This document shows, piece by piece, positions 1 to 64,000 of a DNA stretch of 64,000 bases. Each line of letters begins with the position of its first letter. Within the stretch, counting starts at the first letter, position 1. Position numbers and translations under genes: made by a program. The DNA is from Saprospiraceae bacterium. Its GTDB lineage: Bacteria; Bacteroidota; Bacteroidia; Chitinophagales; Saprospiraceae. The DNA lies in the NCBI GenBank assembly GCA_020629615.1, contig JAHDCZ010000004.1, forward strand, positions 1 through 64,000. The letters run 5' to 3'. Under the pieces are notes generated by a model, which was not told where the DNA came from, ran no database searches, and saw only the letters and a list, made by a program, of their open reading frames with translations.

Positions 1-494
1 AAATTGACTCCAATGATCCCAATGGCTTCTTGTTGCAATCGGTTGTCGTTATCCAGCATCTTGACATGGATCATGCACTCGTTGGGTTTTTCATTGGGGC
101 TTAATTGAAAACGAACACCCAACCAGCCATCACCTTTGATGGTCTTCCGATAATTAATAGCAGCAACCGTATCAGCAAATACGAAAAAACAGGTATCTGG
201 TCGCTCATCCTGTAATCGTTCCTCCATCAGACCATATTCGTGGTCCAACATTTTATACAAACGAGATTCACAAACATAGCGCTTAGAATCCTCCGTCCCA
301 TAAATCGCATCCGAATATGTCTTATCGTAAGCCGACATTGTTTTTGCAATGGTCCCTACAGCAGCGCCGGCCTGGAAAAAATTTCGAGCGACTTCTTGTC
401 CCGCTCCGATCTCCGCAAATGTGCCATAGATTTTATCATTTAAGTTAATTTCTAGGGCTTTCTGCTCTGTTTTTAATATTTGATGTCTCTCCAT
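1..494 (-). CDS. Conserved protein of unknown function, 3' end cut by window
   Basis: An open frame begins at the ATG complementary to 492-494 and runs off the left edge, leaving about 164 residues. The N-terminus has the motif YGTFAEIGAGQEVARNFFQ, followed by KTMSAYDKTYSDAIYG and later KGDGWLGVRFQL. I recognise this as a widespread conserved family of Bacteroidota and cyanobacteria whose database names are unreliable, so I assign no function. No signal peptide or membrane segment is visible, so a cytoplasmic protein is likely. The gap of about 150 bases to the next gene holds its upstream region, where I see no clear promoter. Confidence that it is coding is high; the function is unknown. 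Confidence 0.8.
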   Translation of the reverse strand, partial: MERHQILKTEQKALEINLNDKIYGTFAEIGAGQEVARNFFQAGAAVGTIAKTMSAYDKTYSDAIYGTEDSKRYVCESRLYKMLDHEYGLMEERLQDERPDTCFFVFADTVAAINYRKTIKGDGWLGVRFQLSPNEKPNECMIHVKMLDNDNRLQQEAIGIIGVN

Positions 495-646
495 AATTCG
501 CTTAATCTGGGCATAATGAAATATTATGCTCTATTGTGACGTAAATATACAAGGAGAGAATACAAAAAGAATCATACCTTTTCAGAAATAGTAATTAAGG
601 TTTTTTATAGAAGATCAGAATTAATCGATTGAGTCAACTTAATAAT

Positions 647-2155
647 TCAATGACTCACCACAAACCTCCCCATCCATACTTCTCCCTCATCATTCAACCC
701 TCTAGCTAAATAAATTCCATCAACCAGTCCAGAGGTATTTATTTCTATTAACTCTTCTAAAGTGATTTTCTTCTCAACAAGAATCCTTCCTTGATAGTCC
801 ATGATCTCTATCGATTTAAACCCTCTATTTTCTATACTCAATAGCTCACTCGTAGGATTTGGAAATATCTTTAAGGATTTTGTTGAAATGAATGGAATTC
901 CAAAAACTGAGGTAATCGTAGGATCACAGATATCGTCCTCATCCATACGAAAATGGGGAAAATTGGGCATAGAGCCAGACCATATATAATTAGGAACTTC
1001 TAAATCATGCTGTCTAACATCACATGTCATTCCTTTTTCATTAGGCTGGTGAATGACATGGAGGTATTTTGATCCATTGGTGCTGCCAATATAAATCCTA
1101 CAGTCAGGGCCTAATTGCCCCAAATGAAAATTTGTCGGCAAAGGGTCTACAAAACCATCCCACTCTGCGATCAAAGTCAAACTTTCTTGCAAATCGTCAG
1201 CCCATAAATCTACCTGAAATAATTCTCCTCCAGCCGACAAATAGGCAAATCGACTATTGGGTGAAGTTGATAATCCTGTTGGTCGATATTCTTCTAAAAC
1301 ATTTACCACATTAAGGTTACTTAATGTGCTTGTCGTGCGATCAAAATCAAATACCAACAATCCATTAATGGCGTTAAACAATAAATATTTAGTCCCGTCT
1401 GGTGTAAATTTTGCTTGTGCTCCCTCAGAGAAATAATCAAATGTCGGTCCCAAGATTTGTGTGTCATGAAGTGTTATTCCTGACTCATTTAAAAGAAATT
1501 TAAAATATCTATTACCTAATTTCTCTGGTTGTAACACCCACCAATCATTCCCATTTTCATGCTTACACGCTGTTAAAAAACCTCCCATACTATTCGCCTC
1601 ATCGAAAAAAACTTCATTCTTCTCTGTAACTGCTCCCAATCCATCATTTAATGTCATGTCAACATAAGTATATTTTATGTCTGGACTAATTATGTCAAGA
1701 AAGGGTTCTGATATAAGAACCTCTGTTTTATGAATTAAATAATATCCTTTTTCATTTGATGGATCGGGAAGAATAAGAGTATTGGCAATTCCAGTATTTC
1801 CATAACCTCCACCACAATTATTGTCATAAATTTCTCCAAGATTAAGACTATCTCCATTCATCATAATCTGATGACTACTATCAAAAACTGCACAGCCATT
1901 ACTGTAAAAAAGTAACTTGCCATTTTCTTTACTGCTAATGCTAGTATTATTGGCTCCCATTGCCCAGGGCAATAATTGAAAAATTGTATCCCTGTTTCCT
2001 CCTTGAAAATTCAATATTGAACCCGCTTGTCCCGTTAAGTTAGTTGTCTGATAACCAAAGATCCAGTTATAATCTTGCCTTTGAGTATGTCCTGTTATAC
2101 TTGACCCAAAGATCAAGTATAACAGGGCTATATATATAACTAGTGAATTTTTCAT
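647..2155 (-). CDS. Secreted beta-propeller-like protein with T9SS type A sorting domain
   Basis: This 502-residue protein begins with a signal peptide (basic MKN, then a hydrophobic stretch ending near GHTQ). The central part has loose repeats typical of beta-propellers, for example FTPDGTKYLLFN, STSPNSRFAYLSAGG and LGQLGPDCRIYIG. The last 75 or so residues form a T9SS type A sorting domain: FPNPTSELLSIEN, then IEIMDYQGRIL, then SGLVDGIYLARGL, ending in a basic/hydrophobic strand. Known family behaviour predicts export by Sec, then release or anchoring at the surface by T9SS. The molecular function is unknown. Its ATG overlaps the stop of a small upstream frame (TAATG), so the two may be translationally coupled. 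Confidence 0.85.
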   Translation of the reverse strand: MKNSLVIYIALLYLIFGSSITGHTQRQDYNWIFGYQTTNLTGQAGSILNFQGGNRDTIFQLLPWAMGANNTSISSKENGKLLFYSNGCAVFDSSHQIMMNGDSLNLGEIYDNNCGGGYGNTGIANTLILPDPSNEKGYYLIHKTEVLISEPFLDIISPDIKYTYVDMTLNDGLGAVTEKNEVFFDEANSMGGFLTACKHENGNDWWVLQPEKLGNRYFKFLLNESGITLHDTQILGPTFDYFSEGAQAKFTPDGTKYLLFNAINGLLVFDFDRTTSTLSNLNVVNVLEEYRPTGLSTSPNSRFAYLSAGGELFQVDLWADDLQESLTLIAEWDGFVDPLPTNFHLGQLGPDCRIYIGSTNGSKYLHVIHQPNEKGMTCDVRQHDLEVPNYIWSGSMPNFPHFRMDEDDICDPTITSVFGIPFISTKSLKIFPNPTSELLSIENRGFKSIEIMDYQGRILVEKKITLEELIEINTSGLVDGIYLARGLNDEGEVWMGRFVVSH

Positions 2156-2418
2156 TATTTGTTCATAACAACAAATTTCTTAATTATCTTTTCTCCTTTT
2201 TTATTTATGATTTGAATTAAATATACACCGTTTGGTAACTCAGAAATTTCTAATTCCTGAATTAATAATGATTCTTTCAAATCATTTTTGTTTTCCCTTG
2301 GACTAACGATACTACATCCCAAAACATCTTCAAAATAAGCATTATCAATTAATCCGTGAAGTGCCCTTGCGACATAAACTCCTTTTCCGTCTTGAACAAT
2401 TCGGAACAAAATTATCAT
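2155..2418 (-). pseudogene. Orphan T9SS sorting-domain fragment (87 residues)
   Basis: The last 35 residues (LEISELPNGVYLIQI, then KKGEKIIKKFVV) read as the final strands of a T9SS type A sorting domain. Nothing in front of them could be a signal peptide or a cargo domain. An earlier stretch, GKGVYVARALHGLID, resembles the IYLARGL strand of the neighbouring protein's sorting domain. The start codon lies only 60 bases from the divergent mnmG start, so there is little room for a missing 5' part. I infer the decayed tail of a T9SS cargo gene, probably a relative of the gene at 647-2155, whose start overlaps this frame's stop by one base. An intact small protein is possible but less likely. Confidence 0.5.
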
Positions 2419-2462
2419 AGATAATCAAACATCGCATATCCCTTTAGTTCATAAAATACTCG

Positions 2463-2470
2463 TAATTTTG
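2463..2470 (+). promoter_or_regulatory. Bacteroidota-type -7 box before mnmG
   Basis: The sequence TAATTTTG matches the Bacteroidota sigma consensus TAnnTTTG and is followed by GCAGC. It ends 7 bases before the mnmG ATG, so transcription would begin almost at the start codon, giving a leaderless or nearly leaderless message. No good -33 TTTG box at the usual spacing was found, which limits confidence. Confidence 0.4.
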
Positions 2471-2477
2471 CAGCATT

Positions 2478-4343
2478 ATGTTTCCAGAATACGACGTCAT
2501 AGTAGTTGGTGCCGGACATGCCGGTTGTGAAGCGGCCACTGCTGCCGCAAACATGGGTTCTAAAGTGCTCTTGGCAACCATGAACATGAATACCATTGCC
2601 CAAATGTCTTGTAATCCTGCCATGGGCGGCGTTGCCAAAGGACAAATCGTCCGCGAGATTGATGCACTTGGAGGATACAGTGGAATTATCACCGACCATA
2701 CGATGGTTCAGTTTAGAATGTTGAATAAATCCAAAGGGCCTGCGATGTGGAGTCCACGTGCCCAAAGTGATCGGATGATGTTTGCCAGTATGTGGCGAAA
2801 AATGTTGGAAGAAAATGAAAACATTGATTTCTGGCAAGAAATGGTCACTGGCCTAATCGTTAAAGACGGAATTTGTAAAGGTGTCAAAACAGGTATTGGT
2901 TTAGAAATCAAATCCAAGTCTGTCATTCTTACCAATGGTACTTTTCTGAATGGCTTGATCCATATTGGTGAAAAACAATTTGGTGGTGGTCGCGCTGGAG
3001 AAAGAGCGGCAACTGGATTAACCGAACAGTTGATCGAATTGGGATTTGAAGCAGGAAGAATGAAAACAGGTACTCCTGCTAGAGTTGATGGTAGAACCCT
3101 TGATTACAGCAAAATGGAAACACAAGCAGGTGATGAAAATCCTTCGAAGTTTTCTTTCACCGATACTCCAACAATTGAAAAGCAGTTGCCTTGTCATATT
3201 ACTTATACTAATCTTTCTGTTCATGACCAACTAAGAACTGGATTTGATCGATCTCCTATGTTTAACGGAAGAATCCAAGGCTTGGGACCACGATACTGTC
3301 CGTCAATAGAGGATAAAATAGATCGATTTGCAGATAAAGACCAACATCAATTGTTTGTCGAACCAGAAGGATGGAATACTTGTGAAATTTATGTCAATGG
3401 ATTTTCGTCTTCTCTTCCAGAAGATGTTCAATACTCAGCTTTGAGAAAAGTGCCTGGCTTTGAAAACATGAAGATGTTCAGACCCGGTTATGCTATTGAG
3501 TATGACTTTTTTCAACCGACTCAATTAGACAATTCCCTACAAACCAAGTTGGTAAAAGGCTTATTTTTTGCGGGTCAAATTAATGGAACGACCGGTTACG
3601 AAGAAGCAGGTTGTCAAGGATTGATGGCAGGTATCAACGCCAATCATTATGTCAAAGAAGAAGAACCATTCGTTCTAAAAAGATCTGATGCCTATATTGG
3701 TGTACTGATCGATGACTTGGTCAACAAAGGGACCAAAGAACCATACCGAATGTTTACTTCCAGAGCGGAATATCGAATCTTGTTGCGTCAAGATAATGCT
3801 GATATTCGCTTAACTCCATTGGCGAAAGCCATAGGAATGGAAAATTTGGATCAAAGAATGGATCGAGTGAACGAAAAATTAAAAGCCCAAAAAGACATCA
3901 CCAAGTTTGTCGAAAACCTAAGTGTATCACCTGACCAAATGAATCCTTATTTAGAAAATATTGGATCAGCTGCACTTAATCAAAAAGTGAAACTAATTTC
4001 TGTATTATCACGTCCTCATATTAACTTAAATGATCTGAGTGATACGATTGAAGACCTAAAAACGTTTTTATCAAAGTACGATGAAGAAACTGTTTTACTA
4101 TCGGAAGTAGGCATGAAATACAAAGGATATATTCGAAGAGAGCAAGAACAGGTTAACAAAATGAATCGTTTAGAGGATGTTAGATTAAAAGATGATATGG
4201 AATACGGAAATATTCTTTCTTTATCCTCCGAAGCACGACAAAAGCTTAGCGAGATCAAACCCAAAACGATCGGTCAAGCAAGTCGGATCAGTGGTGTCTC
4301 TCCATCCGATGTTTCGGTATTATTGGTACACGTAGGTCGATAA
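2478..4343 (+). CDS. mnmG: tRNA uridine-5-carboxymethylaminomethyl modification enzyme MnmG (GidA)
   Basis: MnmG is an FAD-dependent enzyme that works with MnmE to modify the wobble uridine (U34) of certain tRNAs in the cytoplasm. At 621 residues it has the family's usual length. The N-terminal dinucleotide-binding motif is VVGAGHAGCEAA. Family signatures follow: MSCNPAMGGVAKGQIVREID, KTGTPARVDGR, GQINGTTGYEEAGCQG and PYRMFTSRAEYRILLRQDNA. The C-terminal MnmE- and tRNA-binding part contains KYKGYIRREQEQ. The start is fixed by the Rossmann motif beginning six residues in. A TAnnTTTG box just upstream suggests its own promoter. No anomalies are seen. Confidence 0.97.
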   Translation: MFPEYDVIVVGAGHAGCEAATAAANMGSKVLLATMNMNTIAQMSCNPAMGGVAKGQIVREIDALGGYSGIITDHTMVQFRMLNKSKGPAMWSPRAQSDRMMFASMWRKMLEENENIDFWQEMVTGLIVKDGICKGVKTGIGLEIKSKSVILTNGTFLNGLIHIGEKQFGGGRAGERAATGLTEQLIELGFEAGRMKTGTPARVDGRTLDYSKMETQAGDENPSKFSFTDTPTIEKQLPCHITYTNLSVHDQLRTGFDRSPMFNGRIQGLGPRYCPSIEDKIDRFADKDQHQLFVEPEGWNTCEIYVNGFSSSLPEDVQYSALRKVPGFENMKMFRPGYAIEYDFFQPTQLDNSLQTKLVKGLFFAGQINGTTGYEEAGCQGLMAGINANHYVKEEEPFVLKRSDAYIGVLIDDLVNKGTKEPYRMFTSRAEYRILLRQDNADIRLTPLAKAIGMENLDQRMDRVNEKLKAQKDITKFVENLSVSPDQMNPYLENIGSAALNQKVKLISVLSRPHINLNDLSDTIEDLKTFLSKYDEETVLLSEVGMKYKGYIRREQEQVNKMNRLEDVRLKDDMEYGNILSLSSEARQKLSEIKPKTIGQASRISGVSPSDVSVLLVHVGR

Positions 4344-4353
4344 GATATTATTC

Positions 4354-4593
4354 ATGAAGAATACACACCAATGTCCTAAATGCCATTCGATGAAAATCGC
4401 CCTAATTAAAGGTGGAAATAATTGGAGTGGCATGCATAATAAGGTCCGATTGAATCAATTTAAAGCTTTTCCTGTTAGTCGTTATGTATGCTGCCTTTGT
4501 GGATATTCGGAAGAATGGATTGAAAATCAAAAACATTTAGACAAGCTTCACAATAAATTTAAAATTTCTGATGATTTTGATGAATTCGTTTAA
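4354..4593 (+). CDS. Small zinc-ribbon-like protein (79 residues)
   Basis: Two cysteine pairs, CPKC near residue 8 and CCLCGY near residue 48, are spaced like a zinc ribbon. The tail is acidic and has EEWIENQKHLDKL, which may form a helix. It starts 10 bases after mnmG and so is probably co-transcribed. No enzymatic motif is present. I infer a small metal-binding protein; the function is unknown. Confidence 0.7.
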   Translation: MKNTHQCPKCHSMKIALIKGGNNWSGMHNKVRLNQFKAFPVSRYVCCLCGYSEEWIENQKHLDKLHNKFKISDDFDEFV

Positions 4594-4626
4594 CACGAAT
4601 TTTAAGAATTTAAAAAGACTCCCCGT

Positions 4627-6042
4627 ATGATTCGATCAATTTTTGTAAGCTTATTTCTGTTTTGCTCTTGCTCTATATTGGGTCAAACTAATGCCCAATC
4701 CAGTAGAGAGATTACGGACTATGTAGAATATCTCAATAAATGCTCCAATGGAATTTTCTTATCCAGTTACTTATTTGAAAATTTTAATGCAGAAATAAAT
4801 AAGACAATTGACTTTAGTCAAAATGAACAAATGTCTTTTGTAAATAGTGTGTTTCCCAACAATTTTTTTGAAACTGAAGAAAACTACACCAACATACTCT
4901 ATTCCAGCAGACCTGTAAACACTTTGAGAAAAAAGCTTAATTCCAACTTCTCAGATATTGCCAAAGTAACTCAAAAGATAAACTTACAGGTGAACAAAAT
5001 TGATCGTTGGCGATTTGATATTGAAAGTTTTATCAACACAATAGATATCGAAAATAAAGAACAACAACTTGAAGTCTATGCGATGCTAGATTCTGCAGAG
5101 GTAATGGTCAAAACCTACTACAAACAAAACAATCAGTTTACCAAAGCTTTTTGGAAGCGCCAAATGACCTATGCCAAACAATCGGAGTTTCCTCAACTGT
5201 CCAAAATTATGTTGGACCTTCATGCCGCAGTTTACAGATACGGCATGATGCTTCGATTTCAAGAGGATGGACAAGCCAAGGAACTGAATGAAAAACTTAT
5301 TAGCGCTTATGGAAGAATGAATGGCTATACCCTTGAAAAAGGAATGAATGCTTCTAGGACAAGTGAGTTCAATAAACTTTTGCAAAAGCTAAAAACCAAT
5401 TCGATAGAGGCTAAACAATTAGCTTCTGATTTTTATTTGTCTGGTGTTGTACCTGAGGATCACAGAGCACAGGGAAAATATGTATACTACCACAATGAGT
5501 TTTCTAAAACCACTCGATTTAATTCTCCAGATGGTACCATTCAAGTCTTAAATGAAATCATTAATCTATTAAAACTTCCATTGAGCCATTTTCCTGAAAT
5601 CCCCTACTACTTCAAAGTGATCTATCCAGAAAAGTTAAAGGAAAAAGATTTAATTGTAAGTTCGGATTCCAATGTAGAATTAATCCCGGATAAATTAAAA
5701 GAACGTATCGTGACTGCCAGTAACCGTACCATCCGAGTCGATAGTGCTAAGATCGAAATGAACTTATATGATCATATGATTCAAGATGGTGATATCTTGT
5801 CCCTTAACTTTAACGGGGATTGGATTTTGGAAAATCATTCGCTGGAAGCGAAACCGAAAAAACTAAAACTACAATTGAACGAAACTGGTAAAAACTATTT
5901 GTTGCTTCATGCTGAAAATGTAGGGAAACGACCTCCCAACACGATGGCCATCTCTTACTATTATCGAGGAAAGAAAAAACAAATTATGTTAAAGTCCGAT
6001 TTAAATTCAAGTGAGTTGATTGAAATCGTTATTGACAATTAA
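4627..6042 (+). CDS. Secreted protein of unknown function with C-terminal beta domain
   Basis: The protein has 471 residues and an N-terminal hydrophobic signal ending near CSILGQ. The presence of cysteines makes lipoprotein processing possible, but no classical lipobox is clear. The middle is helical and charged, with no recognised motif. The last 100 residues (YDHMIQDGDILSLNFNGDWI, then KNYLLLHAENVGKRPPNTMA, then SDLNSSELIEIVI) match a beta domain I know from the ends of many Bacteroidota secreted proteins. It probably acts in the periplasm or outer membrane. The 3' end overlaps the convergent YceI gene by four bases. Confidence 0.75.
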   Translation: MIRSIFVSLFLFCSCSILGQTNAQSSREITDYVEYLNKCSNGIFLSSYLFENFNAEINKTIDFSQNEQMSFVNSVFPNNFFETEENYTNILYSSRPVNTLRKKLNSNFSDIAKVTQKINLQVNKIDRWRFDIESFINTIDIENKEQQLEVYAMLDSAEVMVKTYYKQNNQFTKAFWKRQMTYAKQSEFPQLSKIMLDLHAAVYRYGMMLRFQEDGQAKELNEKLISAYGRMNGYTLEKGMNASRTSEFNKLLQKLKTNSIEAKQLASDFYLSGVVPEDHRAQGKYVYYHNEFSKTTRFNSPDGTIQVLNEIINLLKLPLSHFPEIPYYFKVIYPEKLKEKDLIVSSDSNVELIPDKLKERIVTASNRTIRVDSAKIEMNLYDHMIQDGDILSLNFNGDWILENHSLEAKPKKLKLQLNETGKNYLLLHAENVGKRPPNTMAISYYYRGKKKQIMLKSDLNSSELIEIVIDN

Positions 6043-6719
6043 GATGCTATAGTTGTCAGTTTAATGGCAATTCCGATATCATCGTTGATAAACTTTTCTT
6101 TGATATCACCCAGAACGGACTTAGACATAAATTTGATCCCCCATCGTGTTCGGTCAATTTTAAACTCAGGGATATTTACCAACACTTTTCCATTGACCTC
6201 TTGGATTTTGGCCTTAAAACCAATAGAATGAGTCACTCCTTTTAAGGTCAAATTTCCATAAACTAAGTTGCTCGCATCCGCATCCGAAACCAAATTGGTC
6301 ACTTTCGTAATTTCAAACTTGGCGGTTGGAAATTTAGTGACGTTAAAAAAATCATCTTCTTCTCCTTCGTTTAAGCCTTTTAAATGTGCTTCTATACTTT
6401 CTTTTTGCTCTCCTTGCAAGTCAAGACAAGCAATAGTATTCATGTCGATTACAAAGCTCCCTGCCGTTAAGGACCCATCCTTCATATACAGTTGTCCCTC
6501 ACTTAAATCAACCGATCCAGTGTGAATACCCGTCGGTTTTGATCCGTTCCAAAGTACTTTACTCATTTCTGTATTGACTTCAAAAGCAGTTCCTTCCATT
6601 GGTGCGGCAGATTCCTGACTGGTGGATTGTACCCCATCACTATCCGTTATTTTCTTTTTACAGCTTTGGAAAGAAATTAAAAGAGTACTAAGAGAAAGTA
6701 AAAGAATGATATTTTTCAT
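6039..6719 (-). CDS. YceI-family lipoprotein
   Basis: The start is placed at the internal ATG whose product begins MKNIILLLSLSTLLISFQSC, because this gives a proper lipoprotein signal with Cys20; a start 18 bases upstream adds non-signal residues. The mature part carries YceI-family features: TEMSKVLWNGSKPTGIHTGS, EDDFFNVTKFPTAKFEI and FKIDRTRWGIKFMSKS. YceI proteins are lipocalin-like barrels that bind isoprenoid or other amphiphilic molecules in the periplasm; the ligand here is unknown. At about 226 residues it is the usual size. It lies just downstream of the MerR regulator on the same strand. Confidence 0.88.
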   Translation of the reverse strand: MKNIILLLSLSTLLISFQSCKKKITDSDGVQSTSQESAAPMEGTAFEVNTEMSKVLWNGSKPTGIHTGSVDLSEGQLYMKDGSLTAGSFVIDMNTIACLDLQGEQKESIEAHLKGLNEGEEDDFFNVTKFPTAKFEITKVTNLVSDADASNLVYGNLTLKGVTHSIGFKAKIQEVNGKVLVNIPEFKIDRTRWGIKFMSKSVLGDIKEKFINDDIGIAIKLTTIAS

Positions 6720-6767
6720 GTCGCAATTTTTCAACAAGTATACGACAGAAAAACAATTGATACTAAA

Positions 6768-7676
6768 TTACGCTGTGATTTGTACTTTGAGTAGATTATC
6801 AACAAAGTCTATGAGTTGCTTTGTTCCTTTAAATGCTTGATAGTTTGCATTGTCTGTTTGATTCAATTGTATCACTTGCATCCCGGACAAGAGGACTTCT
6901 GCGTTTCCTACACGAGAGGTTAGTTGGTCAATATATTTTTCTAAATCTTTATTGGACAAACTGTCATTGACCATGGTAAAAACAAAATCAGGTTTAGAAA
7001 TTCTACATCCATCAATAACATCATCTAGTGGGATGCCAATTCCAACATTGACCACTCGCATTCCTTTTTCTTTTAAGATATAGTGTAGATACAATAAACT
7101 TAATTCGTGATTTTCGCCTTCCGGCAAATAGATAAGGAACTTAGGATTATTTACTTCGTTACGTGATTCTTTGATTCGATCTATCGCGTTGATCGTTTTT
7201 CTACGTACAACATTGCTCACAAAGTGTTCGTGTACACTTTTAATGGATCCTGACATCCACATCATTCCTAACTTATCTAGCAAGGGGTAAATCACATGAT
7301 TCATCACATGAAGAAATCCTTTTTGCGTGATGTACTTGTCAAGTATCTTGGAAAATTTACTTTCATTAAGTTCCAAAACACATAAAGTAAGAGCGTCTAA
7401 TTGATAATCCTCGAATGAAGAATTTATCTCGGTATATTCGGCTACCTTTTGCCTAATTTCTTTATTGCTTAGTGCGGCAATTTTAGATATCCGATATCCT
7501 TTTTTGTTGAGAAAAGCAATATTTAATATTTGCTTGAGATCCTCATCTAAGTAATATCTGATATTTGTTTGAGTTCGTTTCGGTTGAATAATTCCATATC
7601 GCTTCTCCCATATACGTAGCGTGTGAGCTTTCACACCCGACAGCTTTTCAAGATCCTTTATGGAATAAATAATCAT
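6768..7676 (-). CDS. MerR-family regulator with cobalamin-binding domain (CarH/LitR-like)
   Basis: Residues 1-70 form a MerR winged-helix DNA-binding domain (YSIKDLEKLSGVKAHTLRIW, EKRYGIIQP). Residues 85-165 match the helical bundle of B12-dependent regulators, with Trp140, Glu150 and His151 in the Wx9EH arrangement. Residues 178-300 form a B12-binding Rossmann domain, with His190 (GENHEL) in the position of the lower axial cobalt ligand. In CarH and LitR these residues bind adenosylcobalamin and sense light. I infer a repressor responding to B12 or light. It is divergent from bshA with 128 bases between, and that gap contains the palindrome AAGCGCTT. No carotenoid or photolyase gene is in view. 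Confidence 0.88.
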   Translation of the reverse strand: MIIYSIKDLEKLSGVKAHTLRIWEKRYGIIQPKRTQTNIRYYLDEDLKQILNIAFLNKKGYRISKIAALSNKEIRQKVAEYTEINSSFEDYQLDALTLCVLELNESKFSKILDKYITQKGFLHVMNHVIYPLLDKLGMMWMSGSIKSVHEHFVSNVVRRKTINAIDRIKESRNEVNNPKFLIYLPEGENHELSLLYLHYILKEKGMRVVNVGIGIPLDDVIDGCRISKPDFVFTMVNDSLSNKDLEKYIDQLTSRVGNAEVLLSGMQVIQLNQTDNANYQAFKGTKQLIDFVDNLLKVQITA

Positions 7677-7804
7677 TTTGTTTCAACTTATTTTAAACCT
7701 ACTTGTTACATAAAACGCATAAAGCGCTTAAAGGTTGTCAGTTTTATAGTTTTACCTTGGATAATCGTAGGTATTTATTATAAATTTAAATATAAATATA
7801 TCGT

Positions 7805-8968
7805 ATGAACATTGGTATTGTTTGCTATCCTACATTTGGTGGAAGTGGTGTTGTGGCAACTGAATTGGGAATTGCCTTGGCTAAAAAAGGACACAACGTA
7901 CACTTTATAACTTACAAGCGCCCCGTACGATTGGAGTCATTTTATGAGAATATTTTTTATCATGAAGTGAACTCTATGTCCTATCCTCTTTTTGAATATG
8001 AACCATATGAAACTGCATTAGCGAGCAAGTTGGTAGATGTAGTGAAATCGGCTCGATTGGATTTATTACATGTGCATTATGCTATTCCTCATGCTGCCGT
8101 CGCCTTTACGGCAAAATCTATCTTGGCTGCTGAGGGTATCCCTCTACCTGTAGTCACAACGCTCCATGGAACAGATATCACTCTTGTTGGAAATGATCGT
8201 TCTTTCGCCCCTGTTGTACAATTTAGCATCAATAATTCAGATGGTGTAACTGCGGTGTCCGAATATTTAAAAGTTAAAACACTCAATACCTTTAATATTA
8301 AGAAGGACATTGAGGTCATCTATAATTTTATTGACTTTACGCGATTCAAAAAAGTAGATAAAGATCATTTCAAAAAAGTTCTCGCTCCCAACGGAGAAAA
8401 AATAATAGCACACACTTCAAATTTTAGAAAAGTGAAGCGTGTTCAAGATGTTATCAAGGCTTTCAGTAAGATCGTCAAAAAGACTCCAGCGCTTTTACTT
8501 TTGATTGGCGATGGCCCTGAGCGAAGAAGTCTTGAAGATCTTTGTATGGAATTAGGTCTATGCGACCAGATAAGATTCTTGGGTAAACAGAATGCGGTTG
8601 AGGAGCTTTTAGCCATTAGTGATCTTTTTATTATTCCGTCTGAAGACGAAAGTTTTGGGTTAGCTGCACTCGAAGCGATGGCTTGTGAAGTTCCAGTTAT
8701 TTCAACGAATGTAGGTGGGCTCCCTGAAGTCAATATTCACAACAAGACGGGATTTTTATCTGAGATTGGAGATGTTGAAAATATGGCCAGCAATGCTCTC
8801 TCATTGTTAACAGATGAATCGAAACTTTCTTCGTTTGGTCAATCTGCATTGGCGCAAGCCAAAGAATTTGAAATCGATAAAATTCTTCCTAAATACGAAA
8901 ACTACTACCAAGAAATTATCCAACGAGTACGATCAAAGAAATACAACTCAAGCTTAATTCATGAATAA
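7805..8968 (+). CDS. bshA: N-acetyl-alpha-D-glucosaminyl L-malate synthase BshA (bacillithiol step 1)
   Basis: BshA transfers GlcNAc from UDP-GlcNAc to L-malate, the first step of bacillithiol synthesis in the cytoplasm. The 387-residue protein is a GT4, GT-B-fold glycosyltransferase. The N-terminus MNIGIVCYPTFGGSGVVATE is diagnostic of BshA, as are HVHYAIPHA and TLHGTDITLVG. The C-terminal nucleotide-sugar site includes SEDESFGLAALEAMACEVPV. Its end overlaps the convergent porZ-like gene by 15 bases. No bshB or bshC is in the window. Confidence 0.93.
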   Translation: MNIGIVCYPTFGGSGVVATELGIALAKKGHNVHFITYKRPVRLESFYENIFYHEVNSMSYPLFEYEPYETALASKLVDVVKSARLDLLHVHYAIPHAAVAFTAKSILAAEGIPLPVVTTLHGTDITLVGNDRSFAPVVQFSINNSDGVTAVSEYLKVKTLNTFNIKKDIEVIYNFIDFTRFKKVDKDHFKKVLAPNGEKIIAHTSNFRKVKRVQDVIKAFSKIVKKTPALLLLIGDGPERRSLEDLCMELGLCDQIRFLGKQNAVEELLAISDLFIIPSEDESFGLAALEAMACEVPVISTNVGGLPEVNIHNKTGFLSEIGDVENMASNALSLLTDESKLSSFGQSALAQAKEFEIDKILPKYENYYQEIIQRVRSKKYNSSLIHE

Positions 8969-11254
8969 AATCTTGGTGACGTAACTGTCTGGATTATCAA
9001 AATTTTCGGTACTCGAACTAAAAACTAGGTAAACTCCTGACTCCGCTTTTCGACCATTATAATCTCTTCCATTCCATATTGCTTGACCACCTAAAGCTGT
9101 GGTTTCATAAACCAACTTTCCTGCTATATCAGTAATCTTTACCTCCGCATCATTAGCCAATCCTTTAATCGCAATGGGACCAGAATAATCTGGCCTGACA
9201 GGATTCGGAAAAGCGACAACATTCCCACTATGAGTTGCTATACCTGAAGTGGTTTCGGTACGAACAGATTGGATTCCTTTGTTGGTTCCTATAAACATTT
9301 CTCCGCTTTTCCCATTAAACGTTAAATCAATAACTTGATTATCAAATAAGGGCGAATTGCTTTCATTTAAAACCATTATTTGATCTTCACCGTCTGGAGA
9401 TTGAACAAAAATTCCATTTTTGGTACCAAACCATTTTCTGTTTGCGCCATCCGTTTCGATCGTCCGAATGTTTTCAGTTTGCAGTAAAAAAGCCGCAATG
9501 CTGTCTTGCAATACTTTTCTTTGAGTCCCTTCACAATTGCCTTCTACTGCGCTTCCCCCACATTCAAAAACATAAGGGCCTTCTGTGGTACCTACCCACA
9601 CATCACCTGATCGATCGACTTCAATGGTATTTACAGGTACACCTAAGTTTATAAATAAATCTCGATCGTCAGAAGGATCTTCTGGTTTACTTCCCGGATC
9701 ATACACCAGAACTCCACCGGGATTTCCATCTACAACGGCCCAAATATAGCCGCTTTGATCCATCGTGATTTGAACTAATTTATTCGATGATACAACAGGA
9801 AAAGAAATACTAGAATCATTTCCATCAAGAAATACAACTAAAGGTTCTGGAGCTTCGTAATTAGAAACCCACAAATTATTATCTCGATCAAAAACCAATC
9901 CTCCGACAAATGTTGTGCTCGATGTGCCATTTCTACCTTGAAGCGCAGAGTTGGTCTGCGTTGAAAAAGTAAACTCTTCAGTATCCAAATCTAGACGTAT
10001 CAATCCGCCCCAATAACTTGCAACATAGACAACATTTCTTTGAGGATGGGGCAAGATGCGATAGGCATTCACAAAATCCTCTAAACCTGCCGACGGGAAT
10101 GAATTTTGATTGAATATCTTCCATTCATTATCCGACAATTGATAAAATCCATTTCGAGAAGCCATGGCCTGGTAATTATCCGATACCCCGCCTGAAGCAA
10201 CAAAGACATCATCTCCTTTGATCGTGATTTCTGAAAGTTCGTGTGTCGTTGGCGAATTAATCTTTTTAGTACTACAAGTACCTTCAAAGGAATCCGCAAA
10301 CCTGATGTTATTCCATTCATCGCCAAACCAAATTCTTCCAGTACTCGAAATATATGCATCTGTCACCAAATTAGAACAACCACTTGGACCCTCAAGTTTT
10401 GTTCCATCAACATTAAAAAACAGGACCTGACTGGTATATTGTTCATCATAGACACCAAGTGCCAAAAGACCACCAGAGGCTCGAATAAAACGAGGTACAA
10501 AACCATCAGGTACTAGTTCAACCATTTCGAAACTCTCCCCAATTATCGCCATCTTTAAAGTATCATCGACAACAGTAAAAACTTTATTTTCCAATACGGC
10601 GACATGTTCGCTTGGATAAACTTGAGGCATATTTACTTCCGGTCCTAATAATTCCCAGGATCCAAAGTCGGCAATATTTATTCCTAGATCCGTTCTTACG
10701 GAATACAAGCCATCTTCCGTGGCAGCATATAAAAATCCCAGACCACTACTGATCTGATTCACTATGGCATCAGTAAAAATTGTCTGCCCAAATTCTAGTG
10801 TCTGTAGGTCTTGCTCAAGAATGCCAAAAGATGTGGACAAGAACATTTTATTGCTTTCCGTGATATGAATATCATTGATCGACCGATCTCCAGCAATTGT
10901 AGTATTATCTCTGATATCCGATTTATTGATCACCTCATTTCCTTGGACAAAATCCATATTGCTATTCGTATAAGCAATTACCAATTGCTCATTAACATGG
11001 TCGTACGCAATCTCTGAAATACCAATATCGCTTAAACCATCTACTTTAGATAAAAAATCAAAACTACCATCTGCTTTATGGTAACTTAAAATCGCCCATT
11101 CGGTGGCAAACAAGATTCGATCTTGCGTTTCTTCTATTTGTCTTACGTTTTTATAAGGGAGATATGACTTCCATTGATTGATTGCTATTTCGCTTTGCGC
11201 GAATATTGAAGTGGCCAAACAAAATAGAATCAGGGTCGTTAAAGCATTTTTCAT
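8954..11254 (-). CDS. porZ: PorZ-like T9SS surface component with sorting domain
   Basis: The 766-residue protein has a signal peptide ending near IFAQ and then beta-propeller repeats. The opening matches PorZ-family proteins (WKSYLPYKNVRQIE, then SKVDGLSDIGISEIAYDH, then LVIAYTNSNMDFV). Two-component-regulator-type propeller blades follow, and the last 85 residues form a sorting domain (FPNPVRPDYSGP, ITDIAGKLVYE, NGRKAESGVYLV). In Porphyromonas, PorZ is part of the surface attachment complex that links T9SS cargo to A-LPS. I infer the same outer-surface role. A generic propeller-type T9SS cargo is the alternative. It is the last gene of the dnaN-nadD-porZ run. Confidence 0.78.
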   Translation of the reverse strand: MKNALTTLILFCLATSIFAQSEIAINQWKSYLPYKNVRQIEETQDRILFATEWAILSYHKADGSFDFLSKVDGLSDIGISEIAYDHVNEQLVIAYTNSNMDFVQGNEVINKSDIRDNTTIAGDRSINDIHITESNKMFLSTSFGILEQDLQTLEFGQTIFTDAIVNQISSGLGFLYAATEDGLYSVRTDLGINIADFGSWELLGPEVNMPQVYPSEHVAVLENKVFTVVDDTLKMAIIGESFEMVELVPDGFVPRFIRASGGLLALGVYDEQYTSQVLFFNVDGTKLEGPSGCSNLVTDAYISSTGRIWFGDEWNNIRFADSFEGTCSTKKINSPTTHELSEITIKGDDVFVASGGVSDNYQAMASRNGFYQLSDNEWKIFNQNSFPSAGLEDFVNAYRILPHPQRNVVYVASYWGGLIRLDLDTEEFTFSTQTNSALQGRNGTSSTTFVGGLVFDRDNNLWVSNYEAPEPLVVFLDGNDSSISFPVVSSNKLVQITMDQSGYIWAVVDGNPGGVLVYDPGSKPEDPSDDRDLFINLGVPVNTIEVDRSGDVWVGTTEGPYVFECGGSAVEGNCEGTQRKVLQDSIAAFLLQTENIRTIETDGANRKWFGTKNGIFVQSPDGEDQIMVLNESNSPLFDNQVIDLTFNGKSGEMFIGTNKGIQSVRTETTSGIATHSGNVVAFPNPVRPDYSGPIAIKGLANDAEVKITDIAGKLVYETTALGGQAIWNGRDYNGRKAESGVYLVFSSSTENFDNPDSYVTKILFMN

Positions 11255-11328
11255 CTCACTTAATATTTTCTATTGGTTTTAACCTTTGGACATGTTTTTT
11301 ATTGTAAAAAAATACGGCTTATCTCAAA

Positions 11329-11907
11329 CTATCCAAGCTTTTCGTAAATCGGTGACATTTTTAAATATTCATACACTGTATCAGGCACCAAGTACTGAAT
11401 TGATTTCTTCTCTTTGATGGTCTTTCGAATGTAACTCGCAGAAATATCAAATAATGGTGCTTCAAAAAGCTTCACATTTTCATGATTTACTAAATCTCCT
11501 TCTTTATAATTTGGTCGTTGATACACGTAAATTTCATGTTGAAGTATCTGTTCGTAATTTTTCCATTTATGAAGCGTCGCAATATTATCGCTTCCCATAA
11601 TTAAGACAAACTGATGAGTGGGATACTTCTCTTTGAGATAAGTCAATGTGTCAATAGTGTAGGAGGGCTTTGGTAAATAAAACTCGATATCAGAAGCTCT
11701 AAGCAAATCATTCGATCCTATTGCTAAGTTTATCAAATGTAAGCGATCAAAATCTTTGGCAAGAGTCTTTTTATTTTTTAACGGATTATGCGGTGATACC
11801 ACCATCCAAACTTGATCCAAATCCGTGTTCTGCGCCATGTAATTGGCTATTGCCATATGACCTACATGCACTGGATTGAAAGAACCAAAAAACAATCCTA
11901 TTTTCAT
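11329..11907 (-). CDS. nadD: Nicotinate-nucleotide adenylyltransferase NadD
   Basis: NadD adenylates nicotinate mononucleotide to deamido-NAD in NAD synthesis. The 192-residue protein has the nucleotidyltransferase motif GLFFGSFNPVHVGHM with both histidines, the substrate loop VVSPHNPLKNK, the central FVLIMGSDNIATLHKW, and the C-terminal ISASYIRK (ISSTxIR-type) motif. The length is typical. It starts two bases after dnaN ends on the same strand, so the two are almost certainly co-transcribed. The next gene, porZ, follows after 74 bases. Confidence 0.95.
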   Translation of the reverse strand: MKIGLFFGSFNPVHVGHMAIANYMAQNTDLDQVWMVVSPHNPLKNKKTLAKDFDRLHLINLAIGSNDLLRASDIEFYLPKPSYTIDTLTYLKEKYPTHQFVLIMGSDNIATLHKWKNYEQILQHEIYVYQRPNYKEGDLVNHENVKLFEAPLFDISASYIRKTIKEKKSIQYLVPDTVYEYLKMSPIYEKLG

Positions 11908-11909
11908 GA

Positions 11910-13025
11910 TTAATTGCTCATCATTACGGGCATAACCAGCATCAATAAGTCTTCAAACTCTTCTTTATCGGAAGGCAATAAAATACCCGCCCTGTTTGGT
12001 GTTGATAGTTCAAATTGAACTTCATCCGAACTAAGAACTCCCAACATTTCAATTAAAAACTTTGCATTGAAACCAATGGTCATTGGTTCGCCATCGTAAG
12101 TACAAGATAATTGTTCGGTTGCCTCGTTTGAGAAATCCAAATCCTGAGCAGAAATAGTCAGGCTTCCATCGTTAATATTCAGAACAACTTGATTGGTTGT
12201 TTTATTCGCATAAATTGCGATACGTTTTAAAGAATTTTGGAAATCCGTTCTTCCAAGTGTTAATAAGTGAGGATTGTCCACAGGGATCACGGCATTGTAA
12301 TCAGGATACTTAGCATCAATCAAGCGACATACAACCTGAGTTTCCTCGAAAGAGAAAAAAGCATTTGTCTTATTGTAAGCCATACTCACTTCTGCATCGG
12401 AAGACAATGCCGATTTTAGAAGATTAAATCCTTTCTTCGGCACGATAAAACTTGAAGTTGAATCACTCTTTACATTTCCAAAAGAGTACTTAACGAGTTT
12501 ATGAGCATCCGTTGCAACAAAAATCACTTTGTTAAAATCTACTTGAACATAAACCCCAGTCATAGCCAATCTCAACTCGTCATTGCTCGTGGCAAATAAT
12601 ACTCTATTGATGGCATTATGAACAACGCTGCCAGGTAAAACTATTGTATCCGTATCTTCAGAAGCAGGTATTTCAGGAAAATCATCAGGACTATCACCTG
12701 CCAGTTTATACTTACCATAAGCTGAAGTTACCTCAATTCCATTTTTTTCTTTATCCGCAGAAAAAGTGATGGGTTGCTCTGGTAAAGCCTTTAATGTATC
12801 TAATAATATTTTTGCAGGAACTGCTATTTTACCTTCTTCATTGGTCATTACTTCAATGCTCGTAATGATTGAAGTTTCCAAATTAGTAGAAACAATTTTC
12901 AGTGTATTGTCCTTTAAATCAAATAAAAAATCTTCCAAAATAGGAAGCACTGGATTTGGATTAATAGCACCGTTGGCTATTTGTAGCTTTTTGAGCAAAT
13001 CGGTAGATGATACACTAAACTTCAT
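11910..13025 (-). CDS. dnaN: DNA polymerase III subunit beta (sliding clamp)
   Basis: The 371-residue protein is the homodimeric ring clamp that tethers DNA polymerase III to DNA. It begins MKFSVSSTDLLKKLQIANGA, as Bacteroidota clamps do. Family stretches include VLPILEDFLFDL, FPEIPASEDTD, LRLAMTGVYVQV and VFVATDAHKLV, and it ends in the clamp's hydrophobic C-terminal tail (LLMLVMPVMMS). Three clamp domains of about 120 residues each fit the length. A TATTTTTG promoter box lies about 50 bases upstream on the minus strand. It is not beside dnaA here; nadD follows instead. Confidence 0.97.
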   Translation of the reverse strand: MKFSVSSTDLLKKLQIANGAINPNPVLPILEDFLFDLKDNTLKIVSTNLETSIITSIEVMTNEEGKIAVPAKILLDTLKALPEQPITFSADKEKNGIEVTSAYGKYKLAGDSPDDFPEIPASEDTDTIVLPGSVVHNAINRVLFATSNDELRLAMTGVYVQVDFNKVIFVATDAHKLVKYSFGNVKSDSTSSFIVPKKGFNLLKSALSSDAEVSMAYNKTNAFFSFEETQVVCRLIDAKYPDYNAVIPVDNPHLLTLGRTDFQNSLKRIAIYANKTTNQVVLNINDGSLTISAQDLDFSNEATEQLSCTYDGEPMTIGFNAKFLIEMLGVLSSDEVQFELSTPNRAGILLPSDKEEFEDLLMLVMPVMMSN

Positions 13026-13074
13026 GCGCTTTGTTTTAGGAGGTCTCGTCGAAAATCTTTTTTGACCAATTCCA

Positions 13075-13082
13075 CAAAAATA
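13075..13082 (-). promoter_or_regulatory. Candidate -7 box for dnaN
   Basis: On the minus strand the bases read TATTTTTG, an exact TAnnTTTG match, 50 bases upstream of the dnaN ATG. This is a reasonable position for a promoter with a short leader. No convincing -33 TTTG was found at the standard distance. Confidence 0.4.
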
Positions 13083-13137
13083 ATCCTTATCCCTATAATT
13101 CCTAGTATAAAAGCCAACTGCTTACTATAGATTATCA

Positions 13138-13145
13138 TATTTTTG
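13138..13145 (+). promoter_or_regulatory. Candidate -7 box for the M16-like gene
   Basis: TATTTTTG matches TAnnTTTG and ends 17 bases before the ATG of the M16 homologue. Together with the dnaN box it makes a compact divergent promoter region of 137 bases. The upstream -33 element is not obvious. Confidence 0.4.
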
Positions 13146-13162
13146 CCGTCCAACTATAAATT

Positions 13163-14434
13163 ATGTCGATTAACCGGGCTAAAGGACCAAAAATTAAGGA
13201 TATTCAATCGGTGCCTTTTCAAAAATATGAGCGCCTAATTTTAAATACTGGAACTCCTATTTATCTCATGCCTGGTGGAACACAACCGATTGTCAAGACT
13301 GAGTTTGTCTTTTATGCTGGGAGAAGTTTTGAAAATAAACAATCTGTTTCTAAGATATGCCACGCGCTATTAAGGGAAGGTACAACAAATCATTCGGGGC
13401 AGGAAATTGCAGAAAAACTGGACTACTACGGAGCAACGCTCAGCTTGAGTTCAGGAATGGACACTTCTAGCCTGTGTTTGTATTGTTTAGAAAAACATTT
13501 TGAATCCATCTTACCCTTGATAGGAGAAATTATCAACACCCCTATTTTTCAAGAAGATGAAATCCATAAATATATCAATCGTAGTATTCATTCTCTTGAA
13601 ATAGAATTGTCAAAAAATGAGGTGGTTGCTTATCGACTTTTGACCGAAAACATCTTTGGTAAATCTCATCCTTATGGATACAATAGCACGCCTACAACAA
13701 TCAGAAATGTATCCCAAAAAGACTTAGAAGCTCACTTTAAAAATTTATATGTTTCTAACAATATGATTATTTTGGTCAGTGGACGCATTCCACGTCAAGT
13801 GGCAAAACTTCTAGAGACTATTATCCCTGGTTCAAACAAAAATTCGGATGCTAAATCCATTTTTCATTCTATATCAAAAGCAGAACGAGTTAATGTAGAG
13901 GGGAGTAATGACTACCAATCGGCCATTCGAGTCGGTCGTCCCTTGTTCAATAGACAACATCAAGATTATGTAGATTTTTATATGTTGAACACCATTTTTG
14001 GAGGATATTTTGGATCTAGACTCATGAAAAAAGTAAGAGAAGAAAAAGGATATACTTACGGTATTTACTCTTCTGTGGATCCATATCGCTTGGGGGGATT
14101 TTTTTCGATAAGTACCGAGGTAGACAATAAATTTGTTGAGCCCACTTTAAGGTGTATTGAAAAAGAAATGGAGCTTCTTAAAACAAAACTTATTTCTGAC
14201 GATGAGTTAAAAATGGTTCGAAATTACATTCTTGGCAATTTCCTAAGTTTATTGGATGGACCAATGAAATCCTCTCAAATGTTGAAAGTTTTAACCACTT
14301 CGGGCTTAGACGAAGCACATTTGGCACAAATGATGCAGCGTATAAGAGAAGTTTCAGCTCACGAAATACGTGAAATGGCTATAAAATACTTTAACAAAGA
14401 AGAAATGCATACCGTAGTTGTAGGAAAAAAATAA
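13163..14434 (+). CDS. M16 peptidase-family protein lacking the HXXEH zinc motif
   Basis: The 423-residue protein has the two-domain layout of M16 (insulinase/MPP) peptidases. The N-terminal strand FVFYAGRSFENK, the segment LSKNEVVAYRLLTENIFGKSHPYGYN and the C-terminal substrate-domain motif YFGSRLMKKVREEKGYTYGIYSS are all recognisable. The catalytic HXXEH is replaced by HALLR at residues 67-71, so it should not bind zinc as active M16 peptidases do. In Bacteroidota such inactive members usually pair with an active partner, but no partner is adjacent. There is no signal peptide, so it is cytoplasmic or depends on a partner. I infer a regulatory or structural half of a heterodimer. Confidence 0.85.
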   Translation: MSINRAKGPKIKDIQSVPFQKYERLILNTGTPIYLMPGGTQPIVKTEFVFYAGRSFENKQSVSKICHALLREGTTNHSGQEIAEKLDYYGATLSLSSGMDTSSLCLYCLEKHFESILPLIGEIINTPIFQEDEIHKYINRSIHSLEIELSKNEVVAYRLLTENIFGKSHPYGYNSTPTTIRNVSQKDLEAHFKNLYVSNNMIILVSGRIPRQVAKLLETIIPGSNKNSDAKSIFHSISKAERVNVEGSNDYQSAIRVGRPLFNRQHQDYVDFYMLNTIFGGYFGSRLMKKVREEKGYTYGIYSSVDPYRLGGFFSISTEVDNKFVEPTLRCIEKEMELLKTKLISDDELKMVRNYILGNFLSLLDGPMKSSQMLKVLTTSGLDEAHLAQMMQRIREVSAHEIREMAIKYFNKEEMHTVVVGKK

Positions 14435-14483
14435 GGATTATTTGCTCTTTTTAAAATTAAGTTTAAGATGTAATATCTTTTAG

Positions 14484-14515
14484 TACTGTTTATCGGCGAA
14501 ATAACAGTAACTTTA
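14484..14515 (+). promoter_or_regulatory. Inverted repeat overlapping a candidate mreB promoter
   Basis: A perfect 7-base inverted repeat (TACTGTT at 14484-14490, AACAGTA at 14503-14509) has a 12-base spacer. Its right arm overlaps TAACTTTA (14508-14515), a near match to the TAnnTTTG box. The mreB ATG follows about 48 bases later. There is no T-run, so it is not a typical terminator; an operator or an mRNA hairpin would fit. Confidence 0.3.
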
Positions 14516-14563
14516 TAGCCCCCTGAAATAAATCGATTATAATAAATATAACGGAGCCTGTTA

Positions 14564-15595
14564 ATGAAATTGTTTAGCTTTTTTACGCAAGAACTTGCTG
14601 TGGATTTAGGTACTGCAAACACCTTAATAATCCAAAATGATAAAGTGGTTATTGATGAACCATCTATTGTAGCCATCAACAGGTTAACCAATGAAGTAAT
14701 AGCCGTCGGAACTCGTGCAATGAATATGCATGAAAAAACCCACGAAAACATCAAAACGATTCGACCACTTAAAGATGGTGTAATCGCGGATTTCCAAGCA
14801 GCTGAGAATTTGATTCAAGGTCTTATCCAAATGCTGGGTGAAAAAAGAAGATTTTTTACCCATCTTAAAATGGTCATTTGTATTCCCTCAGGGATTACAG
14901 AAGTAGAAAAAAGGGCTGTTTTTGATTCTGCTGATCATGTGGATTCTAAGGAAACCTATTTAATTCATGAACCAATGGCTGCAGCGTTGGGAATTGGTAT
15001 TGATGTGGAAGCTCCAGTAGGAAATATGATTATTGATATCGGTGGAGGAACAACTGAAATTGCTGTAATTGCTTTGTCAGGCATTGTTACTGATCAATCC
15101 ATCAGGATTGCTGGAGACGAATTCACGAATGATATCATTGACTTCATGAAAAGAAAACATAATCTTTTGATTGGAGAACGTACCGCAGAACAAATTAAGA
15201 TCAATGTTGGGGCTGCTACTGAAAACTTAGTAGATCCTCCAGAAAAATATGCTGTAAATGGTAGGGATTTATTGACTGGAATACCTAAACAAGTTTTTGT
15301 TTCTCACGTCGAAACTGCTGAAGCATTAGATAAATCAATTTCAAAAATTGAAGAGGCCGTCTTGAAGGCTTTAGAAGATACTCCTCCAGAATTGGCATCT
15401 GATATTTACAAAGTAGGATTATATTTAACAGGAGGTGGAGCTCTTTTAAGAGGATTAGCGGATCGTCTTGCAGAAAAAGTAAAACTTAAAGTTCAAGTTG
15501 CCGAAGATCCTTTAAGAGCGGTTGTTCGAGGAACGGGTTTGGCGCTCAAAAATTCTGACCGATATTCTTTCCTTGTGGATAGAAAAAGTATTTAA
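14564..15595 (+). CDS. mreB: Rod shape-determining protein MreB
   Basis: MreB is the bacterial actin that directs elongation of the lateral cell wall under the inner membrane. The 343-residue protein has the actin-fold ATPase motifs: phosphate 1 (VDLGTANTLI), phosphate 2 (IIDIGGGTTEIAVIALSGIV) and the adenosine motif (VGLYLTGGGALLRGLADRLA). The EPMAAALGIG segment and the short hydrophobic N-terminus (MKLFSFFTQE) are typical. It heads the co-directional set mreB-mreC-mreD-mrdA, with 16 bases to mreC, and it has its own upstream region of about 130 bases. Confidence 0.97.
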   Translation: MKLFSFFTQELAVDLGTANTLIIQNDKVVIDEPSIVAINRLTNEVIAVGTRAMNMHEKTHENIKTIRPLKDGVIADFQAAENLIQGLIQMLGEKRRFFTHLKMVICIPSGITEVEKRAVFDSADHVDSKETYLIHEPMAAALGIGIDVEAPVGNMIIDIGGGTTEIAVIALSGIVTDQSIRIAGDEFTNDIIDFMKRKHNLLIGERTAEQIKINVGAATENLVDPPEKYAVNGRDLLTGIPKQVFVSHVETAEALDKSISKIEEAVLKALEDTPPELASDIYKVGLYLTGGGALLRGLADRLAEKVKLKVQVAEDPLRAVVRGTGLALKNSDRYSFLVDRKSI

Positions 15596-15611
15596 AAATG
15601 TGGATTAAAAC

Positions 15612-16439
15612 ATGCAAAATCTCCTTTTACTTCTAGCTAAGTACGGTTCTTGGATACTCTTTGTAATCCTCGAGGTTTTCTGTTTTTATTTAATCACTAA
15701 TTATAATTCTAAGCAAGAAAAAATATTCATCCATTCTGCAAACCTGATTTCAGGTCAATTCAATAATCGTATCAATACTTTAAGTGATTATTTCAAGCTT
15801 AAAGATCAAAATGATAGTTTAAGGGTAGAAAATGCCAAACTTCTGCAACAAATTTTGAACATTCCTGAATTGGCTCTCAGTGAAGAAAAAGTAAAAAAAG
15901 ATACTTTCCTCAACAAATTTGAATTAATTCCAGCGAATATTTGCAGTAAAACCCTTCATTTAAGAAACAACCATTTCACAATTTGCAAAGGTGAGAAAGA
16001 TGGAATAAAACCAGGAATGGGTGTACTTTCAAAAAATGGAATTGTTGGTATCGTAAAAGATGTCAGCGAAAACTATGCACATATTCTTAATTTATTGAAC
16101 AGTCAAATTAGAATAAGTGCTATCATAAAAGACAAAGAATATCATGGCAATTTAGTGTGGAAAGGAAAAAACCATAAAATTCTTCATCTTGAAGCTATAC
16201 CCAAACATGCGAATATTGAAGTTGGGGATGAAATTATCACGAGTGGGTATTCTACTATTTTTCCAAAAGGCTTTGATGTTGGAAAGGTCATGAACTTCTC
16301 CATTCCTTCTGGTTCGAATAACTACGAAATCGAGGTTGAAATAAATAATGATCTTTATACGGTGCATACTTTATATGTGGTTTCAAATCGATATGCCGAT
16401 GAGCAACTACAACTAGAAAAAGAAAATTCTGATGAATAG
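15612..16439 (+). CDS. mreC: Rod shape-determining protein MreC
   Basis: MreC is a single-pass inner-membrane protein whose periplasmic beta domains link MreB to the wall synthases. The 275-residue protein has one N-terminal membrane segment (near residues 12-30), a coiled-coil stretch (residues 45-90) and the MreC core with GEKDGIKPGMGVLSKNGIVG, LLNSQIRISAIIKD and GDEIITSGYSTIFPKGFDVG. The 3' end overlaps mreD by eight bases. Confidence 0.93.
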   Translation: MQNLLLLLAKYGSWILFVILEVFCFYLITNYNSKQEKIFIHSANLISGQFNNRINTLSDYFKLKDQNDSLRVENAKLLQQILNIPELALSEEKVKKDTFLNKFELIPANICSKTLHLRNNHFTICKGEKDGIKPGMGVLSKNGIVGIVKDVSENYAHILNLLNSQIRISAIIKDKEYHGNLVWKGKNHKILHLEAIPKHANIEVGDEIITSGYSTIFPKGFDVGKVMNFSIPSGSNNYEIEVEINNDLYTVHTLYVVSNRYADEQLQLEKENSDE

Positions 16440-16953
16440 ACAAGTTCTAAATAGTTGCATATTATTTATCGTGGCGATATTTCTTCAGGTATTGATCTTC
16501 AAGCGTATCAATTTAAGTTTTGGTGATTTTGATTATTTCCACTTTATAATTTTTCCCATAATTATTATATCTCTTCCTCTCAAAACTCCAAGGTCTTTGG
16601 TAATTATAATTGGTTTCTTATCTGGGATTTGTATTGATATGTTCTATGACTCTCCAGGAATACATGCAAGCGCTGCAGTATTTGTCGCTTTTATTAGACC
16701 TATAATTTTGAGATTTCTAGAACCATACGAAGGATACAAAATTGACTTAAATCCGACTCTAAAAAACATGGGTTTCAATTGGTATTTACCTTATATAAGC
16801 AGTATGCTTTTTATCTACATGTTTTTTTATTTTAGCGTGGAGGCCTTTTCTTTTGTTTATTACTTTGATATTCTGATGCGGACTATTTTCAGCTTTATTG
16901 CTTCTGTTATAATTTTATTGATTTATGAAATAATTGCAAGTGCGCGATCATGA
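16432..16953 (+). CDS. mreD: Rod shape-determining protein MreD
   Basis: The 173-residue polytopic membrane protein has about five hydrophobic segments and the MreD-like stretch GFLSGICIDMFYDSPGIHAS. MreD sequences diverge strongly, so the call rests on hydrophobic pattern, length and its place between mreC and mrdA, with overlaps of eight and four bases. It belongs to the elongasome in the inner membrane. Confidence 0.88.
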   Translation: MNRQVLNSCILFIVAIFLQVLIFKRINLSFGDFDYFHFIIFPIIIISLPLKTPRSLVIIIGFLSGICIDMFYDSPGIHASAAVFVAFIRPIILRFLEPYEGYKIDLNPTLKNMGFNWYLPYISSMLFIYMFFYFSVEAFSFVYYFDILMRTIFSFIASVIILLIYEIIASARS

Positions 16954-18809
16954 AAGCTTTTTCGAATAGATATAATGTCATTGTCGTACTCTTCTTTATA
17001 TGTGCAGCTACATTGGTAATTCAAGCAGCGCGCATTCAAGTTTTTAGTCAAGAATATCGAAATAGTGCCAGTAAATATACGATCGACAAACAAACACAGT
17101 ATCCTTCTCGTGGATTAATCTATGATCGAAACGGAGAAGTTTTGGTCTATAATATACCTACATATGACTTACAAGCAACGTACAACAAAGTTTCTAAAGA
17201 CATGGACACAAGTCTTTTTTGTGAGTTGCTGGAATTAAAAAAAGATACTTTTGAATCTTTACTAGAAAAAAACTGGAAAAGTAATCGATACAGCAAATCT
17301 GTTCCTTTTACTTTTTTGTCCAAAATATCCTCAAATACGTTTGCCAAGTTTCAAGAACATTTGTATTTGTTTCCAGGCTTTTCTCCTGTATTGAGATATG
17401 TTCGTTCCTATCCTCATCAAAATGCTGCACATTTACTGGGATATCTTGGTGAAGTAGACCAAAAACAAATCGATGAAAATAAAGACTATAGTTTAGGAGA
17501 TTACATTGGAGTAAGTGGATTGGAAAAAACTTATGAAAAAGCACTCAAAGGAGTTAAGGGTTCCAATCTTGTATTGAAAGATGTTCATGGACGTGATGTA
17601 GGTTCGTTCAATGAGGGGAAATTGGACTCCATGGCACATTCCGGTATTGATCTGAAAACAAGCATTGATCTCGAACTTCAAGCGTTTGGAGAAAAATTAA
17701 TGCAAAATAAAAAAGGAAGTATTGTAGCCATTGAACCCAAAAGTGGAGAAATATTATCTATTATCAGCGCTCCTAGTTACGATCCAAATATATTAAGCCT
17801 CAACCAAAATAGAAACCTTGCATTTTCAAAACTATTAAATGACTCTACCCTCAGTAGACCATTCATGGACCGTTCTGTCATGGCCAAATATCCGCCTGGG
17901 TCTATTTTTAAACCAATATTTTCTTTAATAGCATTACAAGAAGGAGTGACTTATGCCAACAGACCAATTTCTTGTGATGGTGAATATACAGTTAATAAAA
18001 AAAGAGGATTCTCTCAAGGTTGTCATGCCCACCCTAGACCATATAATATTTCTGTTGCCTTAGAACACTCTTGTAATTCTTATTATTATCAAATTATGAG
18101 AGAGTTTATCGAACAGTTTGGCTATTCTCAGCCAGGCAAAGGAATGGACTTATTAAAATCCTATTTAACTCGTTTTGGACTTGGAACATCACTTGGGGTA
18201 GATAGTCATCTCGAAAATAAAGGCTTTGTGCCAGATTCCAAATATTTCGATCGGTTGTATAATTATGTTAGATCAGGATGGCGTTCTACCTATGTTCTTT
18301 CCTTGGGGATAGGACAAGGTGAATTACAATTAACGACTTTACAAATGGCCAATTTAGCTGCTATTTTAGCCAATAAAGGTTATTTCTATACTCCTCATCT
18401 CTTACAAGACTATTCTGAAATTTTCGCAACAGATAACCCTTATCAAGTTAAACAATTTGTAGGAATTGACAGCATTCATTTTGATCCAGTCATCAAAGGG
18501 ATGGAAAGAGTTATCAAAACAGGAACCGCTCAAATTGCCAATATCCCCGGCATCGATGTTTGCGGAAAAACAGGAACTTCTCAGAACCCTCATGGAAAAG
18601 ATCATTCTGTATTCTTTGCTTTTGCTCCAAAAGAAGATCCTAAAATTGCCATTGCCGTTTATGTTGAAAATGCTGGATTTGGTGGAGTTGTTGCTGCACC
18701 GATCGCAAGCCTTATGATTGAAAAGTATATAAATAAAACGCTTTCGCCTTCCGGCGAATGGAAAAAAGAACTTATGCTTAATACTAACTTAATCAATACC
18801 GCTCAATGA
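16950..18809 (+). CDS. mrdA: Penicillin-binding protein 2 (elongation transpeptidase)
   Basis: PBP2 cross-links peptidoglycan during lateral growth. The 619-residue protein has one N-terminal membrane anchor (VIVVLFFICAATLVIQAARI), a dimerisation domain (SRGLIYDRNGEVLVYN), and the transpeptidase domain. The SxxK motif is in PPGSIFKP (serine near residue 317), SxN is SCN near residue 373 and KTG is in CGKTGTSQNP near residue 540. It overlaps mreD by four bases and folA by four bases. Near its 3' end the coding DNA contains a perfect GC-rich hairpin at 18743-18758. Confidence 0.96.
   Translation: MKAFSNRYNVIVVLFFICAATLVIQAARIQVFSQEYRNSASKYTIDKQTQYPSRGLIYDRNGEVLVYNIPTYDLQATYNKVSKDMDTSLFCELLELKKDTFESLLEKNWKSNRYSKSVPFTFLSKISSNTFAKFQEHLYLFPGFSPVLRYVRSYPHQNAAHLLGYLGEVDQKQIDENKDYSLGDYIGVSGLEKTYEKALKGVKGSNLVLKDVHGRDVGSFNEGKLDSMAHSGIDLKTSIDLELQAFGEKLMQNKKGSIVAIEPKSGEILSIISAPSYDPNILSLNQNRNLAFSKLLNDSTLSRPFMDRSVMAKYPPGSIFKPIFSLIALQEGVTYANRPISCDGEYTVNKKRGFSQGCHAHPRPYNISVALEHSCNSYYYQIMREFIEQFGYSQPGKGMDLLKSYLTRFGLGTSLGVDSHLENKGFVPDSKYFDRLYNYVRSGWRSTYVLSLGIGQGELQLTTLQMANLAAILANKGYFYTPHLLQDYSEIFATDNPYQVKQFVGIDSIHFDPVIKGMERVIKTGTAQIANIPGIDVCGKTGTSQNPHGKDHSVFFAFAPKEDPKIAIAVYVENAGFGGVVAAPIASLMIEKYINKTLSPSGEWKKELMLNTNLINTAQ
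18743..18758. repeat. GC-rich perfect hairpin inside mrdA
   Basis: TTCGCC and GGCGAA pair perfectly across a TTCC loop. The 14-base word TTTCGCCTTCCGGC here recurs at 7112-7125 inside the MerR-type gene, where the right arm has one changed base. Both copies are in coding sequence, in different genes and unrelated protein contexts. In AT-rich DNA this GC-rich palindrome stands out, but two copies are weak evidence for a repeat family. Confidence 0.35.
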
Positions 18810-19297
18810 TTATTTCTTGCATTGTCGCTGTCGCCAAAAAAAATGTTATCGGTAAAGACAATGACATACCGTGGTATCTGCCCGCTGACTTAAAATATTT
18901 TAAAAAAGTTACTACCGGTAAACCTATTGTCATGGGCCGAAAATGCTATAAATCCATTGGAAGGCCCCTACCGAATAGGACAAATATTATCGTAACTCGT
19001 GATCCATTTTTCATCAGTACTAATTGCCTGATTGCTCACTCCATTGAAGAAGCATTAAGCTTGGCCGTTGACCTTGGCGAAGATGAAATATTTATCATTG
19101 GAGGAGGAATGATATACGAACAAACCATGGAGTTTTGGGATAAACTTTACATTACGGAAGTTGACCTAGAAGTTGATGGAGATATCGTTTTTCCTGAAAT
19201 TAATAAAGAGCAATGGACTTTAGAAAATGAAGAAATGCACAAAGCGGACGAAAAAAATGTTTACAATTACACTTTTAAGGTATATAAGAGGAAATAA
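18806..19297 (+). CDS. folA: Dihydrofolate reductase
   Basis: FolA reduces dihydrofolate to tetrahydrofolate with NADPH. The 163-residue protein shows the classic pattern: IVAVAKKNVIGKDNDIPWYLPADLKYFK with the catalytic acidic residue in the PADLKYF segment, PIVMGRKCYKSIGRPLPNR for NADPH and folate contacts, and EIFIIGGGMIYEQ. The ATG overlaps the mrdA stop as ATGA, which suggests translational coupling. Folate chemistry recurs downstream with metH. Confidence 0.96.
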   Translation: MIISCIVAVAKKNVIGKDNDIPWYLPADLKYFKKVTTGKPIVMGRKCYKSIGRPLPNRTNIIVTRDPFFISTNCLIAHSIEEALSLAVDLGEDEIFIIGGGMIYEQTMEFWDKLYITEVDLEVDGDIVFPEINKEQWTLENEEMHKADEKNVYNYTFKVYKRK

Positions 19298-19303
19298 TTC
19301 CTC

Positions 19304-20587
19304 ATGCATGAATCTTTTCGAGAAGACCTTTTACACTATGTTTGGCGCTATCAATTGTATGATTTTCATCAATTAAAAACAACAGAAAATCTCAGCGTCA
19401 CGGTTATTCGTCCAGGTATCCTAAATGTTAATTCAGGACCAGACTTCTCCAATGCAAAAATCAAAATAGGTACAAAGCTCTGGTATGGAAATGTAGAAAT
19501 ACACATCAATTCGGAGGATTGGTACAAACATGGGCATCATAACGATAAAGCGTATTCTAATGTAATTCTACATGTTGTTTACCACGATAATAAAAAGGTT
19601 TGTTATTCGGATGGATCAAATATTCCCACAATTGTTTTGGAAAATCAAATTCCAAAATCCATCTTTCAAAACTACTTAAAAATCAATGGCAAAAACGAGT
19701 GGGTCCCTTGCGAAAAACTATTACCCAAACTGGATCAATCATTGATCAATTTTTCTTTACACGGAATTGCTATAAAAAGATTAGAGCAAAAAGTTGAACA
19801 AATAAAAAAACTATACAAACAGACAAATCAAGACTTAAACCAGGTGTTTTATACTCTGATTGCAAAATCACTCGGAGGACATGTCAACAGAAGAGCTTTT
19901 CAAAAACTCTGTGATTTTGCACCACTCAAAATTCTTAAAAAATACCGCGATCAAGTATTTCTTGTAGAAGCGATTTTGATGGGACAAAGTGGATTATTGC
20001 CTTCAAAGAATAATGATCCAATGATCATGAAAATGATCCTCGATTATCAATTTTACAAATTGAAGCATTCTTTTCATGCTATGAAATCGGTTGAATGGAA
20101 GTTTTCCAAAATGCGCCCTGCCGGATTTCCAACCCTTAGAATTTCTCAATTAGCAAATTACGTTTGTCAAGATAACTTTTGGTCAATCTATAAATCAAAG
20201 CAAGATATTAAAACACTTTGTTTGCGACTGGAGTCGAATGCTAGTTTGATTTGGGACACTCGGTTTCATTTCAATAAAGAAACAGAATTTAAAGAGAAAA
20301 AAGTGGGACAATCCATGATTCAAAGCCTTTTAATCAATGCGGTATTGCCCATGATGTTTTTCTATGCTACCATTCAATTCAATGATGAGCTGAAAGAGCA
20401 TGTCCTAGCTCTTTTATCGCAATGCAAGGAAGAAAAAAACTCAATTTCTCGAGCTTGGAGAAAATTAGGCCTTGAGCCAAAAAATGCTTTGGATACACAG
20501 GCATTATATTATTTAAAAACAGAATTGTGCGATCATAGCTACTGTCTTTATTGTCCAATAGGAAATCAAATTATGAGAAAGACATAA
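19304..20587 (+). CDS. DUF2851 family protein
   Basis: The 427-residue protein begins MHESFREDLLHYVWRYQLYD, and its segments NSGPDFSNAKIKIG and GNVEIHINSEDWYKHGHH mark the DUF2851 family, common in Bacteroidota. The conserved acidic and histidine residues suggest a nuclease-like or metal-dependent core, but no activity is established that I know of. The C-terminus carries a cysteine cluster (LCDHSYCLYCPIG) that could bind metal. No signal peptide is seen. It starts seven bases after folA. Confidence 0.85.
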   Translation: MHESFREDLLHYVWRYQLYDFHQLKTTENLSVTVIRPGILNVNSGPDFSNAKIKIGTKLWYGNVEIHINSEDWYKHGHHNDKAYSNVILHVVYHDNKKVCYSDGSNIPTIVLENQIPKSIFQNYLKINGKNEWVPCEKLLPKLDQSLINFSLHGIAIKRLEQKVEQIKKLYKQTNQDLNQVFYTLIAKSLGGHVNRRAFQKLCDFAPLKILKKYRDQVFLVEAILMGQSGLLPSKNNDPMIMKMILDYQFYKLKHSFHAMKSVEWKFSKMRPAGFPTLRISQLANYVCQDNFWSIYKSKQDIKTLCLRLESNASLIWDTRFHFNKETEFKEKKVGQSMIQSLLINAVLPMMFFYATIQFNDELKEHVLALLSQCKEEKNSISRAWRKLGLEPKNALDTQALYYLKTELCDHSYCLYCPIGNQIMRKT

Positions 20588-20604
20588 ATGCTCTCAATTA
20601 GCCT

Positions 20605-20612
20605 TATTTTTG
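20605..20612 (+). promoter_or_regulatory. Candidate -7 box before lpxK
   Basis: TATTTTTG matches TAnnTTTG and ends 14 bases before the lpxK ATG, within the only gap (39 bases) in this part of the block. It may be an internal promoter. No -33 box was recognised. Confidence 0.35.
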
Positions 20613-20626
20613 GGTGAATATAATTT

Positions 20627-21694
20627 ATGAGCAACAATATTATAGGCAAGATTCTTCTCTATCCATTTTCCTTGATTTATGGCTTGGTTATGAGTACGCG
20701 TAACCTACTTTATGAAGCAGGTGTGCTTAAGTCGACTAAATTCAGTACTCCCGTAATTTCTGTCGGAAATCTATCCATTGGCGGAGCTGGTAAAACACCT
20801 CATGTAGAGCATTTAATCCGACTATTGCGTGATTATATCAATGTGGGCACTCTAAGTAGAGGATATAAGAGAAAAACCAAAGGATTTCGAATAATAAAAG
20901 CCTCTGACAATGCCCTGGTCTCAGGAGACGAACCACTACAATACCGAAGAAAATACCCTGACATCGTAGTAGCAGTATCTGAAAGTAGAGCTTTAGGCAT
21001 TCCTGAAATGCTGAAAGCCCACCCTTCATTACAAACTATCATATTAGATGATGCCTTTCAGCATTTATCCGTGACTCCAGCTTTAAATATTCTTCTTACT
21101 CAATACGACAAATTGTATGTTCATGATCATTTGCTTCCTTTAGGGAGGCTTCGTGAGCGATCAGAAAATTCTAGCAGAGCCAATATAATTATAGTTTCAA
21201 AATGTCCAAGGAACGAAGAAGATGTTGATAAAGAGTTAATTCTGAAACAATTGACTCCAGCTCCCTATCAAAAAGTATATTTTAGTTTTTATCGCTATCT
21301 AAACCCTTACAGTTTTATTGATACCCAAAGTAGAATCGACCTTAGTGAATATTCGGGCTTGATACTAATCAGTGCTATTGCAAATACAAGTTACCTTCTG
21401 AATTACTTAGAGTCTAAAGTGGGAGAAATAAAAACTTTGGTCTATGAAGATCATCATATTTTCAAGCCCAAGGATATAGAACATTTGAGTCATGTTTTTA
21501 ATAATTTCCAAACCGATAAAAAATGTATTCTCACAACTGAGAAAGATGCGACAAGGCTAGAACTTCATTATCCCGAAATTGTACAAAAGAATCTCCCTAT
21601 CTTTGTACTTCCTTTGGAAGTGGATTTTCATTTTGGAGATCAATCTAATTTTGATAAAGAGATTAAGGACTTTCTACTAAATTTTAAAGTTTAA
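20627..21694 (+). CDS. lpxK: Tetraacyldisaccharide 4'-kinase LpxK
   Basis: LpxK phosphorylates the lipid A precursor disaccharide at the 4' position on the inner face of the inner membrane. The 355-residue protein has an N-terminal hydrophobic segment (LLYPFSLIYGLVMSTRNLLY), the P-loop SVGNLSIGGAGKTPHVEHLI, the LSRGYKRKTKGF motif, GDEPLQYRRKYP and ILDDAFQHLSV with the catalytic Asp and His. Late motifs include TEKDATRL. The length is usual. It shows that the organism makes lipid A. Confidence 0.95.
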   Translation: MSNNIIGKILLYPFSLIYGLVMSTRNLLYEAGVLKSTKFSTPVISVGNLSIGGAGKTPHVEHLIRLLRDYINVGTLSRGYKRKTKGFRIIKASDNALVSGDEPLQYRRKYPDIVVAVSESRALGIPEMLKAHPSLQTIILDDAFQHLSVTPALNILLTQYDKLYVHDHLLPLGRLRERSENSSRANIIIVSKCPRNEEDVDKELILKQLTPAPYQKVYFSFYRYLNPYSFIDTQSRIDLSEYSGLILISAIANTSYLLNYLESKVGEIKTLVYEDHHIFKPKDIEHLSHVFNNFQTDKKCILTTEKDATRLELHYPEIVQKNLPIFVLPLEVDFHFGDQSNFDKEIKDFLLNFKV

Positions 21695-21705
21695 GAAAAC
21701 GATAC

Positions 21706-23484
21706 ATGAAATATTTGTCAATTGTTATTTGCTTTTTTAGTTCAATCCAATTCGTTTTTGGCCAAGCAAGTTATGTCCCAAGATCTACGGATACTTATCG
21801 AATTATGAATCGATTTGATATAAAAGGGATGTCAGACTATGATTTTCATACTTCAATCAGATATTATTCAAGAAAAGAAATTGCCTCTTTCATATTCGAC
21901 CTTGAGTCGAAAAACCTCTCGTCTAGAGACAATAAAAATTATCGATACCTACAAAATGACAATTTGGAGTACTTTAAAGACGATCTCGCTCCGTCCGTAG
22001 AAAGAATAAGCTCTAAGTCATATGTAGATAGTGTTTTTTACTCTCTTGAAGGTAAGGAAGTTGAACGATCACAAATAAAATACAGGAAGGACTCAGGACT
22101 ATTCAAGCATTTTTATAAATCACCTGCTAAATTTTTTGAAATTAATTCTGGTAGTTTTCAATTGACTATAAATCCAATCTTAAATATTCGATTTGGACAG
22201 GATAGGAAAAACGAAGATTTGTTGTTTTTGAACTCAAGAGGTATACAATTACACGGTTTGATTGATAATAAGGTTTATTTCTATACCGACATTGTAGAAA
22301 GTCAAGGCAGTTTTAAAAGACACATCGACAGAAGAATATTTAAGCATCAAGCCATTCCTGGTCATGGAAATTACAAATCGTTTCAAAGTAGCGTTGCGGA
22401 TGATATAAATGGATATGATTTTCCTTTGTCTACGGCCTATGTGGGATTAAATGTGACAAAAAACATCGGTGTTGAATTTGGTCATGGCAAACATTTTATT
22501 GGTGATGGATATAATTCCCTACTTCTAGACGATTATGGTAACAATTATTTTTATTTAAAATTCCGAACCAAAATTTGGAAGTTCCTTTACCAAAATCTTT
22601 TTGCTGAATTGGCACCGATAAGTGCTGTCCAAAACTCAGGAGATAATCTTTTGCCTAAGAAATATATGGCATCTCATTATCTGAGTTATAAACCTTTTAA
22701 AAGCTTTGAAATTGGATTGTTTGAATCAGTCCTTTTTTCAAGAGAAAACAACTTTGAATTTCAATATCTGAATCCCGTCATACTGTATAGAACGGTTGAG
22801 TTTTCTCTGGATAGCCCCGACAATGTTTTGGTTGGATTAAATGCCAAATGGAATTTATTTAATCGCTTCTCCTTATATGGCCAAGTTGTCTTAGACGAGT
22901 TTAAACTAAATGAAATTAGAGAAAGATCGGGATGGTGGGCCAATAAATATGGCTTTCAAATGGGTCTAAAGTATGTTGACATTCTTGGAGTTGATCAACT
23001 AGATGGACAAGTAGAATATAATTATGTTCGACCATATACCTACACACACAGAGATACTTTTGATGGGTACAATACGTCGGTGGCAAATTATAGTCATTTC
23101 AATTTACCAATGGCTCATCCCCTTGGAGCAAATTTTAAAGAAATGATTTTCATTTTGAACTATTCAATTGGTAAAATGAATTTTTCAGGCAGAGCTATGA
23201 TAGCTGAATACGGTGATGATGACATTCAAAATTGGGGAGGAAATATATTACTTCCTCATAATTCTCATGTCAACGATTTTGGAAATTTTGTAGGCCAAGG
23301 AATTAATACAAAAGTTTTGCAATTCGCGCTTGACGCGAATTATGAACTTTATCACAATATCTATTTAGACCTTGAATTATTGTATAGAAAAAGTGACAGC
23401 GAAGACAATTTAAAGGACATCAATACAGAATTTTTTGGGATGGGTATCAGAGCAAACATTAGTAATTTAAAATTGGATTACTAA
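21706..23484 (+). CDS. RemB/Wzi-like outer-membrane beta-barrel protein
   Basis: The 592-residue protein has a signal peptide ending near FVFGQ and a long C-terminal half rich in alternating aromatic strands, such as [20 protein letters not shown] and [18 protein letters not shown]. These stretches resemble RemB, a surface gliding protein of Flavobacterium, and the related Wzi capsule-anchoring barrel. I infer an outer-membrane barrel acting in surface polysaccharide attachment or motility; the close capsule locus favours the former. The stop overlaps the metH start by one base (TAATG). A perfect 8-base inverted repeat lies in its coding DNA at 23321-23341. Confidence 0.65.
23321..23341. repeat. 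Perfect 8-base inverted repeat inside the RemB-like gene
   Basis: AATTCGCG (23321-23328) and CGCGAATT (23334-23341) are exact reverse complements separated by CTTGA. The segment encodes QFALDANY, an ordinary barrel strand, so the symmetry is not forced by protein sequence. It may be a chance palindrome or part of a family of TTCGC/GCGAA hairpins in this genome. Confidence 0.35.
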
Positions 23485-26400
23485 TGACAAATATCAAAGC
23501 ACTTTTAAAAAATAGAATCTTAGTCTTGGATGGAGCCATGGGGACAATGATCCAAAGACACAAACTGTCAGAAGCAGATTTTAGGGGACATAGATTTGAA
23601 AATCATAGTTGTGATGTTCAAGGAAATAATGATGTGCTATCCATTACTCAAGCTGAAATTATAAAAGATATTCATCGTGCTTATCTAAAAGCGGGCTCGG
23701 ATATTATTGAAACCAATACATTCAATTCGACTGCTATTTCTTTGGAGGATTATAACATGCAAGATTTGGCATACGAGCTCAATCGTGCGTCTGCAACCAT
23801 TGCAAAAGAAGCTGCAAAAGAATTTTCAACTGAAGAAAAACCACGTTTTGTTGCAGGTGCTTTTGGTCCTACCAATAGAACAGCATCCATGTCCCCAGAT
23901 GTAAATAATCCAGGCTTTCGTGCGATAAAATTTGATGAATTGGTTAGTGCCTATTATGATCAAGCAAGAGGATTGTTAGATGGCGGTGTAGATATTTTTT
24001 TGGTAGAAACTGTTTTTGACACCTTAAATTGTAAGGCTTGTCTTTATGCTATTGATCAGCTGCAAGACGAACGAGGAACTGATTTGCCTATCATGGTTTC
24101 GGGAACAATTACTGACGCAAGTGGTCGAACTTTAAGCGGCCAAACCGTCGAAGCATTTTGGGTTTCTGTTAAACACATGAACCTTTTGAGTATCGGGCTT
24201 AATTGCGCATTAGGAGCCAAAGAAATGCGCCCGCACCTAGAAGAATTATCCAGAATCTCGAATTGCTTTGTGAGCGCCTACCCTAACGCCGGTTTACCCA
24301 ATGAATTTGGAGAATACGATCAAGACCCGGAAGAAATGAAAAATTACATTCGGGATTTTGCCCAGAGCAATTTTGTGAATATCATTGGGGGATGTTGTGG
24401 TACTACTCCTGAACACATTAAGGCAATGGCAGAAGGAGTAAAAGGCCTTAAACCACGTCCTATTCCTTCCATTAAAAGAGAATCCTCGTACAGTGGTCTA
24501 GAATCATTGGTTGTCCGAGAAGACTTGAACTTTATAAACATAGGAGAGAGAACAAATGTGACAGGGTCTAGAAAATTTTCTAAGCTTATCCTGGCAGAAA
24601 AGTATGAGGAAGCACTCGATGTTGCGAGACAACAGGTTGAAAACGGAGCTCAAATTATCGATATCAACATGGATGAAGGTATGTTAGATTCTGAACATGC
24701 TATGATCACTTTTTTGAACATGGTCATGTCCGAACCAGATATTGCCAAAGTTCCTATCATGATTGATTCATCCAAATTTTCTGTCATTGAAGCTGGATTG
24801 AAATGTGTTCAGGGAAAATCCATCGTCAATTCTATTTCTATGAAAGAAGGGATAGAGGAGTTTAAAAAACAAGCTAAAATTTTAAAACGATTGGGTGCCG
24901 CAGCGGTCGTGATGGCATTTGATGAAGAAGGACAAGCTGATACAACAGAACGAAAAGCCGAAATATGCATCAAAGCATACGATATTTTAGTAAACGAACT
25001 AAATTGGGATCCTACCGATATCATTTTTGATCCCAATATTTTTGCCGTCGCTACAGGAATAGAAGAGCATAATAATTACGCAGTAAATTTCATTGAGGCA
25101 ACTAAGATTATTAAGAAAAAATGTCCTGGAGCGAAGGTAAGTGGAGGAGTAAGTAATATTTCGTTCTCATTTAGAGGAAACAATGTAGTGCGAGAAGCCA
25201 TGCATTCTTCATTCCTATATCATGCGATTAATGCCGGCATGGATATGGGCATCGTGAACGCGGGAATGATCGAAGTATATGAAGAAATACCAAAAGACCT
25301 CTTAACCAAAGTGGAGGATGTCTTACTCAATAGAAATGATGGAGCAACTGAATCTTTGGTGGCTTTCGCCGAAAAGGTAACCGGAAAAGGAAAAAAAATT
25401 GAAAAAGATTTATCCTGGAGAAAAGAATCGGTAGAAAAACGATTAGCACATGCTCTAGTAAAAGGCATTACAGAATATATTGATGAAGATACAGAAGAAG
25501 CTCGTCAAAAATACGCAAGACCATTATCTGTCATTGAAGGACCATTGATGGATGGAATGAATATCGTTGGAGATCTTTTTGGTTCTGGGAAAATGTTTTT
25601 ACCGCAGGTCGTTAAAAGTGCGAGAGTCATGAAAAAGTCCGTCGCTATTTTAACCCCTTATATCGATGCAGAAAAAAGCGAAAATGAAACCACCTCTAAA
25701 GGGAAAATATTAATGGCTACTGTAAAAGGGGATGTACACGATATCGGTAAGAACATTGTTGGTGTGGTTTTGGCTTGTAATAACTACGAGATTATCGATT
25801 TAGGTGTAATGGTACCAGCAAACAAAATTCTAGATACTGCAATCGAAAAAAATGTCGATGTAATAGGCCTAAGCGGTTTAATCACCCCTTCATTGGACGA
25901 GATGGTCAACGTTGCGAGTGAGATGGAAAGAAGAGGCTTAAAAATACCTTTGTTAATAGGTGGTGCAACGACGTCCAAAACGCATACTGCAGTTAAAATT
26001 GATCCTGAATACAAGTCTTTAGTTTTGCACGTTCATGATGCATCCAAAGCGGTACCTGCAGTGGGTGAATTACTAAATGAAGACGAAAACCTCAGAAATA
26101 ATTTTGTTATAGAGACAAAAGAAACCTATCGAAAATTAAGAGAACAACGAGAGGCAAAAAAAGTCTTTAAAGAATATCTTAGCGTTGAAGAGGCTAGAAA
26201 AAACAAACTAGAACTAAATTGGTCAGATTACTCACCTCCCAAACCTAATTTTTTGGGTGTAAAAGTTTTCCATGAATTCAATTTAGAGAAAATACGGGAT
26301 TATATCGATTGGACTCCCTTTTTTACTAGTTGGCAATTACGTGGAAAATATCCAGAGATTTTTGAGGATAAAGTTATTGGAAATGAATCCCAGAAATTAT

Positions 26401-27062
26401 TCAATGATGCCCAAAAAATGCTGGATACCATTATCAAAGAAAAATGGTTAACAGCCAAAGGCATTGTAGGAATATTTCCAGCCAACAGCAAGAATGAAGA
26501 CATTGAAGTCTATTCTGATGAACAAGAGAAGATTAAAATAGAGACTCTAAACCACATTAGACAAACACGTAAAAAAGCAGAGGGAAGAAAATATCTTTGT
26601 TTAAGTGACTTTATCGCCCCTGTTGATTCCAACAAAATGGATTACCTAGGAGCTTTTGCCGTTACCGCCGGGCTTGGAATAGAAGAACATGTTAAACGGT
26701 TTGAAAAGGAAGGTGATGATTATAGTGCCATTTTACTTAAATCAATAGCCGATCGTTTGGCAGAGGCTTTCGCCGAATGTTTACATGAATTGGTTCGAAC
26801 AGATTTGTGGGGATATGCAAAAAATGAATCTTTAACAAACGGTGAATTGATTAAAGAAAATTATCAAGGCATAAGACCAGCCCCTGGATATCCAGCATGT
26901 CCAGTACATAGCGAAAAAGGGAAATTATTTAAGCTTTTAAACGTTAAAGAGAACATTGGCATATCTTTGACGGAAAGTTATGCCATGTATCCTGCTGCTT
27001 CAGTAAGCGGTTGGTACTTTAGCCATCCAGAAAGTAAATATTTTACAGTACGACAAGATTAA
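23484..27062 (+). CDS. metH: Cobalamin-dependent methionine synthase MetH
   Basis: MetH moves a methyl group from methyltetrahydrofolate to homocysteine through cobalamin. The 1192-residue protein is full length. Residues 1-325 form the homocysteine barrel, with zinc cysteines in GLNCALG and [10 protein letters not shown]. Residues 345-620 form the folate barrel ([14 protein letters not shown]). A helical cap comes next, then the cobalamin domain with the His ligand in [17 protein letters not shown] near residue 753. The C-terminal reactivation domain has [12 protein letters not shown]. The B12 need links it to the cobalamin-type MerR regulator at 6768-7676. The next gene begins at the base right after its stop. 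Confidence 0.97.
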
Positions 27063-29750
27063 ATGATGAGACTAATTCAATTTTTCATAATACTATTTTT
27101 GACCTTTGGTCTTGTTTCGGAGATTTCTTCGCAAGCAGAGCTAGAAGCTCAGGCAAAAGAAGAGTTGCAAGATTTAGGACACGACGAAGAAGAAGTCAAA
27201 AGACGGATGCTAGAAAAAGGTATTGACCTAGATAATGTCAATACTGAAGATCCTATTCAAGTTCTTGAGGCTGAAAGAACTTTGAAAGTTGTTCTTGCTG
27301 AATTGGAGGCTGAAAAGTTATTAAAGAATGAGGAGTTAATTGACACGATTGTTCCTTTACTTGATATTGAAAAGATATCCATAGATGAAAGTCCTGAAAT
27401 TACTTCTAATGAAGAAAAAGAAGTGGAACAATTAACACCCGAATCAAACATTTTTGGGCAGCACATATTTCAAAATAAAAACCTTAGTTATTTTCAATCT
27501 TCGACAGAATTAAATGTACCCAATACTTATGTTTTGGGAGTTGGAGATAAAATAGCAGTTTCTATATGGGGTAGATCACAACTTAATGAGATTCATGAAA
27601 TTAATAGTGATGGTTCAATTGCTTTAAGCAATCGAGTTCGAGTAAACTTAAGAGGTCTCAATATAGATGATGCCAAAAGAAAGTTAGAAAGGACCTACTC
27701 AAACTATTATCGATTTGGGAAAGGAGAATTTGCCGTTCAAATTTCGCAAACCAGAAATATTAATATCAATATAGTTGGGGAAGTTATGAATTATGGCAGT
27801 TTCAATTTATCAGCAACCAACAATATTTTTAATGCTTTAATACTCGCTGGAGGTCCTACAAAAATAGGTTCTGTACGAAACATTAGTCTTATACGTCCAG
27901 GAGAGGATGTTAGAAAAATTGACCTTTATGAATACTTATTAAACGAAAACAAACCGCTAGATCTTTATTTAATGGAGAATGACATTATTAATGTACCTGT
28001 TGTGGATCGTTTAGTAGAAATCAAAGGTGGAGTACGTAAACCTTTTATATATGAATTAAAACCAGGGGAAAATCTAAAAAAACTAATTGATTTTGCTGGT
28101 GGATTAAATAGCAATGCAATAAAAAGAAACATTACGATTAAGAGATTCGTCAATGATAGTGAGATCATTCAAAATGTTAACCTTGAAGAATTATTATCGA
28201 GTTCGAAAAATTTTACATTATTAGATGGGGACAAAATAACAGTAAACCTTGTGCCCGACGAATACGAAAATTTTGTAACTATTTCAGGAGCAGTTGATAT
28301 TGAAGGCAACTATTCTATCTCTAACAATACTAGATTGATTGACGTACTTAATAGAGTAAAAATTCAAAGTAACGCTTTAACATCATTAGCTTATATCAAA
28401 AGAAAAGAAAAGGATAAGAAAAACTCTACTTATATCTTTATTAACATTGATAATGTACTAAGTAATCCTCAAGACAAGGACAATGTCATCCTACAACCTA
28501 GAGACGAAATAGTAATTTATTCTCAAGCAAGATATGTTGATGAAGCATTTTTTAGTGTACAAGGAGCTGTCAGAGAACCAAGCGAATTTATTTTGGATAA
28601 TAATGGAAAAATCAGCGTGGATCAAGCTATTTACCTTGCGGGAGGGTTAAGAAAAGATGCTACGGACTTTGCATATATAAAACGACGAGATACTAACAAT
28701 GCTATTGAGTACATAAGAATAGATCTTAACAACGCTCAAGACAGGCCTATTCTTAAGGCCAATGATGTTTTACATATTTATAGCTCCATTGATTATACTG
28801 ATGAAAGCTTTGTTAGTATTGGTGGAGCGGTTCGGCAACCGGGTCAATTTCAGTATGACGAGTCTCTTAGATTAAAAGATCTCGTTACCTTAAGTGGTGG
28901 ACTTAAAATGGAATCAGCCCCATATCGAATTGACATTTACAGACTAAACTTTGATGATAAAAATAAAAGTAAAACCTTGGCTGCAACGGTAGCAATTGAT
29001 AAAGATTTTAACTTATTTGGACAGGATGAATTCGTACTAAATCCATTTGACCAAGTGTATGTTCGGAATGCTCCTGAGTTTGAATTTCAAAAAACAATTA
29101 GGATAGAAGGAGAAATAAAATTTGAAGGACCCTATGCTTTATTACAAGATAATGAAAGAGTTTCATCTGTTATCGAACGTGCAGGAGGACCAACCAAAGA
29201 GGCATTCTTAGAAGGTGCAACCTTGTTCAGAGTTGATAATAATATGGGCTATGTTATCCTTAATTTGAAAGAAGCATTGAGTAATACGAATTCTAATCAA
29301 AACCTGTTATTAAAAGCAGGAGATATCATTTCTATTCCCAAAAATAGAGACCTTGTGACAATTCTTGGAGAATCACGAGTTTCTGAATTATATTCTGAAG
29401 AAATAACAAATCAGGGCAAAATTAATGTTGCATTCCACAAAAATAAAAATGCCAAATTCTATATTGATGAATATGCTGGTGGGGTTGGAAAAAATGGCAA
29501 AAAAGATTTAATTACCGTTACTTATCCTACAGGTGAAGTCAAAAGAGCAACTCGGTTTCTTTTTTGGCATAATTATCCTGAAGTCAAACCAGGTTCTATT
29601 ATAAGAATCGGCAAAAAGCCAGTTGAAGTTAAAGATATTAGGAGCGATGGAACAGAAGAAAAAACAGATTGGAGTAAAGTTGTTGCCGACTCAATAGGTC
29701 AAGCTACAGCCATACTTTCATTAATACTTTTACTACAAAGAGTTGATTAA
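27063..29750 (+). CDS. SLBB-domain polysaccharide export protein (Wza-like)
   Basis: The 895-residue protein has a signal peptide (no lipobox cysteine), an acidic coiled region to about residue 140, then the export domain (YVLGVGDKIAVSIWGRS near residue 152). About seven SLBB-type repeats follow, each of the form I-x-G-x-V-x-x-P-G with a later AGG; examples are VGEVMNYGSFNLSATNN and IGGAVRQPGQFQYDES. A C-terminal hydrophobic segment (QATAILSLILLLQRV) can cross a membrane. Wza-type proteins form the outer-membrane channel for capsule or exopolysaccharide. The start follows the metH stop with no gap, and ATGATG gives two possible start codons. Confidence 0.9.
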   Translation: MMRLIQFFIILFLTFGLVSEISSQAELEAQAKEELQDLGHDEEEVKRRMLEKGIDLDNVNTEDPIQVLEAERTLKVVLAELEAEKLLKNEELIDTIVPLLDIEKISIDESPEITSNEEKEVEQLTPESNIFGQHIFQNKNLSYFQSSTELNVPNTYVLGVGDKIAVSIWGRSQLNEIHEINSDGSIALSNRVRVNLRGLNIDDAKRKLERTYSNYYRFGKGEFAVQISQTRNININIVGEVMNYGSFNLSATNNIFNALILAGGPTKIGSVRNISLIRPGEDVRKIDLYEYLLNENKPLDLYLMENDIINVPVVDRLVEIKGGVRKPFIYELKPGENLKKLIDFAGGLNSNAIKRNITIKRFVNDSEIIQNVNLEELLSSSKNFTLLDGDKITVNLVPDEYENFVTISGAVDIEGNYSISNNTRLIDVLNRVKIQSNALTSLAYIKRKEKDKKNSTYIFINIDNVLSNPQDKDNVILQPRDEIVIYSQARYVDEAFFSVQGAVREPSEFILDNNGKISVDQAIYLAGGLRKDATDFAYIKRRDTNNAIEYIRIDLNNAQDRPILKANDVLHIYSSIDYTDESFVSIGGAVRQPGQFQYDESLRLKDLVTLSGGLKMESAPYRIDIYRLNFDDKNKSKTLAATVAIDKDFNLFGQDEFVLNPFDQVYVRNAPEFEFQKTIRIEGEIKFEGPYALLQDNERVSSVIERAGGPTKEAFLEGATLFRVDNNMGYVILNLKEALSNTNSNQNLLLKAGDIISIPKNRDLVTILGESRVSELYSEEITNQGKINVAFHKNKNAKFYIDEYAGGVGKNGKKDLITVTYPTGEVKRATRFLFWHNYPEVKPGSIIRIGKKPVEVKDIRSDGTEEKTDWSKVVADSIGQATAILSLILLLQRVD

Positions 29751-29783
29751 AAGCTAAAGAATGAGTAATTTTACTACTCAATC

Positions 29784-30323
29784 ATGATCGAAACTTTAAT
29801 TTCTTCCCGTACACGAATAAAGCTGCTGTTAAAGTTCTTTTTGAACAGTAATGCCACTGCCTATTTAAGGGGGTTAGAATCTGAATTTGGGGAATCGACA
29901 AATTCCATTCGTCTTGAGCTAAATCGTTTTGAAAAAGCTGGAATGCTCAAGTCTTTTTTCAAAGGAAATAAAAAAATATTTACGGCAAACACTGACCATC
30001 CACTTTACAAAGAAGTAAACAGTATTGTTCTTAAATATTTAGGGTTTGATCAAATTATTGAAAACGTAATCAAACGTTTAGGTAAGGTTGAAAAAGTATT
30101 CATTACTGGGGATTTTGCCATGGGAAAGGATAGTCCTATTATTGATTTAGTATTTGTAGGAGATATAGATAAGAATTACTTAGTTGAGCTTGTTGGAAAA
30201 GTAGAAAAGCTCATTAAAAGGAAATTGAGATACTTGCATTATATTACTTCAGTTGACGCTGAGAACTTCTTATCTCAATCAAATGAAAAGAGTTTATTGT
30301 TGTGGAAAAATGATGAGGAATGA
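29784..30323 (+). CDS. Winged-helix protein with degenerate nucleotidyltransferase-like domain
   Basis: Residues 1-70 form a winged helix of ArsR/MarR type (RIKLLLKFFL, YLRGLESEFGESTNSIRLEL, KAGMLKSFFKGNKKIF). Residues 100-170 resemble a minimal nucleotidyltransferase (FITGDFAMGKDSPIIDLVFV), but the usual GS is GD and only one Asp of the D-x-D pair remains, so catalysis is doubtful. I know this family from its regular place directly before UpxY-type antiterminators in Bacteroidota polysaccharide loci. I infer a regulatory role. Its stop overlaps the next start (ATGA). Confidence 0.75.
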   Translation: MIETLISSRTRIKLLLKFFLNSNATAYLRGLESEFGESTNSIRLELNRFEKAGMLKSFFKGNKKIFTANTDHPLYKEVNSIVLKYLGFDQIIENVIKRLGKVEKVFITGDFAMGKDSPIIDLVFVGDIDKNYLVELVGKVEKLIKRKLRYLHYITSVDAENFLSQSNEKSLLLWKNDEE

Positions 30324-30856
30324 TAACACCAAGCAATAGCTCGAATAACAAACAGTGGTATGCTGTTAAAGTAAAATACAAATGTGAAAAATTGGTAAGG
30401 GATCGTTTATCTGCCAAAGAAATTCATAGCTACGTTCCTTTACTTAAAACGACAAAAATCTATTCCTCAAAACGTAAGGTTGTTGAAACTCCCTTAATTC
30501 ATTCTTTCGTATTTGTATATATTTCTATGGCAGAAAACATCAAAGTGTTACAAACGCTTCATGTTTATGATTTTCTGAAAATTGGTAATGAGATTATGCC
30601 GATTAGAGATGATGAAATGTCTCTACTGAAACAAGTTGTTGGTGAATTTACAAATGTGGAGGCTCAAGAAAAATCACTAATAATTGGTGAAAGTGTTGAG
30701 ATCATCAGGGGAAACTTAACTGGACTGAAAGGTATCCTTGTTGAACAGAAAAACAAAAATGAATTCATAGTTGACTTACCATCGTTTAGTATTCAACTAC
30801 GAATTGAAATTAATAAGGCTTTTTTAAGGCCTACTTCAAACAGAGTATTGGTTTAA
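30320..30856 (+). CDS. UpxY/NusG-family transcription antiterminator
   Basis: The 178-residue protein has a NusG N-terminal domain (QWYAVKVKYKCEKLVRDRL, LIHSFVFVYI) and a C-terminal KOW-like domain (VEIIRGNLTGLKGILVEQKN). In Bacteroides, UpxY proteins load on RNA polymerase at the leader of their own capsule operon and let it read through the long operon. Its place at the head of the sugar genes fits that role. The leader directly downstream contains strong alternative hairpins. It is coupled by ATGA overlap to the preceding gene. Confidence 0.88.
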   Translation: MITPSNSSNNKQWYAVKVKYKCEKLVRDRLSAKEIHSYVPLLKTTKIYSSKRKVVETPLIHSFVFVYISMAENIKVLQTLHVYDFLKIGNEIMPIRDDEMSLLKQVVGEFTNVEAQEKSLIIGESVEIIRGNLTGLKGILVEQKNKNEFIVDLPSFSIQLRIEINKAFLRPTSNRVLV

Positions 30857-30884
30857 ACAATACTCGAATACCTTTTTTAGACCC

Positions 30885-30914
30885 TAAGTCGCTCCGACTT
30901 ATTGACGGCGGAGC
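30885..30914 (+). promoter_or_regulatory. Leader with two mutually exclusive hairpins after upxY
   Basis: Hairpin A is a perfect 7-base stem: TAAGTCG (30885-30891), loop CTC, CGACTTA (30895-30901). Hairpin B pairs GCTCCG (30891-30896) with CGGAGC (30909-30914). B uses the loop and the inner right arm of A, so only one can form at a time. No T-run follows, so neither is a standard terminator. The position between the antiterminator gene and the sugar genes suggests a pause or recruitment site. Confidence 0.45.
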
Positions 30915-30935
30915 CTTATCAAAAATATAATTAAT

Positions 30936-31988
30936 ATGAATAATGAAAATATTCTTGTAACTGGAGGTGCTGGTTTTATTGGTTCAGAGCTGGTCAGACA
31001 ATTAGTCAAGTTAAGCCATGTGAATGTGATTAATTTTGACAAGCTTACCTATGCTGGCAATCTAGAAAACTTGAAGAGTATTGAAAATTTGGAAAATTAT
31101 ACTTTCGTTAAAGGGGATATCTGTGATGAAAAACAACTTGCTCAGGTTTTTATAGACCATGATATTACCAAAGTAATTCATTTAGCTGCAGAAAGTCATG
31201 TCGATCGTTCAATTACAGACCCTTTGTTATTCGTAAGAACAAATTTAATTGGCACTGCATCATTATTAAATGCTGCGAAAATTTACTGGAAAGGTGATTA
31301 TGCAAATAAACTATTTTTTCATGTTTCAACAGATGAAGTATATGGATCTCTAGAGATGGGTAGTGAATTATTTACAGAAAAAACTTCGTATGACCCTAGA
31401 AGTCCATATTCGGCTTCAAAAGCTGGCTCGGACCATTTGGTAAGATCTTTTTATCATACATATCAGTTTCCTGTGGTTATAAGTAACTGCTCCAACAATT
31501 ACGGTCCTTTTCAATTTCCAGAAAAACTGGTACCTCTTTGTATTAATAACATTTTAAATAATAAACCATTACCAATTTATGGCAAAGGTGAAAACGTGAG
31601 AGATTGGCTCTACGTTGGAGATCACGCTGATGCGATATTAACTATTCTAAAAGATGGCCAAATAGGTGAAACCTATAATATAGGCGGCCATAATGAGTGG
31701 TCAAATTTGGATTTAGTTAAGGTTATTTGTAGTACAATGGATGACAAGCTCAATCGCCCAAAGGGTGAAAGCGAAAAACTAATTACTTTCGTAAAAGATA
31801 GAGCTGGTCATGATTTAAGATATGCAATTGACTCTTCAAAAATTCAAAATGAATTGGGTTGGACGCCAAAATTTCAATTTGGAGAAGGCATTAAAAAAAC
31901 AATTGATTGGTATTTGAGCGAAACAGAATGGCTTGAAAACGTTAGTTCTGGGGATTATAAAACATATTACGAAAACCAATACGGTTAA
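30936..31988 (+). CDS. rfbB: dTDP-glucose 4,6-dehydratase RfbB (RmlB)
   Basis: RfbB converts dTDP-glucose to dTDP-4-keto-6-deoxyglucose. The 350-residue extended SDR protein has the Rossmann motif TGGAGFIGSELVRQL, the catalytic STDEVYGSLE, the YSASKAGSDHLVRS motif with Tyr and Lys, and NCSNNYGPFQFPEKLVPL, all diagnostic of RmlB. The length is usual. Neither RmlA nor RmlC/RmlD is in the window, so the dTDP-sugar must be started and finished by genes elsewhere or downstream. Confidence 0.94.
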   Translation: MNNENILVTGGAGFIGSELVRQLVKLSHVNVINFDKLTYAGNLENLKSIENLENYTFVKGDICDEKQLAQVFIDHDITKVIHLAAESHVDRSITDPLLFVRTNLIGTASLLNAAKIYWKGDYANKLFFHVSTDEVYGSLEMGSELFTEKTSYDPRSPYSASKAGSDHLVRSFYHTYQFPVVISNCSNNYGPFQFPEKLVPLCINNILNNKPLPIYGKGENVRDWLYVGDHADAILTILKDGQIGETYNIGGHNEWSNLDLVKVICSTMDDKLNRPKGESEKLITFVKDRAGHDLRYAIDSSKIQNELGWTPKFQFGEGIKKTIDWYLSETEWLENVSSGDYKTYYENQYG

Positions 31989-32001
31989 ATTGAAAACAAT
32001 T

Positions 32002-33132
32002 ATGGATAAAATTCAAATGGTCGACGTTCGATCTCAGTATTTGAAGATCAAAGATGAAGTTGACACTGGTATTCAAGAAGTTATAGATTCTTGTGCTTTT
32101 ATTAATGGACCAAAAGTAAAAGAATTTCAAAAGAGCCTTGAAGATTACTTAAATGTGAAACATGTAATCCCTGTGGCCAATGGCACTGATGCCTTACAAA
32201 TTGCACTTATGGCATTGGGATTAACTTCTGGTGATGAAGTAATTGTTCCTGCCTTTACCTATGTTGCTACCGCTGAAGTAATTGCCTTATTAGGATTAAA
32301 ACCAGTAATGGTTGATGTAGATCCTGATACATTTAATCTAACTGGTGAAATTGTAAAAAATGCCATAACTGAGAAAACTAAAGCAATTGTACCAGTTCAT
32401 CTTTACGGACAATGTGCTGATATGGAAAACATCATGTCCGTAGCCAAAATGCACAACATTCCTGTAATAGAAGATAATGCTCAGGCAATAGGGGCTGTGT
32501 ATAGTTTCTCAGATGGTAGAAAAGTTAAAAGTGGAGTTATTGGAGATATCGGGTGTACTTCCTTCTACCCTTCAAAAAATCTTGGAGCTTATGGTGATGG
32601 TGGAGCTATGTTCTGTAATGATGATAATCTTGCTGAAAAAATAAAAATGATCGCGAACCATGGTCAAAAGAAAAGATATTATCACGAGATTGTTGGATGC
32701 AATTCTCGTTTAGATGCTATACAAGCGGCAATTTTAAACGTAAAACTTAAATATTTAGATTTATATAATTCATCAAGAAGACAAGTGGCTGATAGCTATG
32801 ATAAGGCTTTTGAAGCAATAGACGCACTTCAAACTCCTGTACGATTATCTTCTTCAACGCATGTCTTCCATCAATATACTCTGCGAGTAAAAAATGGAAA
32901 ACGAAATGAACTAAAGGATTATTTGAATGAACTAGGAATTCCTAGTATGATTTATTATCCAGTTCCTTTATATAAACAAAATGCTTTTAAGAATTATAAC
33001 GATAGTTCGTTCCGCTTGCCAGTGACAGAATTATTGTCCGATGAAGTTATTTCGCTTCCTATACATTCTGAAATGAAGGATGATCACTTAAATCATATTA
33101 TTGGTGGGGTGAAACAATTCTTTTTAGGATAG
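32002..33132 (+). CDS. DegT/DnrJ/EryC1/StrS sugar aminotransferase (WbpE-like)
   Basis: This PLP-dependent aminotransferase adds an amino group to a keto sugar nucleotide. The start is placed at the ATG giving MDKIQMVDVRSQYLKIKDEV, because an in-frame ATG 69 bases upstream would overlap rfbB and adds residues unlike the family. Family motifs are FINGPKVKEFQKSL, VANGTDALQIAL, PAFTYVATAEVIALLG, IPVIEDNAQAIGA and the PLP lysine in SFYPSKNLGAYGDGG. The opening resembles WbpE/WlbC enzymes that act on UDP-3-keto-GlcNAcA, which fits the WbpB- and WbpD-like genes at 40621-42095. Action on a dTDP-4-keto sugar from RfbB is the alternative. Confidence 0.88.
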   Translation: MDKIQMVDVRSQYLKIKDEVDTGIQEVIDSCAFINGPKVKEFQKSLEDYLNVKHVIPVANGTDALQIALMALGLTSGDEVIVPAFTYVATAEVIALLGLKPVMVDVDPDTFNLTGEIVKNAITEKTKAIVPVHLYGQCADMENIMSVAKMHNIPVIEDNAQAIGAVYSFSDGRKVKSGVIGDIGCTSFYPSKNLGAYGDGGAMFCNDDNLAEKIKMIANHGQKKRYYHEIVGCNSRLDAIQAAILNVKLKYLDLYNSSRRQVADSYDKAFEAIDALQTPVRLSSSTHVFHQYTLRVKNGKRNELKDYLNELGIPSMIYYPVPLYKQNAFKNYNDSSFRLPVTELLSDEVISLPIHSEMKDDHLNHIIGGVKQFFLG

Positions 33133-33143
33133 AATCATAAAAT

Positions 33144-34211
33144 ATGGATAGTATAAACAATACTCAAAACGATGAAATCTCCCTTAAAGATCTCATTCTA
33201 AAAGTAAGAGATTTTATTCTTGAAATAAAAGCCAACTTTCTTATTGTGGCAATTAGCTGTTTATTGGCTTCTGTATTTGTTTTTTTTAAACATAAAACCA
33301 CCCCAGTAGTATATAATGCTACCTTGACTTACAATTTACATAATAGTAGTAATTCTGGGAGTAGTTTTCCTGGGATCCTTGGTTCTTTCGGTTTGGGTGG
33401 CGGAGGAAATGAAAATTTAGATAAACTTTTAGAGCTTACTAAGTCGCATCGTATTTTGAAACCTGTATTGTTTCAAAAAATAACAATAGATGGAAAAAAT
33501 GACTTTATTGCAAATCATATCATTAGAATCTATGATTTTGAAAACACCTATTGGCCAGAGACTTCATTAGAAAAAGGATTTTATTTTCAAAACGAACATT
33601 CAGAGAATTGGTCAATAGAGGCAAATAAAGCTTTTAAAACAACGTATTCCCATACAATCGGGCATGAAGATTTTCGTGGATTATTTAGTACAAGTTATTC
33701 CGAAGATTCTGGCATTGCAAAAATATCATCTTCTTCATTATCAGCAGAACTTTCTGTTGGGTTAACAAATAATATTTTTATTCAATTGGACTCCTTTTAT
33801 GTTAAAAACACAACAGAAAAGGAACAACTTAATGTCGATGTCCTAAAATCGAAAACTGATTCATTATATAAGGAATTAAAAGCGACAGAATATAATCTTG
33901 CATCATTTAAAGACAATTCACTTCGATTACAGAGGAAAACTGACCTTATGAAAACAGCTCAATACGAAGGAAAAATACGAATGCTTTACGCTGCCTTAGC
34001 AAAGGCAACGGAAAATTTGGAACTTGCAGATTATTCACTTCGTCATCAAACTCCATTTATTCAAGTGATAGATGAGCCCCTTTTACCACTTTCTCCCAGC
34101 AAACCATCACTTAAGAAGCGTCTTGTTTTAGGAATATTTTTTGCCTTATTTTTCTCTGTATTATTCATAGTTCTTAGAAAAATTTATCGTGACATTATGT
34201 TCGATAATTAA
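33144..34211 (+). CDS. Wzz-type chain-length determinant protein
   Basis: The 355-residue inner-membrane protein has two membrane segments, one near residues 33-50 (FLIVAISCLLASVFVFF) and one near 327-346 (LVLGIFFALFFSVLFIVL), flanking a large periplasmic domain with coiled-coil character. A glycine-rich loop (FPGILGSFGLGGGG) is common in Bacteroidota members, and the PxxP motif (SPSKPSLKKR) precedes the second segment. It lacks a cytoplasmic tyrosine kinase domain, unlike Wzc. It should control polymer length together with the Wzy-like protein at 54939-56243. Confidence 0.88.
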   Translation: MDSINNTQNDEISLKDLILKVRDFILEIKANFLIVAISCLLASVFVFFKHKTTPVVYNATLTYNLHNSSNSGSSFPGILGSFGLGGGGNENLDKLLELTKSHRILKPVLFQKITIDGKNDFIANHIIRIYDFENTYWPETSLEKGFYFQNEHSENWSIEANKAFKTTYSHTIGHEDFRGLFSTSYSEDSGIAKISSSSLSAELSVGLTNNIFIQLDSFYVKNTTEKEQLNVDVLKSKTDSLYKELKATEYNLASFKDNSLRLQRKTDLMKTAQYEGKIRMLYAALAKATENLELADYSLRHQTPFIQVIDEPLLPLSPSKPSLKKRLVLGIFFALFFSVLFIVLRKIYRDIMFDN

Positions 34212-34231
34212 TTAGATATAAACTTATTTAA

Positions 34232-35539
34232 ATGAAAATTGCCGTAGTGGGTACTGGGTATGTTGGATTAGTTTCTGGAACTTGTTTTGCAGAAACAGGT
34301 AATGATGTAACCTGTATAGATATCGATAAAGAAAAGGTTGAATTAATGAATTCTGGAGTAGTTCCGATTTATGAACCTGGGCTGAATATCCTTTTTGACA
34401 GAAATACTAAACAAGGACGATTAAAATTCACAACGTCGTTAACAAACGGAATTAAAGATGCCAAAATCATTTTCTTGGCCCTCCCTACTCCACCTGGTGC
34501 AGATGGATCTGCCGATTTATCATTTGTTTTAAAAGTAGCAGATGATTTATCTAGAATGATTACACGCTACACGGTAATTGTTGACAAAAGCACGGTACCT
34601 GTAGGGACCTCGGAAAAAGTACATAATGTCTTAGGAAAAAATTTAGATTCAGATCTTTTTGATGTTGTTTCCAATCCTGAATTTTTGCGTGAGGGAGTTG
34701 CAGTAGATGACTTTATGAAACCAGATCGTGTCGTAATAGGTACAACTTCGGAAAAAGCCAAATCACTAATGAACAAGTTGTATGAGCCCTATGTAAGACA
34801 AGGCAATCCAATCTTGTTTATGGATGAGCGTTCTGCGGAAATGACAAAATATGCAGCTAATTCTTTCTTAGCAACGAAGATAACTTTCATGAATGAAGTC
34901 GCAAATCTATGCGAAAAGGTTGGTGCTAATGTTGATATGGTCAGAAGAGGAATTGGTAGCGACACGAGAATAGGTAAACGATTTTTATTTCCTGGAATCG
35001 GATATGGAGGATCATGTTTTCCCAAGGATGTAAAAGCTTTAGCAAAGACTGCTCTCGAAAATAACTACGATTTTCGTATTCTCAATTCCGTTATGGCCGT
35101 AAATGAGGACCAAAAAGTAATCTTAGCCAACAGAGTAATAAAAACTTTCAATGGTAATTTGAAAGGCAAGAAAATTGCGGTATGGGGATTAGCTTTTAAG
35201 CCAAACACAGATGACATTAGAGAAGCGCCTGCATTATATACCATAGAAAAACTATTGGAAAAAGGAGCTACAATTTCTGTTTATGATCCAGAGGCAATGA
35301 ATAATGTAAAAGACGTTTTTGGAGACAAAGTCACTTATGTAAATGATCAATACGAAGCTTTAATTGATGCTGAAGTATTGGTCATCTGTACCGAATGGTC
35401 TTTATTTAGATCTCCAGATTTTAATAAAATTAAGTCTGCAATGAGTTCAAATTACATTTTTGATGGACGGAATCTATACGACCCTAAAGCGATGAAAGGA
35501 TTAGAATTTCATTATGAAAGTATCGGAAGGCCATCGTGA
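34232..35539 (+). CDS. ugd: UDP-glucose 6-dehydrogenase
   Basis: Ugd oxidises UDP-glucose to UDP-glucuronate using two NAD. The 435-residue protein has the Rossmann motif VGTGYVGLVSGTCFAETGN, ALPTPPGADGSADLSFV, STVPVGTSEKV and the catalytic cysteine in GYGGSCFPKDVKAL. The C-terminal domain includes VWGLAFKPNTDDIREAPA. The length is normal. Its stop overlaps the GTG start of cysC (GTGA). Confidence 0.95.
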   Translation: MKIAVVGTGYVGLVSGTCFAETGNDVTCIDIDKEKVELMNSGVVPIYEPGLNILFDRNTKQGRLKFTTSLTNGIKDAKIIFLALPTPPGADGSADLSFVLKVADDLSRMITRYTVIVDKSTVPVGTSEKVHNVLGKNLDSDLFDVVSNPEFLREGVAVDDFMKPDRVVIGTTSEKAKSLMNKLYEPYVRQGNPILFMDERSAEMTKYAANSFLATKITFMNEVANLCEKVGANVDMVRRGIGSDTRIGKRFLFPGIGYGGSCFPKDVKALAKTALENNYDFRILNSVMAVNEDQKVILANRVIKTFNGNLKGKKIAVWGLAFKPNTDDIREAPALYTIEKLLEKGATISVYDPEAMNNVKDVFGDKVTYVNDQYEALIDAEVLVICTEWSLFRSPDFNKIKSAMSSNYIFDGRNLYDPKAMKGLEFHYESIGRPS

Positions 35540-36126
35540 AAAATATTTTCCCCGATCATGGTTTCTTAATGGCTGAAAATTTCGAACAGCTATTAAATCA
35601 AAAAGCTAAGGTTCTCTGGTTAACTGGATTATCAGGCTCAGGAAAATCAACTATTGCCAAATCCGTAGAACAAAAATTATTTGCATTAGGATACGCTGCA
35701 AAGGTCTTAGATGGGGATAATATTCGCACTGGGATTTCAAACAATCTAGGTTTTAGTTTGAGGGATAGAGAGGAAAACATAAGAAGAATTTCCGAAGTGG
35801 CTAAGTTGTTTTTACAAACTGGAATCACAACTATTTGTTCCTTTGTTAGTCCTACCCTAAATATTCGCCGAAAGGCCAAAGAAATCATAGGAAAAGAAAA
35901 CTTTTTAGAAATATACATTAATGCATCTCTACAGGTTTGTGAAGAAAGAGATGTAAAGGGATTATATCAAATGGCTCGAGATGGAAAAATTAAAGATTTC
36001 ACCGGTATCAGCTCTCCTTATGAAGCTCCTGTCAATCCAGACTTAACGATTGACTCCGAATCAAGCCCAATAGAAAAATCATCATTAGATATTGTTAATT
36101 TTTTGATCAAGTCAAATGAACTATAG
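35536..36126 (+). CDS. cysC: Adenylylsulfate (APS) kinase CysC
   Basis: CysC phosphorylates APS to PAPS, the donor for sulfation. The 196-residue protein has the P-loop WLTGLSGSGKSTIAKSV, the substrate loop VLDGDNIRTGISNNLGFS, the RRISEVAKLFLQTG helix and FTGISSPYEAPVNPDL, all canonical. The start is GTG, overlapping the ugd stop; the residues KNIFPDHGF right after it match family N-termini, so it is preferred over the internal ATG. It overlaps cysD by 11 bases. Its presence as a separate gene in a polysaccharide locus points to PAPS supply. Confidence 0.94.
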   Translation: MKNIFPDHGFLMAENFEQLLNQKAKVLWLTGLSGSGKSTIAKSVEQKLFALGYAAKVLDGDNIRTGISNNLGFSLRDREENIRRISEVAKLFLQTGITTICSFVSPTLNIRRKAKEIIGKENFLEIYINASLQVCEERDVKGLYQMARDGKIKDFTGISSPYEAPVNPDLTIDSESSPIEKSSLDIVNFLIKSNEL

Positions 36127-37018
36127 TTTAAGTCATTTAAAAGAATTAGAGTCAGAGTCCATTTTTATTCTAAGAGAAGTTGCGGCGCAATTCGAAAATT
36201 CTGTCATACTTTTCTCCGGAGGAAAAGATAGTATTTTAATGACCTATCTCGCGGTAAAAGCTTTTTACCCTGCGAAAGTTCCGTTTCAATTGTTACACGT
36301 TGATACTGGTCATAATTTTCAAGAAACCCTTGACTATAGAGACAACCTTGTTAAAGAGTACGGACTCAAATTAAAAGTAGGTTATGTACAGGATGCAATT
36401 GATAATGGATACGTAAAGGAAGAGAGCGGAATTAATGCGAGTAGGAATGGTCTGCAAATCTACACCTTGTTGGATGAGCTAGAAAAAGGAAAATACGACG
36501 CTGCATTAGGCGGAGGAAGAAGGGATGAAGAAAAGGCTCGGGCAAAAGAACGTTTTTTTTCGCATCGGGATGAATTTGGTCAATGGGATCCTAAAAACCA
36601 ACGTCCTGAATTATGGAATATATTTAATGGCAGAAAACAACATGGGGAGCACTTTAGGGTTTTTCCTATTTCAAACTGGACGGAATTAGACGTCTGGCAA
36701 TATTTAGCTCAAGAAAAAGTTCCACTTCCGTCATTATACTTTGCGCATGAAAGGCCAGTTATTGAAAGAGATGGAATTCTTTTAGCGCACTCACCATTTA
36801 TCCCACTTAAAGATTCGGAAAAAGTATTTCAAGAAATGGTGCGTTGTAGAACTATTGGAGATGTCACTTGCACCGGAGTCTGGAAATCCAATGCTAAAAC
36901 AATTGACGAAATCATTCAGGAAGTAGCAACTTCAAGAATGACGGAAAGAGGAGGTCGATCAGATGATAAAAGAAGTGAAACCTCGATGGAGGATCGAAAA
37001 AAAGAAGGATATTTTTAA
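36116..37018 (+). CDS. cysD: Sulfate adenylyltransferase subunit 2 CysD
   Basis: CysD carries the adenylyl transfer site that makes APS from sulfate and ATP, activated by the GTPase CysN. The 300-residue protein has the PP-loop SVILFSGGKDSILMTYLA, LLHVDTGHNFQETLDYRD, GGGRRDEEKARAKERFFS and the C-terminal RGGRSDDKRSETSMEDRK. All are hallmark CysD features. It sits between cysC and cysN, 19 bases before cysN. Confidence 0.96.
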   Translation: MNYSLSHLKELESESIFILREVAAQFENSVILFSGGKDSILMTYLAVKAFYPAKVPFQLLHVDTGHNFQETLDYRDNLVKEYGLKLKVGYVQDAIDNGYVKEESGINASRNGLQIYTLLDELEKGKYDAALGGGRRDEEKARAKERFFSHRDEFGQWDPKNQRPELWNIFNGRKQHGEHFRVFPISNWTELDVWQYLAQEKVPLPSLYFAHERPVIERDGILLAHSPFIPLKDSEKVFQEMVRCRTIGDVTCTGVWKSNAKTIDEIIQEVATSRMTERGGRSDDKRSETSMEDRKKEGYF

Positions 37019-37037
37019 CCTCTACTCTATTTAAAAG

Positions 37038-38303
37038 ATGTCAAATAAAGAACGCGAAACTGAACTCTTAAGATTTACTACTGCAGGTTCTGTAGATGAT
37101 GGAAAATCAACATTAATCGGTCGACTGCTCTACGATAGTAAATCAATTTTCCAAGATCAATATGATCAGATTGAAGCCATAAGTGAAAGGCGAGGAGAAG
37201 AAGGTGTAAATTTGGCTTTGCTTACCGATGGTTTGAAAGCAGAGCGAGAACAAGGAATTACAATTGACGTAGCCTATCGCTACTTTAGCACACCGAAAAG
37301 AAAATTTATTATAGCGGATACCCCTGGACACATTCAATATACTAGAAATATGGTGACGGGTGCTTCAACCGCGAATGTTGCCTTATTACTAGTAGATGCT
37401 AGAAAAGGAGTATCAGAACAAACCAAGCGTCATGCAATAATTGCTTCATTGCTAAAAATTCCGCATGTTGTAGTTTGCATTAACAAGATGGACCTTGTTG
37501 ATTATGAAGAAGAAGCTTACAATAAAATACGTTCAGATTTTAAAGATTTTGCAACCAAGCTTGATGTAACCGATGTGAGTTTTATTCCACTATCCGCTTT
37601 AAAAGGAGACAATGTTGTTGATCGTAGTCAAAACATGGATTGGTACAATGGAACTACATTAATGTACTATTTAGAAAGCGTTCATATTTCAAGTGATCAT
37701 AATTTTATTGACTGTCGGTTTCCTGTTCAATATGTTATAAGACCGTATAGTGATGAATATCATGATTTCAGAGGGTATGCAGGAAGAATTGATGGAGGAG
37801 TGTTTAAAATAGGTGATACTGTTGTTGCATTACCAAGTGGGTTTTCCACAACAATAAAGGCTATTCATAGTTTTGATGGTGAATTGGCAGAAGCGCATCC
37901 CCCTCAATCAGTGACATTTACATTAAATGATGAAATAGACATAAGTAGGGGTGATATGTTGGTGCGTCCAAATAATCAACCAGATTCTAGTCAAAACATT
38001 GAGGTGATGTTATGCTGGTTTGATCATAATAGACCTTTAAAACTAAAAGGTAAATATTCACTTAAGCATACTACCCGTGAGGTTCGGTGCTTGGTTCAAG
38101 AAATTAAATACAAACTAGATATAAATACCTTACATCGTATTCAAGATAATTTTAGCATTGAATCAAATGACATTGCAAGAGTTTCAATACGAACAACCAA
38201 GCCATTATTTGTAGATAAATATTCTAAAAACAGAAATACGGGCAGCATCATACTTGTAGATGAGCAAACAAATAATACCGTGGCTGCGGGAATGATAATT
38301 TAA
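37038..38303 (+). CDS. cysN: Sulfate adenylyltransferase subunit 1 CysN (GTPase)
   Basis: CysN is the GTPase partner of CysD. The 421-residue protein has G1 (AGSVDDGKSTLIGRLL), a G2 region (EREQGITIDVAYRYFST), G3 (DTPGH) and G4 (NKMD). EF-Tu-like beta domains follow (PVQYVIRPYSDEYHDFRGYA). It stops without a fused CysC domain, which matches the separate cysC upstream. The next gene follows after 28 bases and starts a new set of sugar enzymes. Confidence 0.95.
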   Translation: MSNKERETELLRFTTAGSVDDGKSTLIGRLLYDSKSIFQDQYDQIEAISERRGEEGVNLALLTDGLKAEREQGITIDVAYRYFSTPKRKFIIADTPGHIQYTRNMVTGASTANVALLLVDARKGVSEQTKRHAIIASLLKIPHVVVCINKMDLVDYEEEAYNKIRSDFKDFATKLDVTDVSFIPLSALKGDNVVDRSQNMDWYNGTTLMYYLESVHISSDHNFIDCRFPVQYVIRPYSDEYHDFRGYAGRIDGGVFKIGDTVVALPSGFSTTIKAIHSFDGELAEAHPPQSVTFTLNDEIDISRGDMLVRPNNQPDSSQNIEVMLCWFDHNRPLKLKGKYSLKHTTREVRCLVQEIKYKLDINTLHRIQDNFSIESNDIARVSIRTTKPLFVDKYSKNRNTGSIILVDEQTNNTVAAGMII

Positions 38304-38331
38304 TTGAAATACTTTAAGAAAAACATTAGAA

Positions 38332-39615
38332 ATGGATTATAAAATAGCTGTTATTGGCTTAGGTTATGTGGGTCTTCCTTTAGCTGTAGAATTTGGAAAA
38401 AAATATCCAACTGTTGGATTTGATATTAATCAAATTAGGGTCGATGAACTTAACACAGGCATAGACAGTACACTGGAAGTTGAAAATGAAGAGTTGGCAT
38501 CCGTGCTTGCTTCGTCAAATGATTTTGATAACGATGGTCTTTATTTAACAACCAATTTGGAAGAATTAAAACATAGCAATTTTTATATCGTTACTGTTCC
38601 AACACCTACTGATAAAAACAATCGTCCTGTTTTAATACCACTTAAAAAGGCCAGTGAAAGTATTGGCAAGGTATTAAAGAAGGGAGATTACGTAGTATAT
38701 GAATCAACAGTATACCCCGGAGCAACGGAAGAAGAATGCATTCCTGTTTTGGAAGCTTTCTCTGGATTAAAATTCAACGAAGATTTTTTTGTTGGTTATA
38801 GCCCGGAACGAATCAATCCTGGAGATAAAAAACATACTGTAACGAAAATTTTAAAAGTTACCTCAGGCTCAACCAAAGAAGCAGGAGAAGTAATTGATAA
38901 TCTCTATAGTTCAATTATAACAGCTGGCACTTATCTTGCCTCATCGATAAAAGTAGCAGAAGCGGCCAAAGTTATTGAAAATAGTCAGCGAGATATAAAC
39001 ATTGCATTTGTCAATGAGTTATCCAAAATTTTCAATCGCTTAAATATTGATACACTAGAAGTCTTGGAGGCCGCTGGTACCAAATGGAATTTTTTACCAT
39101 TTCGACCGGGGCTAGTTGGGGGACATTGCATTGGTGTTGATCCATACTATCTTGCTCAAAAAGCTCAAGAAGCTGGTTACAATCCTGAGATCATTCTTGC
39201 AGGTCGTCGCCTTAATGATGGGATGGGAGAATATGTTGTGAGTGAAATAGTAAAACTCATGATTCAAAAAGACATCAAAGTTAAAGGTTCAAAAGTATTA
39301 ATGCTTGGTTTTACCTTTAAAGAAAACTGTCCGGACATTCGAAATACAAAAGCGATAGATGTTTACACTGAATTATTATCATACAATCTAAACATAGACT
39401 TGGTGGACCCATGGGCTTCCCCCGAAGAAGTAGAGCATGAATATGGTATTAAACTTATTAATGAAATTCCAGATTCAACTTACGATGCTATTATATTAAC
39501 CGTTGCACATAATGATTTTAAGTCTTTGAACCTAAATGATTTAAAAAACAGAAACAGTGTTATTTATGATGTAAAATGTTTCTTTGATAAAGATAGCGTT
39601 GACGCTAGATTATAA
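38332..39615 (+). CDS. UDP-N-acetylhexosamine 6-dehydrogenase (TviB/WbpA type)
   Basis: The 427-residue protein belongs to the UDP-sugar 6-dehydrogenases but to a different branch from Ugd. Motifs are [68 protein letters not shown] and the catalytic cysteine in [20 protein letters not shown]. TviB and WbpO of Vi-type polysaccharides share this pattern and make UDP-GalNAcA or UDP-GlcNAcA. The next gene is TviC-like, so the pair probably makes UDP-GalNAcA. The product can also feed the WbpB/E/D-like enzymes. The exact substrate cannot be read from sequence. Confidence 0.9.
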
Positions 39616-39629
39616 AATATAACTTTGTC

Positions 39630-40598
39630 TTGAGTCAAGAAAGAAAAAATATTTTAATTACGGGAGGTGCTGGCTTTATTGGATCCAATTTAGCCGAAGT
39701 CCTCCTAGAAGATTCACGGGTTAATAAAATTCGAGTCCTTGATGATTTATCAAACGGATTTATTGATAACATCAAGCTGGAACTAGAACATCCGCGCTTT
39801 GAGTTCATTGAAGGGGATATACGAAACTATGAAACCTGTTTAGAGGCTTGTAAAGGAATGGACTTAATATCTCATCAAGCTGCGCTTGGCTCGGTACCTA
39901 GAAGTTTAAAAGACCCTTTAACAAGTAATGCCGTAAACATTACAGGAACATTAAACATTTTTAGTGCTGCAAAAGAACAAAATATAAAGCGCGTTGTTTT
40001 TGCCGCTTCGTCTTCTACTTATGGAGATAGCGAAACTTTACCTAAGGTTGAAAATAATATTGGACAACCCTTGTCGCCTTATGCCATAACTAAGTATGTA
40101 AACGAATTATACGCAAAGGTTTTTGCTAATAATTATAACTTTAAATTTATTGGCCTAAGGTATTTTAATGTTTTTGGGCCTAAACAAGATCCTCATGGTG
40201 CATATGCTGCGGTAATACCCCTTTTTTTTAAAGCAGCTTTATCCAATATGAATCCAACGATAAACGGTAACGGTTCACATAGTAGGGATTTTACTTATGT
40301 AGAAAACGTAATCGAAGCAAACATTTTAAGTCTTTTTACGAGCAATGAAAAATGCCTTAACCAAATATTCAATGTTGCATGTGGTAAAAGGACCACTATC
40401 CTTGAACTTTGGAAGACAATAAAATCTATAACAAATTCTGAATCGCAAGTTGTGTTTGGCCCGAAACGTAAAGGCGACATTCCGCATAGCTTGGCAGATA
40501 TATCAAAGGCTAAATCAATGTTGAATTACAAGGGAGAAATCAATGTAAACGCTGGTTTAGAAAAGTGTCTTGAGTGGTACAAAATCAAATTTGGATAA
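39630..40598 (+). CDS. UDP-N-acetylhexosamine 4-epimerase (TviC/WbpP type)
   Basis: The 322-residue extended SDR protein has ITGGAGFIGSNLAEVLLED, HQAALGSVPRSLKDPLTSN, the catalytic ASSSTYGDS and SPYAITKYVNELYA, and GLRYFNVFGPKQDPHGAYAA. The SVPRS and GPKQDP segments are typical of TviC, WbpP and WbgU, which prefer N-acetylated UDP-sugars. The start is TTG (MSQERK), the only start codon close to the Rossmann motif. It stands 14 bases after the TviB-type gene. Confidence 0.9.
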   Translation: MSQERKNILITGGAGFIGSNLAEVLLEDSRVNKIRVLDDLSNGFIDNIKLELEHPRFEFIEGDIRNYETCLEACKGMDLISHQAALGSVPRSLKDPLTSNAVNITGTLNIFSAAKEQNIKRVVFAASSSTYGDSETLPKVENNIGQPLSPYAITKYVNELYAKVFANNYNFKFIGLRYFNVFGPKQDPHGAYAAVIPLFFKAALSNMNPTINGNGSHSRDFTYVENVIEANILSLFTSNEKCLNQIFNVACGKRTTILELWKTIKSITNSESQVVFGPKRKGDIPHSLADISKAKSMLNYKGEINVNAGLEKCLEWYKIKFG

Positions 40599-40620
40599 GT
40601 AAAAGAACAACTTTATAAAA

Positions 40621-41199
40621 ATGCAAAAGAAAGATTTTTTTGCTCACGAAACAGCTGTGTTGGATCAAGGGTGCAAGATTGGTGCTGGAACCAAAATATG
40701 GCATTTTAGTCATATTATGTCAAACTGTACCATAGGACAGAAATGCAACATTGGACAAAATGTTGTTGTGTCTCCTGAAGTCATTTTAGGGAATAATGTA
40801 AAGGTACAAAACAACGTATCAATTTATTCTGGAGTTATTTGTGAAGATGATGTTTTTCTGGGACCCTCTATGGTTTTCACCAATGTAATCAATCCAAGAT
40901 CGGCGGTCAATAGAAGAGGGCAATATTCTAAAACCGTCGTAAGAAAAGGAGCTTCAATCGGAGCAAATGCTACAATTGTTTGTGGAAATAATATCGGGCG
41001 CTTTGCTTTCATAGGTGCAGGTGCTGTCATTACCAAAGAAGTAGCTGATTATGCTTTGTTTGTAGGAAACCCTGCCAAGCAAATAGGATGGATGAGTGAA
41101 TTCGGTCATCGATTAGAATTCAATAAAGATAATATAGCGGAATGCCCAGAAAGCAAAGATCGCTACGTCATTAATAATAATATGGTTAAAAAAATATGA
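40621..41199 (+). CDS. WbpD/WlbB-like sugar N-acetyltransferase
   Basis: The 192-residue left-handed beta-helix protein begins FFAHETAVLDQGCKIGAGTKIWHF and has HIMSNCTIGQKCNIGQNVVV, FTNVINPRSAVNRRGQYSKT and GAVITKEVADYALFVGNPAK. These match WbpD and WlbB, which acetylate the 3-amino group of UDP-GlcNAc3NA from acetyl-CoA. Its stop overlaps the start of the WbpB-like gene (ATGA). With the WbpE-like aminotransferase at 32002-33132 it should complete UDP-2,3-diacetamido-glucuronate. Confidence 0.9.
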   Translation: MQKKDFFAHETAVLDQGCKIGAGTKIWHFSHIMSNCTIGQKCNIGQNVVVSPEVILGNNVKVQNNVSIYSGVICEDDVFLGPSMVFTNVINPRSAVNRRGQYSKTVVRKGASIGANATIVCGNNIGRFAFIGAGAVITKEVADYALFVGNPAKQIGWMSEFGHRLEFNKDNIAECPESKDRYVINNNMVKKI

Positions 41200-42095
41200 A
41201 GAATTTCATTTTAATAGGTGCCGCAGGATATATTGCGCCACGACACATGAAGGCGATAAAGGATACTGGCAATAATTTAATTGCCGCTTTAGATCCAAAC
41301 GATTCTGTTGGTATTATAGATAGTTATTTCCCTGAAGCGGATTTCTTTACTGAATTTGAACGTTTTGATAGACATATTGAAAAGTTGCGCCGTAGCGGAA
41401 CTCCTATTGATTATGTAAGCATTTGTAGTCCAAATTATTTACATGATGCTCACATAAGATTCGGTTTAAGAATTGGAGCAGATGTTATATGTGAAAAACC
41501 AATCGTTTTAAATCCTTGGAATATTGATGCGCTCGAAGAACTTGAAAATGAATTTGAAGGGAACATATATAATATTCTTCAATTGCGTCTACACGATAGT
41601 GTAATCAATCTGAGAAATAGAATCATGCAAGCACCTGAAAAGCGACATCAGGTTGAGCTGAAATATTACACTTCAAGAGGCAAATGGTATCACCATAGTT
41701 GGAAAGGAAACATAGGAAAGTCTGGAGGAATAGCAACCAACATTGGTGTTCATTTTTTTGATATGCTCACGTGGATTTTCGGAGATGTTAAGGAAAGCAA
41801 GGTCTTTAGGCATGAAAAGGCAATCGCTTCAGGTGCATTGACTTTAGAAAGAGCAGATGTCAACTGGGTATTAAGTGTTGATTATAATGAAATACCTGAA
41901 CATATTAGAGCCACTGGTGCAAGAACATACAGAGCTATCCATATTGGAGACGAAGAGTTTGAATTTAGTGGAGGGTTTACAGAATTACACACTAAAAGTT
42001 ATCAAGATATTTTAAGTGGTGGTGGATTTAGAATTAGAGAAGCCAAAAAAGCGATCAATATTGTTCATAACATTCGCAATTCATCTGCAATTTAA
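41196..42095 (+). CDS. WbpB/WlbA-like UDP-GlcNAcA 3-dehydrogenase (Gfo/Idh/MocA family)
   Basis: The 299-residue protein has an N-terminal Rossmann fold (FILIGAAGYIAPRHMKAIKD), the CSPNYLHDAHIRFGLR segment, the family EKP motif (ICEKPIVLNPWN) and GGIATNIGVHFFDMLTWIFG with the conserved His. WlbA and WbpB oxidise the 3-hydroxyl of UDP-GlcNAcA. It is shorter at the C-terminus than many Gfo/Idh members but matches the WlbA size. Directly coupled to the acetyltransferase gene by ATGA. Confidence 0.9.
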   Translation: MKNFILIGAAGYIAPRHMKAIKDTGNNLIAALDPNDSVGIIDSYFPEADFFTEFERFDRHIEKLRRSGTPIDYVSICSPNYLHDAHIRFGLRIGADVICEKPIVLNPWNIDALEELENEFEGNIYNILQLRLHDSVINLRNRIMQAPEKRHQVELKYYTSRGKWYHHSWKGNIGKSGGIATNIGVHFFDMLTWIFGDVKESKVFRHEKAIASGALTLERADVNWVLSVDYNEIPEHIRATGARTYRAIHIGDEEFEFSGGFTELHTKSYQDILSGGGFRIREAKKAINIVHNIRNSSAI

Positions 42096-42129
42096 CGTAC
42101 TGCTTTAAAATGATTATTGAAAAAAATCT

Positions 42130-43491
42130 GTGAATTACAGCTCTTTTATTTCTGGGTATTATCGCAAACTTAAATCGAATGCAGCGACTCATTTAGTAAT
42201 TGCAGGTACACTTACAACTACGACTTTATTTATTCTAAATATCTTGTTTGCTAGAATATTTACTAAACATGATTATGGTACTTATAGACAAATTCTATTA
42301 GCTATCCAATTTATCGTTCCATTATTCACATTAGGAATTCCTGAAGGATTTAAATATTTAATAGCCAAAGACAAAGAGGAAACGAATACAATATTTAGTT
42401 CTACACTTAGTCTTTCTCTAGTAATGTTTTTAATTATGGGTATCGGTGGGATATTCGGCTTACTGTCTTGGATTGGCGTTGTATTAAATAATCCAGTAGT
42501 TGGTGAATTGAGTTATACTCTACCCGTTTTTTATATTCTACTCATAATAAACAATGTTTTAAAATATCAAGCAATTAATGATGACAAATCATCTTATGTT
42601 ATAATATCTAATTTTTTTTCAGCATGTGTTCTCGGTATAGGTGGAGGATATATCCTATTAAACTACAACAACTTGCTGGAACGAGATTTATTCTTTTTAT
42701 TTCTCATTGCCCTACTTGGTTTAAATTATTTGTTTTCAGCATTGGTCTTTCTATGGAAACTTGAAATAATTAAACAGTTTAAATTTAAAATTGACCTCAA
42801 TAAGATTAAATCGATTTTACTTTTCGGGATACCTCTTTATTTAGCAGCGTATATTGGTGTCTTCACCCTAAATATTGATAAGCTTATTATTTCTAATCAA
42901 GGAAGTACTGAACTCTTCGCGATTTATGCGGTTGGCGCTGTACAAATTCCGTTTATTGGAATTATAAGTACCGCGGTAACGAATTCGATTTTTCCAAAAA
43001 TGGTTAGTGCCTTAAATAACACTTCTCAAGAAGCAAAAAAGATATGGCTGACTGCAACCTTGAATTCGTCATATGTAATTTACCCTATGATCATCGGATT
43101 ACTTATTTTTTCCAAACCATTAATAATTTTATTTTTCGGTGAATCATATATTGAAGCTGTCCCTGTATTTAGAGCATATTTATTAATTATGATTTGGAGA
43201 AACAACTCTTATGGATCCATTTTAACCGCCCAAGGAAAAACGAAATACATTACAATGTATTCTGGTCTCACACTTATACTGAACGGAATATTATCATTTA
43301 TTTTATTTAAAAAGCTTGGTATCATCGGTGTAGTATATGGCACTTTTCTTTCTGTTTCTTTTATTGCTTTTTTACAACTAGCCCATGAAAATATGCTTCA
43401 AGGTTTTTTTAGAAAGTTCTATTTGAATCCAGCTATTTTTTGTTTGTTATTAACCATTTTTTCTATTTATGGTTATTTGACCTTTGGTTAA
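42130..43491 (+). CDS. Wzx-like oligosaccharide flippase (MOP superfamily)
   Basis: The 453-residue polytopic protein has about 12-14 hydrophobic segments. The N-terminus ([36 protein letters not shown]) is typical of Wzx-like flippases, which move lipid-linked repeat units across the inner membrane. The start is GTG; no earlier or nearer ATG fits. It starts 34 bases after the WbpB-like gene. Confidence 0.85.
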
Positions 43492-43495
43492 TGTC

Positions 43496-44137
43496 ATGAG
43501 AATTATCATAACTAAAATTCTAAAGAAATTTTTAAGCCTTTTTAAGTTTATTCCATGGGTCAACAGATTTTTTGATCGAAAATATTCCCATATGGGAATA
43601 GGCTTGTATTTTTTAAATTCAATCGTTAAAAGAATTTTTAGAATTAATAAAGGAGATTATCTCGTTCATTTTTCTTCTCGTCTTAATCAAAGTAAAAATG
43701 TAAAAGTTGGAGAAGGTGAAAATAAACATAAGGTCTATCTAAGTTTTGCTTTGTCAGGAGGGTGCTATTATCAAGCATATAATGGAATTGAAATTGGAGC
43801 TGGAAGCATCTGGGCATTCGGATGCAAATTTGTAAGTACGAACCATTCGTTTTCAAATTACACTAAACCGACAAAAGGTGAACCAATTCGACTTGGTAAA
43901 AATGTTTGGCTAGGTTCCAACGTGGTAATTTTACCCGAAGTTCAAATAGGGGATTATGCCGTCATTGGTGCTGGAGCAGTTGTAACTAAAGATATAAAAG
44001 CTTATGAAATAGCCGTTGGCAATCCTGCAAAAGTAATTGCTAAAAGGTGTACAAAATGTTTAGATAAAATTCCTCTAAAATCTAAAGATCCTGTTCATTT
44101 ATGTAAACATCAAACAAAAGAGGAGTACAAAGATTAA
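43496..44137 (+). CDS. Hexapeptide-repeat acetyltransferase
   Basis: The start is put at the ATG giving [12 protein letters not shown]; a TTG 12 bases upstream overlaps the flippase and is less likely. The 213-residue protein has a basic, hydrophobic N-terminus and a left-handed beta-helix C-terminal half ([49 protein letters not shown]). The NHSF segment holds the usual catalytic His region of CysE/NodL-type acetyltransferases. A cysteine-rich tail (RCTKCLDK) is unusual. Its stop overlaps the start of the CysH-like gene by one base (TAATG). Confidence 0.82.
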
Positions 44138-44823
44138 TGAAGACGTTTTCTCAAAATATAACTAGAGAGTTAAAGAGAATATCATTCATGATAAATACTT
44201 ATCTCAATGATTCCAAAAAGATATTTGTATCATCCTCATTTCAAACGCATAGTATTCCTTTATTGCATATTTTAAAATCTAATTATAAAGAAATCCCTGT
44301 TTATTTTTTGAATACGGGATTCCATTTTGTAGAGACTTTAGAGTTTAGAGATAAAGTGACCAAGATGCTTGGACTTAATTTAATAAACTTAAATTCTTAT
44401 GTGTCTCGGAATTTGCAAAAAGATTCAAACAACAGATTTCTTTTTGCTTCAGACTCGAATGAATGTTGTTATATCAATAAAGTTCAGCCATTAGAAAAAA
44501 TTCTTTTGGAAAAAGATGTTTGGATTAGTGGCATTCGAGCTGATCAAAATATAAATCGAAAAAATTTAAAAGAAGAAGAAATTACACCTACGGGAACTAA
44601 AAGATATCATCCGATGCTGAATTGGAACAACAAAATGATCTTAGAATACCGCAAGGCATATTCACTTCCTGAACACCCTTTAGAGAAACAAGGAATATTT
44701 AGTGTGGGATGCGAACCATGTACTCGATCATATTTTGAAAATGGCCATTCTAGAAATGGAAGATGGCAGGGGTCTTCTAAAAACGAATGTGGTCTTCACT
44801 TAGATTTAATATCTAAAAAATGA
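44137..44823 (+). CDS. cysH: CysH-family adenylylsulfate reductase (iron-sulfur type)
   Basis: The 228-residue protein has the nucleotide loop FVSSSFQTHSIPLLHIL, PVYFLNTGFHFVETLEFRD, the cysteine pair Cys110-Cys111, the second pair in VGCEPCTR (Cys192, Cys195) and the catalytic cysteine in NECGLH (Cys218). Two cysteine pairs mark the class that holds a 4Fe-4S cluster and usually reduces APS to sulfite. It lies 6 kb from cysCDN, flanked by an acetyltransferase and an epimerase gene, with no sulfite reductase near. Ordinary sulfate assimilation is the default role; a role in sugar chemistry is speculative. Confidence 0.85.
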   Translation: MKTFSQNITRELKRISFMINTYLNDSKKIFVSSSFQTHSIPLLHILKSNYKEIPVYFLNTGFHFVETLEFRDKVTKMLGLNLINLNSYVSRNLQKDSNNRFLFASDSNECCYINKVQPLEKILLEKDVWISGIRADQNINRKNLKEEEITPTGTKRYHPMLNWNNKMILEYRKAYSLPEHPLEKQGIFSVGCEPCTRSYFENGHSRNGRWQGSSKNECGLHLDLISKK

Positions 44824-45743
44824 AAATTCTAGTTACAGGTGGTGCAGGATATTTAGGGAATAGCTTAGTTCATGCGTTAGATCAAACGAGTAATGTTTCT
44901 GAGATCATCGTTTATGACGATTTATCTAAAAAAAATACCGGTATTTTCTTTGGAGGTCCGAAACTTAGTGCAAAAGTAAGATTTGTAACAGGTACAATAC
45001 TTGATTCGCGAAAGCTAAAAAAAGAATTGGAAGGAGTGAATATTGTTTTTCATTTGGCTGCTAAAGTCACTACACCTTTTGCTGATGAAGATCCGCATAC
45101 CTTTGAGCAAATTAATAATTGGGGTACCGCAGAATTGACTTATGCCATTGAAGAAAGTGATGTTTCAAAATTAATCTATTATAGTAGTGTCTCCATTTAT
45201 GGATCTTCCAAAATACCACTGACAGAAAAAGATATCCCTTCACCAATTTCATATTATGCTACTTCTAAGTTACGTGGAGAAAAACACATTCAACGACTAA
45301 AGAGTAAAACTTCTTGTTTCATTTTTCGAATTGGTAATGTATACGGTTTTAATCCCAGTATTCGGTTACAAACCGTAATTAATAAATTTATGTTTGATGC
45401 TAATTTTTATAATCGCTCAACGATTTATGGAAAAGGGACGCAGCGCAGAGCATTTATCAATATAGACAGGCTTACTTCATGTGTTATGGAATCCATAAAC
45501 TCTTCAAGTTCTATCGTTCCTGGCATTTATAATTTAGTGGATTTGAACATAAGCATTTTGGAAATTAAAAATATCATCAATCAACTTTATCCTAAGCTTG
45601 AATTGAACTTCCTTAACCAACATATTGATTATAACGATTTGGTTGTTGCTCCTAATCGTTTGTTCAATTCATTTTTAAAATCTTCTGATATGAATTTATT
45701 AAATGACCTAGAAGTCTTTAAATCCAAATTTTCTAATACCTAA
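44820..45743 (+). CDS. NAD-dependent epimerase/dehydratase (extended SDR)
   Basis: The 307-residue protein begins MKILVTGGAGYLGNSLVHAL and has IVFHLAAKVTTPFADEDP, the catalytic YYSSVSIYGSSK and SYYATSKLRGEKH, and FRIGNVYGFNP. This is the pattern of sugar-nucleotide epimerases, dehydratases and reductases. The substrate cannot be read from sequence. Its ATG overlaps the cysH stop (ATGA). Confidence 0.85.
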   Translation: MKILVTGGAGYLGNSLVHALDQTSNVSEIIVYDDLSKKNTGIFFGGPKLSAKVRFVTGTILDSRKLKKELEGVNIVFHLAAKVTTPFADEDPHTFEQINNWGTAELTYAIEESDVSKLIYYSSVSIYGSSKIPLTEKDIPSPISYYATSKLRGEKHIQRLKSKTSCFIFRIGNVYGFNPSIRLQTVINKFMFDANFYNRSTIYGKGTQRRAFINIDRLTSCVMESINSSSSIVPGIYNLVDLNISILEIKNIINQLYPKLELNFLNQHIDYNDLVVAPNRLFNSFLKSSDMNLLNDLEVFKSKFSNT

Positions 45744-45752
45744 TAATCTTAA

Positions 45753-46391
45753 ATGTCTTTTTCTTTTAAAAACGTTTTAGTTCTAGCGCCACATACAGAT
45801 GATGCAGAGTTTGGTTGTGGTGGTACTATTGCTAAATTATTGAATCAAAATGCAGACGTTCATATTGCCACTTTTTCTTCCTGTGAAAGTTCAGTACCTG
45901 AGGGTTTCCCAAAGGACATTTTACATCACGAATCAAAAGCTGCTGCTCTGTCTCTCGGGGTTCCTGTACAAAATCAATACTTATTTAATTATCAGGTAAG
46001 AATATTTAACGAACGTAGACAAGATATACTTCAAGATATCATTAATCTGAGAAAAAAAATTAACCCAGATTTAGTCATTCTTCCTTCCTTGGATGACATT
46101 CATCAAGATCATCTCACTATTGCACAAGAAGGACTAAGGGCTTTTAAACTAACAACAGTGTTGTGTTATGAAATGCCTTGGAATAATTTAAGATTCGAAT
46201 CAAATTGTTTTGTTGAGCTAAACGAATCAAATGTACAATCGAAAATGGAAGCACTAAAAAAATATAAATCGCAGGCGCATAGAACGTATGCAAGCGAAGA
46301 ATTTATTCGGTCTCTTGCCATAACAAGGGGAACCCAAATAAGTACAAAATTTGCAGAAATGTTTAACGTTCAACGATGGATAATTAAATAA
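45753..46391 (+). CDS. PIG-L/LmbE-family deacetylase
   Basis: The 212-residue protein has the metal motif VLAPHTDDAEFGCGGTIAKL (the AHPDDE site), LPSLDDIHQDHLTIAQEGLR with further His and Asp ligands, and RTYASEEFIRSL near the C-terminus. PIG-L enzymes remove acetyl groups from GlcNAc-type sugars using zinc. Close to two acyltransferases, it suggests N-deacetylation followed by re-acylation. An alternative is deacetylation of a bacillithiol intermediate (BshB), but the position in this locus makes that less likely. Confidence 0.87.
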   Translation: MSFSFKNVLVLAPHTDDAEFGCGGTIAKLLNQNADVHIATFSSCESSVPEGFPKDILHHESKAAALSLGVPVQNQYLFNYQVRIFNERRQDILQDIINLRKKINPDLVILPSLDDIHQDHLTIAQEGLRAFKLTTVLCYEMPWNNLRFESNCFVELNESNVQSKMEALKKYKSQAHRTYASEEFIRSLAITRGTQISTKFAEMFNVQRWIIK

Positions 46392-46400
46392 AATAAAATT

Positions 46401-46943
46401 ATGAATACAAGTAAAATAAGCGACAAAGCAATTATAGGAGCAAATGTAAAAATTGGTGAGTTCTGTGTGATTGAAGACAATGTCATCATTGGTGACGATG
46501 TGACAATTGAGAATTACACTTTCCTTCATTCGAATGTCACAATTGGAAAAGGAACCCTAGTGCGCTCGTATGTCGAATTGAGGAGTAATACGATTATCGG
46601 AGATAATTGTTACATCGACTCCAGAGTTTCTTCATCCGGTAATTGCACTATTGGAAACAATGTTACGCTCCGCTATGACAGTATAATCGCTCGTGGTGTC
46701 GAAATCGGAGACAATACTTATGTATGCCCAAGGGTAATGACTAACAATTTAGACTCCGGTAAAGAACAAATTGGAGGGGCAAAAATAGGAGCCAATTGTT
46801 TTATTGGAACCAACGCTGTTTTACATCATGGAATTTCAATCGGTGAAAAAGTTATTGTTGGAACAATGAGTTTCGTAAACAAAAATTGCGAACCCAATAA
46901 AATCTATGTAGGAACTCCTGCTAAAGAATTTAAGAAAAAGTAA
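46401..46943 (+). CDS. Hexapeptide-repeat acyltransferase (left-handed beta-helix)
   Basis: The 180-residue protein is almost entirely hexapeptide repeats ([LIV]-G-x4), for example [20 protein letters not shown] and [20 protein letters not shown], and ends [11 protein letters not shown] likely catalytic His lies in [11 protein letters not shown]. It probably transfers an acetyl or other acyl group to an amino or hydroxyl of a sugar nucleotide. It begins 9 bases after the deacetylase gene. Confidence 0.85.
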
Positions 46944-46944
46944 A

Positions 46945-47877
46945 ATGATTTTGTTAACAGATCTTATTTCAGAATTTCACCTTAAAGCTGTAGGAAATGT
47001 TGATAAAAAAATCAACGGTCCTGGCAGTTTAAAAACACGAGGAAATGATCGTATCTATTGGCTCAAAAACGTTTCTTTTATTGACCAATTTACTGAGGGA
47101 GCATTAATTATCTCCGATAAGGACTTTAACTTAATCGAAATTTCTGATAAAATTTGCTATTTAATTACTGAAGAAAGTCCTCGGCTCATATTCGCAAAAA
47201 TCTTAACGAAACACTTCTCTAACTTAGGATTAAAGTTAAGTTCAAACCAAGCCAACTATCATCGATTAAACAAGGAAATAACAATAAGTAGTAATGTTTA
47301 CATCGGGGAGAATGTAACAATTGGTAATGGTACAGAAATACATCCCAACGTTGTAATTCACAATAACACAACGATTGGATCAAACTGTGTTATTAAGGCG
47401 AATTGCTCAATTGCGACAGATGGTCTTGGTTACGAGAAAGATGAAAGTGGTTGGAATAAATTCCCTCAACTCGGTGGTGTTGAAATTGGAAATGATGTCG
47501 TAATGGGACCAAGTGCTACTATTCGCCGCGGTGCCTTGGATAATACAATTATCGAAGATGGTGTCAAAATCGGATCCTTTGTGAACATAGGACATAATTG
47601 TATAATAGGAAAAAATTCTATTCTCACTTGTCAGTGTGTAACAGGAGGATCAACAGTTTTGGCACAAGACGTTTATATGGGCATACAATCAATTACTCGA
47701 AATGGGATTAACGTTGGTAAAAATGTAACCATTGGAGCAGGTGCCATTGTGGTTAAAAATATACCTGAAAACATTACGGTTATCGGAAGTCCAGCTATTC
47801 CAATCGAAGAGTACAAAGGATGGTCAAGGATCAAAAAATCGATTATTCGCCAAGAAAACAATACACAGAATGAATAA
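46945..47877 (+). CDS. LpxD-like N-acyltransferase
   Basis: The 310-residue protein has an N-terminal domain like the LpxD uridine-binding domain ([20 protein letters not shown]) and a beta-helix with [37 protein letters not shown] (the catalytic His is in the GHN motif) and [15 protein letters not shown]. LpxD puts a 3-hydroxyacyl chain on UDP-glucosamine in lipid A synthesis. This copy lies among polysaccharide genes after a PIG-L deacetylase, so I infer acylation of a different amino sugar. The last eight bases overlap the next gene. Confidence 0.82.
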
Positions 47878-49063
47878 AGATAATCCTATCAAAGTTGTCT
47901 ATGTTCATCATTGCGCCACATATGGTGGACCTTGTCGAAGCTTAGGGCTTATTCTTCCCAATCTTATTGATAAAGGGATAGAACCACATATTATTTCGCC
48001 TGAAGGAGCTGCAGCAGACTATTTTCGTAGCTTTACATCAAATGTTCATATCGTCAAACAAAGACCGCTCTCTGTAATTCAAACAATTGTTGGGTATTCT
48101 AATACTCCATTCCACTTTTTTAGGGCATTGTTCTTTGGTCAATTTACTGCGGAGATAAAAAGGACTATAAAGAAGATCAACCCTAATATTGTTCATTGTA
48201 ATGAATTGGGCTTACTAAATGTAGCAAAAATTTCAACCGAGTTGAATATCCCGGTAATCATGCATGCGCGAACTATGCAGCACAAAGATTATCCCCAGTT
48301 AAACAAATACGTAATTAATAAGCTAAAAAAATATGCAAATCATGTGATTTGTATTTCTGGAAGTCTGGCAAATTTTCTTACTGATCTTCCACAAAAAAGC
48401 ATTATTTATAACCCCGTTGAAAAGATACCGGAAATCACAAAAAAGAATAAGACCATAACTGATGATGTCATATTTCTTTCTTTAGCTGCATTCCGTAAAT
48501 CAAAAGGTGTATACGAAATGATTGAAGCAGCAGAAAAATTAATTGCAGATCCAAGAATAAAAATAAAAATCGCTGGGAAAGTAAATAATTATGATCCTAG
48601 CAAATTGCGTTTAAAACAAAAACTTCTTGCTGCGTTTGGAATTCTAGATTTTAAGGAAGCGCAACATTTTCAAAATCTTATAAAATCGAAAAATTTAAAA
48701 AACATAGAACTTCTTGGACATGTGGATGACATTGATACTGTATTAAAAACATCAGATGTTATGTTGGCGCCTATGCGTTTAAATTCTCCTCCAAGAAGTG
48801 TGTGTGAAGCCGGTTTATATGAAATGCCATCTATCTTATCCATGGAAGATAAAATTGAAGATGTTATTGAAAACGGAGTCAATGGAATATTAATTAATGA
48901 ACAAGCTCCTGAAGAATTAGTAGATGCAATGCTTATGCTGGCTAATGATCCAGAACTTAGATCAACTCTTGGAGCAAATGCCAGGAATAGGTTCATAAAG
49001 GTTAATAATCCGGAATACATTTCACAACAAATTTACACTCTTTATAAAACAGTGATCAAATAG
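47870..49063 (+). CDS. Family 4 glycosyltransferase
   Basis: The start is placed at the ATG giving [14 protein letters not shown], which overlaps the preceding stop by eight bases; an in-frame ATG 138 bases upstream lies deep inside the LpxD-like gene. The 397-residue protein has a GT-B fold: N-terminal [20 protein letters not shown] and a C-terminal donor domain with [40 protein letters not shown] and [20 protein letters not shown]. It adds one sugar to the repeat unit on the cytoplasmic side. Donor and acceptor are unknown. Confidence 0.88.
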
Positions 49064-49066
49064 TTA

Positions 49067-50236
49067 GTGAAGGATCATAAGAACATATTGATCATTGTTG
49101 GTGGTTATGATAAAGTAGGAGTCGGTGAACAATTTATTAATTCAATGATTGAAGGATATCCAAAAAAAAATATTTTTCGGTTTTCACCTGTTTCTGGAAA
49201 GCTGATTGATAATGATCATTTTCACGACTATAAGGTTTATCAACATTCAATTAAAACTTCAGCTCTACCTGGATTATCTAGCTTTAACTTTTGGACATTT
49301 CGTAAAAAGCATTTGTCACTCTGTTTATCTAAGATTAAAAACGTCATTCTAACGAAAAAAATAGATGTTGTTTGGGGATTTTTAAATAGTCCTATTGTAA
49401 TTCAGATAATGTCAGAAATAAAAACTTTAACTAAAAATAAAATTGTAACTCACATTTGGGACACACCAGAATATCTTGCTAAAAGCCTTCGATTAGATTT
49501 ATTTACAAGAAAAAAAATGTTACAATTTTTTGATGAAGCAATGACTTCTGCTAAACATAGCATAACTGTTAGCGATTACATGAGTCTCTTATATAAAGAA
49601 AAATTTAATCATCCATCGACTCCAATGGTGTTTTGCCCTCCAAAGGAATCATGGAAGCCCTATAAAAACAAAATAAATAAATTAGATAAAATTAAAATCG
49701 TCTTCGCTGGGTCTCTTTACGCATATAAACCTTGGGAGTCCTTTTTAGATGCAGTAGAGCAAAGAAATAACTCCAATGCTCATAAAAAGATTAAAGTAAC
49801 ATGTATTGGAAATATTTCGAGAAGAGCTAAAAAAAGACCTTGGGTAAATTATGAAAAATTAAAACCTCTTAATGACGCCTCAACTGCTGTAAACGAAGCT
49901 GACATTGCGTATCTACCTTACTGGATGAGTCCGAAATATTCTTTTTTTGTTAAAACAGCTTTTCCTGGAAAAATGTCATTTTATATTGCTTCTGGCACTC
50001 CTGTACTTTTCCATGGACCAAAAGATTCTACTCCTACCAATTTTATAAATCAACAAAAGGTTGGGGTATCTTGTCATTCATTTAATAGTGCTGAAATTTT
50101 GAATTCGATAGATATACTTCTTTCGAAAAAATTTCTTGATGGTTTTGAACATAATCAACAACGAACACTACATGAAGTTTTTCATCCTGATCGATGTAAA
50201 GAAATATTTAACAACACAATTCAGTCTTTAGCCTGA
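49067..50236 (+). CDS. Putative GT-B glycosyltransferase
   Basis: The 389-residue protein starts with GTG (MKDHKNILIIVGGYDKVG). A Rossmann-like N-terminal half and a C-terminal segment (KIKIVFAGSLYAYKPWESFL, EADIAYLPYWMSPKYSFFVK, FPGKMSFYIASGTPVLFHGP) show the usual GT-B layout, but the sequence is divergent. No signal peptide is seen. It stands between a GT4 enzyme and the capE gene. I infer a sugar transferase of the repeat unit. Confidence 0.72.
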   Translation: MKDHKNILIIVGGYDKVGVGEQFINSMIEGYPKKNIFRFSPVSGKLIDNDHFHDYKVYQHSIKTSALPGLSSFNFWTFRKKHLSLCLSKIKNVILTKKIDVVWGFLNSPIVIQIMSEIKTLTKNKIVTHIWDTPEYLAKSLRLDLFTRKKMLQFFDEAMTSAKHSITVSDYMSLLYKEKFNHPSTPMVFCPPKESWKPYKNKINKLDKIKIVFAGSLYAYKPWESFLDAVEQRNNSNAHKKIKVTCIGNISRRAKKRPWVNYEKLKPLNDASTAVNEADIAYLPYWMSPKYSFFVKTAFPGKMSFYIASGTPVLFHGPKDSTPTNFINQQKVGVSCHSFNSAEILNSIDILLSKKFLDGFEHNQQRTLHEVFHPDRCKEIFNNTIQSLA

Positions 50237-50265
50237 ATTGGCAACAATTAATTAAAATCTAAACA

Positions 50266-51270
50266 ATGTTTACAAATAAAACTCTTTTAATCACTGGGGG
50301 AACAGGTTCTTTTGGTAATGCCGTTCTGAATAGATTTTTAGATTCTGATTTAAAGGAAATTAGAATCTTCAGTCGAGATGAAAAGAAGCAAGATGATATG
50401 AGAAGGCGGCTTCAAAATAATAAAGTTAAATTTTTTATAGGTGACGTCAGAGATTATAATAGCATAGAATACGCAATGAGAGGAGTGGATTTTGTATTCC
50501 ACGCGGCAGCACTTAAACAAGTTCCATCATGCGAATTCTTTCCCGTGGAAGCGGTAAAGACAAATGTCCTTGGCGCAAACAATTGCATGGAAGCGGCAAT
50601 AAAAAATAATGTGAAAAGAGTAGTTGTTTTAAGTACAGACAAGGCCGTTTATCCAATCAATGCCATGGGAATGTCTAAAGCTCTTATGGAAAAAACTATG
50701 GTTGCTAAATCTAGAAATGCGAACAATACTGTTTTATGTGGCACTAGGTATGGAAATGTTATGGCATCCAGAGGATCCGTAATTCCTCTTTTTGTAAGCC
50801 AAATAAAAGCTGGAAAAGATATTACTATAACGGATCCTAATATGACAAGATTCATGATGACTTTAGAAGACGCTGTAGATCTAGTTCTTTTTGCGTTTGA
50901 AAATGCTAACCCAGGAGATATTTTTGTTCAAAAATCTCCAGCTTCTACTATAGAAACATTGGCGGAAGCTTTAAAGTCACTATATACTTCCCAAAACGAA
51001 ATAAAAATTATTGGAACAAGACATGGGGAGAAACTCTATGAGTCTTTAGTCAACAGAGAAGAAATGGTTAAGGCGGAAGATCTTGAAAACTATTACAGAA
51101 TTCCTGCTGACAATAGAGATTTAAATTATGAGAAATACTTCTCTTCTGGAGAAAAGGATGTCTCAAAAATTGAAGATTATCATTCTCACAATACAACAAG
51201 ATTAGACGTAGAAGGAACAAAGAATCTACTTTTAAAATTAGATTTTATTAAATCTGATGTCCAATCTTAA
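50266..51270 (+). CDS. capE: UDP-GlcNAc 4,6-dehydratase/5-epimerase (CapE/FnlA/WbjB)
   Basis: CapE makes the first intermediate of UDP-N-acetyl-L-fucosamine from UDP-GlcNAc. The 334-residue protein has LLITGGTGSFGNAVLNRFL, IFSRDEKKQDDMRRRL, FVFHAAALKQVPSCEFFPVE, VVLSTDKAVYPINAMGMSKA and TRYGNVMASRGSVIPLF. In the catalytic motif the usual SDR Tyr is Met (MGMSK), as is typical of this branch and unlike the 4,6-dehydratases with YxxxK. The genes capF and capG follow. It overlaps the next gene by 14 bases. Confidence 0.93.
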   Translation: MFTNKTLLITGGTGSFGNAVLNRFLDSDLKEIRIFSRDEKKQDDMRRRLQNNKVKFFIGDVRDYNSIEYAMRGVDFVFHAAALKQVPSCEFFPVEAVKTNVLGANNCMEAAIKNNVKRVVVLSTDKAVYPINAMGMSKALMEKTMVAKSRNANNTVLCGTRYGNVMASRGSVIPLFVSQIKAGKDITITDPNMTRFMMTLEDAVDLVLFAFENANPGDIFVQKSPASTIETLAEALKSLYTSQNEIKIIGTRHGEKLYESLVNREEMVKAEDLENYYRIPADNRDLNYEKYFSSGEKDVSKIEDYHSHNTTRLDVEGTKNLLLKLDFIKSDVQS

Positions 51271-51694
51271 AATATCATGGTCTTTGATTGAAGGGCATGT
51301 TCACCAAGATGATAGAGGTGAATTGCGATATAACAATAAGCTTTCATTGAAAACAGTCAAGAGATTTTATCAAATCACTTGTAAAGAAACCAATACTATA
51401 CGAGCCTGGCAAGGGCATCAATTTGAATCCAAATTCTTTACTGTCTTAAATGGTCGTTTCGAAATTAATCTAATTAAAATAGACGATTGGCAAAAGCCAT
51501 CTATCGAACTAAAAATAGATAAACTAACCCTTGATTGTACTAAACATCAAACTCTAGTCGTACCTGGTGGATTCGTTACTGGCATTAAAAATTTGGAGCC
51601 AAACGCTAAGCTTTTAGTTTTTTCTGATACAACCCTAGAAAAATCTCTAGAAGATGATTTTCGGTTTGATAAAAATTATTGGAATCCCTGGTAA
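51257..51694 (+). CDS. Cupin-fold sugar epimerase/isomerase-like protein (WxcM-like)
   Basis: The 145-residue protein has an RmlC/WxcM-like cupin pattern: GHVHQDDRGELRYNN, RAWQGHQFESKFFTVLNGR and HQTLVVPGGFVTGIKNLEP. In RmlC the matching region carries a catalytic His, which here may be in GHQFE. It lies between capE and capF with overlap to capE, so it probably acts on the same L-FucNAc pathway or on a variant sugar. The precise reaction is unknown. Confidence 0.75.
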   Translation: MSNLKISWSLIEGHVHQDDRGELRYNNKLSLKTVKRFYQITCKETNTIRAWQGHQFESKFFTVLNGRFEINLIKIDDWQKPSIELKIDKLTLDCTKHQTLVVPGGFVTGIKNLEPNAKLLVFSDTTLEKSLEDDFRFDKNYWNPW

Positions 51695-51708
51695 ATAAAA
51701 TTGAAAGA

Positions 51709-52815
51709 ATGAAAATTGGAATTACTGGACAATATGGATTTATAGGTAGACATCTTTATAACTATCTAAATTTGAAAGAAGAAATCAGTCTAATTAAATT
51801 TGAAAGAGATAGTTTTTCAAATCCTTCTAAACTAGATTCTTTTGTTTCAACTTGTGATGTTATTGTTCATCTGGCGGCACTAAATCGACATGAAGATCAA
51901 AACGTTATCTACTCTGAAAACCTTAAGTTGGTCCATAAGATTATTAATTCGTGCGAAAAAACTAATGCAACACCTCACATATTGTTTTCATCATCAACTC
52001 AGGAGGATCAAGACAATTTATATGGGCAATCCAAAAAAGAAGGACGTTTATTGTTAGAATCATGGGGTCGTAAAAATAATGCAAAAACCACTGGAATCGT
52101 TATACCAAATGTTTTTGGTCCATTCGGTAAGCCGAACTATAATTCTGTCGTTGCCACATTTTGCCATAAACTAGTGAATAACCAAACCCCAGAAATTCAT
52201 GTTGATGGTAATTTGAAACTAATTTATGTTAACAAACTCGTTTCAGAAATTTCTAATTTGATTTTTACTGGTGTAGAGGGTAAGGTTTCAATTCCTCATC
52301 AATATGAACTTAAAGTATCTGAACTTTTAAAAAGTTTAGAAGACATTAAATCTAAATATTTGGTCAAAGGCGAATTTCCCTCATTAATGAGTCCTTTTAA
52401 ATTGGACTTATTTAATACCTTTCGATGTTATGTTCCTCACTCATATTATCCTAAAGCATTTATTGAACACAAGGACAATCGTGGCGCCTTTGTAGAAATT
52501 GTTCGAGCAAACACCACCGGTCAATTTTCCTTTTCTACGACCAAACCAGGAATTACTAGAGGTAATCATTTTCATACTAGAAAAGCAGAAAGATTTGCTG
52601 TCATTAAAGGAAAAGCAAGGATTGATTTAAGAAAGATAGATTCTGAAGAAGTAATCTCTTATGAACTAGATGGTTCCAATCCATCTTATGTTGATATGCC
52701 TATATGGTATACACACAATATTACTAATATCGGTAATGAAGAACTACTTACTCTATTTTGGATTAATGAACCTTATGATCAAGATAATCCTGATACTTAT
52801 TTTGTAAACGTATAA
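51709..52815 (+). CDS. capF: CapF/FnlB bifunctional epimerase-reductase with cupin domain
   Basis: CapF performs the 3-epimerisation and 4-reduction steps to UDP-N-acetyl-L-talosamine. The start is set at the ATG giving MKIGITGQYGFIGRHLYNYL; a TTG 30 bases upstream overlaps the preceding gene and adds nothing family-like. The 369-residue protein has an N-terminal SDR domain (LFSSSTQEDQDNLYGQSKKE with Tyr and Lys) and a C-terminal metal-binding cupin (TRGNHFHTRKAERFAVIKGK), the known CapF layout. Confidence 0.92.
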   Translation: MKIGITGQYGFIGRHLYNYLNLKEEISLIKFERDSFSNPSKLDSFVSTCDVIVHLAALNRHEDQNVIYSENLKLVHKIINSCEKTNATPHILFSSSTQEDQDNLYGQSKKEGRLLLESWGRKNNAKTTGIVIPNVFGPFGKPNYNSVVATFCHKLVNNQTPEIHVDGNLKLIYVNKLVSEISNLIFTGVEGKVSIPHQYELKVSELLKSLEDIKSKYLVKGEFPSLMSPFKLDLFNTFRCYVPHSYYPKAFIEHKDNRGAFVEIVRANTTGQFSFSTTKPGITRGNHFHTRKAERFAVIKGKARIDLRKIDSEEVISYELDGSNPSYVDMPIWYTHNITNIGNEELLTLFWINEPYDQDNPDTYFVNV

Positions 52816-52821
52816 TTCAAA

Positions 52822-53967
52822 ATGAATACTAAAAAATTTAAAGTTGTATCCGTTGTAGGAACTAGACCAGAAATCATAAGATTATCTCGAGTTTTGGCCG
52901 CCTTAGATAACTCCCATGCAATAGAACATGTTCTTGTCCACACTGGTCAAAACTACGATTTCGAACTAAATGAAATATTCTTCAATGACTTAAATGTAAA
53001 AAAACCAGATCACTTTCTCAACGCTGCTGGAAATTCTGCAATTAATACCATTGGTAATATTATTTCTGCTATAGAGCCAATTCTAAGACAAGAAAGTCCT
53101 GACGCTTTTCTTGTCTTAGGAGATACGAATAGTTGCCTTTGCGCTATTCCTGCCAAAAAAATGAAAATTCCTGTTTTTCACATGGAGGCTGGAAATCGAT
53201 GTTTTGATTTAAGGGTGCCCGAAGAAATCAATAGAAGAATCGTAGATCACGTTAGTGATATAAATTTAACGTACAGTTCCATAGCGAGAGAATACTTACT
53301 TCGCGAGGGGCTTTCGCCCGAACGGGTTATTAAAACGGGAAGTCCCATGTACGAAGTTTTAAGCTTTTATAAAAACAAAATTGATTCCTCTAATGCGTTG
53401 AATAAATTCAATCTTCAAGAGGGTAAATACTTTGTAGTGTCTTCACATAGAGCCGAAAATGTCGATACAGATAGACAATTTCTTAAAATAGTGAACATTA
53501 TAAATTCTGTTGCCAAGACATATGATTATCCTGTTATTGTTTCAACTCATCCACGAACTAGAAAAAGAGTGGAACAGTTAAAGGTTAGTTTTCATCCAAA
53601 TGTTAAGCTTTTAAAACCATTGGGGTTTTTCGATTATGTTCGGTTACAAAAAGATGCAAAGGCTGTTTTATCCGATAGCGGAACCATATCTGAAGAATCC
53701 TCAATTCTAAACTTTCCAGCACTTAATATTCGAGAAGCTCATGAAAGACCGGAAGCAATGGAAGAAGCCTCGGTTATGATGGTAGGCCTTAACGTTGAAA
53801 GAGTCATGCAAGGGATGGCTGTTCTTGAAAACCAAAAACGCGGAAAAGAAAGGTCATTAAGAGAAGTTGATGATTATTCAATGCCTAATGTCTCTGATAA
53901 AGTATTACGAATTCTACTTTCGTATACTGATTATATAAATAGGACTGTTTGGTCTAAAATTTCTTAA
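52822..53967 (+). CDS. capG: UDP-N-acetyl-L-fucosamine 2-epimerase (CapG/FnlC/WbjD)
   Basis: CapG finishes UDP-N-acetyl-L-fucosamine by 2-epimerisation. The 381-residue protein is of the WecB fold: SVVGTRPEIIRLSRVLAALD, HTGQNYDFELNEIFFNDL, HMEAGNRCFDLRVPEEINRR, SDINLTYSSIAREYLL and LSDSGTISEESSILNFPALN. The WbjD-type segment AGNRCFDLRVPEE separates it from plain WecB. It directly follows capF, completing the pathway. Confidence 0.92.
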   Translation: MNTKKFKVVSVVGTRPEIIRLSRVLAALDNSHAIEHVLVHTGQNYDFELNEIFFNDLNVKKPDHFLNAAGNSAINTIGNIISAIEPILRQESPDAFLVLGDTNSCLCAIPAKKMKIPVFHMEAGNRCFDLRVPEEINRRIVDHVSDINLTYSSIAREYLLREGLSPERVIKTGSPMYEVLSFYKNKIDSSNALNKFNLQEGKYFVVSSHRAENVDTDRQFLKIVNIINSVAKTYDYPVIVSTHPRTRKRVEQLKVSFHPNVKLLKPLGFFDYVRLQKDAKAVLSDSGTISEESSILNFPALNIREAHERPEAMEEASVMMVGLNVERVMQGMAVLENQKRGKERSLREVDDYSMPNVSDKVLRILLSYTDYINRTVWSKIS

Positions 53968-53968
53968 A

Positions 53969-54916
53969 ATGAAGTATTCAATCATTCTATTAATAATTAT
54001 TTGCTTTTCATTTGGGTGTCAAACGTCTAAAAGCATTAGCGCTCGTGCTGATGTCGGAATGGATACTTATGAAATATCTGGTTTTAAAGTTTTTACTTCC
54101 TTAGCCGGAGTTTCTCCTAAAATGAAGGCAAAATTAGAATCTAAGAATATTAAAAAGGCAATTCTTGTTAATGGTGGAGCAATTGACAATCCAAAATCCT
54201 ATTCCGTCGATTACGCCAAAATCAAACAGTATTTAGAAAGAGTATTGCCAAATCCAAAATCTACTGCGCTAGTTGTCATTGATATAGAAGGCCAAAAGAT
54301 GATTAGTTTAAATCGAGCTGAAACAAATAAGTCTTTTAATCAAACGTTAAATTATTATTTAGAAATTCTTAGATATTTTAAGAACCTAAGACCAGAAGCA
54401 ACAATTGGGTTTTATGGTTTTCCTTGGAGGAATTATTGGAACCGAAACAAAAGCTGGAAAGAAAAAAACGATAAACTTTTACCATTAATTGAAGAAATGG
54501 ATGCTGTCTTTCCCTCCGTTTATGATTTCTATGCAGATGATATTGATGTTAACAAAAGAAGTGACGAAGCATATATTCGAGAAAATATTGAAGAAAGTTT
54601 ACGTTTAGCAGAATCGACCAATAAGCCGGTATATCCATTTGTTTGGCATCGATATCATAATAGTAACAAAAAAAGAGGAATGACTTTTATTGATGACACA
54701 GAGTTTCAAAATTCAATTAAAACGATTGTTTCCACAAAGTATAAGGGCAAAAGAGTTTCAGGAATAATTTGGTGGAGCAGTGAACGATACTTTTATAATG
54801 TTAGCCCAAGAGGAAAAAAAAATAAGTTTTCTGAACAAGATTTCAATCACTTTTTTGATGAAAACAGTTCTAGATATATTGATCTTATAACAGAGGGAAT
54901 TAAAGATGGTCTATAA
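53969..54916 (+). CDS. Lipoprotein resembling GH56 hyaluronidases
   Basis: The 315-residue protein has a lipoprotein signal ending FSFGC (Cys17). The mature part reads like a TIM barrel and shares by eye the order of family GH56 motifs. There is a strand ending VVIDIE (Asp105, Glu107; GH56 has a catalytic D-x-E), then RPEATIGFYGFPWRNYW (near 141-157), DAVFPSVYDFY (178-188), RENIEESLRLA, KPVYPFVWHRYH and SGIIWWSS. GH56 enzymes cleave hyaluronan-type polymers. I infer a periplasmic or outer-membrane glycanase or modifying lyase of the polymer made here. The similarity is judged without a search and may only reflect a shared barrel. It starts one base after capG. Confidence 0.6.
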   Translation: MKYSIILLIIICFSFGCQTSKSISARADVGMDTYEISGFKVFTSLAGVSPKMKAKLESKNIKKAILVNGGAIDNPKSYSVDYAKIKQYLERVLPNPKSTALVVIDIEGQKMISLNRAETNKSFNQTLNYYLEILRYFKNLRPEATIGFYGFPWRNYWNRNKSWKEKNDKLLPLIEEMDAVFPSVYDFYADDIDVNKRSDEAYIRENIEESLRLAESTNKPVYPFVWHRYHNSNKKRGMTFIDDTEFQNSIKTIVSTKYKGKRVSGIIWWSSERYFYNVSPRGKKNKFSEQDFNHFFDENSSRYIDLITEGIKDGL

Positions 54917-54938
54917 TATAATCTATATTTAAATACTT

Positions 54939-56243
54939 TTGAATAAACAACCTTTAAATACCACAACTAGTTTATTGAATAAGCTGTTCTCAACTAAAAT
55001 TCTAGGGAATATCTCTTTACTTCATTTTTGTTTATTGGTTTTTGCATTCCCAATTACATCGGCTATACCCGTGTTGTTTAGCATTCATTCTACTCCTTTC
55101 AATATTGCCTTGCGAACTTTATACTTGTCAATGAGCATCTTCTTAATTCTTGGAGGGATTTTAAGAAAAGAAGCGCATCGTTTTTCAATTGGTTGTTGGT
55201 TAATCATAATATTTTGGATTTTGTATGCCGTTCGGTTAGTCTACGATAGAGAATTTCTTGGTATTCGTTTTAGTTCTTATACTCCGTTTAAATTCTATTC
55301 ATTTGCTTTCGGAAATGGGTTTTTAGCAGCACTTGCGGGTATTTTAACTATGCGTTTCGTAAATATATATAAAGCCAAAAAATTTATCTTTCTAACAATT
55401 CTTCTTTCTAATATCTCAATACTCTTGATATGCGTTTATCTGTTCAAAACAATTAATCCAGTTGATCTTGGTGCTAGATTGAGTTTTACTTTTGAACTAG
55501 ATGGTAAAAAAATGGATATTCTAAATCCAATTACAATAGCTTATCACGGAGAACTTTTAGCGCTTCTTTCATTGATCTCCATAAGCGGTCGAAAATGGCA
55601 ACATTCATTACTTTTTTCTGGATTCTTTATTTTGGGATTATTTGTTCTTCTCCTTGGAGCATCACGAGGTCCTCTAATTTCCTTCGCCGTTATTTCTTTT
55701 TTTATATTAATCGCAAAATTGTATACGGCGCGTAAATCATCTGTTTTCTTTGCCAAACTATTTGCCTATCCAATTGTGGCCTTATTTATTTTTCTTTACG
55801 GTATTGCGCCAAAAATAGATTGGTCTAATTTGACTGTTTTTAAAAGAATAGAAGCTTGGATGACAGGTTCATACGCTGCATCTTTGGATAATCGTGATGA
55901 TAAATATCTATTTGCTTGGAATCAATTTGTTGAAAATCCAATTATTGGTGATCAATTTGTAGACAAATTAGGTGGATATCCACACAATTTGTTCTTAGAA
56001 TCTTTAATGGCTCTTGGGTTAATAGGAGGATCGATTTTCTTTTCATTGATAATCTATACGCTTTATAAGGTTTTCTTTTTAGTTATTAATAAATATCAAC
56101 TTCTTGAATTTTCAATACTATCCTTATCGGTAATCTTAGCAAGTATTACATCAGGAAGTTTATTTGCCAGCTATGGCTTTTGGATAGTTTTAGCATATTT
56201 TGCTGGTATATCGCGCAAAAATTATAGTGAATTAAAACCATGA
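54939..56243 (+). CDS. O-antigen ligase/polymerase-like membrane protein (Wzy-like)
   Basis: The 434-residue protein has about 10-12 hydrophobic segments and the periplasmic-loop hallmarks of the Wzy/WaaL superfamily: LLGASRGPLISF, IEAWMTGSYAASLDNRDDKY, NPIIGDQF and GGYPHNLFLESLMALGLIGG. It polymerises or ligates repeat units in the periplasm. With Wzx- and Wzz-like proteins present, the Wzy role is most likely. The start is TTG, and no ATG lies nearby that keeps the first membrane segment. Its stop overlaps the next gene by ATGA. Confidence 0.85.
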   Translation: MNKQPLNTTTSLLNKLFSTKILGNISLLHFCLLVFAFPITSAIPVLFSIHSTPFNIALRTLYLSMSIFLILGGILRKEAHRFSIGCWLIIIFWILYAVRLVYDREFLGIRFSSYTPFKFYSFAFGNGFLAALAGILTMRFVNIYKAKKFIFLTILLSNISILLICVYLFKTINPVDLGARLSFTFELDGKKMDILNPITIAYHGELLALLSLISISGRKWQHSLLFSGFFILGLFVLLLGASRGPLISFAVISFFILIAKLYTARKSSVFFAKLFAYPIVALFIFLYGIAPKIDWSNLTVFKRIEAWMTGSYAASLDNRDDKYLFAWNQFVENPIIGDQFVDKLGGYPHNLFLESLMALGLIGGSIFFSLIIYTLYKVFFLVINKYQLLEFSILSLSVILASITSGSLFASYGFWIVLAYFAGISRKNYSELKP

Positions 56244-57175
56244 AGACCTTAGCCCCAATTGCAATATTTACATACAATCGACCTGACCACACGCTAATTA
56301 CTTTAGAGTGTTTCTCTAAAATAAAATTAGCCAATGAATCCGTCTTGTATGTGTTTTGCGATGGACCAAAAGACGACGCACGCGACTCAGTTCGTCAAAA
56401 GATTAATGATGTAAAAGAAGTCGTTAAAAGTAAAAAATGGGCTAAAGAGGTAATTGTTATAGAATCTGAGTTTAATAAAGGCTTAGCACAAAATGTCACT
56501 AAAGGAATTTCTTCCGTCTTAAAGAAACATGATAAAGTAATTGCCTTAGAAGATGATTTACTTATTGGTGATAACTTTCTGGTTTACATGAACGAAGCAC
56601 TGAATAAGTATGAAAAAAATGCTCGTGTGAAACAAGTTTCAGGGTTTTTGTTCCCTTTTGAAATAAAGCCTCAGAACTCCTCAATATTTTTACCGTTGAC
56701 CAATACTATCGGTTGGGGGACATGGAAAAGAGCTTGGGAAGAAATCAGTTTAGATGCAACTGGTTGGGAAAAGTTATCAACGGATAAAAAATTAAGGCGT
56801 GCATTTAATTTGAACAATTCTTATGATTATTCCAAAATGTTGGAATCCCAAATGAACAACAACAATTTCGGATCATGGGCTATAAAATATTGGTGGTCGG
56901 TTTTTAAAACCGATGGAGTTGTACTTTATCCGGACTATCCAATGATACAACATAATGATTTTGACAATTCAGGACAACATGGATCTATAGACGACCATTA
57001 TGTAAAGGAAGGGTGGGATGTAACGTATGAAATAACGCACTTTCCTGATCTTATCGAGGTTAATTATAAAGCTTTGGCCGCTTTGCAAAAACATTTAAGA
57101 AAATACAGTCCATATACATTAAAAAATATATTTCTACAATTAAAACTTAGGTTACTTAAGAAAAAATCGTGGTAG
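56240..57175 (+). CDS. GT-A glycosyltransferase (GT2/GT13-like)
   Basis: The 311-residue protein has a GT-A core: [52 protein letters not shown] and the acidic motif [20 protein letters not shown] (an EDD in place of the usual DxD). The EDDL segment followed by a YMNEAL helix resembles GnT-I-type (GT13) enzymes as well as GT2. Donor unknown. It is coupled to the Wzy-like gene (ATGA) and overlaps the following GTG start by seven bases. Confidence 0.82.
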
Positions 57176-57771
57176 GTCAACTGATATTCACATTGGAAAA
57201 GACTCTTAATAGAATAAGGGAGTATTTACACGATCTGGCTTGTAAGAGTCAAGTTGAGGCCGCTTCAAATAGTACTTTTTCTATAGAATCGAAAGTCTTC
57301 AATATTGCGAAAGACGTAAAAAGCATTTCGGTTGGAAGTAATACCATTATTAAAGGAGAACTATTAGTCTTTCCTTACGGTGGACGAATGAAAATTGGAA
57401 ACAACTGCTATATCGGTCAAGATGTTCGAATTTGGTCAGGAGATAATATTGAAATTGGAAATGATGTTTTAATTTCGCACCAAGTTAATATAATCGATTC
57501 AAATTCTCACGAAATTAATCACCTAGAAAGGTCTCAGAGTTATAAAAACCTTTTAATAAATGGCCACCCAAAATCAAAGGGTTCAATCTTAACTAAACCT
57601 ATAATTATAGGTGATCACGTCTGGATTAGCTGTAGTGTCAACATACTAAAAGGAGTAACTATTGGGAAAGGGGCTATAATTGCTGCAGGAAGTTTAGTAA
57701 CCGAAGATGTAAAAGAATTTACCATGGTTGGTGGTAATCCCGCAAAATTGATAAAGAATTTAAAAGAATGA
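57169..57771 (+). CDS. Hexapeptide-repeat O-acetyltransferase
   Basis: The 200-residue protein begins with GTG, has a short helical lead and then a left-handed beta-helix: [39 protein letters not shown] with the likely catalytic His, [16 protein letters not shown] and GNPAKLIKN. This is the CysE/maltose-acetyltransferase pattern (WcaF-like). It probably acetylates a sugar of the polymer. Its stop overlaps the following gene (ATGA). Confidence 0.85.
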
Positions 57772-58661
57772 ATCACAACTTAAAGAAACTTATTTATCCA
57801 TTTTATTCAATCTTGAATAACAATTCAATGGTCAAAAAGATGAAGATCAATTTCTACAAAAAAAATGGAAAGGTCCCTTGGTCTTTTGGGTATTTGGATT
57901 ACCGTTTTCAAGAAATCGAAAAGAACATTAATGACTCGAGTTTATTAACAAAACTAAAAAATGGAAAATTAGATGCTCCTTTTGGATATAAACTCGACGA
58001 GAGAACTATAGAATATCCTTGGATTTTTTCACGAATGTCAAAGGATTCCAAAAAAATGTTAGATGCTGGATCAACCTTCAATTTTAAGTTTGTTTTAGAA
58101 CATGAATATATTAAAAGTGCACATCTTAACATTTATACTTTTTATCCTGAGACGCCAAGTTTTAAAAGCTACAAAAACGTAACGTATGATTATGGAGATT
58201 TAAGAAAAATGCAATATGAAAATGAATCTTTCGATCAAGTAATTAGCCAGTCCACAATAGAGCACATTGATATGGATAATAATATCTACGGCTACGATCT
58301 TGAAAAAATTGAAAATGTAAAATTAAAGAGTTACGAATATCTAATTGCAGTTAAAGAAATGGAGCGAGTTCTCAAACCCAAAGGAAATTTTCTTTTGACA
58401 TTCCCTTTTGGAATATTTAAAAACTACGGCTTCTTTCAACAATTTGATTCAGAAATGGTCGAAAGAATAACTTCTTATCTTGCTGAAAGAGGAGATGTGA
58501 AAACAGAATACGCTCTATATAAAAAAGACACCTGGCAAATGGCAGAAGAAAAAGATTGTCTTAATTCTACTTCTTTTAACCCTCATACCGGTGAAGACAA
58601 AGGAGATGATGGTGCTGCTCATTGCAGAAGTGTTTGTTTAATACAGTTTACCAAAGCTTAA
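57768..58661 (+). CDS. SAM-dependent methyltransferase (class I)
   Basis: The 297-residue protein has a weak SAM motif I ([20 protein letters not shown]), motif II ([20 protein letters not shown]), [12 protein letters not shown] and [19 protein letters not shown], the usual class I layout. Glycines of motif I are fewer than normal (DAGST instead of DxGxG). It may methylate a sugar hydroxyl or a chain end. It lies beside a second methyltransferase, separated by five bases. Confidence 0.82.
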
Positions 58662-58666
58662 TAAGA

Positions 58667-59485
58667 ATGACTTGGGAAGAAACAATTAAAGAAATTCGAA
58701 ATAATCCAGATTTTCAAAACCTTGTTTTCGAAACTTATATTGAAGAAGATCTAGAAAACAATGTGAATCGATTTTTGGCGAGTGAAGAATTTCACGTTAC
58801 TCTTAAAGAGATTACTTCATTTACATCTGAAAAAGAAAAGCCATTAAAAATTTTAGACCTAGGAGCAGGAAATGGAATTGCGAGTATTTCATTTGCACTA
58901 AGTGGACATACTGTCTCGGCTTTGGAGCCAGATCCTAGTGATACCGTCGGTGCTGGTGCCATAAGAAAATTAAGTTCTTTATTTAATGTAACTGGAAAAG
59001 TTGATGTTGTGGAGGCTTGGGGAGAAAAATTACCTTTTAAGGATAATGTTTTTGATGTCGTTTATGGTCGACAAGTAATGCATCATGCCCATAGCCTAAA
59101 AGAATTTGTTTCAGAAGCATCTAGAGTACTAAAAAAAAATGGCGTTTTTATAACCACAAGGGATCATGTCATTAAGAATGATTCTGATAAAGAGGCTTTT
59201 TTAAACCGTCACCCTTTGCATAAATTCTATGGTGGAGAAAATGCTTTCACATTAAAAGAATATTCTTCGGCAATAAAAAATGCTGGATTAAAAATTGTAC
59301 GAAGTCTTGATGCAACTCAGACTGCCATAAATTATTCACCTTGGGGAAAAGAAAAGGTGAAAAGTAAATTTTCCCTTCTTGGAAGAATCCCTCTTCTTTC
59401 TGATTTCATTTTATACTTAGTAAAAGTACGCTTGAATAATTTGCCTGGAAGATTACATACCTTTTTGGCCATTCGAAAAGATTAA
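58667..59485 (+). CDS. SAM-dependent methyltransferase (class I)
   Basis: The start is placed at the ATG giving MTWEETIKEIRNN; a TTG 45 bases upstream lies inside the preceding gene. The 272-residue protein has a full SAM motif I (ILDLGAGNGIASISFAL), VEAWGEKLPFKDNVFDVVYG, QVMHHAHSLKEFVSEASRVL and KKNGVFITTRDH. Class I methyltransferase of UbiE/Methyltransf_11 type. The substrate may be a glycan. It is unlike its neighbour in sequence, so this is not a recent duplication. Confidence 0.87.
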   Translation: MTWEETIKEIRNNPDFQNLVFETYIEEDLENNVNRFLASEEFHVTLKEITSFTSEKEKPLKILDLGAGNGIASISFALSGHTVSALEPDPSDTVGAGAIRKLSSLFNVTGKVDVVEAWGEKLPFKDNVFDVVYGRQVMHHAHSLKEFVSEASRVLKKNGVFITTRDHVIKNDSDKEAFLNRHPLHKFYGGENAFTLKEYSSAIKNAGLKIVRSLDATQTAINYSPWGKEKVKSKFSLLGRIPLLSDFILYLVKVRLNNLPGRLHTFLAIRKD

Positions 59486-59495
59486 GAACTAAATA

Positions 59496-60185
59496 ATGCT
59501 ATTCAATAGCCATGAATTTATTATGCTCGTTGTATTAAGCTCTGTGCTTTTTTTCAATGTGAAGTCAATACAAAACTGGATATTGATTCTATTCAGTTTT
59601 GTCTTTTATGCCTTTAATTCTCCAATAATTCTTTTATTATTTATTTTTTGCATTGGTATAAATGTTGTCACTAGTTATTTCGTAGTGCGTAAAAATTTGC
59701 ATCCTAAAAAGATAGCAACACTTAGTGTACTTATAAATCTACTCATTCTTATTTTCTTTAAATACAGCCAATTAGTTGTTGACACTTTTTTTACAAATGG
59801 TTTTTCTGTCCGTCACAAGCTTTCGCAAATACCCCTTCCAATTGGAATATCGTTTTTTACATTTCAAGGGATAGGTTTGTTAGTAGATACCTTTCGAAAT
59901 AAAATTAATCCTGCGCATCAATCTTTGGTTCCTAAAAGTTTTAAGTATGCTTTCTTTCCGCAAATTGTGGCAAAACCAATTGTGCAAGCAAAAGGGTTAT
60001 CAATACTAAGTTTATTATGGACATTGAAATACAAAGCGTATCTTAAAACGCTTTTTGTTTATATTTTGCCTCAATATCCCTGCGGAAACCGAATTTCAAC
60101 AGATTGGGTTCTTTTAAATCAAACTAGTGCAAAAGAATTATCGACTCAAATAGTAAATGATCTTAAAGCAATTAGCTGTTCATAA
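59496..60185 (+). pseudogene. Truncated MBOAT O-acyltransferase
   Basis: The 229 residues match the N-terminal half of AlgI-type membrane-bound O-acyltransferases: LFNSHEFIMLVVLSSVLFFN, NWILILFSFVFYAFNSP and LPIGISFFTFQGIGLLVDTF, ending at FFPQIVAKPIVQAK. In full proteins of about 470 residues a long membrane region with the catalytic His comes next. Here the sequence changes to about 60 residues of no recognised family (KAYLKTLFVYILPQYP onward) and stops. I infer a deletion or rearrangement, and the enzyme should be inactive. The next gene begins three bases after the stop. Confidence 0.65.
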
Positions 60186-60187
60186 TT

Positions 60188-61090
60188 ATGAAGAAAATTT
60201 TAATCATCGGTTCTAAAGGTTTCATTGGAAGAAAAGCGCTTATTTATTTTTCTAGAAAACAAAATACTTCGGTATTTGGATGTGACGTGATCGTAGATTA
60301 CGAAGCCCAAAATTATTTTCTCATTCATGCTGGAAATTCTGATTACAACGCCATCTTTCAAAAAGAAGAATTTGATATATGCATTAATTGCTCCGGAGCA
60401 GCAAGTGTTCCGGACTCTCTAAAGGATCCAATGAGAGATTTTAATCTAAATACTCATAACGTATTTAAAATTTTGAATGCTATTAAAAATTTCAACCCAG
60501 CCTGCCAATTTATAAATCTTTCTAGTGCTGCCGTCTATGGAAATCCCGATACATTGCCGATAAGAGAAAGTCAGTCTTTAAGTCCTGTTTCTCCTTATGG
60601 AAGACATAAATTAATGTCTGAGATGGTGTGCAAAATGTTTTTTGATTTTTATCAAATAAAAACTAAGTCATTAAGAATCTTTTCTGCTTATGGAGAAGGA
60701 TTGAAAAAACAACTCTTTTGGGATCTACACAAAAAGGCAACTTCGGGAAAAGAAATTTCATTGTTTGGATCAGGAAATGAGTCAAGAGATTTTATTCATG
60801 TAAATGATGTTATTTATATAATTGATTTGTTTAGTGAGAATGGTCTTTTTGATGGAGCAGCAATAAATGTTGCAAACGGAAAAGAGGTTTTTATTAAGGA
60901 TGCTGTTCAACAGTACTTTTCTAATTTCGTTAGTCCGATTGACTATTCATTTTCAGGTAGTAATAGAAAGGGAGATCCAGTCAATTGGGTAGCGGATATT
61001 CAAAAGTTGGAGAAAATCGGTTACAAACAAACCATGAATTTTAAGGACGGTTTAAATAAATATTTCAATTGGGCAGAACAAAGCGTATAG
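60188..61090 (+). CDS. NAD-dependent epimerase/dehydratase (extended SDR)
   Basis: The 300-residue protein has ILIIGSKGFIGRKALIYF (Rossmann), CINCSGAASVPDSLKDPMRD, the catalytic NLSSAAVYGNPD and SPVSPYGRHKLMSEMVCKMF, and SLRIFSAYGEGLKKQL. It is an extended SDR acting on a sugar nucleotide of unknown identity. The last 22 bases overlap the TTG start of the next gene. Confidence 0.85.
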   Translation: MKKILIIGSKGFIGRKALIYFSRKQNTSVFGCDVIVDYEAQNYFLIHAGNSDYNAIFQKEEFDICINCSGAASVPDSLKDPMRDFNLNTHNVFKILNAIKNFNPACQFINLSSAAVYGNPDTLPIRESQSLSPVSPYGRHKLMSEMVCKMFFDFYQIKTKSLRIFSAYGEGLKKQLFWDLHKKATSGKEISLFGSGNESRDFIHVNDVIYIIDLFSENGLFDGAAINVANGKEVFIKDAVQQYFSNFVSPIDYSFSGSNRKGDPVNWVADIQKLEKIGYKQTMNFKDGLNKYFNWAEQSV

Positions 61091-62205
61091 GAATCGTTTT
61101 TACATTTACATCTAAATGGCTCGGAGGGGTATACTATATTGTAAATCTGATCAATAGTTTCAATTATAGAAAAGAATCAATTAGCGAACTTCCAACTTTC
61201 GTGATTTTTTATTCGAATGAGTCAGAAAGATTTAAAAAGCTTTTTAGTTATCCTAAATTAGAATTTGTTGACCTTGGAGAGTATAAAGCAAAGAAATGCT
61301 TTTTCTTTTCTATGATACGTAGAAAAAATTTATTTTTCAAAAAAGTCTTCGTCGATAATAAACTAGATGGCTTATATCCATTTAATGACTTTCCTGTACC
61401 CATTAACGCTGAATTTCCTTTGGTTTCATGGTATCCAGATTTACAGCATAAATTTTATCCTGAATATTTTAAGGCCGTTGATATTCGACTCAGAGAATTC
61501 AGACTGAAATTCCTTTTAAAAAATACCGATCACCTAGTTTTATCTAGTCTTGATGTTTTGAAGCACTTTAAAAACCTTTACGACATATCAAAAATAAAGA
61601 CTACAGTCATGCCTTTTGTTTCTTTAGTTGACAACGATTCCTTAGTCTCCCAAGAATTCCTATTCGAAAAGTATAAGATCAAAGAAGCTTACTTTTTGGT
61701 TTCAAACCAGTTTTATAAACACAAAAACCATATAACATTATTAAAAGCTTTGGCCATTCTTAAAAATGAAGGCTTTTCCTTTAAAGTTCTAATGACTGGT
61801 TTAATGGAAGATTATCGATCCCCGGAATACATCAATCAACTTAAGGAATTAATTAAAAAAAACAAACTCAATGAAGATATTAAACTATTGGGCTTAATCC
61901 CGCGAGATGAACAGTTAAGCCTAATGAAACATTCTATTGCTGTTATTCAGCCAAGTTTGTTTGAAGGATGGAGTACTGTTGTAGAAGACGTAAAATCACT
62001 AAATGCAAATATAATCGCTTCTGATATTGAAATTCACAAAGAACAACTACAAAGTCATGGAGTATTTTTTGAACATTCTAATCCAAATGACTTAGCCAAA
62101 AAAATAAAATTTGTGTCAGAAAATCCTGAAGAGTCAAAGACTTCTTTCGATTATGAAAAACACATTATACTGTTGTCTAAAAAATTCGAAAACATTTTCT
62201 TTTGA
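61069..62205 (+). CDS. Family 4-like glycosyltransferase
   Basis: The 378-residue protein begins at TTG (MGRTKRIGIVFTFTSKWLGG), 22 bases inside the preceding gene; no other start keeps the Rossmann strand. The GT-B C-terminal half has YFLVSNQFYKHKNHITLLKA, DIKLLGLIPRDEQLSLMKHS and VIQPSLFEGWSTVVEDVKSL, where the glutamate of the EGWS segment is the nucleotide-sugar contact. It should act in repeat-unit assembly. Its stop overlaps the next TTG start. Confidence 0.87.
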   Translation: MGRTKRIGIVFTFTSKWLGGVYYIVNLINSFNYRKESISELPTFVIFYSNESERFKKLFSYPKLEFVDLGEYKAKKCFFFSMIRRKNLFFKKVFVDNKLDGLYPFNDFPVPINAEFPLVSWYPDLQHKFYPEYFKAVDIRLREFRLKFLLKNTDHLVLSSLDVLKHFKNLYDISKIKTTVMPFVSLVDNDSLVSQEFLFEKYKIKEAYFLVSNQFYKHKNHITLLKALAILKNEGFSFKVLMTGLMEDYRSPEYINQLKELIKKNKLNEDIKLLGLIPRDEQLSLMKHSIAVIQPSLFEGWSTVVEDVKSLNANIIASDIEIHKEQLQSHGVFFEHSNPNDLAKKIKFVSENPEESKTSFDYEKHIILLSKKFENIFF

Positions 62206-62960
62206 AAGTTTCTATAGTAACTACTTCTTATAACAGTGGAGAAACCATTCGAGATACCCTTATGTCCGTAGCTCAGCAAACGTATTCAGATATTGAACAC
62301 ATTATTATTGATGGCAACAGTAACGATAGCACCTTGTCTATAGTCAAGGAATTTTCTCATGTTGCTAAAGTGATTTCAGAAAAAGACAAGGGAATTTATG
62401 ACGCGATGAATAAAGGTTTAAAAAATGCTTCAGGTGATGTTATTGGTATTCTTAATTCTGATGATATCCTTTACGATAAAAAAGCAATTTATAATATCGT
62501 AGAAGCCTTCAAAAGCAAAGAATTAGATGCAGTTTATGGTAATATAGAGTACGTTACTCACGATCTAAAAAAAGTAACTCGTGTTTGGAATAGTTGTACT
62601 TTTAAGAAAAATTTGATCTGGATAGCTTGGCAACCACCACATCCTGGATTTTATGCTAAAAAAACAACCTACGATAAAGTTGGAAATTTTGATTTATCAT
62701 TTAAAATTGCAGCAGATTTTGATTGGCTTTTCAGGGCATTCTTTGTAGAAAAAATAAAAAGTGACTACATCGATCATAGAATAGTCAAAATGAGAGAAGG
62801 AGGAGCAAGTAATGGCTCGTTAAAAATAAGATATACATTAATAAAAGATTATTTTAAAACGTATTCACAAAACAAACTTGTTGGCATAGCAATGATTGCT
62901 ATACCTTTAAGACTATTAAGTAGAATTCCTCAATTCTTTAAGAACAGAAATGAAAAATAA
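62202..62960 (+). CDS. Family 2 glycosyltransferase
   Basis: The 252-residue protein has the GT-A core of WcaA-type enzymes: VSIVTTSYNSGETIRDTLMS, IEHIIIDGNSNDSTLSIV, ISEKDKGIYDAMNKGLKNAS and the metal site IGILNSDDILYD, then HPGFYAKKTTYDKVGNFD. The start is TTG, overlapping the previous stop as TTGA. It ends with a basic, hydrophobic tail. It transfers one sugar to the lipid-linked unit. Confidence 0.9.
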   Translation: MKVSIVTTSYNSGETIRDTLMSVAQQTYSDIEHIIIDGNSNDSTLSIVKEFSHVAKVISEKDKGIYDAMNKGLKNASGDVIGILNSDDILYDKKAIYNIVEAFKSKELDAVYGNIEYVTHDLKKVTRVWNSCTFKKNLIWIAWQPPHPGFYAKKTTYDKVGNFDLSFKIAADFDWLFRAFFVEKIKSDYIDHRIVKMREGGASNGSLKIRYTLIKDYFKTYSQNKLVGIAMIAIPLRLLSRIPQFFKNRNEK

Positions 62961-64000
62961 AGTTATTCTAGTTGGATTAAACGAATTAAACTTCGATTAC
63001 ATTAAATATTATATTTCAAAAGGCAAACTGCCAACTTTTAAATCCCTATTCGATCAATTCGGGATAGTAGAAACTACCTCTGAGTCCGAATACCGATTGT
63101 TAGAACCTTGGATTCAATGGGTTACAGTACATACTGGTAAAACCTATGATGAACATCAAATTTTTAGGTTGGGAGATATTGTCGAGCATCCTGAACTTAA
63201 TCAAATTTTTGAAGAATTAGAATCCAAAGGAAAGTCAGTTGCTGCCGTTTCCCCGTTTAATGCATCCAATAAATTAAAAAATGCCGCATTCTTTGTTCCC
63301 GATCCTTGGACTAAAACCCAGATTACCGGAAATAATTCAATAAAGGCTATTTCTAATGCTATCCAAGATTCTGTTAACAACAACGCTAATTCCAAATTAT
63401 CTGTCAGCTCTATGGTCTCAATTTTATTTGGTTTTTTACGTTATGTTAATCCAAGGCGCTGGCCGCATTATATTAAAACTGTTTTAAACAAAAAAATGCC
63501 AGGTGCAAAAGCTGTGGTACTCGACAGCCTTCTTTCCGATATTTTTATCCAACTCTGGAAAAAAAACACACCAGACTTTTCAAACTTATTTTTGAATTCT
63601 GGAGCACATATTCAACACCACTATTTGTTTAGTTCTTCAGCATATCAAGGGGATATTAAAAATCCAGAGTGGTATTGCCCTAAAGATTATGATCCATTTA
63701 TTAAAATCTTGGAAGAATATGACAACACTTTAAAAAGAATTAAAAATTTAGGTGTTACCATAATTCTTGCCACGGGACTACATCAAAATCCGCATAAAAA
63801 ACTTACCTATTACTGGCGTCTAAAAGATCATGAAGATTTTTTAACTCATATAGGAATTACTAATTATTCCAGTGTGACACCAAGAATGTCTCGAGACTTT
63901 TTAATTGAATTTGACGACAAAGAAAAAGCTTCGTTAGCACAAAAAAAATTAGAATCCTTTCAAATGGAAAACATGAATGTTTTTGATGTCGATAACAGAG
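62950..64000 (+). CDS. Alkaline phosphatase superfamily-like protein, 3' end cut by window
   Basis: The frame opens at an ATG overlapping the end of the GT2 gene by 11 bases and is still open at the right edge (350 codons). The N-terminus VILVGLNELNFDYIKYY and the segment RLLEPWIQWVTVHTGK resemble type I phosphodiesterase/nucleotide pyrophosphatase proteins, in which a metal-binding Asp follows the first strand and a Thr or Ser acts as nucleophile. Here the first-strand Asp is replaced (NELN). No membrane segment is seen. I infer a divergent member, possibly a phospho- or sulfo-group transferase or hydrolase for the polymer. The family call is tentative. Confidence 0.6.
   Translation, partial: MKNKVILVGLNELNFDYIKYYISKGKLPTFKSLFDQFGIVETTSESEYRLLEPWIQWVTVHTGKTYDEHQIFRLGDIVEHPELNQIFEELESKGKSVAAVSPFNASNKLKNAAFFVPDPWTKTQITGNNSIKAISNAIQDSVNNNANSKLSVSSMVSILFGFLRYVNPRRWPHYIKTVLNKKMPGAKAVVLDSLLSDIFIQLWKKNTPDFSNLFLNSGAHIQHHYLFSSSAYQGDIKNPEWYCPKDYDPFIKILEEYDNTLKRIKNLGVTIILATGLHQNPHKKLTYYWRLKDHEDFLTHIGITNYSSVTPRMSRDFLIEFDDKEKASLAQKKLESFQMENMNVFDVDNR

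Follow-up and report, generated by a model that had tools for sequence, protein, structure and literature searches.

We describe an element of about 40 nt, lying behind the gene for the NusG-family antiterminator UpxY, that is likely to be the loading site of UpxY and to work in the way the ops/JUMPstart site works for RfaH. The element is real, family-wide and UpxY-associated, and it has structure in RNA and probably also in DNA. The copy from which we start lies in the window, by which we mean the whole 64,000-nucleotide stretch of Saprospiraceae DNA that was analyzed, between upxY and a long sugar operon. Ops-like recruitment sites of NusG paralogues are already known; what is notable here is the uniform code, the position behind upxY and the existence of unlinked copies. 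A literature search, including the available parts of PMC7593976, PMC12691694, PMC12632263, PMC5995543, PMC7819879, PMC12118408 and PMC13114119, found no published UpxY site of this kind. With a consensus and naturally compensated variants, the vague "UpxY leader" becomes a defined, searchable signal. The features of the locus, in window positions, are the following.

30320-30856, + strand: upxY, NusG-family antiterminator gene (NCBIfam NF033644 antiterm_UpxY, 117.4 bits, cut-off 100; Pfam NusG)
30878-30919, + strand: whole element (~40 nt), matched by model R1 at 43.5 bits
30885-30901, + strand: hairpin 1, arms TAAGTCG (30885-30891) and CGACTTA (30895-30901), loop CTC; from the sequence and from covariation in relatives
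30891-30914, + strand: alternative stem, GCTCCG (30891-30896) with CGGAGC (30909-30914); present here, not conserved
30893-30903, + strand: conserved upstream block TCCGACTTATT (family consensus TGCGACTTATC), containing the right arm; from column conservation
30907-30915, + strand: mini-hairpin box GGCGGAGCC (GGC-GGA-GCC); paired in all 91 distinct sequences of alignment A2, with compensated variants in L186, L193 and L184
30917, + strand: predicted pause position (RNA 3' end), a T ten bases past the box's initial G, shared by 88 of 91 sequences and in ops register
30936-31988, + strand: dTDP-glucose 4,6-dehydratase gene (rfbB type), the first behind the element; TIGR01181 above cut-off

After the rfbB-type gene, open reading frames on the same strand run to 62960 (from the ORF list, with Pfam applied to selected genes), and the window has an UpxY-subfamily protein (NF033644) adjoining a polysaccharide operon with sugar genes downstream. 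No upxZ of the Bacteroides type directly follows upxY in the window, the next ORF being the rfbB-type gene at 30936. Among solved structures, RfaH chains were the best matches to the UpxY profile, and the RfaH model TIGR01955 gave the window UpxY 53.5 bits, below its cut-off of 144.5. The AlphaFold model of UpxY (mean pLDDT 80.9) has strands in the C-terminal domain, which decides nothing on the loading site.

Two further observations concern the neighboring genes. A small gene at 29784-30323, whose end overlaps the upxY start by 4 bases, had no Pfam or NCBIfam match at E 0.001; its homologues were found on the upxY strand in 15 of 30 UpxY loci, the window included, and 11 of these lay at most 200 nt from upxY, so the gene is a possible conserved UpxY partner. 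The operon behind the element also encodes an APS kinase, CysD and a CysN-like GTPase (35536-38303), which suggests a sulfated polysaccharide.

Structure and conservation of the element

An earlier note on this DNA had described the two stems as mutually exclusive folds in the leader between upxY and the sugar genes, and had proposed that they form a signal read by UpxY with a switch built in. Both stems are present where it placed them, between upxY and the rfbB-type gene, and they exclude each other because they share 30891, 30895-30896 and the loop. Hairpin 1 is the upstream half of the element, and the downstream half consists of GGCGGAGCC plus TT (30907-30917). The 3' arm of the alternative stem belongs to this second half, a separate conserved box of the type GGCGRAGCC that pairs with itself. 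Computed RNA energies were -5.4 kcal/mol for hairpin 1 and -9.4 kcal/mol for the alternative stem; in prefix folding, hairpin 1 was the minimum until 30914 had been transcribed, and the alternative won afterwards. As a DNA hairpin, the box by itself was only marginally stable (-0.6 kcal/mol, computed). Folding of 30857-30935, which the note had suggested as a check, gave an ordinary energy (z -1.31; 21 of 200 shuffles folded at least as well), and folding energy alone was rejected as support. The window sequence alone would not carry the claim; the excess over chance lies in conservation among relatives. At gathering score, Rfam had no match in the window, and 30300-31000 gave only snoRNA-type chance hits. 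R1 has no other match in the window's genome (79% complete); the window copy itself belongs to the 29 sequences from which R1 was built.

The family layout, counted from the first G of the box as position 0, is a left arm, a loop that often holds CTGC or TTGC, a right arm GACTTATC at -11 to -4, three bases, GGCGAAGCC, one base and a T at +10; in the window, position 0 is 30907 and the T is 30917. Covariation was assessed on alignments A1 (29 sequences) and A2 (97 R1 matches, 91 distinct), and the named structure beat column shuffles on both. In A2, 73.8% of cells were paired compared with 69.7 +/- 0.5 in shuffles, and there were 42 both-side changes compared with 15.9 +/- 3.2, a count reached in 0 of 500 shuffles. 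As counter-evidence, sliding the structure by +1 to +3 columns gave equal or nearly equal numbers of both-side changes (38-55); the same slides paired many fewer cells (39-45%) and scored lower for covariation. Because A2 had been fitted to the model, unfitted sequences were tested too. For 46 unfitted elements with a non-consensus right arm, pairing with their own left flank averaged 4.52, against 3.17 +/- 0.20 with swapped right arms (0 of 2000 permutations as high), and their own right arm paired better than the consensus right arm in 27, equally in 8 and worse in 11. This set was drawn with a loose expression and some probable false elements were kept in it, such as the second L008 entry and L145. 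Clear compensated cases of the hairpin are L017, L024, L029, L030, L067 and L174. The box also varies with its pairing intact, as GCC-GGA-GGC (L186), GAC-GAA-GTC (L193) and AGC-GAA-GCT (L184), and a changed loop, GGC-AGA-GCC, occurs in L003 and L195. The note had asked whether both stems covary in relatives; hairpin 1 does, with compensatory changes beside UpxY genes, and the second stem is unconserved.

Conservation is strong in the right arm (1.1-1.9 bits) and weak in the left arm (0.1-0.9 bit), which is what one would expect of a right arm recognized by its sequence and a left arm needed mainly for pairing. Loop length and sequence vary between elements, and the most conserved parts are the box and the right arm. 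This pattern bears on the reading in which UpxY binds the nascent RNA hairpin only and the box is a mere pause or spacer, as might be modeled on LoaP. LoaP is likewise a NusG paralogue with a leader hairpin before a long operon (the dfn and mln leaders); according to PMC12691694, it requires and binds an RNA hairpin with a UNCG tetraloop, which causes no discernible pause. The covariation of hairpin 1 agrees with such binding, and the loop often holds TGCG, which fits the UNCG pattern (for example in L013). However, the loop in the window is CTC, so that no UNCG tetraloop hairpin is found there, the conserved core is the box behind the stem instead of the loop or left arm, and a sister form (see below) keeps the box, mostly with no stem evident by eye at that place. 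We consider this reading unlikely. An intrinsic terminator or attenuator overridden by UpxY is very improbable: the leader does have GC-rich inverted repeats, and UpxY is described in PMC7819879 as preventing premature termination in leaders, but the box in the window is not followed by a T run, the conserved base there being the single T at +10.

Distribution of the element and its link to UpxY

Among 100 relatives, 62 had an UpxY match (weak NusG-like ones included), and the best 30 UpxY loci were inspected. A pattern for the GGCGRAGCC-type box found it behind upxY in 28 of them, always downstream and on the upxY strand. A 29th locus, L003, was recognized by eye, with GGCAGAGCC behind AGTCGC-TTTTGCT-GCGACT; L021 was the one locus of the 30 with no element behind upxY. 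L030 has two tandem copies behind a single upxY (2064-2187).

An exact scan for GCGACTTATCNNNGGCGRAGCC across 84,980 species (257 billion bases) returned 70 stretches. Their titles name Saprospiraceae, Saprospirales, Lewinellaceae, Lewinella, Haliscomenobacteraceae, Phaeodactylibacter, Flavilitoribacter or Portibacter, and the rest bear broad labels (Chitinophagales, Bacteroidia, Bacteroidetes, Bacteroidota and one Cytophagales). An upxY lies upstream on the same strand, within 0.51 kb, in 41 of the 70, and four of the other 29 have less than 200 bases of upstream sequence. R1 was similarly confined: at E 0.1 it matched 40 of the 100 relatives, all in the window's family, and at E 0.01 it matched 4 of 395 genomes of a phylum sample, again all in that family. 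Four outgroup loci (L201-L204) had no element.

Co-occurrence was counted in 398 family genomes with cut-offs of E 0.05 for R1 and 1e-6 for UpxY. R1 matched in 219 and UpxY in 271; 209 genomes had both, 10 the element only, 62 UpxY only and 117 neither (Fisher p 7e-42, which overstates the independent evidence, as do the other co-occurrence p-values, because the genomes are related). Among the matches listed there were 150 element places: 87 were on the same strand as a listed upxY and 25-544 nt behind it (median 90, match end to match start), 24 were unlinked to a listed upxY (one of them, L173, beside a second upxY), and 39 could not be sorted because the upxY place of their own genome fell outside the listing. 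None of the 150 was near a listed upxY on the opposite strand. Of the 62 genomes with UpxY only, 20 were inspected (L181-L200), and most had no site adjoining upxY. Three of the 20 have a divergent UpxY (L182-L184), and L185 and L191 have less than 165 bases behind upxY. By eye, the element was present in 7 of the 17 non-divergent loci (L186, L187, L189, L193, L194, L195 and L200), and R1 therefore misses real copies.

The same observations make a duplex DNA operator for an ordinary repressor or activator a poor candidate. Palindromic arms and several copies in some genomes would suit an operator, but the left arm changes its sequence without losing complementarity, the orientation relative to the adjacent upxY is single with no opposite-strand case, and the element co-occurs strictly with UpxY; we hold an operator to be highly improbable.

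Copies away from upxY were examined for the genes behind them. There were 28 such element rows, and removal of L173 left 27; L171, a second copy, has an upxY-following element 4.4 kb before it. Polysaccharide-type genes lie behind 21 of the 27 unlinked or second copies:

Wza-type polysaccharide-export protein next (9 of 27): L061, L064, L065, L068, L073, L177, L178, L179, L180
Wzc-type kinase next: L066
ABC-2 transporters next: L063, L165 first copy
Sugar epimerases next: L167, L169, L175, L176
UDP-glucose-type dehydrogenase next: L171
GFO/IDH/MocA oxidoreductase next: L062
Acyl or hexapeptide transferase next: L165 second copy, L067
Glycosyltransferase 808 nt away: L172

Five more precede non-polysaccharide or family-less genes:

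Eco57I-type methylase as next scanned gene, 29 nt away: L070 (G030:C34), near 2887-2927
Eco57I-type methylase as next scanned gene, 1.8 kb away: L168 (G138:C228), near 7434-7475
LytTR next: L072
Integrase 758 nt away: L174
No family for the next gene: L170

L069 belongs to neither group, its first gene having been left out of the Pfam scan, and the gene count leaves out the unlinked exact-pattern loci among L076-L145 as well as the weak R1 matches L071 and L074 (E 0.063 and 0.096); L074 (G041) looks like a chance match within coding DNA. Most assemblies are fragmented, so a few copies may only appear to be unlinked. The best case is G165, where an 8.37-Mb contig has two copies, at 3.636 Mb and 3.646 Mb, the 17 kb around them being free of UpxY genes; a upxY at 4.303 Mb has no adjacent copy, and another UpxY match was counted in this genome with its position not placed. 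In G057, the sole UpxY match is without an adjacent copy and two copies lie on other contigs. The Eco57I-type methylases behind L070 and L168 would widen the UpxY regulon past polysaccharides.

Comparison with ops and a model for UpxY loading

The closest likeness is to RfaH and ops. RfaH is also a NusG paralogue whose leader site serves long polysaccharide operons, unlinked ones included. According to PMC5995543, ops shares with the element a GG at -11/-10, a T at -1 and a small loop closed by a GC stem; that hairpin was seen in the non-template strand of a crystal structure, and the double change C3G+G8C partly restored recruitment. Here, a hairpin-forming box stands in the same pause register (91 of 91 paired, T in 88 of 91), a likeness of shape and register only. 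The sequences differ: the element is GGCGRAGCC-NT, with GGCGGAGCC as its box in the window, whereas ops is GGCGGTAGCGTG, which is not the box in the window, and the loop has three bases (GNA) instead of four. The protein here is UpxY, and the site is often directly behind the regulator gene. JUMPstart contains a stem-loop before ops.

The Bacteroides UpxY/UpxZ systems share the protein subfamily and the operon type. Saba and colleagues reportedly found in 2024 that, in Bacteroides, paused polymerase recruits UpxY via the non-template strand and upstream duplex DNA, together with nascent hairpins. Contact with upstream duplex DNA is also mentioned in PMC12691694. In Bacteroides, upxZ comes after upxY, each protein serves its own locus, and UpxY works on leaders that lie upstream of upxY. 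In contrast, we find one uniform site behind upxY, no upxZ next to it, and unlinked copies.

We propose the following sequence of events. Polymerase leaving upxY would transcribe hairpin 1, which would fold while emerging, and would then pause with the RNA 3' end near T30917. The pause would expose GGCGGAGCC in the non-template strand, where a mini-hairpin with a GNA loop could form, and would set the block TCCGACTTATT just upstream of the bubble. UpxY may recognize this paused complex and board the polymerase, helped by the hairpin and the upstream block, and could then carry it through the long sugar operon from 30936 by antitermination. Since the site lies after upxY, upxY itself would be transcribed without needing UpxY, and since the same site fronts unlinked polysaccharide operons in relatives, one UpxY may serve several operons.

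The spacing from the RNA stem to the predicted 3' end is 14 nt in the family layout and 16 in the window, a distance at which the hairpin would have reached the exit channel and the polymerase would still enclose the box. To judge from the register, recognition of the box probably involves DNA within the transcription bubble and not RNA alone. At the pause, the RNA would presumably fold only as hairpin 1, and the alternative stem would become possible later. A two-state RNA switch, in which a factor chooses between hairpin 1 and GCTCCG/CGGAGC, is accordingly hard to credit: the window does have both stems, and the second, when fully transcribed, is the more stable, but the box would still be within the polymerase at the predicted pause, and across 97 elements the longest loop-to-box run averaged 4.24, against 4.20 +/- 0.03 with swapped partners, runs of at least 6 occurring in 13 of the 97, the window among them. 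Of the two parts of the earlier proposal, then, the built-in switch falls away, and a signal read by UpxY is very likely, given the family-wide conservation, covariation, co-occurrence with UpxY and polysaccharide targets.

A sister form in other Bacteroidota

In a class-wide sample of 30 UpxY loci, several had a different block before the same box; GGCGGTAGC was absent from the flanks of all 30. This sister form adjoins UpxY genes of other Bacteroidota families. Of 198 class genomes, 55 contained the pattern GACTGAN{2,6}GCGRAGCY, at 81 places in all; part of these are chance, since the control, the pattern reversed, matched 22 times (in 21 genomes), and several of the sequences resemble coding DNA. 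Twenty-three of the 81 places were at most 1 kb from an UpxY above the cut-off, all on the UpxY strand, 10 upstream and 13 downstream. By genome, 41 had both the pattern and UpxY, 14 the pattern only, 23 UpxY only and 120 neither (Fisher p 1.3e-14). In 28 copies chosen for TGNGACTGA, the linker was 3, 4 or 5 bases long in 20, 7 and 1, respectively, and the second base past the box was T in 27. Three members of the window's family with a divergent UpxY (L182, L183 and L184) have the sister form within the fetched locus; in L184 only was it seen right behind upxY.

On balance, we lean toward a broader reading in two parts: that the loading code of many Bacteroidota UpxY proteins is a shared ancestral one, TGNGACT-N5..7-GGCGRAGCY-NT(A/G), which is built around a GNA mini-hairpin in the non-template strand and would be a counterpart of ops in another phylum; and that one UpxY in Saprospiraceae reaches several unlinked surface-polysaccharide operons, and a few others such as Eco57I-type methylases, in trans by way of copies of this site, which would make it an RfaH-like regulon master and not a locus-specific factor.

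In the class sample, G853 has GACTGACCTGGCGAAGCC six times, always on contigs other than that of its UpxY, and these copies are a candidate trans regulon. Six records of a plasmid collection have UpxY (one Spirosoma, two Bacteroides and three Phocaeicola), and none of the six contains the GACTGA or TGCGACT form. Three of them, all Phocaeicola massiliensis, have a GNA-loop mini-hairpin at most 60 nt upstream of the UpxY match: CGCGTAGCG in L270, GGCGAAGCC in L271 and CGCGAAGCG in L273. These are perhaps the Bacteroidales counterpart of the element, and we offer them as a lead only. In L271, a stem ACCTG/CAGGT precedes the mini-hairpin.

What the first reader, a model, noticed from the sequence alone, without database searches (positions are those of the whole stretch)
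53969..54916. Possible bacterial GH56-like lipoprotein in a polysaccharide locus
The mature protein shows, in order, the IDIE strand, RP-x-x-x-I-G-F-Y-G-F-P, PSVY, and KPVYPFVWHRYH segments that parallel GH56 hyaluronidases, known mainly from animals and venoms. The D-x-E pair (Asp105, Glu107) is in the catalytic position. It is a lipoprotein directly after capE-capF-capG, so it may cut or trim an amino-sugar/uronate polymer, which is chemically close to hyaluronan. I judged the likeness by eye.
Basis: partly seen in the sequence, partly recalled or inferred. Interest (0 to 1): 0.6.

Follow-up and report, generated by a model that had tools for sequence, protein, structure and literature searches.

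The report
Bacterial hyaluronidase-like lipoprotein beside polysaccharide polymerase
A bacterium (very probably of the family Saprospiraceae) carries a lipoprotein that belongs to the same enzyme family as animal and bee-venom hyaluronidases, but its gene sits in a sugar-polymer assembly operon next to the polymerase gene, so it probably trims the cell's own coat rather than host tissue.

Summary
The 315-aa ORF at 53969-54916 hits Pfam GH56 (PF01630) at E 9.2e-16, 58.1 bits against a cut-off of 23.2. GH56 takes the six best places in both structure comparisons of its AlphaFold model (Z 18.9-22.9; next fold 12.9). Asp105 and Glu107 align with bee Asp111 and Glu113, Tyr149 and Tyr185 with Tyr184 and Tyr227, and Trp269 probably with Trp301.

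It is not an oddity of one draft genome. About 15 further bacterial loci turned up, mostly in the same family and thinly elsewhere in Bacteroidota (12 of 398 family genomes). Nearly all lie inside polysaccharide-synthesis loci. In 8 of 13 informative loci the gene directly adjoins a Wzy_C polymerase/ligase gene, in 11 of 13 it is at most one gene away. The window's locus has genes resembling those for GalNAcA and L-FucNAc donors, i.e. 2-acetamido sugars as GH56 chemistry requires.

Best explanation: a lipoprotein glycosidase, probably periplasmic, built into Wzy-dependent polysaccharide loci, cutting (or transglycosylating) the new polymer, analogous in role to PslG or AlgL. Fold, residues and gene context are computed; activity, substrate and location are inferred. 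I found no paper describing bacterial GH56. New variant of a known kind.

The parts
53969..54916 (+). GH56-like lipoprotein, 315 aa; lipobox Cys17, catalytic pair Asp105/Glu107, Tyr149, Tyr185, Trp269
   Evidence: PF01630 E 9.2e-16; fold match to GH56 Z 22.9; residue mapping
54281..54289 (+). codons for Asp105-Ile106-Glu107, the D-x-E catalytic motif
   Evidence: aligned to bee Asp111/Glu113; E in 18 of 18 and D in 16 of 18 aligned sequences, this one included
54939..56243 (+). Wzy_C-type polysaccharide polymerase/O-antigen ligase, immediately downstream
   Evidence: PF04932 25.5 bits (below the 31.7 cut-off), 38.3 bits with its frame neighbours; homologs beside other GH56-like genes pass the cut-off
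52822..53967 (+). WecB/CapG-like UDP-GlcNAc 2-epimerase, ends 1 base before the GH56-like ATG
   Evidence: Epimerase_2 E 6.6e-97; TIGR00236 above cut-off; spacing
51679..52815 (+). WbcJ/FnlB/CapF-like reductase
   Evidence: Pfam Polysacc_synt_C, NF047837 266 bits, below its 500 cut-off
51257..51694 (+). FdtA/WxcM-like sugar isomerase-fold (cupin) protein
   Evidence: weak Pfam hits
50266..51270 (+). FnlA/CapE-like UDP-GlcNAc 4,6-dehydratase/5-epimerase
   Evidence: TIGR04130 588 bits, below the 730 cut-off
38332..39615 (+). TviB-like UDP-GlcNAc 6-dehydrogenase (makes a 2-acetamido uronic acid donor)
   Evidence: NF011729 580.7 bits, just under the 592 cut-off
39630..40598 (+). TviC-like UDP-GlcNAcA C4-epimerase
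   Evidence: best hit NF011728 324 bits, below its 760 cut-off
27063..29750 (+). Wza-type outer-membrane polysaccharide export protein
   Evidence: Poly_export and SLBB domains
42130..43491 (+). Wzx-type flippase
   Evidence: Polysacc_synt_3

Best explanation
The gene encodes a GH56-family retaining glycosidase, exported as a lipoprotein and most likely held on the periplasmic side of a membrane, which is a working part of a Wzx/Wzy-dependent polysaccharide locus. By the GH56 mechanism, Glu107 protonates the glycosidic oxygen while the substrate's own 2-acetamido group attacks the anomeric carbon; Asp105, Tyr149 and Trp269 position that acetamido group. Water (or another sugar) then resolves the oxazolinium. 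Its substrate would be the polymer made by the neighbouring genes, at a beta-linked N-acetylhexosamine-type residue. The effect would be to set chain length, release chains or clear chains that stall in the periplasm. Shown by computation: family, fold, residue identities, operon position, repeated linkage to Wzy. Inferred: catalysis, substrate, periplasmic location, physiological role.
For: Family: PF01630 E 9.2e-16. Fold: Foldseek 1fcu 1.4e-13; VIA Z 22.9, rmsd 2.6 over 248 residues. Residues: D105/E107, Y149 and Y185 match bee D111/E113, Y184 and Y227, with roles as given in PMC4619011; across 18 aligned sequences E107 is in 18, D105 in 16, Y149 in 17, PSxY in 18, W269 in 18. Context: 14 further gene neighbourhoods; 8 of 13 informative loci directly adjoin a Wzy_C gene, 11 of 13 within one intervening gene; Wzy_C passes its cut-off in the ten neighbours tested, while the window's genome has only two Wzy_C genes. 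A rough binomial, given already being in a 30-gene locus, is 4e-7, or 3e-5 counting the three syntenic loci once. Operon: 1-base gap to the epimerase, 22 bases to Wzy. Sugar chemistry: 2-acetamido-uronate and FucNAc-type genes. Location: the residues after Cys17 (QTSKS) lack the acidic surface-export signal described in PMC5080379, as do the other proteins of alignment A1. Precedent for hydrolases in such clusters: PMC9075953.
Against: No activity data. One relative (L039) and most L040 copies have lost the Asp, so some members may not be catalytic. L014 shows no Wzy in 20 kb, and L038 is a large secreted protein outside a biosynthesis locus. The export signal is not established for Saprospiraceae, so surface exposure is possible. 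GH56 identity tracks Wzy identity only partly (Mantel r 0.60, p 0.002, n 12), and species relatedness could cause that.
Confidence: 0.65

Rival explanations
1. It is a transglycosylase rather than a hydrolase: the oxazolinium intermediate is resolved by a sugar hydroxyl, so the enzyme joins, anchors or cross-links polysaccharide chains made by Wzy.
For: Mammalian and venom GH56 enzymes transglycosylate under specific conditions (PMC11669647); the close link to Wzy suits a joining as well as a cutting step.
Against: Nothing in the sequence distinguishes the two; family members are mainly described as hydrolases.
Confidence: 0.15
2. It is a scavenging hyaluronidase/chondroitinase acting on glycans from other organisms.
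For: The GH56 members described in the papers read here act on hyaluronan or chondroitin; Tyr185 keeps the tyrosine that PMC4619011 ties to hyaluronan specificity.
Against: Operon of polysaccharide synthesis, not of uptake: no SusC/SusD-like gene was seen among the neighbours examined (not every neighbour was scanned); no surface-export signal after the lipid Cys; the same placement beside Wzy in diverged relatives.
Confidence: 0.1
3. It is a catalytically idle GH56 fold that binds or guides the nascent polymer.
For: Some relatives have lost Asp (L039, L040 copies).
Against: This protein and most relatives keep the full set Asp, Glu, Tyr, Tyr, Trp, which a pure binding protein would not need.
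Confidence: 0.1

Closest known systems
GH56 hyaluronidases: bee venom Api m 2 (1FCU/1FCQ), wasp Ves v 2 (2ATM), human HYAL1 (2PE4) and PH-20 (9JUB)
   Same: Same fold (Z 18.9-22.9), same D-x-E pair, Tyr184/Tyr227 counterparts, Pfam family above cut-off
   Different: About 17-19% identity; bacterial lipoprotein; short loop in place of the bee insertion after the FYGFP strand and no cysteine in the mature domain; His227-Arg228 common in the bacterial group where bee has Tyr-Lys; gene lies in a polysaccharide-synthesis operon
PslG and AlgL, polysaccharide-cutting enzymes encoded inside Psl and alginate synthesis operons of Pseudomonas aeruginosa
   Same: Glycan-cutting enzyme co-encoded with the synthesis machinery, acting at least partly in the periplasm
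   Different: Different enzyme families; PslG and AlgL have experimental support, this one has none
PgaB C-terminal glycoside hydrolase domain (PNAG operon)
   Same: TIM-barrel hydrolase on an N-acetylglucosamine polymer within its synthesis operon; appears in the fold list at Z about 12
   Different: Clearly more distant fold than GH56; part of a two-domain protein with a deacetylase

Membership tests
GH56 (CAZy/Pfam PF01630) | Significant match to the family profile | tested here: met
   58.1 bits versus gathering 23.2, E 9.2e-16, best stretch 120-275; most relatives also pass
GH56 (CAZy/Pfam PF01630) | GH56 (beta/alpha)7 barrel fold | tested here: met
   AlphaFold model pLDDT 79.7, pTM 0.79, seven successive barrel strands by my reading of the DSSP string; all six top structure hits are GH56
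GH56 (CAZy/Pfam PF01630) | Catalytic Asp-X-Glu | tested here: met
   Asp105-Ile106-Glu107 aligned with bee/wasp pair and conserved in relatives. These small alignment blocks are not significant alone; they are colinear with the main match. X is Ile here, Trp in most relatives
GH56 (CAZy/Pfam PF01630) | Tyr184, Tyr227 and Trp301 (bee numbering) that position the substrate acetamido group or set specificity | tested here: met
   Tyr149 = Tyr184 and Tyr185 = Tyr227; Trp269 aligned to wasp Trp296, probable counterpart of Trp301
GH56 (CAZy/Pfam PF01630) | Disulfides of the animal enzymes (typical, from my own knowledge; not catalytic and not defining) | tested here: not met
   Only Cys12 and Cys17, both in the signal peptide/lipobox. 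Treated as a difference of the animal branch, not as a defining feature of the family
GH56 (CAZy/Pfam PF01630) | Endo-beta-N-acetylhexosaminidase activity on hyaluronan or chondroitin | not testable with these tools
   needs biochemistry
Glycosidase built into a polysaccharide-synthesis operon (PslG/AlgL type, functional class) | Gene co-located with the synthesis and polymerase genes | tested here: met
Glycosidase built into a polysaccharide-synthesis operon (PslG/AlgL type, functional class) | Acts in the periplasm | tested here: inconclusive
   Lipobox Cys17 and no acidic export signal after it (compare PMC5080379); localisation itself untested
Glycosidase built into a polysaccharide-synthesis operon (PslG/AlgL type, functional class) | Cuts the polymer made by its own locus | not testable with these tools
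   needs biochemistry

The most novel reading that the evidence does not exclude
A whole bacterial branch of GH56 works as a dedicated partner of Wzy in capsule/exopolysaccharide assembly, cutting or transglycosylating each newly made chain, and the animal hyaluronidases are the specialised, secreted relatives of a family with a much wider role in handling 2-acetamido-sugar polymers.
Probability: 0.35. Interest if true: 0.75.

Novelty: new variant of a known kind. Interest (0 to 1): 0.58.

Why it matters
GH56 is described in the papers found here as the animal and venom hyaluronidase family. A bacterial branch wired to polysaccharide polymerases gives that family a second, biosynthetic setting, bears on where the animal enzymes came from, and offers disulfide-free enzymes for cutting 2-acetamido-sugar polymers. 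It also adds a candidate to the open question of why polysaccharide-synthesis clusters carry their own glycosidases.

Tried and rejected
Eukaryotic contamination of the assembly: rejected, because the gene is intronless, sits 1 base after a bacterial epimerase gene, and has relatives in many other Bacteroidota genomes including one-contig genome G470.

Another barrel family (GH5, GH26, GH18, PgaB): they appear only far below GH56.

Plasmid or phage gene: no match in the plasmid or phage collections; one distant relative in a viral contig.

NCBIfam gave no match for this protein.

Literature on bacterial GH56: none found. The Fulvivirga hit is very probably a false match of 'GH5' followed by reference number 60. 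Subscription papers and the CAZy site itself could not be searched.

Origin (transfer from animals or the reverse): not attempted, as full eukaryotic sequences were not at hand.

Weak hits G1114, G139 and L011 were not taken as members; L011's frame reads to me as a FAD-linked oxidase-like protein.

Full report
Check of the observation. Every quoted segment is present. Pfam places it in GH56 at 58.1 bits against a cut-off of 23.2, and PDB sequence searches return the bee, wasp and human hyaluronidases and nothing else convincing.

Fold and residues. An AlphaFold2 model built on an alignment of nine bacterial proteins (mean pLDDT 79.7, pTM 0.79) has, by my reading of its strands, seven successive barrel strands, as expected for the (beta/alpha)7 barrel of GH56 (PMC12254123). 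The six best structure matches are all GH56, with a gap to the next fold (Foldseek 3.4e-10 against 5.7e-5; VIA Z 18.9 against 12.9). Sequence alignment pairs Asp105/Glu107 with bee Asp111/Glu113, Tyr149 with Tyr184 and Tyr185 with Tyr227, and Trp269 with wasp Trp296, the probable counterpart of bee Trp301. In the bee enzyme Glu113 is the proton donor, the substrate's N-acetyl group is the nucleophile, and Asp111, Tyr184 and Trp301 position it (PMC4619011). I could not read model coordinates, so the position of the pair over the cleft rests on the strand assignment and the alignments.

Spread. A profile of the bacterial proteins finds relatives in 12 of 398 genomes of the same family, in three genomes of another family of the order, and rarely in the rest of the phylum. 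The family is very probably Saprospiraceae: contig G192:C102 has the same length (94155) and the same protein as the named Saprospiraceae contig of L012. The Pfam search rang in none of 14 control genomes. Across 18 aligned bacterial and viral-contig sequences the Glu, the PSxY motif and Trp269 are in all, the Asp in 16 and Tyr149 in 17; His227-Arg228 is a mark of the main bacterial group, and a smaller group has Pro-Gln.

Gene context. In the window the gene lies between a WecB-type epimerase (1-base gap) and a Wzy_C-type polymerase/ligase (22-base gap), in a locus with a Wza-type exporter and a Wzx-type flippase. Fourteen other neighbourhoods were read. Counting the window and leaving out one truncated contig (L013) and one unrelated secreted fusion (L038), eight of thirteen directly adjoin a Wzy_C gene (window, L015, L016, L017, L019, L034, L035, L037), three are one gene away (L018, L036, L040), one is three genes away (L039, recognised by similarity to the window's Wzy) and one shows none in 20 kb (L014). 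Wzy_C was confirmed above cut-off in the ten neighbours tested. Other genes around it change while this link stays. With two Wzy_C genes in the genome the link is not chance; even given location in a 30-gene polysaccharide locus, the rough binomial is 4e-7, or 3e-5 if the three syntenic loci count once. These figures assume independence and a guessed locus size.

Likely substrate. Next to it are FnlA/CapE-, FnlB/CapF- and WecB/CapG-like genes (an L-FucNAc-type donor) and, further upstream, TviB- and TviC-like genes (2-acetamido uronic acids, such as GalNAcA). Except for WecB these score below the curated equivalog cut-offs, so the exact sugars are not settled. A polymer rich in 2-acetamido sugars is what a substrate-assisted GH56 enzyme needs.

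Location. Cys17 is present in all nine proteins of alignment A1 and marks a lipoprotein. The following residues QTSKS lack the acidic surface-export signals described for other Bacteroidetes (PMC5080379). I therefore lean to the periplasmic face, with the caveat that this signal is not established in this family.

Conclusion. It is a member of GH56 by every defining sequence and structure test that could be run. How it works is inferred: a periplasmic lipoprotein glycosidase, or transglycosylase, acting on the polymer made by its own locus, comparable in role to PslG and AlgL (PMC9075953). I found no published account of a bacterial GH56 with such a role in the open-access library; database annotation of such proteins as 'hyaluronidase' may well exist.

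Noticed in passing
window 59496-60185: An MBOAT-like O-acetyltransferase ORF of 229 aa; its relative in L015 is 469 aa and only the first about 175 residues match, so the window copy looks like a broken remnant.
   Followed up: partly
L040 6263-11549: Cluster of five GH56-like domains, three of them in one 868-aa protein, in a polysaccharide locus; the D-x-E motif decays from DIE to NIE, NIQ and SIP among the copies.
   Followed up: partly
L041 4296-5789: GC-rich viral contig (IMG/VR) encoding a distant GH56-like protein that keeps D-M-E, PSLY and WW; Pfam does not reach its threshold.
   Followed up: partly
L038 5547-9842: 1432-aa protein with an N-terminal GH56-like region (DIE kept) and a C-terminal type IX secretion sorting domain (weak match), outside any polysaccharide-synthesis locus.
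   Followed up: no
L018 8822-11496: Two diverged GH56-like genes separated by one glycosyltransferase-like gene, in the same polysaccharide locus.
   Followed up: no
L017 6445-7428: IS3-type transposase gene directly upstream of the GH56-like gene.
   Followed up: no
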